Source: Daphnia pulex
Lineage: Eukaryota; Arthropoda; Branchiopoda; Diplostraca; Daphniidae
Assembly: GCF_021134715.1 (NCBI RefSeq)
Contig: NC_060027.1
Coordinates: forward strand, 1,860,001 to 1,924,000
Direction of reading: 5' to 3'
DNA length: 64,000 nt
Below the pieces are notes generated by a model, which saw only the letters and a list, made by a program, of their open reading frames with translations, was not told the origin of the DNA and did no database searches. This document shows, one piece after another, positions 1 to 64,000 of the stretch (its first letter is position 1; every line of letters begins with the position of its first letter). A program made the translations under genes and the position numbers.

Positions 1-492
1 AGTCATTATTGCTGGGTACTTTCATTCCTGAAATTGTTCTTCATAAAAAAAGGTAATTGCTACTCTAATTCTTAATGTTTTCTACGGTCAGTTTACGGAA
101 ACATGGCCTTAAATTTATACTAGCCAGTTCAATGTGGCCATGCTTGTTGTACACTTGTTTAAAATGTCGTCTCTTGCTGAGTGTTGCACGCTTCGTCATG
201 TCAAAGTACTTTAGAACAGTACAAGTAATAATGTAGAGTAACTTAATGGTCCTATGATTGTTTCCACATTAAAATTCTGTGATGAGGTTTCTGATAGAAA
301 ATTGAGCTGTTTTATTAACAATTATCAAACATTAAAACTAAAGTTACGTGTCATTTGCGAATATTTTCTCTGATTTGTTATGTGAATTTTTTTGATTGAG
401 AGATGCCCTTGAATTGAGCTTGAGAAGATATGAACTTTCATTAAAAATGATTTGAAAAGTGTCAATAACTAATCTAATTTATTTTGTGACAG
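1..492. other. no gene recognised (left edge)
   Basis: AT-rich sequence without a convincing open frame. It ends in a good splice acceptor (a T-rich run then GTGACAG at 486-492), so it may be an intron of a gene that enters from the left. Confidence 0.3.
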
Positions 493-621
493 GTTGGTGG
501 AGATTGTTCTCGATGTGGAATGCCAAATCAACAAGATGAGATAAGATGCCAAGCCTCTGTGAAGAGGCCTCTACCATGTTGCGATATGAAAATGTGCACA
601 CTAGGCAAGCTGAAATGGTAA
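493..621 (+). CDS. possible Cys-rich terminal exon
   Basis: After the acceptor AG at 491-492 an open frame of 42 codons runs to TAA at 619-621. It has paired cysteines (CSRCGMPNQQ, then PLPCCDMKMC) of the kind seen in extracellular or zinc-binding modules. No start codon or upstream exon lies in the window, so this would be the 3' end of a gene entering from the left. I do not recognise the family. The frame is short and may be fortuitous; the case rests on the acceptor, the Cys pattern and the stop. Confidence 0.25.
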   Translation, partial: VGGDCSRCGMPNQQDEIRCQASVKRPLPCCDMKMCTLGKLKW

Positions 622-3600
622 CATCTACTTGTAATATGACAACTTCAGTGGGTTAGCATCTTGTTAAATTTTAGTCCATTTGTGTTCTTTGTTTAGAATT
701 AATCGAGTTGGGCCTAAAATTCATGATTTAGAAGCAATTTGACAACTACCAACTGTTTCAAATAAGCATTTGTGAAAAAATTTTGATCACCTTGGGAAGA
801 GTTACAATTTGGTTTATTTGAGAATTTTTATTAAACAGCTCAATTTATCTATTTTATAATTTTGAAATTTTATTGGTTTATTAATGTACTTTTGGCTCTT
901 GCTTTGCAGGTTTCATTGGTTAGTGAAAGTTTGAGCTGTTCATGGTTGTGATGTTTGGTGTGGCAGTCATTTTCTGATTGAGAGTTGCACTGAAATGGAT
1001 CTTCTACAGACTTGCAGTCCAACATCATACTTCAATTTACCATGTTCGTGTCCATGCAGAGTTGAGCTGTTGTGCAAAATAATAGGTGTTGCCTCATGGC
1101 TTTCTGGTAATTTGTTGGTGTGTTCTTCTGCTACCTGTATCTATGTTGAGGTAATGCTCGATGAAAAATTTTATTCAATTAATAACTAATTCTCTATTCT
1201 CGTTTCAGTTCAATCGAACGGCGCCGTTCCGGACTTGATACATTGGTGAAGCTAAGAAGAGGTTGCTGAACTTAATTTGGTGCTGAACTTCAAGAGATTG
1301 ATAAATTATTTAGTCTTAGAAATTTTCAAATTCATATCTGTTCTCTCTTTCCCCAAGTAAACAAAATTTCCTCTTAGGATGGGTAATTGCAATAAGATTT
1401 TATATTTTCTGTGAGAAAGCTCAGTTAAAACCATAAAAATGATGTGTACTGATTAACTTACATCTACCATAACAAACCTGACATAATCAATAATACCACC
1501 TTGTTATAAAATAATAAATTATTGAAATCATAACTACTGACTACTGCTTTTTTTAAATCATGAAACCATATTATTCACAATATATTCATCAATCTAATCA
1601 TTAATCCAGCCCAAATTTTTATTAAATTTCAAAATTTGCTAAAAACAACCACCATTTATTTTTACTAAGTCTTTTTCGCAAAAAATTGGCGATGTTCATT
1701 GATCCCATGTTTTTTTTGTTTATAAAATTAAAAACCATTTTTTATTATTTTACATATTTATTTATTTTAACACAACCACATATATATTTTATGGCCCCCA
1801 GGGAGGGGGGGGCCTGTGACTTTCCCAACCGCGATAATAACATGTGCCGTTATTATTTTGTTGGTGCGGAAAGCCGGAATTTAATCTAGCAGTTGTCGAC
1901 TGTATCAAAACTGACATAGAATCAGTTTGCCACAGTCGTATACTGCCCAAGTAAAAAGACAAAAGACAACAGATGAAACCAATTCAAGTCAAAAACTCAC
2001 TGGCAGAGCAAAACCACAAATAAAAAGGGATAAAAATTCTTAAAGTCAGCAACACGGGATACCACTTGTAAAGCAAAAAACACAAATGAAATAGGTAAAA
2101 TATTGAAGTCAGCAATCTGGAAAAATTCTGGCACAGCTGCTTCGGGATAACTCCAGCACAGCTACTTCTGGATAACACCTAGGCATCCTGCATACAACGG
2201 TTGAACTTTTCCTCATCACACCTATCACCATCTGGGCATCTGGCTGCAGCAGCGTGGTTGTAAGACCTATTGAAGAAATAAAAAAATTACCATCGGGAAA
2301 CACAAGTGTGTACAGTTACACTGGACTCTTACGACAAAAGATAAGGAGCAAGACAAAACAGAATAGCTTTGATTTCTGCAATTTTTACGAAAGAAGTAAT
2401 AGTTGGAAAGGTATTCAAATTTCTACAGTAGCAAAGCCAATTGATCTCTAGTGTCATATTAACCAAATAGTTGTAGGAAATCTGAAGAAAATAATTACTT
2501 TTGCTGTTGCATGGGATGAGACGTACGACTGGGTACAGGCAGCGAGACACACGAGGCACGACATTTCGGCAAATGTACAGGCATTTTCAATTCAGATGGC
2601 AAAGTGGTAAGATCAATCACCTGAAAATTGACACATCGAAATTTTACATTCCATAAACCTAATAAATTGACAAGAAATACCTTTTCATTTTGGGAAACGT
2701 CACGACCGGCATCTCACTTCTGCTACGTCAAGGAACAAAATGGCCGAATTTGGGACTTGAAGACACTTGCGCCACCTGGTGGACATCAATTGGATTGCTT
2801 GCTTGCTGACAGCACGCAGCAGCTAAACTTGAATTCTTCGCGCCTTTCACTAACTGGCACGAAATGAATCAAGTGAGGATGAATACCAGATTACTCAAAC
2901 AGCTTTCCCTATGAGACAACACACAAATTATTAACTTGGCTATTTCCGATCATTTTCCGTAACTTTATCAACATAAAAATCTATAATAGTAACAAAAAGT
3001 ATGGGGTAGTTTAAGACTACAAATACAACTTACAATTTTCTGAAGAAAAGAATCATTTTCCTGCCTGTGGCCATAAGGCAGCAGCAATGTGTTGTCTGTG
3101 TTTGAGTTAGGGTTCCAACTAACTTTGGCAGAGGAAATATTTCAATTAATATTCACATTCATGCAATAAGGTAAAGTTAGTTGTTACCTACTACTTGAAT
3201 AGAACATTCAGAAAAACACAAATCTGGTCATGTGCCCTGTGTCTTTTCACAGGACTTCTCCCAAGTCCCAAGTTGCTGCAATTAACCTGAAGATTACCCA
3301 TGGCCTGTATTATGTCAAATAATAGATAGCATGAAATAAAAGTTACAAATTTCTCAAGGAAGAAACATACTTGTCTGTCAGTGCATTATTTGTAGAAAAC
3401 ATGAAAAAACAACATGTGTTGTCCACGCTGGGGTTAGTGATCTACCAACATTATTAGAAACTCCAGATTACCAATAGAATATGAACTAAAAATGTAAAGA
3501 GGTATTCAAAGATTTGTGACTAAGCTATTATAGGTTTTTACCTGCATCAACAGGATAAAGCATTCAGCAGAACGGCGATTTTAATCAAAGAATTGATGGT

Positions 3601-5498
3601 AGGCTACTTGTAGTTTCAGTTGCCTTTCGCGTTCCTTCCTACACGTTATAATAAGAAATATGTAAGGTGATCCGACAACCGACACACATACGGAATAAAT
3701 CACATTACAAACAAGTTGCACAGAAATAAACTTGAATTTACTGATGAATTCATCGGTAACTTTCATGGAAAAATTAAGGAAAACTTTTGACAACCACCCA
3801 ACAATCCGCCATCATATGATAAACAAGAACACCTATGTCATCTATTGGACACCTCTGACACTTAAGTCCCAAAAACGCGCCTTGTGAGACACAACGTAAA
3901 ATTTTTGAATTCTAGTGATATTGAAGATCTTAAAAAACATTATTGCTTTGAATTAAAACTATTACATATATGGGATATAAAAAATGTTTTCACCGCACTG
4001 GTTATCGGGCTGCAGTTCCGTATCTGCCATGTAACTTAAAGCAATTCAGTTCTTTAGCTACTTGTATAACTTTAACGGTGCACTTTTATTTGCTTAAACC
4101 TAGCTTGAAATCTAGAGAATAGTACAGATAAGAAAGCTCACTTGCTAGTTTTATGCAAATTTTCCGGAAGTATACCGGAAGTAAGCGATAGCGCCTTAAC
4201 CATTGAGATGCCGACAAAATAAACCAAATATTCGTGATCTCCGTGATATTTGGGGTCGATTAGATGTAATTTTAACGAAATCCAAAATTTGGTTAGTTCA
4301 GGAAAATTCTCAAAACCGGAAGTAGAACAGGACTCAAAAAGAAACGTTTATCAGTAATAACATGAAAAAAATGTCCGCTCTAGCTTGTTGACACACTTCA
4401 TTGAAATAAGTCAATAACTAACAATAAAAGGCAAATAACTTTGATACTCACGTAATATTCTCCCCTCCAAATTTGTATCAAGTCTTAACCAAAAAGCCAC
4501 CACCGCAGCAACACAACAGACGAAATCCCAAGGTGATGATGCTTCAACAATGAGAAGGCAGCTTGACATTCGCTTATGTTCCTTGTCTATGGCATCTGTT
4601 AGTGATTCCAGATTGTTGACGAAAAATCGTCTTCTGCTACATCTAGGTTTTACCCTTATAGCTTTATTTCTGTCAATTTGCACTGTGTACCTGTGATAAA
4701 TCTTTCTTTTTTTCTCTGTAGGTTCCGATGACCATTGATAATTGGTGAGCAGCATAGGAATGCAACAGCTTTGTCTGGGCCAAATACCCTTCTAAATAGA
4801 ATCCTCTTGGGAAACTAGGAAATTACTTGGGATTTAGTAACCTGAAATGCTTAAAAAAATATTCATTAAAGCTTTTGATAAGACTATGAAAATGCTGCCA
4901 TTTCAGCATGTAAGAATACCTGAGTAATGAAGGCTGCAATTATGGTACATCGTAGCGGTATCAATATAAAAGCGCCGTGCGTGGCTGCATGACGTAACAT
5001 TGCAAATATTCTTCGTGTTTAAATAGGCATGCATAAATATTAGGTCCTGGTGTGGCGGGAAAGATCAGTGTAGCTCAAAAACTTCATCCGGAGACTATAC
5101 GAAAGGGGATTCTTAACCGTGCGCAGCAAGTAATTACCTACCATGCTGCATCAAAGTCAACTGTTTTCAAGTTCAAGACGTCAGAAACCGGGTATCAGGA
5201 ACTATAATTCAAAACCGATAGCTTGCGTTACGAAAATAGATTGCACCTATAGATTTTACAGCAATTTATGTATGAGATTTACAGTCACCTTCTGAATGCT
5301 AAAATTAACGCTTCAACGCTGCCTGATACCGCGTCCTCAAAAACCGAACAACGGCGGATCTGGCTTGTGCAGGTGCGAATTAGGTTATTGAAGCTTAACT
5401 CTGCGTTCACACTTTCATACGAATCGCCGTTAAAATGAAATTTTGTAGCGAACTATATGTGAGTCTTAGTAATTTTCGGGATGTTTCGCATTAATAAC
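622..5498. other. gene-poor stretch
   Basis: AT-rich sequence with only scattered short open frames. The longest is 4411-4755 on the minus strand (114 codons, one hydrophobic stretch, no recognised family). Positions 2104-2180 hold short, imperfectly repeated units around 'ggataactccagcacagct'. Part of a dispersed element lies at 4133-4328. I see no conserved protein. Confidence 0.4.
4133..4328 (+). repeat. dispersed element copy (related to 61037-61421)
   Basis: This stretch begins with AAAGCTCACTT and continues through 'ccggaagtataccggaagta', 'cttaaccattgag', 'atattcgtgatctcc', 'tttggggtcgatta' and 'cgaaatccaaaatttgg'. The same blocks occur in the same order and orientation at 61037-61260. 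Only one end of the inverted-repeat pair is clear here, so this copy is truncated or diverged. The 36-base palindrome of the distant copy is present only as a half. Confidence 0.7.
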
Positions 5499-5815
5499 GC
5501 TTCGACCAAGGGGTCCGCAATTCAAATTTACTACAATAAAAAGAGGAAGAAAAGTGAAAAAAGGATAATAAAGCAAGGAAAAAGTTAACAAAAAATGTAA
5601 TTAAATAAAAAGCAAAGTTTAAGTTGCGGACCCCTGGGCTTCGACGTTGCCTGTTACCTTGTTCTCAAAAACCTTACAATAACGGGGTATTCGTGTTAGG
5701 TTACTGAGGCTTTTTTTTCTAAAAACACCCTGCATCTGGCAGATATCTGTTTTCCAAATAAACAACGTCACGAAAAAGAAAAAGTGACAAAAAACGGAGA
5801 CTAGATCCGGCTTTC
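5400..5815 (+). repeat. segmental duplication, copy 1
   Basis: This stretch aligns by eye with 7280-7562. Shared blocks include 'gcttcgacgttg', 'catctggcagat', 'ctgttttccaaataaacaa' against 'ctgtttttcaaataaacag', and 'acggagactaga' against 'acggagactaca'. It lies upstream of the KTEKP repeat gene, as copy 2 lies upstream of the decayed KPGT repeat. Copy 1 is interrupted at 5507-5637 by a small mobile element that copy 2 lacks. Confidence 0.7.
5507..5637. mobile_element. hAT-like MITE, 131 bases
   Basis: The ends are inverted repeats, CAAGGGGTCCGCAA on the left and, reading inward from the right, CCAGGGGTCCGCAA. The next ~9 bases also match imperfectly. The element is flanked by an 8-base direct repeat, GCTTCGAC, at 5499-5506 and 5638-5645. 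Eight-base duplications and CAGGGG-type ends are hallmarks of hAT transposons. It has no coding capacity, so it is non-autonomous. The duplicated locus near 7372-7382 shows the uninterrupted site (gcttcgacgttg), which defines both the boundaries and the insertion event. Confidence 0.8.
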
Positions 5816-5938
5816 ATGCAGGATATGGCGTGTCAAAACTGTTTTTCGGTGCATTCTACTGTTATAATCAACAGGTTTTTTATTGGACTTGCGTCAGCAA
5901 ATGTTGGATTCACCATTATGACGACTGGTGAAAATGAC

Positions 5939-5946
5939 TATATATT
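5939..5946 (+). promoter_or_regulatory. possible TATA box of the KTEKP gene
   Basis: TATATATT lies about 70 bases upstream of the start codon at 6013, a plausible distance for a small secreted-protein gene with a short leader. Confidence 0.35.
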
Positions 5947-6012
5947 GTCGGTCCCGTCGCAGTTGACGATCCACATCTACAGAAGCTCAGGTCCCATCGA
6001 CAACGCTTAAAG

Positions 6013-6734
6013 ATGAAGTTCCTACCCATTTTCGTCCTGGTTGCTGTCTGCTTCGCCGTTGTTGTGGTAAGGAAATAACTTTGTAGTTAGAGAAATTAGT
6101 CGAATATCAAAATCGGTTCAGAATACGCTAATGCATATAAACTGTAAGTAAAATATACATATTCATTTTGACGGAAATATAGGAGGCCAAGCCTGAACAA
6201 ACAATACAACAATCATTACTGTCTAACGGTTCCGAGAGAAAAGGGACAGAAAAAACCGAGAAACCTAAAACAGAAAAACCAAAGACAGAAAAAACCGAGA
6301 AGCCAAAAACCGAGAAACCAAAGACAGAAAAGACCGAAAAACCAAAGACAGAAAAACCAAAGACAGAAAAAACCGAAAAACCTAAGACAGAAAAACCAAA
6401 AACAGAAAAGACCGAAAAACCTAAGACAGAGAAACCAAAGACAGAAAAGACCGAAAAACCCAAGACAGAGAAACCCAAGACAGAAAAAACCGAAAAACCT
6501 AAGACAGAAAAACCAAAGACAGAAAAGACCGAAAAACCCAAGACAGAGAAACCAAAGACAGAAAAAACCGAGAAACCGAAGACAACGAAGAAAACTACAC
6601 CCAAGACGACAATCACCACCACAAAAACCACCACTACAACTGCGATGCCAATAACTATCACTGATTCCCCAATCACTGATGCCCCAATCACTGACGCACC
6701 AGTCACTGATGCTCCAATCACTGGCGCACCATAG
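6013..6734 (+). CDS. secreted Lys-Thr-Glu-Lys-Pro repeat protein
   Basis: Two exons are visible: 6013-6066, then an intron (gtaagg...atag), then 6183-6734. The product is about 201 residues. Exon 1 is nearly all signal peptide (MKFLPIFVLVAVCFAVVV). Exon 2 has a short linker, then about 110 residues built from PKTEK and PKTEKTEK units, then a Thr-rich stretch and a tail of near-identical ITDAP/VTDAP units. The body is a highly charged, low-complexity, probably disordered secreted polymer; the Thr-rich tail could be O-glycosylated. The function is unknown; silk, mucus, adhesive or cuticle-associated roles are only guesses. The large open frame on the opposite strand (6128-6721) is a by-product of the repeat. 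Slippage-prone DNA makes copy number likely to vary. Confidence 0.75.
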
Positions 6735-7279
6735 TCACTGATGCCCCAGCCACCATTATCTGATTCACTGAGTAGCCAATTTAATCCTTAAGTTTTCTAT
6801 TATTTGAAACAGTATCCCTATAATAAGATCTTTCCAGCTTTTATCTTTTTCCAGCTTTTCCTTCTATAATCAATAATTTAGTCTGATATAATTAGAAAAA
6901 AAAATATAGCTATCATCATAATACACACATAAGCAGCATTGTCTCGCGCATTTTCACTGTTGAAAATCAGTTTCCATTAGCTACAATTCAAGTAAAAAAG
7001 AATGTTTTTTTTTCATTCAAAAACTTACAACTTGACGCATGTTGGACCGAGACAGCATCGTTACGCGAAAGGGAATTGTACACTGGTTTCCGAAGCACAA
7101 AATGTTGGAAAGAGCAATCTGTTCCTTCTAAAGCATACAATTGAAATATGAAATTGATTGAGTAATATTTTACTGAATCACATTTACTGTAACGCAACCT
7201 ACAGTGTGTGGAGATTTTAAGTAGGTAATTTGGGGATAATTTGGGGCAAAAAATTAATACAAGAATGACGTAAGTATGG

Positions 7280-7562
7280 ATATTTCATACGATTCGTCGT
7301 TTAAAATCATATTTTATAGTCAACTATAGTTGAGACTTAGTCACTTTAGAAATGTGCATTATTAAAGCTTCGACGTTGTCTGTTACCTCGTCATCATAAA
7401 CTGAACAGTGGAGTGTCTGGCTCTGGCTGCAGTTGCGTGCTAAACTGCCAACTTACTGTGGCTTTTCCCCTGGAAACAAACTACATCTGGCAGATCTGTT
7501 TTTCAAATAAACAGCTTTAACGAAAAATAAGTGACAGTATGCAATAGAACGGAGACTACATC
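7280..7562 (+). repeat. segmental duplication, copy 2 (empty-site copy)
   Basis: Matches the flank of the KTEKP gene at 5400-5815 with scattered substitutions but without the 131-base insertion. The intact site GCTTCGACGTTG is at about 7372-7383. Confidence 0.7.
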
Positions 7563-7923
7563 TTGTTAAGGGGTAAGGTAATTAGTCCAATCTCTTTTCA
7601 ACCATCGCGCTAGTCGAGAGATTTTGGAGAGCAAGAAATCCGCCAGAATCCAGCAAGCAAAAAGCCTACGGGGAAGCCAGGAACCAAGGGAATTGACAAG
7701 CCAGGCACCAACGGAACCAAAACACCTGTGAGCAAAAGAAGTGAAAAGCCTGGAACCAAGGGAACAGATAAATCGGGAACAAAAAGGGACAGAGAAGCCT
7801 GGAACCATAGGAACGGAGAAACCTGAAACTGAAAAAGTCAAAATAACTAAAGCGTCACAAAGCATAAACATGAAAATTAAACGGACACAAACAGAAGTTT
7901 CGTCAATGATCCGAATAATCTAA
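7563..7923 (+). pseudogene. decayed paralogue of the KTEKP repeat protein
   Basis: Downstream of the duplicated flank lies a repeat of Lys-Pro-Gly-Thr units (GKPGTKGIDKPGTNGTK..., then GTEKPGTIGTEKPETEK). The first part and the last part are in different frames; the shift falls in the A-rich run near 7785. No signal-peptide exon equivalent to 6013-6066 is seen; alignment of the flanks suggests it was deleted. Remnant of a paralogue, or less likely a gene with an unrecognised first exon. Confidence 0.55.
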
Positions 7924-8187
7924 ATCTCCAAAAAATTAGGCTATTCCATACTATTGTGATTAACCAAGTTAAATTTTACTTCCCTTATTGACCGCATGGA
8001 ATATAAGGGGTAAAAACATACATCTCATTATTCTCACCTCTTGAATTAAATTTTATGCACTGTAAATAATATCAAACTTTTTGCATTTTAAAACATGTTA
8101 CGCATGGATCATAAAATAAGACTGGAATCCAGACGAATGATTTGTCTTGTATTAAATACCTCCATGTGCTTGTATTGTGTTAAATTT

Positions 8188-11100
8188 TTACACGAAATAA
8201 GCAGCAAGCTGTGCCATTTTATCCTTAGGCTTTGCACGGCCACGGCCACGACCACGCCCTCTACCTCGCCCACGACCTCCTCGTTTGCTTTTCGCATGTG
8301 ATGCATAACGCTTCTCCACCAGCTCTGACAGTTCCGGTGAACAAAAGATGCAAGCATCCTTCACCTTGGTGAGTCCATTGGCTAACTTATTTTTTTCCTG
8401 AAATGGATCAAATGTGTTTTGAAAACATGAAATCCATTAGAATGATAAACAAAGTTATGAGTTTACCGGTCGATATTCCACATTGATTTGACGAGCATCG
8501 CACTCAGGACATGTAGAACTAGCAACGCTAAGCTTGTTGGCATCTTCACAAACTTTAATCACCACTTGACATCTGAAAGAAAATAGGCACATTGATGTGG
8601 CTGCTCATACACAAAAGACAGTAAACAAATTATTCTTACTGATTACAAGCCAATTGCCATTTTGGCCCTGAAGTAGGATCCAGGACAAGAATACCGTTGG
8701 GGCATTCTCCGCATGATGCAACTCCAGTTGCATTCAAACCATAAGTACACGATGGATGCGTGCATTGATTACATCCGCTGCCTTTCTTCATTTCTCTATT
8801 GAAAAATTCGTATTATTTATCGGGAATGCTCGACTTCAGTCAACTGTACCATCACGAATTCGAGGATACCTGAATGGCGGGAAAACGTAGCAGTAAGGGC
8901 AAAAAGGATATCCTTTCCCGTTTGGACCTCCAACCCACAGCAGTAATTCGAATTCGTCAAGTGGACATTTCAATTCGTTAAATAATTTGAAACTTCCACC
9001 CGCCGGCAAGGAATATGTCGCATCGCAGTTCGGACAATGGAGTCGAGCTGGTTTTGAAGCTACTAGTTTCATGAATCTAAAGGAGGATTACATAATCAAA
9101 TATTATTAGTTAGGAAACATGGACCCATGGCAAAATGAAATTCTGTTTTACCTTCTGCAAGCCCCACCTGATCAAATAAAGAAATAAGATTCAAATTATT
9201 AATAAAATTCTAATCCATTAAATAAGGCATTAATTTATCTCACATCGACTGAAATTTCTCCCTGTCTGCGACAATGTTGAAAACGTATCCTCGAATAGAT
9301 GATCCATACCCTCGATGTGCTGGACGAAGTAAATAAACTTTAACCGGAAGATTTCTAAAGCGTGGCGAAGGATCTCATCGTAATTTCCCCTTCCTTTGGC
9401 AATAAGGTTTAACTAATCAAAGAAATAATCATTAGGAAATGGTTCTCAAACAACATCTAATAAATTCTACGTTATGTATTTTTTTGTTCACTTACTTGTT
9501 CCTCCACGGCCGAACGCATTGTGGGTAATACCAGTTGAGGATCAATCTACGAAAAAATGTTTCAACAAAACGAACATAAACAAAAATCACCTCTTAGGAA
9601 ACACAAAGTAATTTAGTGCCTACACGCTGATATCCGTGGACTAGCGAAATGCCAAGTGCCGTAGGAATCAACTTCCTTCCATTGCCAACAGTAACATAAT
9701 TTCTCTGCGAAATATTATTAATGTGAACTGGAATGGATGCATCCTGTAGAACAGATAAGGAGCACCTTAAAATGTATCAAGGTAAAAGAAAAACATAATT
9801 AATCATTTTTTACAGTTCCAATTCCATGCTTTTCCATTAAAGTAATCAGCTCAGATTCTGTTAAATAATCAGGTGGAGAAGTCAAACGTTCGTTCAGTTT
9901 AACCTAAAAAAAATTTTATTAGATAATTTCCATTTAACAATGCTAGTAAATGTAAACAAACTTCATTTATAGGAACCATTTGGTTCAGTTTTAGATCCGG
10001 CATGTGCTCGTCGGGGCTGAGAGCCTGCCAATGCATAGTGCGAGTAAAACCAGGATCTAATAATTTTTTACCACTGACGGAAAATGATTCAGGCCCCACA
10101 TCAAAATCTATTCGCGTAACCAGATATTTACAGTCCGATGACACCTATATGAGCGTAATAATAATGGTTGACTTGCTCTCACAGACACATAAAGTGAAAA
10201 CAAAATACCGATCCAATAAAATGACGCACTATGTAATCATAGAGGCGCCAGGAATCGTGATCAAACGACTCTCGGGAAGCCAAAGTCTGAAAATTGGAAC
10301 AAACAGATTTTTAAGTGCACATTAATTACGGGCCAAAAAAGTTACCATTGGCGTAATTGGAGGGTGGTCTCCGACATCTTGGCCTTTACGGGGGTGGACA
10401 GATCCTGTTTCCAAAATTCGGATATTATAACGGGGCGGGTGGGGTTCTAATCGTATTAGTATTAATAGCGTTAGAACTAGCAAACCTTGGGAAAGGACGT
10501 CTCGAACATCGGCTCCAAACTCAGCACTCTGACGGAATTGCTTTAACACGCCAATAATATCGAAATTTTCTGGATATTGAGTTGTTTCCGTTCGCGGATA
10601 AGAAATATAACCCTAAACGAAACAAAATTTTATGATAAAACAACCAATGACAAATGATTTTGTACAACAACCTGTGTGTATAATCTTTCCGCTATAATCA
10701 TGGCACTATGAGGGCTCATTCCTAAAAAGTTTGGTTTAATTAAATTTTAGCAAAAAGAAAGGTTTAAGGTACGTACCTAAACCAGAACTGGCGACCCTCA
10801 TCAGTTCAACTGTATTAAGAGCCTGTGGGCGTTGCTTCGCCTTTTCTTTTTGAGAAATACCTACAACTCTAATGAAACGAACAATTTAACCAATTAATAC
10901 TATTCTCTTAATCTTGAGTATGAAGGCTAGAACTATACTTGGCCTGTTTGCAGTCTTTAATCTTTTGGTGGAAAGCTGAAGCAACTTCACGATCAAACAG
11001 ACGGACTCGTTCCCATTCAAGGGTAAGTTTCCGGAATTCTGTGGCCTGAACGGAAACCTGAATCACCCAAAACGGCTCCGGTTGGAAAGTTTTTATAGTA

Positions 11101-12184
11101 TCGTGCCGTTCAACGCAGAACCCTATTCATAAACATTCGTAATTACGAGTTCGACAGGATTCACAGGAATATTAAAACGTCAATCCTCAACCTAATGTGG
11201 GTGTTTGGCATGGACCTGTAAAAAAAATTTAACCAATATTAGACACAAAGTACACCAATATATTATTATTTAACTATTTTACCATAAGAAATGAGCGTGG
11301 AATCCAAATTACCATATTTTCCCTAAGTAAAAATAACTGAGATTAATAGAAAACATTGTCTGTAACAGTAAATCAAAAGTACCTGAAAAAACCTTGTCTG
11401 AAATCGTGTGAAAGCACATCCAATTCTCAAATCTATTTCTTGCCTAGCATCCACACTCTTGGATTCATTTTCATTTGGAGAAACTAGACAATTCATTGCA
11501 GCTTTAATGTCTTTTTCTGTGATTGCAGAAAATTTGGCTCGCAGAATGGTTTGTTCTCTTCTCTGAGATCTTACCATCACAGGCTCAACTTCATTGATTA
11601 CTTCAAAGCAAATGTTTTCTCCTTCTTTATCACAATCTAGCCAAAGAACTAGATAGTTGCAACCTTTGGCTTCTTGAGATAGAAACGCAGGCATTTTCAA
11701 TTTAGGAGTTGCTTCTTTCTTTTCAGTTGGGCATGTAAACAACTCAACCTACATAATAATGTCATAAAATCCAAGAAAAACGTGGAATAATAGGTCAATT
11801 TTAGTACTTACAGGATCAACACTATCCCAGTTGTTATAACGACCTGTGAAATCTAAAGACATAACCTGTAGGAAACAAAACAGCTACATGATTTTAAACA
11901 AACGTGGTACAGAAGAAAATATGTTATACATGGCCACAAACAGATGTCATTTTGAAGTATGCACTCTGGCCTTTAAATAATCCATTCCATTCATGAACAG
12001 AGCATGCTCCATTGAAACCTGTAAATTATAAGTCAAATCTTGAGATTTTTCAGTCAGACTGAAAGACATGAGGGGAAAACACAATACCTTTCCTTGTGTG
12101 ACAACTATTGTTGCTCAAAATTTTTGCCAAGCTTGCTGCAAGACTTGGCTTTTCTGCCACCATAAGTACGACATTTTTCGACAT
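8188..12184 (-). CDS. TOP3B: DNA topoisomerase 3-beta
   Basis: Type IA topoisomerase acting on negatively supercoiled DNA and, in animals, also on RNA in mRNPs with TDRD3. The gene has many short exons. The start is ATG at 12182-12184; the upstream in-frame extension has no homology. The N-terminal Toprim domain shows MVAEKPSLA and [12 protein letters not shown] (the DxD-type metal site), then [19 protein letters not shown]. The active-site segment [14 protein letters not shown] (catalytic Tyr in SYPRTET) is encoded near 10565-10610. The C-terminal half has CPxC zinc ribbons (for example HCPNCDATY near 9030), a Gly-Arg repeat of about 20 residues and the ending [14 protein letters not shown] before TAA at 8188-8190. 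The RGG-like tail and this ending distinguish it from TOP3A. All key residues that I looked for are present. Confidence 0.95.
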
Positions 12185-12284
12185 TTCAACAAATAATCTT
12201 TGATCTTTTACTCGACGTAAAAAATCGGATATTGAAAAGAAAAACAATCAGCTCATTTGCTGTCGGTGTCTTTTTCGGTAAAAT

Positions 12285-14297
12285 CTATTGCACTCCGGAG
12301 TCCGGAGCGCTCTAGTGTCAAAAGTGGCTATTGCACTCCGGAGTCCGGAGTCCTCTAGCGTCAAAAGTGGCTATTGCACTCCGGAATGGAAATATGTAGT
12401 ACTTTCATTTGGCGACCGATGGCATTCTGTTTCTGTGTTTTGAAATTTGAATGGTTTAGATTTGAATTCTTTGGAAATTCAAATAAAATGTATTTATAAC
12501 AATCATATATATTTGAATATCACTAATAAATAAAAATAGTCAGTGTATAGAAAGAACTTTTATTTCGTTATCGTTAACTTAGCTAGAGTTTAGAGTACAA
12601 TGTCCAACATTGAATCAGTACCTTAAAATTCAAATTGTAAATATAGTTAAGTGTCTTGCAACAGGAATAAAGTAGAATTTATAAACATTTCAATTCAGGG
12701 TGATATTTCTTGTTAACCATTTCTATTTCTCGCTCTATTTGCTCAGTGTAAGGATTTATACACGTTATAAACGCATATAGTGAGTCACCCTTTGTCGCCC
12801 CTTACCTGCCTGAAAGTCGAGCCGGAGTTCTCAGAACGGGGCTTCGAGGGGTTCTTAATCTTTGTGACCTTTAAACGCATCGACCAGCAACTCACTATTT
12901 CTGCTGATTGATTCACACGTAACGTGGGATTCAGCTATATTATACAGAGATCATTAAATTCAAAGTAATAATTTAGATTGTTAAACACGCTATAAACACA
13001 CGACATAGTGAGTCACCCTCTGTCGCCCCCCTACTTGCCTGAAGGTCGAGCCGGAGTTCTCAGAACGGGGCTTCGAGGGGTTCTTTGTGACCTTCAAACG
13101 CATTGACCAGCAACTCACTATTTCTGCTGATTTACACGTAACGTGTGATTCAGCTGATTTCACGCTATAAACCATGCAATGCCCGTGTCTCTTATTCCAA
13201 TAAACTAACAGCTAAACACGTCTTTCATATCTTGAAACAAAACAATACAAAACTAAGTTAACATGCCGTTGCAGTTTACTTTATTATAGTGAGAATATCA
13301 AAAGACATTTTAACTGAATTGTGAGTGCGAAAAAATACTTGGTATTTTCGTGTTCAGTTTCACTCGGTGCTTTGTCATCACATGAATGAACTGACAATGA
13401 AAAATTAATTGATTTTAAGGGGAAAGAATTAGCACATGGTGCGGCGTCAATCAAAGATCCTTTAAGAGCGGAATATGGAAGCGCCTTGTCCTTTGATGAT
13501 GGGTTGCTTTAGGTTCCAACGCCGCGGAGATAATCATAAACAAAGTTAACCACTCCTCTTTTTGACTACCAGTATTTTGTAACATCTATCTCCCTTATGT
13601 TGTAAAAAGAATATTCCTCGACGATGACGAATGGTTCTGTCACGAATGTAAAAAATAAATACCTTATTATGTAGTCTCATGTATACACACCCAGAATTGA
13701 ACTGATTATGTGAAATATATTGTGTTAAATTTGAGTAGAAAGTAAACCTACTGTTTTTGTTTATACACACTCAACTTCTTTCATTATTAAATGATATCGA
13801 AGAACATTCTTCTTATGTGATATAAAGTCATGTTCAGGTCGTAAACGTAATGAAATAGCGAAAACCCCTAATCCTGCAAACCTTAAAACTTTTATAGATG
13901 AAATAAGTAAAATCTCACTTTTCAAACATGATACATTTTTTTTCAAAATGTCAAACACTAATTTCTTGAAGGCATCAGGTTTGTTTTTCATTTGGGGAAA
14001 TCTCAAAAACTCATCACATGCTGTTGACCTGTTGTACGATATTGTAACAAAGGTGAAACCACAGATCAGTGCATAACTCCCTCTTCTTTCACACTATAAT
14101 TGAAGCTTGAATGAAAGACAGACTCTGAACTCAGGCTGAATGGTATTTATGTTAAACACAGAATCAGTCGTTATTTGCCATTCGTCGCCATAAATTTCCG
14201 GAGTGCAATAGCCACTTTTGACGCTAGAGGACTCCGGACTCCGGAGTGCAATAGCCACTTTTGACACTAGAGCGCTCCGGACCCCGGAGTGCAATAG
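12285..14297. mobile_element. 2-kb element with 102-base terminal inverted repeats
   Basis: The arms at 12285-12386 and 14196-14297 are inverted copies. I count equal length and see one mismatch (ggagtcc versus ggggtcc). Each arm holds two 43-base units beginning CTATTGCACTCCGGAGTCC plus a partial third, with CTCCGGA/TCCGGAG near-palindromes. The interior has two tandem copies of a ~170-225-base unit and short minus-strand frames (13546-13770 and 13761-14006) that I do not recognise as transposase. No immediate target duplication is evident; a 13-base near-match (gtctttttcggta / gtctttttctgta) lies 5 bases outside one end and 9 outside the other. Probably a non-autonomous or decayed DNA transposon. 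Family not assigned. Confidence 0.65.
12761..13159 (+). repeat. two tandem units inside the TIR element
   Basis: Copy 1 (12761-12985) and copy 2 (12986-13159) share 'agtgagtcaccc', 'tcgagccggagttctcagaa', 'cggggcttcgaggggttctt' and 'gaccagcaactcactatttc'. Copy 1 has an AT-rich extension. A third start (cacgctataaac) follows at 13160. The block 'ggtcgagcc' recalls a pol III B box, but no A box in proper spacing was established. Confidence 0.75.
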
Positions 14298-14779
14298 GCG
14301 TGACCGTCTTTTTCTGTAGCAGACGAAACTCTTTGCGGCGCTTGCAGCATTGCACCCTTGCAATAAAAGACATGTCTCTCGTTGTAATCGACTTTAACTT
14401 ATTCACATCAGAGTAATAGCTTCCAGTGCATACCTTACTTTGAAGACTCTGGATTAAATTGAGAGTTAAGCTAATAAATCCGAAGTTGCCTAATCAATTT
14501 AAGAAAATATGATTCCTTTAAAATTACCGACCGGAAGTAATTTATGAAACTGTAATGTTGTTGATGTAAGAACTAGGAAGTCTTCTCCCAAAGATCCATT
14601 GGGTGAAAGCGGGTAAAAGACCAAACTTACTTATGGAGGTAGAACTATCGTGAAATAAACCAAATTTATTTTAATAAAACCAAGCCAATAATTTCGATAA
14701 TTGATACACACTATACATAATCAATTCAATCACTTGAAATCGAAGTTGGAGGAAACCATCCGACTTCCGTGTAAAATAT
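14298..14779. other. spacer between TIR element and ABC transporter 3' end
   Basis: The 3' flank of the transporter gene, AT-rich. Short minus-strand frames extending from the inverted repeat (14094-14406) are not credible genes. Confidence 0.4.
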
Positions 14780-17700
14780 TTAGAGATGCGCTTCTTCCAA
14801 GTTGGCGGAAGAGCTGACTGGTTTCAACGCGATGCCCTGGACGGAACAAAGCTCAAAGTAGAGACCTCCCAATTTGATTAGTTCTTCGTGCGTTCCTTGT
14901 TCTGATATCGTTCCATGGTTAATGACGATAATGTTGTCCGCGTTCTGAATCGTACTAAGTCGATGGGCGATTGTTATACATGTTCGGCCTTCCCTTGCGG
15001 CATCCAAGGCCATCTGGACGACATGTTCACTCTCTGAATCCAGCGCTGAGGTGGCTTCGTCCAGCAACAGGATTTTAGGATTCCTAATTAACGCTCTTGC
15101 AATAGCTACGCGTTGTTTTTGGCCACCAGAAAGTTGCGTTCCTCGCTCTCCGACCATGGTCTCGTAGCCATTTGGTAACGACTGGATAAACACATGGATG
15201 TTGGCTTTCCTGGCCGCTTCGATAATCTCATCCATGGGGACGACTCGGCTGTTGTCGCCATAGGCGATGTTTTGAGCGATGGTCAAATTGAAGAGAATCG
15301 GCTCCTGGGATACGATACCCATCTGGGAACGGAGTGAAGAAATGTTGACGGGATTGATGTCCTGGCCGTCCAGTTGCACTTGACCGCTATCCGGATCGTA
15401 AAAGCGTTCCAGTAGTTGAATGCAGGTTGATTTTCCGCATCCGCTGTGTCCGACAAGAGCGACAGTCTGGCCAGCTCGGACGGCCAACGACAATCCTTGA
15501 AGAACTTCAGCGTCTTTACGCGTGGGATAACGGAAACGAACTTGTTCAAAGTTGACATTTCCGTCAACGTTCTCCAGGACGAGGCCGTTGTTGGATGAGG
15601 CGTCGATTTGTGGCACACGTCTCAGCAAAGCAAAGATCCGGTTGGCCGCCACTTTGGCTTTGTTGTAGTTTGGAGCGAACGCCACTGCCTGGCCAATCAT
15701 TTGCGTACCGAAGAGAAGCGACTCGCTGACTTTGAAGACGCTGGTGAAATCGAGACATTCGTTAACGACAAGCCATCCACCGTAGTACATAGTGACAGCG
15801 TAGGCGAACATCGGAATAGAGCTGGCGAATCCGAAAATGAAACCACGAATCCAGGATTTTTTCAGGGCTTCTCTGTGCGGTCCTCGCAGAGACTCCATGT
15901 AGATGGTGTGGAATTGCCTTTCTTTACCAAGACTGGCTACTGTCCGGATATTGCTGATGGCTTCCATGGCGACTTTGGCTGATTTCTGCAATGCTTCACG
16001 CTCCAGTGCGGACTGTCCCATGATAATTTTGGCTTGGAAATAAGTTGACACGAGGAGAAGTGGGACGAAACAAAGAGCTACCAATCCCAGTTTCCACTGG
16101 AAATAAAGAGCCAGAACGGTTGAAGCGACCATGGTGGTCACTGCCTGGAAAAGGACGCCAATACGGGATCCTGTGGCACCCTGGACGCTGGCAGCATCGC
16201 CAGACAACCGGGCGCAAAGTGCTCCAACGCTGTTCGTTTTACGATCAAACCAGCCAATTTCCTGTTTCAAAATGGCCTGGAATGTCAATCCGCGAAGTCT
16301 TGATGTCAAAGATTCTCCGGCTATGCTGAATGAGAAAGACTGGGCGAAAGCGGAGAATCCGACGACAATGCCCAGGATCAAGAACATGAGTGCATAGAAA
16401 TTTCCTTGGGCTCTCTTTTCTGCCTGTTCCTCAGCCGATCCTCCAGGTGTCAAGACTCCAAGAACTTCGCTGAAGAGGATGGCAAAGACGGGTGTGCTGA
16501 GACCGACGATAGCTGATCCGATGACTCCCACGACGATGTAGTGCCATTCTTTCCTGTTCATTCTCATAATATCCATTAAACTGACATCGATGTCTTCTGA
16601 CTGGGCAGACACTGCGGAGCTGGCCACAGACAAACGAGCACTTCGTACGGAATTGTGCCTTCCGAGCGGATGACTTCCGGCCAGACTTACTGCATCCATC
16701 ATCTCATCCTTTTCATCTGGAATCCAGGATTTAGCTTTTTCGATCTTTTCTTCTTCGTCCTCATAATCGGAATCGTCATCGATTGAACTTTTGCTGTCCG
16801 ACTCTCCACCCTGTTGTGCAATAACCAGTTGATAGTAAATTCCGTTTAGGGCCATTAGTTTATCGTGAGTTCCGTCTTCCTGTAATACAGCAACAGAATT
16901 TGTTAGATTATTTAGATTGAAAAGGAAGTCAATCATTAGATCTTTTACCTGGACAATGCCATCTTTCATGACTATGATACGATCGGCGTTGCGAATGGTT
17001 GTCAGCCTGTGGGCGACAATGATGGTGGTACGTCCTTGTCTAGCCTTGTCTAAAGCCTTCTGCACGACCGCTTCACTCTGTGTGTCTAACGCGGATGTGG
17101 CTTCATCCAGTAACAGAATTTTGGGTTGCCGAACAAGGGCCCGGGCGATGGCAATACGCTGTTTCTGACCGCCACTCAATTGTCCTCCTCGTTCTCCTAC
17201 AAGGGTGTCGTACTTGCGCGGAAGTCGCTGGATAAAGTCGTGAGCGTTGGCTTCTTTGGCCGCACGTTCCATCTCTTCCTTGGAGACGCCATCTCGACCG
17301 TAGCAAATATTTTCGCCGATGGATGTGCCAAAAAGGACAGGCTCTTGTCCGACCATACCCATTTGGTCTCTCAGCCAACCCAAGTTGAGATTTCTCAATT
17401 CATTTCCGTCGATGGTGACAGAACCTTCGAGCGGATCGTAGAAGCGCTGGAGTAACTGGATGCAAGTGGATTTACCACAGCCGGAAGTGCCGACCAAGGC
17501 GACGGTTTGTCCAGGTGTCACGTCAAAGCTGATACCCTGAAGAATCTTGACATCCGGACGTGATGGATAGTTGAAAAAGACGTCACGGAAAGATATTTTG
17601 CCATCAACTCCGTCGGGGACTAATCCTTCGTTGGATGAGCTATCGATGGGTGGAATTCGATCTATAATGGCGAAAATAGTAGCGGCAGCTCCTCTGGCGA

Positions 17701-19498
17701 CTGAAAAGGCTTCCATGTAAGGAGCTGCTTGGCCAATTTGCATAGCGCCAATCAAGACGCTGAAGAAGACGATCAGGAGATCGGAAGAGGAATACGAATT
17801 TCCATCGCAAGCGGCCAGGATGAGGGTAATCCCGTACCAGAAGGCAAGCGAGTAACTGGCGTAGATAATCCCCCAGACGAGACCAGCCCCGATACCCGTT
17901 GCCATACCGCGTTTGATTCCGGCCTTTTTAGCATACGCCAAATCATCTTGAAATCGATCGATTTCTTTTCTTTGGCCACCAAAAGCCATGACGGTTCGGA
18001 TGGAACTGAATACTTCTTCGGCTATACCACCGGCTTTGGCGTAAGCTTTCAGTTCATTTTCCGTCAAAGATGCTTGAACTTTGGCCAAAACTCCCATAGA
18101 AACGGCTAGAACCGGTGTTGAAACTAACATGACTAGAGTCAATTCCCTAAGGTAAAAAAAATTCTGATTAGATTTTGTGTAACCTTTAAACTGATATGTT
18201 AACGTTATTTGTTATTTTTAGTTTTTTTACCATCCGTGTATAAAGGCGTTGATGATAGATGCAATGAAACATGTCATTGAGAAGATAAACATGCCAATCT
18301 TCTCTCCAACACCGTCCTGGATTTTATTTAAATCTCTGATAATTGAGATAAGAAATTGGAGTAAGAAGTCATCGTGGAAAAAAACAATTGAATAGCATCT
18401 CTCTTACTCTGTGATGCGGCTAGCAAAATCGTTGGATGATTTAGTGTCATACCAGCCGACATCCTGTCGCAGGACGGCTTGTAAAAACTTACTTCTAATC
18501 CGGTAGACCTTGATACGGTAGTAAAGAAATAAAAATGGAAATGAATTTCGTGCATCAGGAGACTGTGACTTTGCACATTCACTAATCAACAAGGTCATTT
18601 ATCCATACATAATATACAGTGCATGTTTAAGGTGTTTATCGTCTGGCTGGTCCGCCAGATGACGAAAACCTTAAACAATTGCCACAGACTGTAAACTGGA
18701 TTTCCATAGATAGCGTTATCTAAAACTTGGTATAAGTTATGTCAAGTCACGCTTGTTGTTTGCATAATTACCTGATTTTCAGCCGTAAAATTAAGCGCCG
18801 TCACGAAAATGAAACCGAGCAGTAAAAGGACGGCGCCAATAATGGCAACGTAAATACCAAATTTTGTGAATTCGTCTTGAATGGCTTGACCCTGCGGACT
18901 TGATTTTCACAGAAGAAAAATATGAATTTAAAATACAGAAAAACCAAATTCTAATGCGACTTACGAGTTGGCGTATTCACTTGGATCAGTGAGGTTGCAA
19001 GTTGGACCACTAAAGGAAAAAAGAACCCATCATTTTCAATTTGATTTAAACTTCAATGAAATAAAAAGTTTAAACTTACAGGGGATAAGGATATGTATAA
19101 TTTGGATCGCTAGAAATGTTGCAATTGATTTCATCGATTGTTTCCTGATCCATACCTCCACCGACGAACGCGTTGGTTATGTCACCAAAGAGAATCAACA
19201 TGAGCGGGAAGCAGACGCCCGTACCTACGGCACCCAAAGTGCCAAAGCACAACAGCACAAAGTCTGTAGGGGAAGCGTATCGGAACAGGTCGAAGAATGG
19301 CACGGGGGGAAATTCAGGCGGCGGTGGTTTTTCTTTATCCTTCTTTTTCTTCTTTTTCTTGCCATTGCCATCGTCGGAGATGCTCGGTATCGAGCTGCTG
19401 GACGTGTCCTCTTCTTTCTTTTTGAGCTCATCATCGTCCTGACTGAAAGCTTCGTTGATTTGACCTTTGACTTCCTCGCGATCCAAATTTGGCGCCAT
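14780..19498 (-). CDS. ABCB full transporter (P-glycoprotein / multidrug resistance type)
   Basis: ATP-driven plasma-membrane exporter of hydrophobic compounds by family. Order: N-terminal linker with acidic and Lys-rich runs, TMD1, NBD1, acidic linker, TMD2, NBD2; about 1,330 residues, normal for the family. NBD1 has [17 protein letters not shown] and [15 protein letters not shown]2 has [17 protein letters not shown] and the same Walker B, so both sites look catalytic. Start ATG 19496-19498 ([12 protein letters not shown]); stop TAA 14780-14782. The first coding exons are at about 19077-19498, 18775-18895, 18411-18513 and 18225-18332; nearly everything else is one 3.3-kb exon interrupted by a 69-base intron at 16880-16948. 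That intron is a multiple of three and has no in-frame stop, so conceptual translation reads through it. An acceptor (gacag) just before the ATG suggests a 5' UTR intron. Confidence 0.93.
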
Positions 19499-19668
19499 TT
19501 TGTCACCTGTCACGCAAGCGGATGTCAATTATTAAAATGGTTTTGGTCTGGCGCAAAGCTGAAACCCATAGCAACGTAGTCACGGTGAATAAAATACGAC
19601 AAATCAATTGAAAATAAGGTTGACACGCATACTTTTGAAGTAATTCAATTATTTAAAAAAAAATCACC

Positions 19669-19745
19669 TGTTGTTGTTGAAAAACTGTCCAATTTTAACC
19701 CGACCGGTATTTGCTGTTCGCTCGGACCAACTTTCGTCCTAGAAT
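19669..19745 (-). promoter_or_regulatory. probable 5' UTR exon of the ABC transporter
   Basis: On the minus strand, transcription from the TATA box at 19771-19779 would start near 19745. A donor follows a run of CAA triplets (CAACAACAACAG then gtgatt) near 19669, matching the acceptor just upstream of the start codon. It contains one ATG (atggcaacag) that does not continue into the protein frame. Confidence 0.45.
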
Positions 19746-19770
19746 GAAAAATTTCTGTTGCCATCCAACC

Positions 19771-19779
19771 TTTTATATA
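19771..19779 (-). promoter_or_regulatory. TATA box of the ABC transporter
   Basis: Minus-strand TATATAAAA followed by GG, about 275 bases upstream of the start codon and about 30 bases upstream of the inferred leader exon. Confidence 0.55.
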
Positions 19780-19799
19780 GCGATAGGTGTTTTAGATAC

Positions 19800-21950
19800 C
19801 GAATACCGGCTGTGTTTAAGGGGTACCTGACGAAACCGGCAACTTATGTCGCACTGTTAAGATAACAGGGCGCGCTGGCGCAATAGACAAACAGAAATAG
19901 GCAATTCATTTTATGCTCGTTCATCATTATTTACCAATCATTTTGTTATCAAATTGAAATTTCAAATTCAACAACTTATTAAATTAAATACAAAACAATT
20001 CATCCATTAAAACTTAGAACTGCAGAAAAAGGTGTTAGGACTAAAAAGAAAACAATTAAGCAATTCGATCTTTTGAATTTAAAGAATAAACAAACAGAAA
20101 ATCAAATTCGTTCGATATCAGGTACATCACAATTATGTCATGTCAACAACTAACCATACGGGGGGGCTATAGTCTGAACCTATTTCTGGCCTTGAATCCC
20201 AACTCCCAAGGACCATATCTTATCGATGCACCTTGGCGTCTTTAATAAAATTCTGCCGAGTAATTTATGACTAACATCAGGAGAATAAAAATGAAATAAA
20301 AACCAAATCCTGTTTAGGGCAATTGAGCTGCTCCAAAATGCTAAGCCGTTAGCCCGTTACGTTACATAAACTCTTGCATAAACAAAACTACTTGTTTTCT
20401 TTTTGGAGGCAGTGAGAAGGGGTCAGTGACCCTCAACATTTCACATTTTTATCAACACGGAGCGGACACATGACACAGAATCTGGCATATGGTGAATTCT
20501 ACTGTAATTCGCGCCGAAACTGTCTAGTCAGCACTATTACGTAAATATTTCGATATCGCTAAGTTTATTACATTTTAAATAAGCGAACTGAAACTTAGAT
20601 TAAAAATTACCTGTTTTTAGTTACACTGCTGCTGAAATTCCTTACTGTTCCCAGATAATAAAAAGCTTATGACTGATTAAACGATCTGGTGGCAACCATA
20701 GATTACAGGATTACGTAATACTATTTTCAGTTACGTTAAAAAAATAAAATAGTTAATTAATGTATCAATATAATCCACATTCAGTATTAGTTTACCTGTT
20801 TCTCGTTAACATAAACGGTACAATATTATCCAATATCACAAAATTTCCAGATCAAATCACCTAGAATTTAAAGAAAGCAGGCAAAACCCAATAAAAAAAT
20901 TCCCTTCTTCATATATTTTTTTAAAATAGGAAAAAGAAGAAGATGTTGAACACAATAAACAACCCAGTCACTTTGAAATCCTTGGTGGAGGATGGTAGTA
21001 TATAGGTAGACTTAAAAGGGACTGGAATTGGTACCTATCACGACTTTCCTAGAGAATCCACAGACAAAATTGAAGAAATAAGACAATAAATGGGGGCATT
21101 CGGGCACCAACAAAAAAAAAAGACTACAAATAATAAAACGAAAAAGTGCGAATCTTCGCTATAGCATACCAATCAGAATAACAGGAGTAAAGCAATAAAG
21201 GCCAAAAATTCACTACCCACTTCTTACGGGTGAGTGCCGCCTTTGTTGCTCCACTCGGTTATTATCATTATCACTTCGTTAGTAAGATATTATTATTGCA
21301 CTTTCTTTCAATTTGGTTTTGAACCTGTTAGTAGAGTGCAGGTTTGATACGTAACTTGACTGGATGATGTTGCTGGATTTGATGAGCAGTTGGTTTGGTG
21401 GCTGTGCGTAAATTGGGAGTGGGGATTTCTCGTGCAACTACGCCTTCGTCTTGAATGATTCGAGGAAAAAAAAATGAATAAAAAAAATAAATAAAGGCAT
21501 TTAGAGGGATCACGAGTTGCAATGGGGCCAGCTATACAGACACCATAAGGCGAAGTGGAGCCATAAGAACTCAAAACAAACAAAAAAACTGGAAAATAAA
21601 AATTACCAGAGCTCATGGCTCCACTCGTTAAGAGATACTATGTTGATGAGATGGTCGTATTTTTAAGTACATTCTTCCCTGTCTTTCGCGTTAATCTACA
21701 ATTAAGCTTTCATCACATGAGAATAATAATGCTTCCGGTAAAAGCATTATTGGTTCAAAGGGCAAGGGGGTTTACAATGATCGAATCCCATTTTTATCAA
21801 AATTGGCAATTAAGTAAATTGACTTTGTCGCTCCATTGGCCCGGAAGTGACGCACCAGATGGCGGTTCAGTGCACGGCTAACAAAGAATGAAACGAAAAA
21901 ATTCAACATAAACTCTTTCACAAAATAAGTGAAAAAGTTGGAAAACAAAA
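19800..21950. other. intergenic stretch between ABC transporter and cueball-like gene
   Basis: AT-rich, no recognised gene. It may contain the unplaced 3' end of the cueball-like gene: a minus-strand frame at 21328-21460 (DEGVVAREIPTPNLR...) looks protein-like, but I could not join it in phase to the last clear exon. Confidence 0.4.
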
Positions 21951-21954
21951 GTAT

Positions 21955-24460
21955 TCAAATCACCAAATACCGTACCGTTTCACAGATATTCATATTGCAG
22001 CAATCTTCGATGTTGATGACACGCTCAGCTGCTGGTCGGTAGTTCTTCCCCTTGATGACTCGCCTCTTGAAACGCGATCGTCCAGAGCTTAATCGCCATA
22101 CGCGGAAACTCAGAATAATAACAGCGATTATTAGAATGACGCACATGACAGATGTGCTCATCAATGCTATGAAGATTTCGCTGTTCTCAGCCTCAGTAGC
22201 TGTTGAGAAAGATGACCTCCCGCAACTATTTCGAGACGTATCAACAGTGTCTGTTATTTCACAGCGGTCACCACTATAGTTCTCTGCACAACTGTACAAG
22301 ACTTTCGTTAATTATTGCCAACGCATAATTAATTTTTTAAAAATTACCTGCAACTAATTTCGTTGTTGACAAAAAAGCAATGTCCCTCATTAAAGCAATA
22401 GCCGATACACAATCCGGAGTCCGTTTCGGAAACTGGGGTAACATGGAACTCTTGAGGCGTATTATTTGATTCAGACGAAGAATCCATTGCCGGTGTTGAT
22501 CGGTGTTCCGAATGATGAATTAGCTCTGTTGTAGCTGCTGAATGTTGGATATCGATCGAACAATGAACTGGTTGGCGCTGGAGTATGATGACAGCCATGG
22601 GTTTATATTGGAAACGACGTAGAGAAACCGGTCCATCGATAGATCCTTCTTTGGGCAGGGACCAGAGAGACTTCTGGTCCCAGTCTGTCCAGTATATGTC
22701 ATGTTCTCCAACCTTGTCAATTTAAGAAGGAAAATAAAGAAATCTTATGTCAAACGCGAGTAAGAAAAAATAAATACCGTAAGACCGAAAATAAATTGCC
22801 CCCGCATTTCATGGCCCTTGCCTTCGTACAAGAGCTCTCTGTCCGATCCGTCAACTTTGCTTCTTTCAATTTGAAAAGTTCCATGACGAAGGTTGTTGGC
22901 CCAGTAAATCATTTGCTGACTAACATCCAATCCCAATCCGTGAGGCATAAAAAGTCCTTTATGTACGATAACCTCGCGGTGACTACCATTGAGATAGGAT
23001 CGTTCAATGGTAGGTCTATCTATATTCCAATTGGTCCAGTACAGCATTCTGAAACAGAATAGAATAATTTAAAAATGTTACATAACTACAAACATTTGAT
23101 TAACAAAATACCTTGTACAAGGATCAGATATCAGTCCTCTTGGTTTATCTCCTCGGAGCAGATGGACTAGTTCAATCGTGTTGTTTTCGTAGACATGAAG
23201 GTCTTCACGTTCAACTACGAATCGGCGAATCGACTGTTTGGTACCGTCAGTCCATAACAGTGTTTTCTCCAGATTATCATAGGTCAAAGCTTCAACCGAC
23301 TCGTTGGTTCCTCCTACTCATCACGTTCACAAACATTAGCATGTATGGACAGATATCAAATCGCAAAATAAAAATATTACTTTCCACGACATCATGGACA
23401 GAGCCTTGAGCCTTGATCCCATCGAATGTGACGCTAAACACGTGCCCTCGTCGATTACGCTTGTCTGAGAAGAAGAGTTTTTGTGAAGATGGATCGTAAG
23501 CCAGGGCGACCAGTACGGAAGCATTGTAGTTCTCCAATTTGAGTGGATTGCTTTGAGATCCATTGGTCAGGATTTCAATTTGATCGCCGACAGCAACAAT
23601 TAAATCTGGAAATGGAAATAAGTGGTTAAGAGACCATTCCGGAACGAGTTATCCGACTCTTGTCTTGCGATCGATGGACTGGCAATCCGATATGCTCTTA
23701 TAAAGTCTACGTGCTACAAGTTCTAGATGGGAGCGATACCAAAGTCACAGCTACAGAATGAGTCTACGTGACCGAATCGATGAAATGATAACGGATGTTT
23801 TAGGTTTCTTGCCGACATTTTGCGAAAAACAGAACACGTTATTAAACTCAAGAATCGGTTTAAATCCGACCGATATCAAAAAGGTAAACTAGTGGTTGTT
23901 TTGTTTTGTCTTGAATCCTAATGTTTCCACGTCGGAAATTCGTGGAACTAGTTAATATCTTCTACGCACGAAATTTTGCATTTTACTATTATTAACTTCC
24001 TGCAAATAGCAAGGTCGACTAATGACGTGCTCAAGGAGAAAATAGCAAAATATTGACAAACATGAATGCAGACAAAATAAGTTTCAAGGACCAACTACCG
24101 GCAGACGATATTTAGTCAATATCAGAAGTAACACGTTTCCTAAGGTATTCCCCGGATATCACGTGAGAATTGCATTTTTATTACAAGAGAAAGCTCGCTG
24201 GTTTGTTTTTATGATGTTGTCAATGGATTTTTATTTTCTTTTAAAGCCTGTGTGAGAGCAGAATTTTTTGTGTAGTCAGCTGTAGCAATAGTCATATTTC
24301 GATACCAGTGTCGTCTGCTACTACGGACTACGTGACTTGGCTCGGCATTTCCCATTTAATAATCGTATGGTAGGCAAAAATGTGTATATTTACCGTCGTA
24401 GGATTTGGTTGCGGCAGCAAGTGCGAAGAAAATCCACACTAATAAGGATCGTGAATTCAT
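21955..24460 (-). CDS. cue: cueball-like YWTD/EGF transmembrane protein
   Basis: Single-pass membrane protein. Exon 1 (24394-24460) encodes a signal peptide (MNSRSLLVWIFFALAAATKS); a 788-base intron follows, then exon 2 at 23381-23605 and others at about 23113-23313, 22783-23047, 22350-22720 and 21971-22299. The ectodomain has LDL-receptor class B repeats (LFFSDKRNRRG, LYWTNWNIDRP, MIYWANNLRHG), then one six-Cys EGF module (GLCIGYCFNEGHC...), a transmembrane helix (IALMSTSVMCVILIIAVIIL) and a basic cytoplasmic tail with DCCNMNICET. This order matches insect cueball, implicated in germ-line and immune phenotypes. The last exon is unresolved: reading through gives a stop at 21955, but a donor (gtacgg) after ICET suggests one more exon. 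It shares a 410-base divergent promoter with CSTF1. Confidence 0.8.
23606..24393 (-). other. large first intron of the cueball-like gene
   Basis: Donor gtaaat at 24393 and acceptor at 23606-23607 join TCC-TAC-GAC-G to AT-TTA-ATT in frame. It is ten times longer than most introns in this window, a usual place for regulatory sequence. No gene seen inside. Confidence 0.6.
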
Positions 24461-24870
24461 ATCTCGATCCGTAGGCACAGAAGACAAATTTATAAAATAC
24501 TCATTGATAAAAAGAAACGATCTTAGTTGAACAAATGATGAGTAATATTCTTTGTCTTCACCGGCCACCGAGACACCATGTACCGGGAAACCTGCCAAAC
24601 CAACTAAATGTAGTCCGGCCGAAATTCTTGAGATCATGCGCGATGCAACCTTATTCCCTGATCTACTTTGTACTGCCGTGTCTCGTGGCTGGTGCAACAC
24701 TAAACACTCTGGCGGCTAACAATGCAACTTCCGGCAATGCGCCATCTCGTTTGTTATCTTGAAATCGTATCCTACTTGTCGGCATTTTCTGTGTTTACAC
24801 TGGTTCGAGAAAGACATAATCTTGTTCTTGTATTTTTCTCGTTCGATTTTGAATATTTAATTCACACAAA
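24461..24870. promoter_or_regulatory. divergent promoter region, cueball-like / CSTF1
   Basis: The start codons of the two genes are 410 bases apart and point away from each other. No TATA box was obvious on the CSTF1 side. Confidence 0.5.
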
Positions 24871-26703
24871 ATGAAAGACTCCGAAATTTTGGAAGCGATG
24901 GAATCTAAAAATGCGATAAAGTTTAAAGAACAAATTTATCGACTCATTATCAGGTAGTGTAACATAGTTAAGTTTGTACTCGAGTCATCGTACGCGTGGT
25001 TATATTGTCTTGACGTGTTTTTCCCTTTATGTAGCCAATTATTTTATGATGGTTTCCAATCACTGGCTGTCAGTCTATCATCAGCAGTTCAAGCACATCC
25101 AACATGCCCCCCATCCGATCGACTCAATCATATTGTCTCGCTAGGACTTCAGCATGAACACAGTAACTCGATATTCAATGATAGGAAATACAATTTTATA
25201 ACCATGTTTAATCTTTGGTAATATTTTTCAGCATTGAAGAAACCATTAAATAAAGTGGAGATGCTTTTGGGTCCAGGACTGGATTTGGAATATGAAACTG
25301 ATGTTCAAACCTCAGCTCCAGAACCAGCACTTTATGAAACTGCATATGTAACATCCCACAAAGCGCAATGTAGATCTGGGGCTTTCAGCCCTGATGGTCA
25401 GTTAGTTGCCACTGGAAGTGTTGATGCATCCATCAAGGTGACATGAGCAACACCTTTCTACAATTTCATTACCTAATAACAAGTTCAATTGTAGATCCTT
25501 GATGTTGATCGAATGTTGGCTAAATCATCCCCAGATGGAGAAATGGCAACTGATCAGCAAGGCCATCCTGTTATCAGAACTTTATATGACCACGTAGAAG
25601 AAGTGACCTGTCTGGAATTCCATCCTCGTGACGCCATTCTCGCATCTGGATCTCGCGATTGCACTGTTAAATTATTTGACTTCAGTAAAGCAGCGGCAAA
25701 GAAAGCTTTCAAAACACTATCAGTAACAAAAAAGCTTTTCTCGTGGCCCTTACAGTTCCTATTGAATTTTTATATGATTTGTTTAATAGGATTCAGATCA
25801 AATTCGTTGCATGGCTTTCCATCCTACCGGAGACTATTTGGTTGTTGGTACAAATCAGCCCGTTGTACGTCTGTATGACACCAACACCGCTCAATGCTAC
25901 GTCTGTTCATTTCCGTCTCAGTATCACACCAACGCTATTACCTCACTTAAGTATTTATTAATTGGAAGAAAGCATTTGTTAAACAAATTATAATGTGTTT
26001 ATCGTAGGTATTCTTTTGATGGCAAACTTTATGTATCCGGTTCTCGAGATGGTTCCATAAAACTCTGGGACGGAGTGTCTAACAAGTGTGTCGGTACCAT
26101 TAGCCAAGCCCACGACGGTGCGGAAGTTGGATCTGTTACATTTTCTCGCAGTGGCAAAGTATTTACACTGTCGTTTCTTACCCATATTTATAACTGGTTT
26201 TAACTGTATGTCAATGTTTTTTTTTCTCTAATTAATCAGTATGTTCTTTCATCTGGCACGGATTCATCTGTTAAACTTTGGGAGCTCTCTTCACTACGCT
26301 GCATTATAGCCTACACTGGAGCTGGCACAATGGGTAAGATAATTATTACAAGTATGAGGCTTATATTCAATAATCAAACGTAATTATGGTTTATGAAGGC
26401 AAACAAGAGCACCGTGCTCAAGCTCTATTTAACCATTCGGAAGATTTTGTCATGTTCCCCGACGAGGCAACAACATCCTTGTGTTGTTGGGATGCTCGGA
26501 CAGCTCAACGCAAACAGTTGTTGTCGCTTGGTAAGGAGGAAAAAATTCAATGGATAAAATAATTCATTTAATATCTTGTTGATATTTTTTTAGGTCACAA
26601 TGGTGCGGTCCGTTACATTATCCATGCGCCTAGTACGGCGGCTTTTCTCACCTGCTCAGACGATTACCGCGCCAGGTTTTGGTACCGTCGCAACCCACAT
26701 TAG
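24871..26703 (+). CDS. CSTF1: cleavage stimulation factor subunit 1 (CstF-50)
   Basis: Subunit of the nuclear CstF complex that binds the downstream element in pre-mRNA 3'-end processing. Start ATG 24871 after an A-rich leader; stop TAG 26701-26703. Exon 1 24871-24953 joins 25035 onward (ATT-ATC-AG / C-CAA). The N-terminal homodimerisation helix region ([13 protein letters not shown]...) is followed by WD repeats: [89 protein letters not shown] and the ending [13 protein letters not shown]. The tail closely matches the animal family. Introns are short and all consensus. Confidence 0.95.
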
Positions 26704-26838
26704 ATTAAGCTGTCAAATTGTACATGAATAATTGAATAAATGAGAAAAGCTACACTTTCATCTGAATAAATAATTTTGTTTCTTGTTTGGATTGAAACCG
26801 TATAGTTTCTACAAATGACGTCATTAACGTCAGTGCAT

Positions 26839-27677
26839 TTAGAGGCTATGTATAACGGGGTCATACTCTATTCTTTCGAGATTATCTAATTGGTTCCACC
26901 ATACTTTAAGATGGCTGTTGAGAATAAGTTTGAACCACGGTGTAAAGGGGATGTTATTCTTTTCGAGGTAGCCTTGAAATTCTTGAAAGCCGGATAGGGA
27001 GACGAAAACAACGCGGCTCACTTCGTTCGGGTTGGGTTTTACGGGAACGTCTTTCCTCAAAAACAGGATATAATCCACTTCATGTTCACCCCATTTGGCA
27101 TCAGAAGGTGCACCATAAATGATTCTGGTGAGAATTTTAAAATCAGACAGCTCAATACTATCTGGACTGATGCCCAGTTCAATTTCAAGCCTTCTTCTAG
27201 CAGCTCTTCTGATCCCTACATGGTGAGCTTCTTCAGCTTCATCAGGTGTTGTATTATGTAACGGATGACTGCAACAGGAATTTGTATAATAACCTATTAC
27301 AAATAACACATTTACTAGACTATAGTTACTTTGCTGTAGTCATACAAACCAGGAAAAGTAATTTTGTGATTGGATCTCTGTTGCATCAGTAGCTCATTTT
27401 TGGTATTAAAGAGAAAAACACTGAAGGCCCGATGAAGAGGTGGGAGTTGACCATCTGGACCAAGTAAATGAGCTGCTTCCTTTGATAAATTCCCAACTGC
27501 TCTATCATTAGTGTCGACGGAAATGCATTGCTCCTGAAGTAGGAGAGCTTGAGTAGGATCCATAGCTAGATGTTGGTTCATTCTGACACTAGAAAATGAT
27601 GACAGTTCGTTTAACATAGACCAATTTGAAGCACGATTCAGAATAGAAGAAATCTTTCTGAGGACTTTCCCTGCCAT
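26839..27677 (-). CDS. IDI1: isopentenyl-diphosphate delta-isomerase (type I)
   Basis: Interconverts isopentenyl and dimethylallyl diphosphate in the mevalonate pathway; in arthropods this feeds farnesyl compounds and juvenile-hormone-type sesquiterpenoids. Two exons, 27350-27677 and 26839-27293, with a 56-base intron splitting the active-site motif: TTT-CCT-G / GT-TAT-TAT gives FPGYYTNSCCSHP, with the catalytic Cys in NSCCSHP. The Nudix-like fold continues with AARRRLEIELGI and WGEHEVDYILFL (metal-binding His/Glu). 260 residues. The N-terminus (MAGKVLRKISSILNRAS...) is basic and amphipathic, compatible with a mitochondrial or peroxisomal targeting extension; a second Met (MNQHLAMDPTQ) could start a cytosolic form. 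Confidence 0.95.
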
Positions 27678-27868
27678 TCGTTAAAATATCAACAGAAACG
27701 AATACCAAAGTGGCTAATAGAAAAAAAATACTGGGAAATGAGAACTAACAGAAAATCAAACTATCCCACGTGAGCGTAATGGTGAGACTGACTAACTGAG
27801 ACGTCTGCTCTACAGTAATCAACTAATCAGAATCGGGATCACGGATTCACGATGTAGGATCTAGGATA
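27678..27868. other. promoter side of IDI1
   Basis: No clear TATA on the minus strand. Ends where the inverted repeat begins. Confidence 0.3.
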
Positions 27869-28443
27869 ATAGACAAGTTCGGGATGCTGAGTTGCACAAC
27901 CGCAAAATTAGGATCGTGCGCCAACGAGTTTTTGTAACGTTGTGGGGATAGTAGAAAGCGGGTTTTTTATTATTTAAGCATAGAATTACTTATCTAATCT
28001 TAGAAATGTTCAGGATTATCGTTGTTTAGAACATTCTGCTTTTTATAGAGTAATTTGAAATGTATAATTCAGCTTAGTTTACCCATTAAAATTAAAGAAA
28101 GTCCAAGCCTGGGATGCTGTTTAGTCTTTTCTTGTGTTTTTTGACAGATCTGCTGACAAGTGACAAGCTCAAACACACAAGAAAAGACTAAACAGCATCC
28201 CAGGCTTGGACTTTCTTTAATTTTAATGGGTAAACTAAGCTGAATTATACATTTCAAATTACTCTATAAAAAGCAGAATGTTCTAAACAACGATAATCCT
28301 GAACATTTCTAAGATTAGATAAGTAATTCTATGCTTAAATAATAAAAAACCCGCTTTCTACTATCCCCACAACGTTACAAAAACTCGTTGGCGCACGATC
28401 CTAATTTTGCGGTTGTGCAACTCAGCATCCCGAACTTGTCTAT
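27869..28443. repeat. perfect 269-base inverted repeat with 37-base loop
   Basis: Arms 27869-28137 and 28175-28443. I compared them base by base by eye: no mismatch and no length difference. The loop (28138-28174) is about 'tttttgacagatctgctg...'. RNA from either strand would fold into one long hairpin. No coding frame longer than about 60 codons crosses it. Immediately outside the right arm is a tandem pair of 19-base units (tagtatctcttttacaaaa at 28443 and 28462). Confidence 0.9.
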
Positions 28444-28480
28444 AGTATCTCTTTTACAAAATAGTATCTCTTTTACAAAA
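28443..28480 (+). repeat. tandem pair of 19-base units
   Basis: TAGTATCTCTTTTACAAAA occurs twice head to tail, directly abutting the right end of the long inverted repeat. Confidence 0.85.
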
Positions 28481-29483
28481 TAAACCCACTTTCCAAATTA
28501 CTTTTTTTTAAAGCACAAGCTATATATTTATCTACTTTTTCGTAAACGAGTTTTCTGTATAATTTTATGAAACCTGAAAAATGACACCAGTTGGAAAGTA
28601 ATAGCTACTGATCCAGTGATATGTGTCATTTAAAATTTTCGGAGAATTCCATTCGTTCTCTTTAATTAAGTCTTATGACTATAGTGGCAGAAACAATTAT
28701 TTTTCAAATTAACTTTTATTAAATAACCGGAGAATTTTCAATTACTTACGAGTAGTGGCAAGGTTCGTTGTTAAATAAGTAAATTTCTCCATTTAGGCGC
28801 GACTTTATAAAGGCGCATTTCAAACAATCTAAAAAGTTTCTTTCATAACAAGAAAAATATAAAGGTTTTTTTCTAAAGATGAGAAACTTTGTCTTGATGA
28901 CAGGGATAAATTTCCATACCATCTGGTGGCGTGGCAGGGTTAGCTAGGTCGTTCTTTTTTTAGAAAATTAGGACGTAACGAATGAAAGGTAAACTTTCAG
29001 AGAAATGTATGTGTGTATAAGGCACTAAGGCAGCCTAGTATTCGCTTGCTTTCTCAAATTCAAACCCCAGCAAGCGGGAACGTTGGTGACCCCATCTATA
29101 AATACATACAAAAACAACTTTGACTTACAGCACTCCTTATTTAATATCGGATATCAAGAAATATATGACACAATCGCATATGGTCTTTAATGATCCGCGT
29201 CAACCTTTGACATTTGTGCTACCTGCAGATAAAAATCGACCGGGTTCAAAAAAACATTTATTTATGCTTTATCATCAAGTTTTCATAAGAACACGGCCCA
29301 GTATCGCGATTGCCGATTGGCAAGTTCGACAGGAGCAAAAATTGAACTGCCACAGATACGAGCCAAACACAACTAAATTTCAGAATGATGGCTATGAAGA
29401 GCCCAAGGATGAGCTGGACAATGATAAACAATTAAGGATACGACTTTACATGTAACACTTTAATAAATTATGCTACTGTCGTT
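28481..29483. other. intergenic, one unassigned plus-strand frame
   Basis: AT-rich. The open frame at 29120-29455 (111 codons, polar, ending near the 3' end of WDR82) has no recognised domain, no splice context and no known relative that I can name. I do not call it a gene. Confidence 0.35.
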
Positions 29484-30880
29484 TTATGAATTGTCCTCCG
29501 AAGGAAGCCAAAAGGCCTAGAAAAAGCAAGCAGGAAAGGAGAAATATGCATTATTCAAAATGAAATGTTTTCAAAAATCTGTTCTTACCATGTTGTTGCA
29601 TCCAGAGGCAAGCATCATATACTTGGGATTGAACTGAATACACTGCACTGGGCCGTTGTGATCAGCATTAAAAACGCATATCTGATCAGGAAATAGAAGT
29701 TCAACATTTATTGAATTTTAACATCTTTCATTTTGTTTTGCTACCTTATGACCCGATTCAGCATGCCAAACGTGAACTCGACCGTCCGTTGAACCGCTGA
29801 ATACAAACTGGGAATCGGGACTGAATGACGCTTCGAGTGGAATTTTCTTATCGTTAAGATGACCCTGATAAAGTACAAAAATAAAATGAACACATGTTTT
29901 TTCTTAAATACTGAAAGGCTGCATACCGTCAATGTGTGGGTTGGGTTGCCGTGGAAAGCATCTACTAGTCGAATGATGCTACTGTTGGTCGAAAGAAGGA
30001 TTGTTTTGCCATCTGGACTGAATTTTAATCCAGTCCATTCGCAAGTTTTCTCTGTATTAAGCCGGAACGAAGCAAAGGGACCCTTAAAATGAAACAAACC
30101 ATGAATATAGACCAAAATAGAAAACTTTAACTAGACTATAAATACCTTGTCAAATGATCTAAGGTCATAGAGTTTCACACTCTCTGAATTAACTCCAGCA
30201 GCAAAAATGAGTCCTTCTGGATCAAATGCTGCAACAGGTCTACTTGTTAAATGCATTAGCCCCTGACAGTTTGGGGACCGAAGATCCCATAATCTCAAAG
30301 TTTTGTCCAATGAGCCAGACAGAAACATGTCATCCACAGGAGACATTGACAATGCTACTACCCTGATCAACATATAAAGATCGTTTTAGATTCCTGAAGT
30401 AATAATTATTTGGTATCACAGAACTTACTTTTTAGTGTGTCCGGGGAAATACCTAATGTATTTATTGTCATGCAATGATAAATATCTGATAGTGTCTATT
30501 GGGAAATAAAAGGTGTTTAAATGTTCATTGTGTTTAATTTGATTAAACAAGACCTACCATCAACTTTTGTTGATGCATGGATAGCCGTATTTTTGGCATG
30601 AGTGAAGTGTACCAGGTCAACACCATACTTTTTGCTGTTTACTGTCCGTTTTTGCCTGTGTGAAATTATAGAAAAATTGAAAACTATTCATTGGTATTGA
30701 TAAAATTCTAATCACTTACGTTCCCTTTTCGCAGTCGTATATTACAATTTGATCATCTTCACTACTCGAAATAAGCGTATCTCCCGTAGGAGAAAAGTCT
30801 ATGTTGTTGATCCGATCTGTGTTCTCCTTAAAAACTTTTGCAACCCTGAAACTTCGAACAACTGGCTCAGTCAGTTTCAT
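29484..30880 (-). CDS. WDR82: WD repeat-containing protein 82 (Swd2 homologue)
   Basis: Nuclear WD40 protein of SET1/COMPASS H3K4 methyltransferase and of the PNUTS-PP1 complex, linking them to Ser5-phosphorylated RNA polymerase II. Start ATG 30878-30880 ([17 protein letters not shown]); an upstream in-frame Met is less conserved. Exons encode [106 protein letters not shown] and [19 protein letters not shown]. The short last exon, after an acceptor TTTTTCTAG, gives NNM / [10 protein letters not shown] and stop TAA at 29484-29486. The match to the animal family is strong throughout; tail-to-tail with nothing recognised. Confidence 0.95.
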
Positions 30881-31356
30881 CTCGCCTTTAATGTGCATTC
30901 AGTTCAATGTGATAGACAGCAAATTATTCGCAAAGGAAAAGGAAAATAAGAAACGAATCACTTTTTTGGCGGTGTCTTGTGGGTTCCTAGTTATTGTTTA
31001 CAGTGGCGCTAATGCACTCAAGTGTGCGAAATGCATGTTGCAAGTTGCGCCGTTGCGCAATCTTGTTGAAGAAGTCTCGCTACGATAATGGATTATTGTA
31101 GTTAAAAAATCCATCTTAATTTATGCTAAATTTAAATCTTGTCTTAAAGTGATTAAACAAGAAAGTGGCAACTGGCAACGGAGAAAGAACGAGTCGACCG
31201 CGTGCGAAAATCTCTCTGATTTTTCCAGCTCTAGTGCAACTTGAGTAACGGTTTCATTACTGTCGTCTGTACTCGAGGGACGCGCAAAGAACTCGGCACT
31301 CGCTTTTTTTTTGCAGGCATTGCAGCTCATTTTAGTACCTATTCAATAGTGTAACA
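30881..31356. promoter_or_regulatory. divergent promoter region, WDR82 / CARM1
   Basis: The start codons are 476 bases apart and point away from each other; both genes encode chromatin factors. Short open frames in between (for example 31121-31330 minus) lack support. Confidence 0.5.
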
Positions 31357-34105
<2,749 letters not shown>

Positions 34106-34919
34106 ATAAACCGCGTTAAGAAGAATAATAACGAGTAAAACAGAAAAAAGAGAAAAAGAAACGTGACAACTCCGTTACCTGGGACAGCTCCGCTGGATGT
34201 GTCCGCAAGTACTTATCATCGTCTTTTTTTTCGCATTCCGCGTCGTTTCAAAACATTTTTCACGCGAAACCCACAAAAAACACATTCGCATCATGTTTTT
34301 TTTTTTGGTCTTATTTTGATTGGTAACTGTCGTCCCTACATTTCTCTTAATTCCTGTAGTATTTTGTTTTCCAATCATCCTTCGGTCCTTTGTTCCACAC
34401 TATTTTCTCCGAGAAAGGAGAATGGGTCTTTTTCTTGGTTTTTTATTTTATACCGCCGACTTGCGACTGTCTCCACCCGTTTGTTTGCTTTCACATTCAA
34501 CAAAACCACATTATCCTCTTCAGCCACTCACAAGGAAATCTGTTCATTTTCTTTGACGAATAAAATCAAAGGGTTGTGCAGCCTTTTCGAAAGCAATTTT
34601 ATTTGTTTCCTCTCAATAGAAACGAAGCGGTATGTATGATACACTCTGCAGGAAATGAAGGTAGAAAATTCAGATTGTAATCGGCATTAAAAAAAAAAAA
34701 TTAATTTTTTCTTTGTGGAGGAAACCGCCCACCTCTACCGAGTACGATGTTCATATTTCGATTGTATAATAATCCATCTTTAAACAAAGGGAAATTGGGC
34801 GCGGACGGGTAAAGACCAGCACGAATCGATTCTTAGCTTTTCTTAAATATATACTTAAAAATTGAAATGGGATTTTGAAAACAAAAAAACCAACAGGGCG
34901 AAACTATTTTAGAAATGTT
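34106..34919 (+). other. CARM1 3' UTR and convergent spacer
   Basis: T-rich and A-rich sequence after the CARM1 stop, before the stop of the convergent PH-actin gene at 34920. The plus-strand frame at 34163-34639 is composition-driven, not a gene. Confidence 0.5.
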
Positions 34920-37900
34920 TTAAGGCTTCCATTTACGGACACTGTCGGGGCCGTTAGTTCGCCATTCGTCTCGGCTGATTTTCGATTGCTCGTAGGTCGA
35001 CGAGTTACTCAAAACACAAGCGCCCAGGTAGGCGGCGTGGTAGCGATACGGCGAAGCGTGGACCTGTGTCAATGAGTGGTTTACAATTTAAGTACAGTCC
35101 AACATACAAATGGAATGGGCCCAATATTACTTTTGGAATGAGATGCGATGGAGTGATTCGATCTATTTCAGCCTCGAGCCGTTCGGGAAAGTTGGGCAGT
35201 AGGGTGACGCCGCCGCTTAGAAAGATACTGCGCACCATTTCTTTACGAATGTCCACACTGCAATCCTGTTTCGGTTGAACAATTTAGAAATAGTTGGAAA
35301 TCGTCTCTTTTAACTACGTTTTGTTTCATTTTTTTTATATTTTTATTTACTTGGATGGCCTTGTGAACGAGTTTTTGAATTCCGGGATTGTCCAAACCCC
35401 AAGCCTCGGGATGGAAAAGACCTTCGGTTACTTGGAAACGACCCAGTTCCAGTGAAATTTCACTAATCATTAACAAGAAAAGGAAGACATTGTTATCCAG
35501 AAATAGTTTACATAGCAAGAAAACGTTTCTAAACTTACTCCCAGGGAAGTTGGCCGTTGCTGAAAGGTTTCAAATCGACGGAATCCCTGACAGAGGATGG
35601 ATCACTCTTTGCTTTATTCAGTTCGGCGTTGTAGGAATTAGTGTCCGGCCCGGCCACGTAAGCCAGTTTCTCCAGGACGTGACGGATCAGGTAAGATTCC
35701 ACGTCGGTGAAAAGGGAGCAGCGTTGCTGGACGAGGAAATGGCGCAAGTGATCGACCAATTGCTGGCCTCCGTACGGCACCTGCGAAGCGCTCGACTCCA
35801 ACATGTAACCGTCCATGATGGGCACGATGTCGATCCTCTCCCCGATGTCGACAACAATTCCCGACGTGGAATTGTACGACAACATGCTCAACACGGATTG
35901 GTGGGTCAGATTGACCGACTGAAGACCAAAATCGTCGAATAAAACGCGGACCAATTCCGCTTGAGTGGCGTGGTTCAGATGTTTCGGTACGCTCACCTGT
36001 AAAAATACATTTTAAGTGGAATCGTTAAAAAATTTGACGACTTTCAAATGGATGCGGCTAGTCATTAACCTGAATTCCGTAAGAGGATGGCTCAATGTTC
36101 AGCTGTTTGAAAGCCATGCGGATGAGACCGGCCACTCCTTCCATATCGAGCATAAACTATTAACATAAATTAGAGTTTAATTGCATCATTCGGTGTGGTG
36201 GATCTAAATTGTTTTTGTTCTAACACAAAAAAACAAAACAAAAACATACCTTGGAGATTTTGGGTGAACGCAATGGATGGGCGAGTGTGCTATTGGCCCT
36301 CACATCGGGCAGAACGGCCTGAGCACCGAAAGCCACATAGTGACCGCTCGTCTTGTCGATGGCCGCCACCGACGGGAAGAACACCTGAGGTAGAGTGGCT
36401 ACTCACGAACAAGGAAAAAGGAAACAAAAAATAAAAATATTTTTTTCACTATTCCACCCGCACTCTCACCAAGTCGTGATTGATTGCGTGAACGCATTAT
36501 AATTAGATTTAGCTAACAACAGCAACAACAAAAGAAAAGAAGAATTACCCTGAGTGGAGAGAATGCCAGCTCTAACGGACGATGAGCCCAAATCGAGAAC
36601 GACAATGTCCTTGAATAGTTTCGGTTCCTTAGGGATGGCTTGCGGTCGGACGTAAGCGTGAAGCAGAGAGTTTCCCTTGTAGTTGACGTGAGTCAATAGC
36701 GCCTGGTACCAGCGTTCCGCTTCCGTTTTCGTACTTCCCCTGACAACCATGTAATGTCCTTTCTGTAAAAATTTGTCGACAAATTTCATTTTTTTGGAGC
36801 GAGTTATTGAGCAATCCTTTCACGAGAAAAAAGTTAACGGTCCTGTACGTACCCCGTCATCGATGCTGATCATGTTATTATCGATTTCAACTTGGCCGCC
36901 AACCAACTGGAAAATGATATTGGGCTTTTCCGATTGACTGTTCTGCGCTCGGCGGAAAAATGGAATTGTTATTTGTACGATCCTATTTTTAGAAACAAAC
37001 GAATAGTCCTGAACGTACTTGATGACAATAAAGGTAACCATCTTTGGCTTGGAAGAATCTGCGCTTCCAAGCGTTCCAGAATGTCGCCTTACGGCGTCCG
37101 GATGGCAATTTATCCAGAGCGCCTTCGATAGCCACGACACTCTGCTGATCGTCTGCGTTCATTTCATCCGATGCAGGTTCTTGGATTTTATACAAATCGT
37201 CCAGCAGGGATGTCTAATAAAATCAAAAATGTCATGTTTTCCGTTTTGAAAAATGTAGCGGATAATATTCTTCCGCACTCACCGGATTCCATAGGGCGGT
37301 CGAATGACGAGGTCGGTACATGTCGTAATCCTTTTCTTTGTCGTCAGAGTCAATTGAAATGATGGGCTGGATGAGGCTGATGACCGATGAGGAATGATCC
37401 TTTTTGGGGGCTGCATTTTCCGGAATAGTGGCGGATGAATGGTGACCGCTGGTCGAGCTGCCGGAACTGCCCTGTCCTGAGCTGCTGGCCGAACTTGTGG
37501 TGCTGGTGATTTCGTCCAGGCTGCCGAGGCTGCTGCTCCGGCTGCGCTCCGCTTCCGTCGACGACGCGGAATCTTGCTGATGAAAGTTGCTGGTCGATTT
37601 CCACTTGCGGACGGATGCTGACGGATCCTTGACAGCCTCGCCCTGCTTGGCAGCATTCTTCCCAGCTTTCAATTTCACTTCACTTTGGATGAGGACATTT
37701 TTCGATTCAAACTGGTGGCGCAAAACTTTGACAGACGGCAGGAATTTCTTCATCCGGCGGATTGTGGAATTGTAATCCATGTTGTGGTCCTTGGATGACT
37801 GCACGCTCACCAACTCGCGTGCATTGGCCTACAGGTGGCAAAGAAAAATGAAATGGTGAAATACACGAACGTGAAACATTCAAAAATTCATTTGGACGGA

Positions 37901-40900
37901 GGAAAAACAACGGGCAACCAGACCGTGTTATTAACTCCGCTATTGCCACTGATTTACTGTTACCGCACAGTGTCATTAACATAAGTCGGGGAAAAAAAAA
38001 AATAGATTTCCCATCTTACCGAAATGTACCTGTAGAGCCGAAATTCCATGGGATTTGTTTTTATTTTTTTAAAGAAAATGGCGGAGCAATTGTCAACCGA
38101 GTTGTTGCATCTTTCGAGCAGATAATTGAACTGAGCGGTTATTACTTTGTTCGTTTTTCAGACGGGTCAACTGTAACAACAACTGGGTTGGTTTTCACTT
38201 TGAAAAGAGTGTCAGGGTGGGAGACTTAATAATCTTCGAACCGGTTAAAGTTGACGTTGAAATCGAAAGAGACAGAGAAAAAGAAAAACTAGCAAGGTAG
38301 ACGAATTTTCAATTTCTCTTCATGCCGCCAACTATTTTGAATCACGAACGCCCCCATTTTTTTTACTCGACTTTGTCAATCATTCACAGAAAAAATATTT
38401 TCGCCAGTCTGTTTCACCCTAGTTAGTTCAGCTTTTACTTCTCAATGACATCTGGGATATTTTTTTCTTAACTATTGAATTGAATTGGCCTCCGTTTGTT
38501 TGGTTGTAACAAAAAAATTATTCAAATCCCTTTTCTTTCTTTCTTTCAATAATAAAGCCACCCCCCGCCGATGCGAACCAATGCTCCGAGAAATTGGTCC
38601 GACGTCACTTTTTCCACCGAGTTGTATAGTGTACAGGATATAAAAAATAAAGAAAAAAAAATAAAAATAAATGAGAACATCTGGCGCATCTTAAATAATA
38701 ATGAAAACGTGTGAATCCAATTGAAAAAGAATGGGAGAGAAAAATAAAAAGAACGCGGCGAACGCGACAAGGCGAGCGTGACTCACGGCGGAGTCTCCAC
38801 ACACACGCGCGTACACCGGTTGGTCTATGGTAGGGGGGCTGGGGTTATTAACGTCAAATCTAATGGTGATTTGGTGTTGCAGTCTATACACGCACAAAAC
38901 CAAAACCAACAAATGACAAGAGTTTGTTGACGGATAGAGGAGAGACCGAGGAGGAGGTGAATGACGGAGGATAGCGCAGAGTGTGGTGACAGATGGTGGC
39001 TGGGCGCCCTATCGTTATTTACACACTAGATCCACGCGGTAGCGGAAAGAAATTAAATTCGAAATTGTGTTTTTTCTTTTTTTACCTTTGAGGCTTTGTG
39101 ACTGTTTCTCTGTCGAAGTGTCTCGCAATAAACTTCGATGCATCTGTCCTTTTGAATTCGTTCCTCCTGGGCGGCTGGATCTCCTTCTTTTACTAATTGT
39201 CACAAGAAGAAATCGTTAAAAAAATTTCAATTTAAAACAAAATAAGGAGGAGGAAGAAGAAGCAGCAGGAAGCTAATGGATTGGAGCGTCGAACATGACT
39301 GGCAAGAAACATTTCTTCGTGACGGAATCGTTTTTCAAAAAAGTAACAATTTTCTATTTTCTATTTTTTCTTTTCGGTTCATGGGAATGAAAATGGAAAA
39401 CGTTCAATTCCGGGAAAGCACAAAAGTCAATAATAGAAAAAAAGAAACAAGCCAAAGAGGAAAAGAAAAAGAGGATATGCCCCAAGGCCGTCCAAGTGCC
39501 ATGATTCCCATCCGGCGTTACTACAAGCACGTTATCGGCAACCAGCCGTATAGATAATACAAGGCTCGATTTTCAATAGCACAACCATGGATATTTCTTT
39601 CCTCATTTTGTATCCTCCCCCCCAAAAAAGAAAACTCTCATCGTAAAATTTTAAAAAATCATGCGTACCTGGTAAAACGCTGTTTGTCGTTAGGAGGACA
39701 ACCGTTTCATCGGCGACGGGTATCGGCGGCTGTTCGCGAGGCGTCTTGCTCTTGCCGCTCGACTTGTTTCGGCTCTTCTTCTTTCTCGGCTGGATCATCA
39801 TGACATTCGAGTAGCAGTTCTCTTCGGGGCAGTCGACCACCCCCAGTGCTGCTTCTCCTTCTTCGTCCTGTTCCTCCTCGGTGATAACCCCCAATCCTGT
39901 TTCGCGTTCCATCAATAAAAACAAGAAATATCCGTTAGTCCCGAAAAAAAAAAAGTTATATTACATGTCTAGTCCCAGCCATTGTGCATTTTATAATATA
40001 AAACAGTTATTATGACTAATATCTAGGGAAAAAATCCAAAGGAACTCTGCTGGCTGATTGGGAGAGCTAAAAAGATGCCGATAGGCTATAAAATGTATTA
40101 AACTCGCATGTATATTAGTTATACATAATACCTTTAGGGGAATCCAGTTCTGTACCGATGCCTTCGTCGGGCGATGATCCCGACCGCAGTTCAGTTAGTC
40201 CGTCGTCGATATCATGGTCTTTTGAGCACGAGGAATAACAAAAGAAAAACAGATTTTAGCATTTTAGAAATATGATTCAATGATGTGTCTAGTGTTGCGT
40301 GCGGTTTGAAGAAGAAATGGAAGAGGAATATGGCTCCAGGTGATTAGCTTATTCATAATCATGTTTCAACGAACTTGTGTTATTCCTAAGCGCTTGCCAG
40401 AGTGTAACAGATGCTGTTTTGATGTACAACCGAGGAAAAAAAAGGGAAGAAAAGAAGAACGAGTATATATATCTGACCGCTGAGTGTCTTGTCGCAGCCG
40501 ACAGCAATAAAGAAATATTTTCTTCTTTGAAGAAGAAGCAGTTCAGTTCAACGAACCGAAAAGTATATTACTGGCCAACGACCCGCCTCTTTTTTCTTCT
40601 TCTTCTTTTCGCTCTCAACCGCTTACTGCACCACTAACCGGGCAGAAACTTCTTCCAGTTTCCATCTGAATTTATTTTTTTTTCCCGCCTTACGTCAGCC
40701 AAAACATCAACTCGTTGGTTTAAAAATCGTAAATGTTGATCCAATTTGTTGTTTATAGATTTTTTTTTCTTTCTTTTTTCCTGATTCCATTTTTAAAAAC
40801 TAAACTAGACCAGTTTTTTTAAATGTTAAATGATGTCCTACCGGGTGATTGATCGCCGTCCAGCGAATCGGCGTCGTAATGGTGAAGGTGCTTGCGGCTG

Positions 40901-42610
40901 GCGTTGAGCAACAGACGTGCAGAGAGCGGAATCAAGCCTTTGGGGTAGTCGTAATCACTGTCCAGAGGCGGCAGATTGTTGTTGTTGTTGACGTGATTGA
41001 GGTTGTTGCCTCCAGCGGCGTTGGCGGCGCTGCTGCCGCCGTTGATTCGCGGCTGATCGTAGATATTGGTGGCGGAACGCGGAATGTCATACGTGCGGAT
41101 GTTGAGGTATGTGTGATCCTCATCTTCCTCGTCGGCTTCATGCTGATTGCGCCCGTCGTGATCGTCGAACGTCAAATTCTGATAATGCGACTGGACCACC
41201 AGGGAGGCCGCCTTCTTGCTCTTGCTCTTGCGAACGGGCTTGTCGTAACTGTAAAAAAAAAGATAACATTTAAAATCAAATCAAATTATTTTTCTTGGTT
41301 TTGTGTTTGTTTCTTTTTCACATGGCAATGACATTTGGAAGTTTCAAATTTCTTGACCGAAAAGAAAACAATAAACCACCACAAAAGTATATCGTCATCT
41401 GATATTTAATTGGATCGTTCCGACCAAATGAATTGATGATAGCTGGAATAGGTATCAAGGCTCATCGAGAACCACAATCGACGGAATAAAGCATCAGACC
41501 TTGAAATGTGGTTTCACTTTCACTCTGGGAGAAGTAAAAATGAACTCAACTAGAGGATAACACAATAGCGTGGCATTTGAGATTGCAGCAGGTGAAAAAC
41601 CCAACAAGTTTTTGTTTTGATTATTTCCCTGATTTTCAAACCAACATCTCATCAAACAGCTGTTGCAATAACTACTCTAGAAAATTAGTTTGGAATAGAA
41701 AGTAGCAATGCAAATTTAGTTTTGAAACAACTTGACAAAACGAAATCAAATAAATTGGTGAGCGTAGTTGTGAGGTATCTAAAGAAAATGTTGCATACAT
41801 ATTAGACATCTCAAAGTTTTACTCTTGTACTTTAGTCCTGCCTTTGACAAGAAAGAAAGCTATGTCTGTCAGTTCTTTTGAAGTAGAGAGAAAAAACTGT
41901 CAAAATGCAAACTCAAGTTTACGTAATTAATGCAAACTTATCTGAAATAGTAAAATAACAGTTGTAAAGAGCACACGATAATTTCTTCTAAATTATATCT
42001 ATAATAACGATTACTTACTTCTAATAAGCTCTTTATTTTTCTCAATCAGCAGCACTCATGACTGACTAAAGAAAAGGAAAAACGTTTCACGTGTCGATCG
42101 CTAAATTGTAGTCTGCAATCTGTGACTGCGGTTTTACATTTTGCCAGATTGCAAAAATGAGTCTGACTCAAAAACATTTAATTTAATCATCGAGTTTTTT
42201 AACGAATTCGCCATAAAAACTAGACAAAACTAAATAAACCGAATGAAACCGAATAATATAATAAAACTAGATATGGTCAGAACGAAATGTGTAACGCTAA
42301 TAGAAAGTTAATTTACGCACATGTCATCCATGTTTTGGTAAACTGCCCGGCTATCGGGCGACAGGACCACATTCTGGTAGGTGTTATCGCCAACGGGTTC
42401 TCCGCGGGGCTTGACGACGTCATAGAGATGATCTTCTTCATTGACAACTTGAAGCGATTCGGCGATATTCCGCGGTTGGTCGTAGAGGTAAGCCTCCGGC
42501 TGCTGTTTATCAGCGGAGGCGCTGGATGAGGATGATCGACGACTTTTGCTTCCGGCGGGCCTCTTTTTCCTGCTCTTGGGCGGACCGCTGGATTCCGTGC
42601 TGACCACCAT
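34920..42610 (-). CDS. PH domain / actin-fold fusion protein with Tyr-motif N-terminus
   Basis: One gene supported by matching splice phases: exons 42321-42610, 40842-41248, 40132-40218, 39669-39896, 39086-39186, 37283-37828, 37019-37213, 36853-36942, 36549-36762, then actin-domain exons to TAA at 34920-34922. About 1,100 residues. N-terminal third: low complexity with many YxxP/YxN motifs (YLYDQPRN, HLYDVVKP, TYQNVV, VYQNMDD, IYDKPVRK, TYDIPRS, NIYDQPR) typical of SH2-docking adaptors. Then a Ser-rich stretch, a PH domain (about 570-690; TFWNAWKRRFFQAKDGYLY ... KTEAERWYQALLTHV) and an actin fold: VVLDLGSSSVRAGIL, HQSVLSML, IVVDIGERIDIVPIMDGY, FLSGGVTLLPNFPERLEAEI. Phosphate loops are divergent, so ATP binding and polymerisation are doubtful. 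Exon 1 may extend upstream: 13 more in-frame codons follow an acceptor at 42650. Confidence 0.8.
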
Positions 42611-45600
42611 TTTCGTGATTCGCTTCTGCTCCTCTCGTCGTATAAAAATCTAATGCCAATAATCTGGACGGAATGAAAAACCAAAAAACCAAAAATAACG
42701 CACTCCGTCCCTCATCGGGAGAAAAATTCACGAAAAACTTTTACACACACACATAGACATAAACCAACGGTAAACCCGAGAGCGAGTGGAATGATCTGTC
42801 TGCTGCGGGATAATTTTCCGGATGAGCGCCCGCGGAAATAACCACGGTCTCTCTCTCCTTCTCTACAGGAGCTATAAGGGCACCTCGTACATTTCTTTTT
42901 ATTTCTGTTTCATTTTCTTCTTACGTACGTACCATCCCCCCGCCTCCGAAACGAAAAAGAAACACTGCGGTTCGAGTTCCGTTAGATTTTTGCGCTGCTG
43001 CGCTTCTGCCATTCCACGCGCATCTTTTTATTTTATTTCCTTTCATCTCTCACTGGAGTTCAGCCGAACGAAATGAAACGACATAAAAAAAAATGGATGA
43101 AAATCTAAAAGGAAGGAGGAAAACGGTCGTAAAGATTGGCCCCCCGAACGCATTAAACCTCGGCTTTTGTGTGGTAAATGTGCGAAAAATCTGCAGTTGG
43201 CTTCCAGCAGCTCACGCGTACGCACTATTACCCGCTGCTGCTGTGTGGCCGGCAGCAGTATACTAGAAGCTCTATACTGTAGTTCCCACAGCCGCCTCCC
43301 AGCTTTTCATTATTGGCAGGAAACGTTGTAAAATGCAAATTGTTTCCGCCCTTCCATCGGGATTTATTGCACCTTTGCAACAAACAAAATCGCACCGTAA
43401 ATCTTGTTTGTTTGTTTTTTAAAATGTAGAAAATAACGTTTGCTAAATCACGCGGGATATTTGAATTACGTTAATGAATTCATTCAGTGACTTTGTAAAA
43501 GGGGGAAATTAGGACAGCTGCGGCGTGGCTGGAATGAATACGATATCAATTTTCGTTTAAAAATGTCAATGTCATTTCGGGAAAAAAAGAAAGTTATTAC
43601 GTCATTCCACATATAACTGTTAATTTCAATTCATTTGCAATGCTACATCAATTCATATTTCGACGACCAAATTTCAGTGGAACTGATTCCAACCGGAAAC
43701 AGCTTTCAGACGGAACGGCATCAGTCAGCTAGTCAAGAGTCATAATTATATCTGCGACTTGCACCGGGGGTTAGACATTATTCTTCTACCTGTCTTGTTT
43801 CTTTTTTCTCACCCTATACAGCTGGATTGTCTAAAAATGTATGGACACCGATGTCTCTTTTCTGCCATTCCCCGTTTTTCCCCAGCAACCGCACCTGGAA
43901 ACATCACATTTGCCTGCTATACCCCCGCGACTGAAATAATGGAAGACTTCCGGTTGTTTCCACCCTCTAACCACTCTCTTTGTCTCTCTGACAGTTGCCT
44001 CTCTTACCCGTTTCCTCGACATCCCCTACACAGTACATTCGAATCAACTTTTAAAATTAATATGATTAAAAAATGATTTACCTGTTTTCGGATTAATTTC
44101 GTCCAATTCTTCCTTTCTCCTTATCAAAGGCAATTTTGTCGATCAGAAATTCACTTGGGATATTTTTCAGCTGAGAAAACACAATTGGCACATACGATCC
44201 TCGTCGATTGAGTTTTTTTGATTCGTTATAATCAAATGATATTTTTAAAAAAAGGATGTGCGCTCGCTTAAAGTTCCAGGTGCGTCGTGTCGGGCTCGAA
44301 GCCGGAGGTGAACTGAGCGTGGAACCGCTTTGAACACAACACGGTGAAGCGCAGCAGCAGCTGAGCTTGGAATTTTGTTGTCCTTTTTTCTTCATCGTGT
44401 GTTGTTTCTCGCTGGAGTGGGTGGGCCCCAACTGTGGCAGGTGCAAGTCACGTGACTTTTTTTTTCGGGAGAACCAACAGCCGAGAGCAGCCCAGGTATA
44501 GGTAGAATCCTACATGATGATGATAGCAGCAGCTATACTATCTGGAAAAAAATAAAAAATAAACGTCAGCTGTTGGCTGCTGGCTCTCTGCCCGCGTCTT
44601 AAATATTCTTTTCTCTCTGCAGCCATTGTTCTCGTCGTTTGTCTTGTATACATCTTTTGAGGGGGAAAAAAATGACGTCCAACCAACCTGCATGCTAGTA
44701 GTACTCATCTTCTGAGTGGATTTGACTGGTTTAAGGATAGACGAACACGCACGGACAATCACATCAAAATCGGGAAAAAAAAAGAAGCCCCTTTTTATTT
44801 CGCTCAGGTTGACTGGCCTCCTCCCCACTTCAGACTCACACACAGTCCCACACAGTACACACAACGCTTGTGTAATAAATATATTGTTGTTGCTGTTGTT
44901 GTCATTGTTGTTGCCGGGGATGTTTCATTGTTCGTGTCGCTTCCAAATCACATCACTCGGGGGGCTGAAATGTTATAAGAATCCCGGCTGGATTTTAGTT
45001 GTTGTTCCGCTATAATTGACTGTGATGGTGGCCGTAGTGATTATATTATAAAGTTCAGATCATGAGACTTTTTTTTTCTCTTTCCTGCTTTTGTGTCTCT
45101 TAATGAAATCTTTATAGAATACAATTTCCCCTAGCGCACAGCAATCAACGGTACACCGACTCGGAATATCTAAAGTCAAAAGGCCCTTCCCCATCAACCA
45201 ACCATTACCCTTTAAGTCATGATGATGAAATTTTTTAAATAGCAAAATAATAATCATCTAAAGTGCAATTCGTTTTTTAACCCCGGATGTGTGTGTACTC
45301 CTCCGGAGGGGAAGTTGCTTATCGCATTCGTAAATTTCTTCCAAAAATTTAATGAGAACAAAAAATACAAGGTTGCCATTACACAGACGTGCAAGATAGT
45401 CATCATTAAATGACGAGTTACGAGATGAGGGGCGTCTACGAACGCGTAGCACGAAAACAGATTCTCTCTTAAACGATCTTTTTTTTTTGGCCGCCAAAAA
45501 ATCTGAAACACTTTTTCTGAAGGGAGGAAAGAAATAATAATAATAATAATCCTGGCCGGCGGTGGTGGTTGGGTTTTTTAGTGAGCGTCTGGAAACGATT

Positions 45601-47198
45601 TCGTCCGACGTCAGCCAAACCAATTTCCGCAAACACTTTTTTAAAAAAAGTTAGTTCTTCTCTTTTTACCCATTCTCTAAGCAAAGAACGGTGGAGAGAG
45701 AGTGTTGCGTACGATGGCCACAATATATTAAGGAAAAGACAGAGTGTGTGCCAGACATTTCCCAAGGGACTATAATCAAAGATGACGCAATGACGCTTAA
45801 AAAAAAACTGAACGGCGAAGAAAACTGTATAATAACCGAGCATGGGTGGGGGAAAAAGACAAAAAATTACCGACACAAAACAATCAAACTGAGCAAATGG
45901 TCGTTACATTGTTTTTCTTTCAACGGAACTATTCGGAACTATTATATTACGCGACGCCGTGAAACCATTTTTTGATTATAATTCGTCGCTAAGATTTTTC
46001 TTCTTCTACTTCTGGGGTTCGGTGTGTGGATTCTCCCAGGTTCGACCGGTTCTGCATCTAGACGTGTGAGAGAAAATCTGTCGAGTGATGAAAAACCCCG
46101 AGCCGTGAATTCCCCCCCAACCATTTTCCCGTCGTTGTATGATGAGGTTTCCCGTCTCATATGATTTAATTTGATGTCTATTTGATGGCCCGACCGCGTA
46201 AAACGGTTACTGGCTGCTATATATCTTCCAGAACGAGAGAATTGACATTTTCGAATCAATGTCATCTCTCACAAAAGAGCCGGAACCGAGGTGTGTGCGT
46301 GACCGTGACTGTCCAGCGATTTCGATTTTCTTTTTTAGGGGAAAAAAAAACAAAATAAATACAAGCAAAGGGGAAATGTAAATAGAGACAAAGATCAGTT
46401 CAAAACATTCTATTGCCCCAAAGGTTACGTCTGATGGGCTAGCGATAATATATATCAGTTCGTCCGTGACGTCAAATGGGTTTTGCTGTTCGCTCTGCTG
46501 CATTTTCTGTTTGTTTTGGTTATCTTACGGGCGGACAGAGGGGGAATTTCATTCAACTGGAAACTGTAAACAGCCGATAATAATAATGCAAATACAATTG
46601 AACGGGCTTTTTTTTATAGTGCACTTGGATGGGAAGAGGACACGAGGTGCATTACGAACCAATATGCAACCAGCGCTGGAGTTAAATTATACAGTCCGTG
46701 AGATATTTTTACTCCCTCCGAAAAATCAGCCTCCTGGATGTGACGACGAATACATAAAAGGGATAGTGTTTGTCTAGCGCTGTGTGAATTTATTGCCGAT
46801 TGAAATTACTCGTCCCCCCTCACCTTCTCGAGTACAATTTGAAATCACCTGGCGAACGAAAATTCTTGGAACTGTAATAAATTAACGACGCTATTACGTA
46901 ATTTGCCTTCCCCATATTTATGTCGACGGTCGTTCCCACTGGCAAGCAAAAGTAAAATTTTGATGTTTCTTTAACTAACTGTTGTACTATCACAGTTTTT
47001 GACAGTCTCGTTTCATGGGCTTAGCTGTTTGAGTTATCAGTGGATTGCATCCTACATTTGATGGCAATAAGTTTTATCAACAACTGCTTGAATTCGCAAG
47101 ATAACATTTTTGTTTGTCTAGTCGAACAAGGAAAAAACGAGTTGGTTAGTTGTTGACAATCTTCGTTTCTTAGCGGACAATAAATTCGTCTGCACAGA
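42611..47198. other. upstream region of the PH-actin and kinase-ankyrin genes
   Basis: Probable leader exons and introns of the PH-actin gene. A candidate first exon at 44688-44708 (minus) reads MSTTSMQ and ends at a donor (gttggt) in phase with the acceptor at 42650. A second candidate at about 44270-44395 (MKKKGQQNSKLSCCC..., Cys-rich) did not join in phase. The rest is poly-A/T-rich with dinucleotide and trinucleotide runs; no other gene recognised. Confidence 0.4.
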
Positions 47199-50100
47199 AT
47201 GGAAGGACAAAATAAGAATTCGTCTTGTTTGGAAAACGTTAAATCTAGCCAGTGTGATGTAATAAGACATGGGAGCAGCAGGGGAATGTTTAAAGATAAA
47301 GCTGTCGCTACAAGGGAACTTTTACTAGACAGTTGTGACGCGGATGTTTTTCAAAATGAAGAGCATTGGAAACATTTGATCAATTTGCGCGACGACAATT
47401 TAGTTCAATACCACCAGTGTAGCATCAAAGGAGAAGCCAGGTGATGGTTTTATCAGTTATTCAATATGATACCTGTGTTTTATACTAAATTAGCTAAAGG
47501 CCAATTTTTTAAATCTAATTGTTTATGGTACTAGACTCCTTGTCATGGACTTGTGTGAGGGATCGATGCTGGACTATTGCCGAAAAAATTTACACGATAA
47601 TGTGACACTATTTGTTAAAGGCATTGACATTATCTGGCAAATAACCTGTGGCATGGATTACCTCAATCGTCATAAAATCCACCATGGAAACCTAATGCTG
47701 GAAAATGTGCTGTTCTGGAAAAGAAATTCAAGTTCTAAAAGAATTGTCGTAAAACTAGCGGGCTACGGATACAAGCTATTTCAAAATCAGGTAGATCTCA
47801 GAATCAAAGACATAGCTTAATGTAATAGACACTTATTCATTTACAAGAATAATATCAAGGACGATCTCTACCAACTCGGTTGTTTGTACTATTCTGCTGC
47901 TACCAAGGACGAAGCCAAACCAAATGAATTGATTCCTTTGGAGATTTTGACCGAAATTGAAATGAACCACAGATCTCTCGCCTTAGATTTGATACACCTT
48001 CTTATTAAAGGCGAAGATGGATTGAAACTTGAAATCGCCACTCTCCTGCGACACCCATTGTTTATCCGTTCCACATTGTTTATCCGTTCCAGCGAGGATG
48101 GTAAAGCGAGATTGATCAAGGACTTGACGGATGGGGAGCTGTCGCACGTATGGAACAGCAAGCAAAAGTTGCAAGAATGGAAAATGTCTTTGATAGAGGA
48201 AACAGAGCTACACGACGAAGATTTCCACGACTTGACCGACATAGTAAATATTGATAAAGATTCGTCAATTTGAGATGCTGTTTTGATTCAAATGCCTTGT
48301 GATTTCATCAGCTCGTTTCAGAAAAAACGGACACCGGCCAAATAGTGGCAGAAGCTTTGAGAACGACTCCAAAATCATTCGCGAAATATATTTGGTACCT
48401 GGCCACTGACTTGTCTTTTTCAGAGGAAACTAACAAAGTAAAAAGTTTCGCTGTATTAGGCTATTCTATACTACATAATTCAGCAGTTTTTAATATCTAA
48501 AATCCCTTGTGTTTATAGGCTCACTCCATTGAGATTCACGAATTATTAGGGAAGGGTAATTACGGGAAAGTTTTCAAATGTAATTACACCGATGGAGACG
48601 GAAAACGATATTTGGCTGCATGCAAAAAGTGCAATACAAAGGGGGAAGGCAATGATATTTTTGATCGAGAAATCCAAACTCTTCGCCAATTGAATCACCT
48701 CTTCGTCATTAAGTACTTGGACGTGATCGAAAAATCTTCCAAAAAGTATTTTAAATTTTAATTATTACGTGTCGTAATCTATCTATAGCGAATTTGAAAT
48801 TATTGACGAACCAACAGGTTTATCGTGATGGAGTTGTGTGAGGGATCTCTAAAGGATTACTTCGACGGAAAGCTGGAGGGAATCCCCAAAGACTCTTTAG
48901 ATGACAAAATCCTTGTAAGTCAAATAACTCTCGGCGTGGCCTACATCCATGACAAAGGGATCATTCACAAAGATTTGAAACTCGAAAATATTCTACTAAA
49001 GCGCCAATCGCTCCGCCTAGTTTTAGCCAAAATTGCTGATTTTGGATTCGCTAAGGAACTGAAACCTGGCAAGGCCGAATTCAGTGAAACTTTGCACGGC
49101 GGAACAGAAAGTTATATGGCACCTGAACTTCTCACAGCTACTAAGGGCGCCTACCCAGCGTCTTTCGCTAGCGATGTTTATGCATTGGGCATAACAATTG
49201 TGCGAATAATCAAGAAAGGGGATCACCCTTTCGGCTGGTCCAAGCTTTTGCGGACGGATTCTATGGTCAAAGGACTAGTTCCTCCAGAGCTTCTAGGATT
49301 CAGCTGGGACCTGATTGATTTGTATCTCAAGTTAACGGAAAAAGAACCTGAAAAACGTCCTGAGATGCGACTCGTATTGCGCCATCCATATTTTGTCTTG
49401 ACGAATGACAGGACGAAAAGGTACTTTGTCGATAAGCTTTGCAACGATTTCGATTTACTTTCAAAAGACGATCGAACGAAGCAGCTGAAAAAAATTTTCA
49501 ACCAGCACAATTTCCAAGAATGGTATAGTACTACTCTTTCTGGTTACCCGGATACTGACGATGACATCGAAGAAATGTCAAAAAATCTATCACTGTTAAG
49601 AAAAGTAAGTATAAACAAGTGGAAAATTGTAAAAGAACTAGTAGTTAAAAAAAGTCATTAATAATTATTTGTTATAGTATGACCCCGACATTCAAGCGAA
49701 GAAATACGCAGAAAAAATCAAGGAAGCTATCTCCTCCGATTACGATGATGACATTGAAAGTCAAATCAACCAGGTTTCTCACAAGATTGATCTCGAAAAT
49801 GTACACAAAACAATAATAATTTGAATTTCACATATTTTAGATGAGTACAAATCGGAATCTTCCTCGTTATCGTTTGTGCAAGTTGGTTCATCATGCGCCT
49901 AATCTTATTTTACCCTATTTCTGGTACCATTTGTTTGATTTAATTAACAACTTAAAACTATCCCGGACATCAATCGCCAAGGAACAAAAGAGCATACAAC
50001 AAAAACAGACAGCGACTGTCCGAACAAGACGTCAATCGAGTAGGACGAAACCATTCACGGAAAATACGGTATGCATGTTAATGATCAAATTTTTCCTATC

Positions 50101-52202
50101 CTTAAATATCAACCCTATTCATGCGTATAATCTAGATGATTTCTGAAATGGAATGGAGTAGCTTGTGCTTCGAAGAAAACGAACTCATCGATGAACTATG
50201 GAACATTAAGTACTCGGATCAGATCGAGAACTGTTCAGAAATGCCCAACGAAATTATTGGCATAGTTGCAAAATGCAACGTTACAGCAAAGGTATGGGCA
50301 ATGTTATTGAATAGATTCGGAAGAACACACGCCGGTTTTCTGCTCCACGAGGTAGTTCAAAGCAACGCTTACAATGGCCCTGAATTAACTCGACACATTT
50401 TGCAACGATACAAAATTACTGATGATGGTTTGCTGTCTTTGGCGACTTCCAATGAAGGAAACGTTGCAGCTGGTATAACACGGGTGCTTTTAGAATATGG
50501 AAGAGACCCGAACGCTCCCACTTCAACTGGATTGACTCCTATTCACTACGCAGCCAGAAATGAATCTAATTCAGGACCAGAAATAATGAAGCTTCTTCTC
50601 GAACGAGGAGGCAATCCAAACGTCCGTTCAACTCATGACAGTTCCACGCCCGTTCACTGGGCAGCAGCTAACCAAGGGGAATACGCAGTTAAGATTTTGA
50701 AGCACTTACTTGGCTCTGGAGGCGATTATGATGCGGTTGCAGAACATAATTTAAAACCAATTCATTTAGCGACGATGAACAGTAGCAAATCCGCACCGGA
50801 ATTATTAGATTTGCTTCTTAAAAATGGAGGCATCGACGACATCTATGGAGAAACAGGAAGGTCATTAGTTCACTTAGCTATTTCCAATGACGGAGACTAT
50901 GTACCAGCAATTCTAGAAAAATTATTTGAAAACGGAGCAAAACCCAATGTTGGTGATGATGGAAAACGAACGCCACTCCACTATTTAGTTGCCAACAGTA
51001 CTTCCAAACAGGAAACTGCAATTGCGAAGATTCTGCTAAGTAATGGCGGCAACCCGAATGCCGTTGACAAGTGGGGAAAAACGCCGGTTCACTACGCAGC
51101 TGCAAACCTAAAAGAAAATGACCATGAAACATTAAATTTTTTATTAACCAATGGCGGAAGTGTTAAGATCAAAGACAAAAACGGATATACTCCTATTCAT
51201 TGTGCGCTGCTGAATACGGGGATTCACGGAAGCAAAATTAGGGAACTAGTGGGTGTCACCAATGAAAATATAAACGCTGATCTTGACAAACGCGGAAACA
51301 CGCTTCTTCATCACATTGTAAGTACCAAAACAACCCAAACTGATATTCATGTTCAACTTTTACTGGATTACGGAGGGAATCCTAACATTCAAAACAAACT
51401 TGGACACTCACCTGTTCATTTGGCCGTGATTAACCTATCTAGCGACAGTACAACCGTTTTGCAACTGTTACTTCTTAAAGGGGGAAATCCTAATCTTCTC
51501 GACAAAGAACTCCGATGTTCGCCTGTTCACTACGTGGCCACCAGTCTTAGGGATATAGCAACCGAAGAAATGAAAATCCTTCTAAACAACGGAGGAGATC
51601 CAAATGTAATTAATAAAGACAGACTTACTCCATTACATCTGGCAGCCAAGAATGAAGGATGTCACGGACCTTATCTGACGAGAATTCTTCTCGAACATGG
51701 AGGGAATCCTCACGTCGTTGACGCATTCAATCGAACACCTCTAGAATTGGCCATCAGAAATTCCAATGACAAATTAAGATTAGAAATTATTTCACAATTG
51801 TTGAAAAACGGTGGAAATCCTAACGCTGGTAACAGAGAAGGTTCGACACCAGTTCATTTTGCCGTTTGCGACAAAAGAAACAATTCGTTGGAAGTGTTGA
51901 AGCTTTTGTTACATTATGGTGGAAATATTAACAAATGTGATAACAAAGGAAGAACGCCATTCGCCCTGGCTACACAGTTCGGAAGTAAAAAATATTGCCT
52001 GCTCAAAGTGAAAGCCCACCTTCAAAAAATCTCTCGCCAAATGAGGAACCCGGAAAAAAGTTGGTTGAATGGAATTAAAGAAAACATGTGTTTTAAAATT
52101 ATTAACTTACTCGAGCAAGCAAGCAAGCAAGCTCCAGTTAAACTGTTTTTAGCGATAGTACTGTTTTCTTCCATGTTTATACTTTTGTATACTATATTTT
52201 GA
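47199..52202 (+). CDS. pseudokinase-kinase-ankyrin repeat protein with C-terminal membrane anchor
   Basis: Nine exons in phase: 47199-47440, 47535-47790, 47848-48243, 48312-48437, 48519-48745, 48818-49604, 49678-49773, 49841-50068, 50136-52202; 1,474 residues. Residues ~1-300: degenerate kinase fold with no Gly loop, VATREL where the VAIK Lys should be, HHGNLMLEN for HRD and LAGYG for DFG. Residues ~345-620: intact kinase: GKGNYGKVF, AACKK, IIHKDLKLENIL, ADFGFA, YMAPEL, DVYALG, ending KRPEMRLVLRHPYF. The nearest recognisable style is IRE1/RNase L-type, but no KEN nuclease motif follows either kinase. After a basic linker, about 14 ankyrin repeats of 36-37 residues (TPIHYAA...LLLERGGNPN) sit in one 2-kb exon, followed by a C-terminal hydrophobic helix (FLAIVLFSSMFILLYTIF). 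Likely a tail-anchored signalling protein; ligand and substrates unknown. Confidence 0.85.
48058..48090 (+). repeat. 18-base in-frame duplication in the pseudokinase
   Basis: TTGTTTATCCGTTCC recurs after 18 bases, giving LFIRSTLFIRSS directly after the conserved RHPLF of the kinase C-lobe. Probably a recent slippage event. Confidence 0.85.
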
Positions 52203-53408
52203 TCAAGTAAATAAAGAAAACTGGTGAAGCAAAAGCCTCTGTATACCAATTGGCACTGTACAACTGTGAAATTTAAAATTTTTCTTCACTGTTCTTTTAC
52301 TTCATTTCTAAAAGTATTAAATGGCTTGATGTTAGGTGGAAAAATGGCATCTACATTAAAATCTACAATTACAACATACTTGAATACTTGAAATAGAGAA
52401 CTTACTCAAAATATCCGAAATTGGGCACAGTCGTGAAAATAAAATAAGGCGCGAAAATAAACAACAAGTTAAACCTTCTCCATCGACGAAAATAAGACAA
52501 TGAGGTTCCGGGATCCCCAGACCTTGTTGCCATGTTGCAATTATGATTATGATAATTTTTTTTTTTTCAAGATGAATATCTCACAAATATTTTTCAATAA
52601 AATGCTTTCATCTACTGGCAATAATTTTGTGATGTGATTTATTTTTAAAGATTTTAGAATTTTCAATTCATCGTAGCATGGCGGAGGGGAGGAAACCATG
52701 AGTCCATTCCGCTTCCGCCCATGCCATTCGGCCATTGGCATTGTCTTCAAGCGGCGGTTAGATGTTTGAAATTAAGTAATAGACACTGTAGGAATTGTCT
52801 TGTGCTTGTGAATAATCCAGCAATGAAGGACAAGTAGCTGGTGAAGTAAACTTAAACAATATTGTCTTTTCAGAAACAGTGGTTTGCTGAAATAGCAAAA
52901 ATTGCATTCTTCAGTCTAGACATAAGTGTGTGTTACACTGCACTTTAAAGTATAAGAATAACTATTTCTGAATATCTTAACAGAATTTCAGATTTTTCTT
53001 CGCAGACTCTTTTGAGTTTTGACTTTTGACTACGGCTGACATGGGAGCAAATACTGGGTCTTTGTAAGACACATCTTAATACAAACTATTTGTAAAAGAC
53101 TGGCAGCCAGGAAGAAATTGGTAGTGCAATGCAAAACCGTTGCTGTAAGGAGAATTGTACATTGAACAAGGCCAACTTGCTGCATACTACAGTTTTATCC
53201 AATCTATCTTTTTATGTAGGTCAGAGCGTAAGACAATCAAAAGATGATGACCAGCTGCAGCACAATAACTAGCAGCCCTTTGAAACTAAGTGTTTTACGA
53301 AGTAAAAAAGTGTTATTCTACTGGCGGATTACGCCTGTTCTCTTGATCTGATAGAGTAATATCAATTGTTCAGATTTTGAATAGCGTTGTAGTAACTCCC
53401 TTTTACAG
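52203..53408. other. spacer without a recognised gene
   Basis: 3' flank of the kinase-ankyrin gene, AT-rich. I searched the plus strand for the missing N-terminal exons of the transporter fragment that follows and found none. Confidence 0.4.
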
Positions 53409-54012
53409 ATATTACATCATCATGCTGAGCACCATGGGGATAGGAGATCTCATCTGCCGTTTAGTTATAGGGCCACTCATCACCGTTTGGAAATTAGACG
53501 TCACGAAACTGTACGCCATCTCGCAGATTGCCTGCGCCATAACAATTGCTTCCTTTCCAACCGTGGTGAACGGCGTCCAGATGATTATCCAAGGTTTCTT
53601 ATTCAGCGTGACTTTCGGCTGTCAACGTTTGTTTCTCGGTAATTTACTACAATGGTCCAATGAATCCGCTTTCGATTTCGTCCCAGTCAATTTAATGGTC
53701 CCATTTTATTTTTATTTTTAGCTCTCGTTCCGCGTGCGCTTTTCGGAAGTGAAAATTTGAATCGGATCTTTTTTGGTGTCTCCATGTTTTTCGGAGGGAT
53801 TGGCATTCTTATTGGTCCACCGATCGTAAGTATTTGTTAATTATTTTATTTGAAATTATTGTGTCATTCTTTTTCGTAATTATTAGGCAGGACTTATTGT
53901 GGATATCACGCCAGGTCGCTCTTATTGGTTGGCCTTTGTCTTCGCCTCTGTCATGGAACTTTTATCGGCGATCGCTACAATAGGCGCGCTGTTCTTCGCT
54001 AATCGAAAATGA
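53409..54012 (+). CDS. C-terminal half of an MFS (monocarboxylate-type) transporter
   Basis: Three exons: 53409-53638, about 53722-53827 and 53887-54012, with an acceptor TTTTACAG before the first and consensus junctions (CTC-G / CT-CTC; CCG-ATC / GCA-GGA). The product reads YYIIMLSTMGIGDLICRL, several hydrophobic helices, then PRALFGSENLNRIFFGVSMF, GPPIAGLIVDITPGRSYWLA and a final helix ending FFANRK. This matches the last helices of SLC16-like transporters. The N-terminal half is not visible in the 1.2 kb upstream, where the kinase-ankyrin gene ends. It is therefore either a 5'-truncated copy or a gene with unrecognised upstream exons. The retained splice sites and open frames argue against old decay. 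Confidence 0.6.
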
Positions 54013-54206
54013 AGTCTTTCCAAAAATTGAATAATGTCCGGTTTGTTGAAATTAAGTGAGATTTATTTTTTTCGTTAGTTATTTCGACATTCTCCACATG
54101 TTATGGACAATTACAGATTTTTTTCAAAAATAGATACTAGGAATTTTGCGGCTAAGGCATTCGGGTCAAATTCCGATTAGTTTTACTGGTGGGTCTCGTG
54201 GTGGAA

Positions 54207-54744
54207 TTAATAGCTTGGAGAGTAGCTGCCGTAAGATTTGGGTTTCTCGTATTTGTCGTAACCGTAAGATGGGGGGCTGTAGTCGTAGCTTGGTTTCTTA
54301 CCATAGCCGTAAGGAGAAGGTTGGTATTCGTAGCTTGGTTTCTTGTCGTATCCGTAGGAAGGTGGGCTGTAATCGTAACTCGGTTTCTTATCGTAGCCAT
54401 AAGAAGAAGGCTGATACTCGTAGCTTGGTTTCTTGTCGTAGCCGTAAGGAGCAGAGTGATAACCATAGCTAGGTTTGTTATCGTAACCCTTGTCGTATCC
54501 TTTTGGGCCCTTATAGTCCATATCGTACTTGACCGAGTACGAGGATCCGTATGGTGAATATCCTTTGCTTCCACCGTAGGAATAAGGATCGCTGGCCATG
54601 GAGACGGCCACCAAAACGACGAGAGCAAACAAGGAACTCTGCAAATGTTTCAAGGATATGTCACTCATAACTTACAGGTATGTAGTCAAACATAAAATAC
54701 TCAAGCATTTTAGTAGATAGAAACTTACAGTGAAATTGGCCATT
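54207..54744 (-). CDS. secreted Tyr/Pro/Lys-rich repeat protein, copy A
   Basis: Exon 1 is only 15 bases (54730-54744, MANFT), then exon 2 at 54207-54638; 148 residues. Signal peptide MANFTSSLFALVVLVAVSMA. The mature part repeats KKPSYEYQPSPYGYD and KKPSYDYSPPSYGYD units and ends KPKSYGSYSPSY. Extended Tyr/Pro repeats suggest a cuticle, shell or adhesive structural protein that may be cross-linked through Tyr; this is inference. Tandem paralogue of 55771-56252: same 5-codon first exon, same intron position, same KYEKPKSYGSYS ending. Confidence 0.85.
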
Positions 54745-54845
54745 TTGTGTTGTAGTACTGTTTCTATTTCTTCAAGAGAGCTGTTGGTGTTATTGTTGAA
54801 TTGTTGGAACAAACAACTGATGACAGTAGACTCGGAGACGGTCAG

Positions 54846-54853
54846 TATTTATA
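54846..54853 (-). promoter_or_regulatory. TATA box of copy A
   Basis: Minus-strand TATAAATA about 100 bases upstream of the start codon. The same word at the same distance precedes copy B, within a similar block (ACTGACCG versus ACCGACTC). Confidence 0.7.
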
Positions 54854-55020
54854 GCAAGTGGAAAAGCTGGCCGGCATATGGTGACGGTGAGAAAGCGCAA
54901 ATAAGCGGCATTGATAACGCCCTCGTTTTTTTCAGTTTCATAAAATCCTTGGAGAATGATTTACGCGACGTATATAACACGAATCGGTGGTTTTCTATAT
55001 TTGTCTCGCTGGACAAGTAA

Positions 55021-55770
55021 AAACAACATTTAGATTTGTTTCATTGAGCTTCAGAGCGGGTTTTAACTATAATAACGTTTAGTTGTGACCATTGGAATTC
55101 CCCCGGTTCGCTTAAAGTTTTAATTGAATTTGTTAACATTTTTGTTACCACAGACCACGCCCTGCTATAAGTTGTCGCCGAAAATGATCATGGACCGTAA
55201 GTCGGAAACAGGAAATTTGATAGCGACGATGGAGTGAAACGGTGATTGGTTAAATAGAGTAACAGGTGCAACACGAAACTTCGCATGTCTCTACCAACAT
55301 ACTTTCACCTGCTGAAGATAAAAACGAAACCTCATTTTATAGGAAGTTTCTTATATACATCCACTGATCTTTTCCTTTTCTAATGTGGCAACTACAGTTG
55401 CTTAAAAGAATAGACTCGCTTCCCGATTTCATTTTAATTACGATTCTCAAATTTGAGATTTGCAAATGAATTGTTAATGAAAAATTGGACTCTCCCGATC
55501 CTAATTGAGAAACGAAATTGATGATTGAAGGCGAAGACCAGCGACGTTAGGCAAGACTGAATTTAATGTAGACGGTAGTGGGGTAACTATGCAATTTATT
55601 CATTTCCTTGAAATAACCCAACGATATTTACGCCAGCAGAAATAATTTATTTCTGCGTCATACTCAAAGTTAAAGAAAAATATAATAATGCACTTGATCA
55701 GAGAAATTCGACGGATTGTTGAAGAGTTTTAAAACGGTGCGACTTTATGGCTGGCGGTTAAAGATGACTT
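55021..55770. other. spacer between the tandem Tyr-rich genes
   Basis: AT-rich, no gene recognised. Confidence 0.5.
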
Positions 55771-56252
55771 TCAATAAGCTGAGTAGCTTCCGTAAGATTT
55801 GGGTTTCTCATACTTGTTGTCGTATCCTTTAGACTGCACGTAAGATGGTTGAGGGTTGTATGCCTTGGCTTTCATTTGGTACGAGGGTTGAGGTGGATTG
55901 TACGCTTTCGTGTTGTAAGTTGGGGCTTGACGGTACTCTTTAGGTTTCATGTCGTATGATGGAGTCTCGTAATGTTTTCTCTCGTAAGAAGTTTCGTAAG
56001 CCTTGGGCTTCATGTTGTATGACGGAGACTCGTAATGTTTCTTCTCGGGAGCATAAGAAGATCCGTAAGGTGCAGGCTGCTCGTAGGGTTTCCCATTGTA
56101 TCCATTGGCCATTGCAACGGCAGCGAAAGAAACGAGAATCACAGCGATCTGGAGAATATTTGGGGAAACAAGTAACAACAAACTAAATTAAAAATCCTAG
56201 CCTGGCTTAATCAATGATAGAATTAAAGTTAACTTACAGTGAATTTGGCCAT
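55771..56252 (-). CDS. secreted Tyr/Pro/Lys-rich repeat protein, copy B
   Basis: Exon 1 56238-56252 (MAKFT), exon 2 55771-56148; 130 residues. The signal peptide continues IAVILVSFAAVAMA. The mature protein repeats KHYESPSYNMKPKAYE-like units and AYNPQPSY units and ends NKYEKPKSYGSYSAY. Paralogue of copy A in tandem on the same strand. Repeat units differ between the two while the N-terminal hydrophobic part, first exon and last 12 residues are conserved, so repeats have turned over after duplication. Confidence 0.85.
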
Positions 56253-56345
56253 TGTGGTCTGTATTTTTCTTGCTGTTGTTTTCAGAAAAGCTGTATTGAA
56301 TTGCTGAAAGGAGCAAGTGGTAACTACCGACTTGACTTGAGTCGG

Positions 56346-56353
56346 TATTTATA
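56346..56353 (-). promoter_or_regulatory. TATA box of copy B
   Basis: Minus-strand TATAAATA about 94 bases upstream of the start codon, matching copy A. Confidence 0.7.
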
Positions 56354-57529
56354 GGAAAAAGTAGAGGCAGAACGGACTGGTGGGTTGGAACACGTTATTG
56401 ATGTCACATCAATTCACTTTCGTACTAACCTTGGCCTGGGGGTGTGTGGGGTGTGGCTAAAATTAGAATCACCCACTTTAAAAAGACCTTTACTGGGTTC
56501 GCGGTTCACTGTACAGCGGTATAAGACAAAAGGAGAAAAAATTCGTTATAAATAGAAACTAAATGCGGTTCTAATTAACTGGTTTGCATACAGTCACTTG
56601 GCTGAGTTTACAAAGTTGGCGGCGTCTTTTTGCGAAACCCAACAAGGTCTTAATCAATTTTCAATTTTGGCACTTTTTTCTACTAATTTTTCTACTTGAA
56701 CTCATCATCTATTCTCAAATCAACTTATATAATCTACTTCTACTCTATAAACTTTGCATCATTTTTGAAAAAACCGCGTCATTCCATTTCAGACACCTAG
56801 TAGAGAAATTTCGTACTACTTTATCGTTGCGTTGTCGTCTGCGTTTTGGGCGGCTTGACGACCAATGTTTGGTCCAAGAAGTGAGATTTCTTTAATCTTT
56901 TTGTGACTTTCTGTTGTAAGGAATATTTTTATCTGTTTAACATAGAGAGGACACCGAGTAACTGTAATTTTGTCTAAGTATAAACTGTCTAAAGTTAGAC
57001 AGTTCTCTCTAACCTGGAATCCCCACAGTTGATATTTGGGACCTTGATATATGCACATCCAACGCTTCGTGAAAATGTGTTAATCATAAATTATTGCTTA
57101 GTTTTTTTTTTTGTTTCTCTTGACTTATAATTTTAGGTAAAATCTTCCACATTTGAGAAATAATTCATTTATTAATTAATAGATTAACAAGGACCGATAA
57201 ATCTAGTAGATTAAATCACCTAGTAGTATGCAAATTAAAAAAAAAAAAACATCAAACATGATCAACTCTCCGCAACTCTCACTTGGAATGCTGTATACTT
57301 TGGTTTTATTAAATGCATGCATATCAAGGCTTTTTACAAAAGATAGGGCTATTTTGCCAAGTTAACAACTGGCTTATTTGTTATTTAATAATTTCGCTTT
57401 TTTCCCACAGGAAGATCTACGATGCTGTCATTTTTCTAACGTCCGGTTGAAGCCATTCTGAGAAGGTACTTTTCAGCCCTTATCTAAAACAAAAGAATTG
57501 CAATATTATTTCCTATGAATTTGGTTGAA
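56354..57529. other. spacer without a recognised gene
   Basis: AT-rich with poly-T tracts. No conserved frame. Confidence 0.4.
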
Positions 57530-58020
57530 GGTCATAACTCATAAGGAAGGTTACGTAAGTGTCATGCGGTGGTGTAAGGTTGGGTGAGAATTGAGAAAAA
57601 CACGTGTTCATCATTATAAACTACAGTTGTAGGTAGAATTGCTGCAAGGCTTGAGTTGAGAGGTAAGGTTGAAAGAAACTTTTCTATTTCCAATGAATTT
57701 GGTTGAAGGTCATAAGGAACATTACGTAAAAGTGTCATGCGGTGGTGTAGAGGTTGGGTAAGAATGACACGTGTTTCATCATTATCAAGCAGGTACAATA
57801 GCCGCAAGGTTAAGCTATTTGGTTTTCATTTTGATATTGGTTTTTGTAGACCCATCCCCAGCAACGTCTTCCTGCAGAAGGAAAGGCCGGTTTGCATTTC
57901 AATTGAAGGTCATGGAGATCATTACGTAGAACGTGTCATGCAGTGGTGTAGAGGTTGGGTGAGAACGGGACGTTTTTCATCATTATCAAGAAGGTAGAAT
58001 AGCCGCAAGGCTCGAGAGGT
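57530..58020 (+). repeat. three degenerate promoter-type units
   Basis: A block 'gtcatgcggtggtgtagaggttgggt' then 'catcattatcaagcagg' and 'aatagccgcaagg' occurs around 57560, 57735 and 57930. A diverged fourth copy is at about 58889. They lie upstream of the Tyr-rich array, so they look like repeated promoter segments rather than genes. Confidence 0.65.
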
Positions 58021-58039
58021 GAGGGTGAGAAAAAAATCG

Positions 58040-58047
58040 TATAAAAG
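58040..58047 (+). promoter_or_regulatory. TATA box of Tyr-rich array copy 1
   Basis: TATAAAAG in 'tcgtataaaaggagagag'. An initiator-like TCAGT follows about 30 bases later. In copy 2 the aligned segment reads 'tcgtaaagaaggagaggg', so its TATA is lost. Confidence 0.6.
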
Positions 58048-58049
58048 GA

Positions 58050-58731
58050 GAGAGAAAAGGCGACAGAGATCAGTCGAGTGAGAATCTCTGCCCCGTCAAC
58101 AACTGATTACTTGTCACCAACTGCATTCTTCCCATTTCCCATTCGTAATCGTAGGTATTCGTATTCGTTATTATATTCGTTTGTTTTACATGGAGTGTGG
58201 AATTAATTCTATTTAGTATTTATATTTGTTAATATACCACTGATAACTGAATGTTTTAAAATTATTTATTGTCTAGATAACTATGGCGTCGTTCTGCTGT
58301 TGGTTATCGTTGTGTCGACCAGTGATGTACCAATGTCTCCTAGGTATGGTGGTTACCAAATCACTACCCCGCCGTCTTACAACAGAACAACATCAAACGT
58401 AACGACCAGTTACTTCACCAAGCCCCCCAACTATTACACTGAGGAGGCCGAATGTTGCACAGCCACGTATGCTGCCCCAGTTTACTTCACCGAGGTCCCC
58501 AAATATTACTCTGCTCCCAGCTACTACCAGAGGCTTCTGACTACACTAAGGCCCCCGAGTATTAAATTGCAACTTACGCTGCCCCCAGATACTACACTGA
58601 AGCTCCGAAGTTATCCACCACCAAGGAAATGGAACACCCCAACCTACGCTTCTCCACCTTACTACACACGGCAACCTGCGCTATTAGTCACCAAGTGCAG
58701 TCTTGATCGTGCAACCAATTCTCATGCGTAA
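58050..58731 (+). pseudogene. Tyr-rich secreted protein, decayed copy 1
   Basis: Leader exon at about 58070-58154, exon 2 from 58277. Exon 2 reads NYGVVLLLVIVVSTSDV (signal peptide), then APVYFTEVPKYYSAPSYY units. By alignment with copy 2 the start codon plus G at the leader end (ATGG) has become GTAG. A one-base loss near 58527 shifts the frame out of the YTEA...YTKAPEYY pattern, and a TAA follows in the original frame. The distal frame to 58731 is not family-like. Confidence 0.6.
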
Positions 58732-58819
58732 ATATGCTGTTTTACATTCACTTTTGAATCATTCCACGTTTCTTAGATTGTTGTTTAATCATTTACATAT
58801 TTAAATATTTTCAATTAGA

Positions 58820-58890
58820 TTTGGCGTCGTGCTGCTGTTGGGTGTTCTATCGTTGATAGCGGGTCTACCACTGGTGTACCAGACTCCACC
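58820..58890 (+). pseudogene. fragment of a third Tyr-rich copy
   Basis: After an acceptor-like TTAG, FGVVLLLGVLSLIAGLPLVY corresponds to the signal-peptide exon of the neighbouring copies. It runs straight into the promoter unit of copy 2 ('gaggttgggtga'), so the rest is deleted. Confidence 0.55.
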
Positions 58891-59089
58891 GAGGTTGGGT
58901 GAGGACTATACGTGTTGCATCACTATCAAGTGGGTGTAATAGCCGTAATGCTTTAGAGGTGAAACAGGACGAGAAAAATTCGTAAAGAAGGAGAGGGAAA
59001 AGGCGATGGAGATCAGTCGAGTGAGAATCTCCGACCCGGCAACAACTGTACTATTTGTCATCAACTGCAATTCCATTCTCCAATGCTCC

Positions 59090-59940
59090 TTCCAATTATC
59101 AATCATGGGTAAATAAATTTGTACTTTTTCTATTTGTTAACATGCCACTTATAACTGAATATTAATATTAATTTTTTTTTGGTTAGTTAACTATGGCGTC
59201 GTTCTACCGTTGGTTATCGTTTATTGCTGGGTCGACCACTGTTGTACCGATGTCTCATGGGTATGGAGGATACTAAACCGCAACGTCGCCGCCTAACTAC
59301 ACAACATACGCAACAACCAGTTACTACACCGAGGCCCACAAGTAGGCCTACTACTCCGATCCCAACTACTATACCGAGGCTCCAGCTTATTACACCATCG
59401 AGGCCCACCTGTACTACACCACTAAGGCACCGGAGTATTACACCACAACCTTTGCTGCTCCAGCCTACTACACCGAGGCTCCCAAGCACGCTCCCAAGCA
59501 CTATACCACCAGAGAACCGGATTACTACGCGACTACGTATGCTGCCCCAGCTTACTACACCGAGGCTCCCAAGTATTTCTCTGCTCCAGCTTACTACACC
59601 GGGGTCCTGAATACTACTCTGCACCCAGCTACATAACCCACAACTACACAGCGGTTGCTTCATCGTACTACGTTGATCCGAATTACTACTCCGAGGTTCC
59701 AGTTTACTACACCAAAATCTACACTGCCCCCCAGCTGCTACACTGAAGCTCCTGTTTACTGCAACACCAAGGTATTCGAGTATTATCCCACATTTACGCT
59801 TCTCCAACCTTCTACATCGAAGCTGCGAAGTATTACTTGCCCCAGTTACAACACCACTACAAAAAGACCGAAAAAGACTTATTCTAAATCCAAAATTTTT
59901 CCTTGTAAATGGAAATTGATCCTTATTAGAATACACTTTT
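59090..59940 (+). pseudogene. Tyr-rich secreted protein, decayed copy 2
   Basis: A leader at 58985-59109 ends ATGG then gtaaat; exon 2 starts after TTAG at about 59188 with NYGVVLPLVIV. A frame-disrupting change follows at about 59220. The repeat region still shows family units in other frames (EAPAYYTIEA, TTKAPEYYTTTFAAPAYY, EAPKHYTTREPDYYATTYA), broken by several stops and shifts. The long antisense frame 59214-59936 is a by-product. Its promoter lacks a TATA box. Confidence 0.65.
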
Positions 59941-60405
59941 AATGCGAGTAATTATCTTGTAAGACTTCTCAACACCTCCAAGCATTTTAACATTGCAACG
60001 TATTCTGATTTTCATTTTTTGAGCAGAACTACTGTTGCTTCAGTTGCTTTGAACAAGAACACTCTGATGCTTGGACGAATTTCATTTAGGCAAGTTACAA
60101 AAAAGTTGGTCTTTCCTCTAAACTAACTGTTGTATTTTTATCTAACTCAGGGTAATGAATGGATTATGACAAATTATGTGATTGGTTCTACATAGATCTT
60201 CGGACTCTGCCAATAAATTTTCTAAGTCCCTTTAATACCTTGCATTAAATGTAAGTCAATACTCAATCATCTGTTATTAAAGACACAATGAAGAAACATG
60301 TTAAAAGGAATTGCTTTATTGTCCCACCTCCACCCACAATTCCACCACATTTTACAGTCACATACAAGTCATACATACATACACATATACACACATACAC
60401 TTAAG
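59941..60405. other. spacer, low-complexity CA/TA tract
   Basis: AT-rich; 60340-60400 holds a 'catacatacacatac' simple repeat directly left of the piggyBac-like element. Confidence 0.5.
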
Positions 60406-60741
60406 TTAACCCGTTGGCTGCCACGCCATACAACCCGTAGGTTGTTTTTCTACTACTCTACGCGCCACGTCAGAAGGATCCATGACCAAGGAGGGACTTG
60501 CCATTGCTGACAAGTCCGGGCTGACACGGTGACAGGAGAAGATGGAATGCACAACCTCTAGAATCCATCACCGTATCGAAAAGGGGGAAGTCCCTATGGT
60601 GCATTGCCTAACAGGCGCCTTGCGGCGAATCTGGGGCTGGTGCGACTGTCCGACCACGCGGCATGAAAACCACGAGACCGAACAGCGCGGCCCGTGCTAA
60701 GGAGCTAGGGGAGAACAAAGGCGTGGCAGACAACGGGTTAA
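60406..60741. mobile_element. piggyBac-like MITE, 328 bases plus TTAA sites
   Basis: The element is bounded by TTAA at 60406-60409 and 60738-60741. Its ends are inverted repeats: CCCGTTGGCTGCCACGCC on the left and, read inward, CCCGTTGTCTGCCACGCC on the right (two mismatches). TTAA duplication with ends beginning CCC is the signature of the piggyBac superfamily. It has no transposase frame, so it is non-autonomous. The interior is GC-richer than its surroundings. Confidence 0.8.
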
Positions 60742-60771
60742 CTAACACATAACGAAATAATACCAACAATA

Positions 60772-60842
60772 CGATGATCCACGTTGATGACGAGTCTCGG
60801 TGCCGGACGCGATCGATGATCCACGTTGATGACGAGTCTCGG
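60772..60842 (+). repeat. two copies of a 29-base unit, period 42
   Basis: 'cgatgatccacgttgatgac' followed by 'gagtctcgg' occurs at 60772-60800 and 60814-60842, just right of the piggyBac-like MITE. On the minus strand it produces a short in-frame duplicated peptide that I do not treat as a gene. Confidence 0.85.
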
Positions 60843-61036
60843 AATTCCATCTTCTCGACGTCTCATCTGCATTACCTGAATAAAGACAACAAAATTCTTA
60901 GTGACATGCCAATAAAAGTTACATAATAGTCACATAGTAAATAAGGTACATTGATCTTGTTTTTTTGCTAAAAACTTCAAAGGCCTGCTTTAAATTGCTT
61001 AAAATCTACCTAACAATATTGAGAACTGTACAAAAA

Positions 61037-61421
61037 ACAAAGCTCACTTACTAGTAAAAAAAAAAAATCCGGAAGTATACCGGAAGTAACCACAGCGTCT
61101 TAACCATTGAGCTGTCGTCAAATCAAACCACATATTCGTGATCTCCATGAAATTTGGGGTCGATTAGGTGTGATTTAAACGAAATCCAAAATTTGGCCAA
61201 AATCGAGAATTTTCCTGAACTATAGTTCAGGAAAATTTTCAAAACCGGAAGTACGCGTACGTAAAAATAAAAACATGAACTTTACCACAAATTTAACGAG
61301 GATTACGAATATGTGGTTTGTTTGGGCGTCGAATGAATATTAACTGAACTACTGACTGAAATGACAAAACCGGAAGTAGAAAAAAAAAGCAAAAATCGAT
61401 AATTTAACAAGTGAGCTTTGT
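61037..61421. mobile_element. 385-base MITE with ACAAAGCTCACTT ends
   Basis: ACAAAGCTCACTT at 61037-61049 is inverted at 61409-61421. Inside are 'ccggaagta' motifs near both ends, and a palindrome around 'ttttcctgaactatagttc' (about 61210-61245) that would fold into a perfect hairpin. The left 220 bases recur at 4133-4328. No clear target duplication was found. No coding capacity. Confidence 0.65.
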
Positions 61422-64000
61422 TGGCGGAATAGATATCGTCAGTTACCACTAAAAATTTCCACACAATAACTGCCGATAAATGTTTAAAGAGATGTGCAAA
61501 GTAACTAAAACTGACTGTTTTGACAGCTGAAAATTATCGAAAAGCCATCTAGCGTTAGAAAAAAGAAACGTCTAATAATACTTTGCGCGCAAGAAGGCCC
61601 TGATTTTTGAATTACTACATAGACATAGAGTTTAACGCAAGTAGATTGCTAGTAGATAATCTAAGAAAATAAGTCAATTGTCGGGTACCTGGGCATAATT
61701 CGGTGGAGAGTGACAGGCGGACTGAAGCGACTGGTCTAACTCGGTAGTGAAGTACGATAAATTGTTAAGCAGCATAATAAGCAAAGAAGCTAGATGAGTG
61801 TGGGTAGCGAAGATAAGGATGGAGCAGAGAGTTGGTAGAAGTCAATCTTCTGTAATGGACAAAGGCCAGCATCAAGGACCTCTGTGCCAGGAACACACAA
61901 TTCCAATAAAGAAACTGCGTTGTAGATTGGCATCGGCGGCTGACTCGCGAAATTCAATGGATCCAATGGGATACCGCACAACCTATGAATTCCATAAGCA
62001 AAGAACAGAAAAAGGTTTTAACATTGCAGTGAGGCCCATAAATACCCACAGCCAAGGTTGAATTCAAAGTTAATGACATGATAAAGCGAGAACATAGAAG
62101 CACACCTTTACCTCAATCTGTTGTAGGCTTCCTATTACTCGTTTCTTGTAGCTATGAAGTGGGAGATGCAGGGAATGGCAGCAATACAATTTCATGACGC
62201 AACAACCCCACCAAAAGTGTTCAAAGGTGTAAACATCTTTCAGGCAAGAAGGAACCTGTTAAACAAATGGGTGTGAATTTTAGATTATTTTATTGCATTG
62301 ATGGATGATGAGGTAGTAAATTCGGAAGGTTATGCTTACCTGTAACCATATATGCAATGCCACAACTTTTGGGCATAACAGCTTGCAGTTTTGTCTAAGA
62401 TGTGAGAGGATGATGCAGATGAAGCTGAGCGTGTGTGTTTACAGAAGTGTTGAGCAATTTTCTCTTAAAATGGGGTCCAAATTCAATCTGATGACTAGAC
62501 GGCAGGTACATTTTCTAGAATTCCAAGTAAAGTACACAATTAGTCAACTGGTCAAGTACACAGAGAGTGATAGAAAATTTGCTACTATGTAGTTAGAATA
62601 ATCACAATAAGCTTACATGTAAATAATTGGTTGATTTTGGGCAGTAAAACATGAAAATTCGAAATCAGAAGATGACAAATCTCTTCACACATTTCGCCAT
62701 TTTCAAAACAATACCAACACCATCTAGCGGCACACTGGACAATCGTCTGAATTGTAAAAACAACCGCTAGATGATGCCAGTGCTTCATGCAGACGAGACG
62801 ATTGTCCCAAGCTCCGAAAGTCCGAAGTCTCCGAAGGAAGCTGAAATCTGAAATGTGGAAAATAGAAAGAATTCGATAAGTGAAATCAATATTCAGCCTA
62901 AGTTAACAATAATGTTTTTTAAGCTGAAAAACTGAAAGATGAATGGACTGGGTATTATGTTAACTAAATATTCTAATGCATATTTACCAGTTCTTCCATT
63001 TGTCATCATTTGCCAGACGTAATGACGACCATTGTTGAAGCTGGCCAGGAATTCTAAGCTGTCATCAATCCTGCAGCTGTAGTGTGCCTTTACCACAGAC
63101 TACGAAGTGTCTATACTAAAAATGGAATCAAAAATTGTAATATCACAGCAATCTTACAAATTTTCTGTTCTTGTCTTTCAGATGCATGTTTTGTAAATGG
63201 TGAATCTCAAATGAATCCAAGAACTTTGAGTTGTCATTTCACTTAATTGACTTTCTTTTCCGATTTTAATAATGGTGAGCTGCAGTCAGAGCATGTAAAC
63301 TAAATAACAATGTTCTACATCTACAATCAATTGTGTTTATCCTGAGGTTTTTGTTTGATTTTTCTAGGTGATATTGCAGACATACCGTATTGCAAGTTCT
63401 TACCTGAGCAGCTGAGCTCTTCCTTTCTGTGGTTCCTTTCAATTGATTCTTTTGAGGTATTGCTTGTTGTCACTGCAATCTTGTTTTAAAATTGACATCT
63501 AAATAATCTTTTTAGTTTATTCCTCACCACTGTTCCAGACCTTATCCACTAGTGGAATATGCAAGAAATGTTGATTATTATTCCAGGTATCTTGTCATTA
63601 TCTATTTTTTTTTACTACATTCTTAGTTAGTCATTTTATTTAATTTCAGGTTAACCCTTGCTACAATTTGAAGAAGTTGATGGTTACAGAATATTTTTTT
63701 TTTTATCAATATCAAAAATTAGTTAGATGTAGATAATTTAGAACTGCATATCTGGGCTCCCTTCTTTTCTGTGGCTCCGTTTCCCTAAGTAACCACTAAC
63801 CAAAGCCCGCTGTGAAATCAGGAGGACGAGGAGGTCGCTGGTCGAACGGGGATTTGGGATTGGGAAGGTGTATGACCTGAGGAAAACTTTTGGAGGGTCA
63901 TGAGTCTAATCAGGAAGTTTAGTATGACTAATCACATCCTAGAAAATTTGCATTGCCCACTTTTTTCTTCTTCATTGTTCAAGGAATGTGTCTGAATTAC
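61422..64000. other. right end, no gene recognised
   Basis: Short frames (for example 61798-62061 plus, 62332-62592 plus, 62893-63096 minus) lack recognisable domains or splice context. Several acceptor-like tracts lie near 63366-63650. An intron or non-coding transcript cannot be excluded. Confidence 0.35.

Follow-up and report, generated by a model that had tools for sequence, protein, structure and literature searches.

The window, a 64,000-nucleotide stretch of the Daphnia pulex genome, contains on its forward strand, at positions 47199-52202, nine exons that join into a single frame of 1,474 residues with no internal stops (Table 1). All introns are bounded by GT and AG, are 57-94 bases long and have the phases 2, 0, 0, 0, 2, 0, 0, 0 in order; the GC content is 39-43% in the exons compared to 20-31% in the introns. 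The reading frame of exon 1 is open only from position 47184. A Pfam scan of the predicted protein yields two kinase stretches, denoted K1 and K2, and a long ankyrin array.

Table 1. Features of the pseudokinase-kinase-ankyrin gene, in window coordinates
Feature	Position	Strand	Content
Exon 1	47199..47440	+	Start codon; N-lobe of K1 (pseudokinase)
Exon 2	47535..47790	+	K1, MDLC to AGYG; HGN replaces HRD; preceded by IRE1-type phase-2 intron
Exon 3	47848..48243	+	K1 C-lobe and beginning of K1 tail
Exon 4	48312..48437	+	End of K1 tail; motif TPKSFAKYIW
Exon 5	48519..48745	+	K2 N-lobe; LGKGNYG, AACKK
Exon 6	48818..49604	+	K2 MELC, HKD, DFG, APE to HPYF; first part of K2 tail; preceded by IRE1-type phase-2 intron
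Exon 7	49678..49773	+	K2 tail; INQ at end
Exon 8	49841..50068	+	Part of K2 tail, paralogue of exon 4; APNLILPYFW motif; ATG at start
Exon 9	50136..52202	+	Helical cap (~100 residues); array of 14 ankyrin repeats; hydrophobic segment at the C-terminus; stop codon
Hydrophobic C-terminus, possible tail anchor	52131..52199	+	About residues 1452-1474; absent from paralogues
AATAAA	52210..52215	+	Begins 8 bases past exon-9 stop

Paralogues and selection

Intact copies with all nine exons and all eight intron phases are found at two other loci, L048 and L049, and a third, L050, is a decayed copy with three frameshifts and one stop. The layout of the subfamily, K1-tail-K2-tail-ankyrin in nine exons with the phases given above, is shared by the window gene, L048 and L049; in addition, L051 is a kinase-only fragment and L060 a solo pseudokinase relative. 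Judging by these sequences, the six loci, including the window, constitute a small subfamily beside a larger IRE1-like set. This much of the proposed new family stands, but the subfamily is accompanied by a far larger set of IRE1-like kinases.

The window gene is about half to three quarters identical to its paralogues. Throughout the regions compared, which fall within residues 25-1405, dN/dS lies at 0.09-0.39, with values of 0.09-0.19 for K2, 0.17-0.28 for K1 and 0.30-0.32 for the ankyrins. These values point to purifying selection across all compared regions, strongest in K2, intermediate in K1 and weaker in the ankyrins; with dN/dS below 1 throughout, positive selection is not apparent at the present depth. 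When the paralogue proteins were aligned back onto the window, the eight introns were recovered with all three paralogues, apart from one boundary that was off by 12 bases (L048) and one extra intron (L050), although this reverse alignment is not independent because the paralogue proteins were originally found with the window protein. A tenth exon break, which the aligner placed within the open 768-residue ankyrin frame of L049, was treated as an artefact of extra repeats. Given that the order, exons and splice phases recur in the paralogues and that dN/dS stays below 0.4, the region looks like a real gene rather than a set of chance reading frames, and the single frame of nine phase-matched exons in the original prediction is confirmed by the gene model and by the exon structure of the paralogues.

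Kinase domains and their relationship to IRE1

In K1, HGN replaces HRD and AGYG replaces DFG, and the window copy also lacks the beta-3 Lys (VATR); in the alignment of three copies, read by eye, the Gly loop, the activation segment and APE are missing as well. K2 contains LGKGNYG, AACKK, HKDLK, DFG and APE; the catalytic residues are kept in K2 and lost in K1 in all three copies, as had been claimed for a first kinase fold without Gly loop, catalytic Asp and DFG and a second with HKD instead of HRD and the other motifs kept. A predicted structure of exon 6 (pLDDT 37.4) was discarded.

In a phmmer comparison of K2 with its tail against the PDB, IRE1 is the best match at 102.8 bits, and the next family reaches 85.8 bits; K1 alone has no clear best family (PLK4 28.0 bits, IRE1 26.6 bits). 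A phase-2 intron is located at the identical codon, seven residues before the Cys of ELC, in K1, K2 and the IRE1 of this genome. This intron at the MELC start, a feature defined in the present analysis, occurs in K1 and K2 of the window and in 31 of the 33 other models, including IRE1 (L052), but the models partly overlap and six extra outgroup kinases, chosen as intron-free, are outside the count, so the control is biased. Of the remaining two models, L025 belongs to another kinase family, and in L053 a phase-2 intron occupies the matching place and the motif is altered. In the tree of 47 kinase sequences, with seven other kinases (91) as the root, K2 is the earliest branch (75), followed by K1 together with L060. 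The members of the large IRE1-like set group as a clade (97), which is united with IRE1 and L053 (84). Neither K1 nor K2 falls inside the group of IRE1 and the large set (84), so the case for descent from IRE1 is made by the intron and the phmmer comparison, which together uphold the kinship of K2 with IRE1 that was part of the earlier claims.

IRE1 is regarded as an ancient stress sensor of low copy number that acts through RNA cleavage. Its activation segment (FS...GTE) is similar to that of K2. IRE1 has a luminal domain and a KEN domain, neither of which was detected in the window protein, where Pfam matches above the cut-offs comprise kinase and ankyrin only and no hydrophobic stretch precedes residue 1451 that could be a membrane segment before the kinases; unlike IRE1, this protein has an extra pseudokinase in front and ankyrins behind.

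The genome search yielded 140 matches, of which 116 reach at least 80 bits as IRE1-like kinases. In the loci read, ankyrin or WD40-like frames lie behind the kinase, some loci having neither, and at four loci of this large set a pseudokinase is located ahead of the kinase, the layouts being kinase-ankyrin, kinase-WD40-like and pseudokinase-kinase-WD40-like. IRE1 is the best PDB match for the two members tested. KEN was found above the cut-off at only two loci in the genome, C1 (IRE1) and C4, with no match at the loci of the large set, the members of which, judging from these layouts, appear to have exchanged the RNA-cutting part for other modules. The window gene shares with this set the IRE1-type intron, the lack of a KEN match and, for many of the loci read, repeats behind the kinase; its K2, however, is ~29-40% identical to the set members, has HKD and a longer tail with PxLxxxYxW, and branches outside the clade that they form.

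Kinase tails, ankyrin array and C-terminus

The ankyrin array consists of 14 units that start at residues 919, 956, 992, 1028, 1064, 1101, 1137, 1174, 1210, 1247, 1283, 1319, 1356 and 1392, a count that derives from 16 pattern matches less those at 1047 and 1079, which are off-register. The spacing of 36 or 37 residues agrees with the approximately 14 long repeats originally predicted. The low-confidence predicted structure of exon 9 (pLDDT 57.4) was used only for its helical and ankyrin-like character.

The tail motif of K1 matches that of K2 (PxLxxxYxW) at a level that none of 1000 shuffles attained at 12 or 16 columns and that 8 of 1000 attained at 20 columns. Given that both kinases end in the same tail motif, a unit of kinase plus tail was duplicated and joined to ankyrins. 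The position of the K2 motif in exon 8 bears on whether the locus could consist of two adjoining genes, a pseudokinase-kinase gene that ends in intron 7 and an ankyrin gene that starts at the ATG opening exon 8. This ATG is found in the window, L048 and L049, the donors of intron 7 are weak (GTTTCT, GTTAGG, GTTGCA), and frame continuity across introns 2-4 and 6-8 is weak evidence because these introns are in phase 0. However, exon 8 contains the K2 counterpart of the K1 tail motif; intron 7 is 67, 70 and 79 bases long in the three copies, similar to the other introns of the gene; neither AATAAA nor ATTAAA occurs within 48005-51130, the AATAAA being located just past the exon-9 stop; and the kinase-then-ankyrin order is also seen in the other kinase-ankyrin loci read (L054-L059), which were chosen for ankyrin matches adjoining kinase matches. 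Altogether, a division into two genes appears improbable, and a single gene is the preferred reading.

About equally improbable is a diverged nuclease of the IRE1/RNase L type, in which the tails would be eroded KEN domains with RNA binding or cleavage retained. Apart from the affinity of K2 to IRE1, it is favored by RAPKLLVPYFWSHL, which by eye is similar to RFPKLLMHSWYSM of the IRE1 of the same genome, and by weakly positive hand-picked segments, for which a KEN score was reached by 396, 53 and 44 of 3000 shuffles (exon 8) and by 187, 60 and 15 of 3000 (exon 4) at 12, 16 and 20 columns, respectively; because these segments were picked by eye, we did not rely on them. The Pfam KEN model has no match at E<=10 on three K2 tails and one K1 tail, in a search whose filters remove most matches above about 0.1, yet gives 150.8 and 69.5 bits on two real KEN domains. 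The hhalign probabilities for the tails against KEN are 3.1% and 0.6%, whole-tail scores were reached by 66, 325 and 328 of 1000 shuffles for the K2 tail and by 164, 71 and 45 of 1000 for the K1 tail, and the RNK.HH stretch of KEN has no counterpart in the tails by eye. The hidden KEN fold suspected after each kinase in the original prediction is thus unsupported by Pfam, hhalign and whole-tail shuffles, the best hand-picked value of 15 in 3000 being a weak signal.

A membrane-anchored sensor, with the C-terminal helix inserted in the ER, mitochondria or plasma membrane, is unlikely, albeit slightly less so than the two preceding alternatives. The last 23-24 residues are hydrophobic, and 19-residue segments with a Kyte-Doolittle mean above 1.6 occur only in residues 1451-1474, with a maximum of 2.53. 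Against an anchor, the segment is absent in all three paralogues (L048, L049 and L050), where stop codons fall just past the ankyrins, and the DNA beyond these stops also gives hydrophobic runs in other frames (up to 2.35, stops scored as Asp), which suggests that the extension of the window protein may be a late read-through. A hydrophobic C-terminus is a feature of the window protein, as predicted, but membrane anchoring is not supported as a trait of the subfamily.

Comparison with known systems and possible function

RNase L combines ankyrins with an IRE1-type (pseudo)kinase, and in RIPK4/ANKK1 and DAPK a kinase is followed by ankyrins. Compared to RNase L, the order in the window protein is reversed, the second kinase appears active and no KEN can be demonstrated; with regard to 2-5A binding, OAS1_C had no match in the genome at E<=0.1, in a search without a positive control. 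The FERM and SH2 domains characteristic of JAK are absent from the Pfam scan at E<=1. With no FERM or SH2, and with ankyrins behind the kinases and no KEN, the layout differs from those of both JAK and RNase L. RIPK4/ANKK1 and DAPK have a single kinase whereas the window protein has two; RIPK4/ANKK1 are not among the best 60 of the 2624 PDB matches of K2, DAPK2 scores 84 bits against 102.8 for IRE1, and the DAPK features ROC, COR and death domain are missing from the Pfam scan at E<=1. The tandem kinase resistance proteins of wheat (Yr15, Pm24, Pm57, Pm36/WTK7-TM) are reported to have two kinase domains, a putative kinase-pseudokinase pair, and Pm36 also to have a transmembrane domain; these are plant proteins, and the likeness is one of layout, not of membership.

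We consider it an even call that the window gene encodes a cytosolic ankyrin-sensor receptor kinase of the IRE1 lineage that signals by phosphorylation, with K1 as an allosteric dimer partner or brake. Under this scenario, the ankyrin solenoid would be the sensor, changing state upon binding of a ligand, most likely a protein, and would pair two molecules in the manner of IRE1 and RNase L. K2 would then trans-autophosphorylate at FSETLHGGTE, its IRE1-like activation segment, and relay the signal by phosphorylating a partner, and K1, catalytically unable, would act in cis on K2. The retention of the catalytic residues in K2 and their loss in K1 in all three copies favor this reading, and the predicted sensor with a gated kinase is plausible. 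A scaffold is rather unlikely, though the strongest of the alternatives. In that case K2 would be active at all times, the ankyrins would keep a substrate or complex within its reach and K1 would offer no more than a docking surface. Ankyrin arrays commonly bind partners and K1 is under constraint without catalysis, but a scaffold does not account for the large set of related kinases in which the C-terminal modules are exchanged. The size, clustering and varied C-terminal modules of that set suggest that its members recognize targets that vary, probably as part of immune or stress responses, and we infer an immune role for the window protein.

Among the literature matches listed, with preprints and most of the subscription literature outside the scope, there is no description of an IRE1-like kinase-ankyrin family in Daphnia, and a literature search for IRE1-ankyrin proteins of invertebrates gave no match. 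The passages seen of PMC3710099, PMC9548574, PMC10544471, PMC4551569 and PMC9894429 do not name the family of the window gene; in those of PMC4551569, a three-ankyrin 'Unknown 2', with no established link to the window gene, is among the genes differentially expressed in D. magna exposed to Pasteuria.

More tentatively than the receptor kinase itself, we propose that in this animal the IRE1 kinase may have been turned into an NLR-like repertoire of intracellular receptors, with more than 100 KEN-less copies joined to exchangeable modules (ankyrins, WD40-like propellers), sometimes as pseudokinase-kinase pairs. The window gene, with 14 ankyrin repeats and a possible membrane anchor that is new, would belong to a deep branch, and the repertoire would be the animal equivalent of the tandem-kinase immune receptors of plants. 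If true, the kinase-dimer switch of IRE1 would have been re-used as a receptor platform, apparently nuclease-free, with new sensor modules, and the more than 100 IRE1-like kinase loci would supply concrete, testable candidates for receptors of immunity or stress in an animal that probably serves as an ecological model.

Gene structure and domain order

The rebuilt gene model, with GT-AG at every intron, intron phases 2,0,0,0,2,0,0,0 and a stop-free frame of 1,474 residues, bears out the nine phase-matched exons of the original prediction. GC content is 39-43% in the exons and 20-31% in the introns; neither AATAAA nor ATTAAA occurs within 48005-51130 of the window, and an AATAAA lies 8 bases past the stop codon. 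Given that introns 6-8 are all in phase 0, and that the donor of intron 7 is weak and an ATG opens exon 8 in all three intact copies (the window gene and its paralogues L048 and L049), the single transcript remains a prediction.

In the same three copies, the first kinase fold (K1) is a pseudokinase, with HGN or YGN for HRD and AGYG or AGSYG for DFG, as had been anticipated from the missing catalytic Asp and DFG; in the alignment of these copies, read by eye, K1 is devoid of the activation segment and APE, and its beta-3 Lys is lost in the window copy and kept in L048 and L049. The second kinase (K2) retains the catalytic motifs in all three, with HKD replacing HRD, again as predicted. Comparison of K2 and its tail with all PDB sequences placed 13 distinct IRE1 sequences on top (97.7-102.8 bits), followed by CHK2 as the next family (85.8 bits), among the best 60 of 2624 matches. 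The suggested affinity with IRE1 is supported for K2. K1, for which PLK4 (28.0 bits) outscored the IRE1 entry 2rio (26.6 bits), is too divergent to be placed in a family by PDB search.

The 14 ankyrin repeats are spaced by 36 or 37 residues, in agreement with the expected array of long repeats. An AlphaFold model of exon 9 alone is weak (mean pLDDT 57.4) and consists of a helical cap and helix pairs, with ankyrins and designed ankyrins as the best PDB matches. The final 23-24 residues of the window protein are hydrophobic, consistent with the proposed C-terminal anchor helix, but L048, L049 and the decayed paralogue L050 all end just past the ankyrins without such a segment, so that the anchor is either limited to the window copy or a late read-through.

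Kinase tails and the KEN domain

The tails of ~95 residues behind K1 and ~150 residues behind K2 both terminate in the motif (T/A)P(K/R)L...Y(I/F)W, encoded by exon 4 for K1 and by exon 8 for K2. Column shuffling of the whole-tail alignments equalled the match between them in none of 1000 trials at 12 or 16 columns, and in 8 of 1000 at 20 columns. Accordingly, a kinase-plus-tail unit appears to have been duplicated to give the N-terminal half of the protein, with exon 8 as part of the kinase. Behind L060, a solo pseudokinase related to K1 that shares the tail motif, a same-strand frame resembles a membrane or chemoreceptor protein.

The tails were compared with KEN, the RNA-cutting nuclease domain of IRE1 and RNase L, which had been suspected to lie hidden after the kinases. 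Tail segments picked by eye do score better against KEN (at best, reached by 15 of 3000 shuffles), but the observed scores of whole tails were reached by 66, 325 and 328 of 1000 shuffles for K2 and by 164, 71 and 45 of 1000 for K1, hhalign of the tail against KEN gave 3.1% and 0.6%, and Pfam KEN had no match at E<=10 in any of four tails (three from K2, one from K1), while the two real KEN domains of the genome scored 150.8 and 69.5 bits. A hidden KEN is thus not demonstrated by these comparisons and seems unlikely. KEN exceeds the cut-off at two genome loci only, on contigs C1 (IRE1) and C4, with a further locus on C6 below it. The C4 locus (L053; C4:1980000-1988000, minus strand) encodes another KEN protein, in which the kinase is degenerate (HGN) and a luminal part was not seen; it seems to be a soluble relative of IRE1/RNase L.

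Paralogues and the larger IRE1-like set

In separate genome searches with three parts of the window protein (kinase, pseudokinase and ankyrins), K1, K2 and the ankyrins were seen to recur, in the same order, at three more places (see table). In spliced alignments, which start only at residue 19 to 31 so that the start codon is outside their range, L048 and L049 share the identical nine-exon layout, with all eight intron phases kept and zero frameshifts (an extra break inside the open ankyrin frame of L049 is taken for an alignment artefact); L050 has three frameshifts, one stop and an insert of ~2.6 kb before most of the ankyrins. Identity to the window protein in L048 and L049, respectively, is 187/270 and 200/270 residues for K2, 111/214 and 125/212 for K1, and 245/498 and 270/512 for the ankyrins. 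Nei-Gojobori dN/dS values for the three pairs, which are rough given nearly saturated synonymous sites (dS 0.7-3.4), are 0.09-0.19 for K2, 0.17-0.28 for K1, 0.20-0.39 and 0.21-0.27 for the first and second tails, 0.13-0.29 for the exon 9 cap and 0.30-0.32 for the ankyrins.

Coordinates of the features (window: contig C11, bases 1860001-1924000; genome: 133.19 Mb in 13 contigs)
Feature	Location	Strand	Basis or remark
Exon 4 of the window gene	window, start 48312	+	rebuilt model
Intact paralogue (L048 or L049)	C11:247313-252071		found by all three part searches
Intact paralogue (L048 or L049)	C11:1759628-1754535		found by all three part searches
Decayed copy of the whole gene (L050)	C7:3696113-3689138, within C7:3688000-3697900		part searches and spliced alignment
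Solo pseudokinase related to K1 (L060)	near C7:12037391 (C7:12036000-12042000)		tail motif PELFAEFIW
P-glycoprotein-like ABC transporter	window 14780-18211	-	by eye; open frame of 1,143 codons
Small cuticle-like frame	window 54207-54671	-	by eye; rich in Tyr, Pro, Lys repeats (such as KPSYEYQP)
Second small cuticle-like frame	window 55771-56187	-	by eye; Tyr/Pro/Lys repeats
Frame built of KTEKPKTEKTEKP repeats	window 6183-6734	+	open on both strands

The neighbours of K2 led to a far larger set of kinases in the same genome. Two different kinase-segment queries matched at least 131 and at least 140 places at E<=1e-10, both lower bounds given that scoring covered 150 of the 289 and 150 of the 328 candidates. 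In the second search, 116 of the 140 places, some of them partial or stop-containing, reached at least 80 bits, K2 of the window being the lowest (80.9 bits); L025, a kinase of another family, scored 51.9 bits. Two members compared with the PDB matched IRE1 best (146.4 vs 88.5 and 116.7 vs 74.5 bits). The set occupies places on C3, C10, C11 and C12. Six loci on C3, C10 and C12 (L054-L059), chosen for ankyrin matches beside kinase matches, all carry an ankyrin frame behind the kinase on the same strand, confirmed by Pfam in both loci scanned. Loci chosen by kinase score alone (L061-L067) have mixed layouts: WD40-like frames by eye in L062, L066 and L067 (Pfam confirms WD40 in one of seven frames scanned, that of L067, at 34.6 bits), an ankyrin frame behind the kinase in L065, and no evident repeats in L063 or in L061, which has three kinases. 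In L015/L062, L019/L066, L024 and L028, an active-looking IRE1-like kinase is immediately preceded by a pseudokinase in which HGN or HGQ replaces HRD, with WD40-like frames behind the pair in L062 and L066. Two IRE1-like kinase copies with equal scores, 13 kb apart (C10:352000-352488 and C10:365215-365703), are probably a recent duplication.

Origin and possible role

A phase-2 intron lies exactly seven residues ahead of the Cys in M(E/D)LC in K1 and K2, and in 31 of 33 other kinase models, among them IRE1 of the same genome (43 models were built and 10 that re-read loci already represented were dropped, with some overlap remaining), a count made without an unbiased control, six further outgroup kinases having been chosen as intron-free. 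The two exceptions are L025 and L053, the latter with a phase-2 junction in the corresponding position and an altered motif. A tree built from 47 kinase domains (LG+G4, 1000 ultrafast bootstraps) separates seven other kinases from all IRE1-like ones (support 91); rooted on these seven, K2 branches first (75), followed by K1 with L060 (100), and the large set forms a clade (97) joined to IRE1 and L053 (84). Under this branching, the large set is the sister of IRE1, and the subfamily of the window gene branches off more deeply. As outgroups are few and branches long, the tree is compatible with the presence or absence of K1/K2 descent from IRE1; the shared intron favours such descent.

Among the matches listed, open papers, mostly on Daphnia, contained no account of a family of this kind. 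The nearest, a survey of HEPN domains (PMC3710099), mentions fusions of KEN with kinase and ankyrins, as well as a different, Swt1-type HEPN expansion with 46 copies in Daphnia. In the likeliest mechanism, the ankyrins of the window protein would act as the sensor, dimerisation would be followed by trans-phosphorylation by K2 with K1 as its allosteric partner, and the output would be phosphorylation. Family size, clustering and module exchange suggest an immune role. Judging from sequence, the window gene encodes an IRE1-like kinase in which the nuclease has apparently gone and other modules have been substituted.
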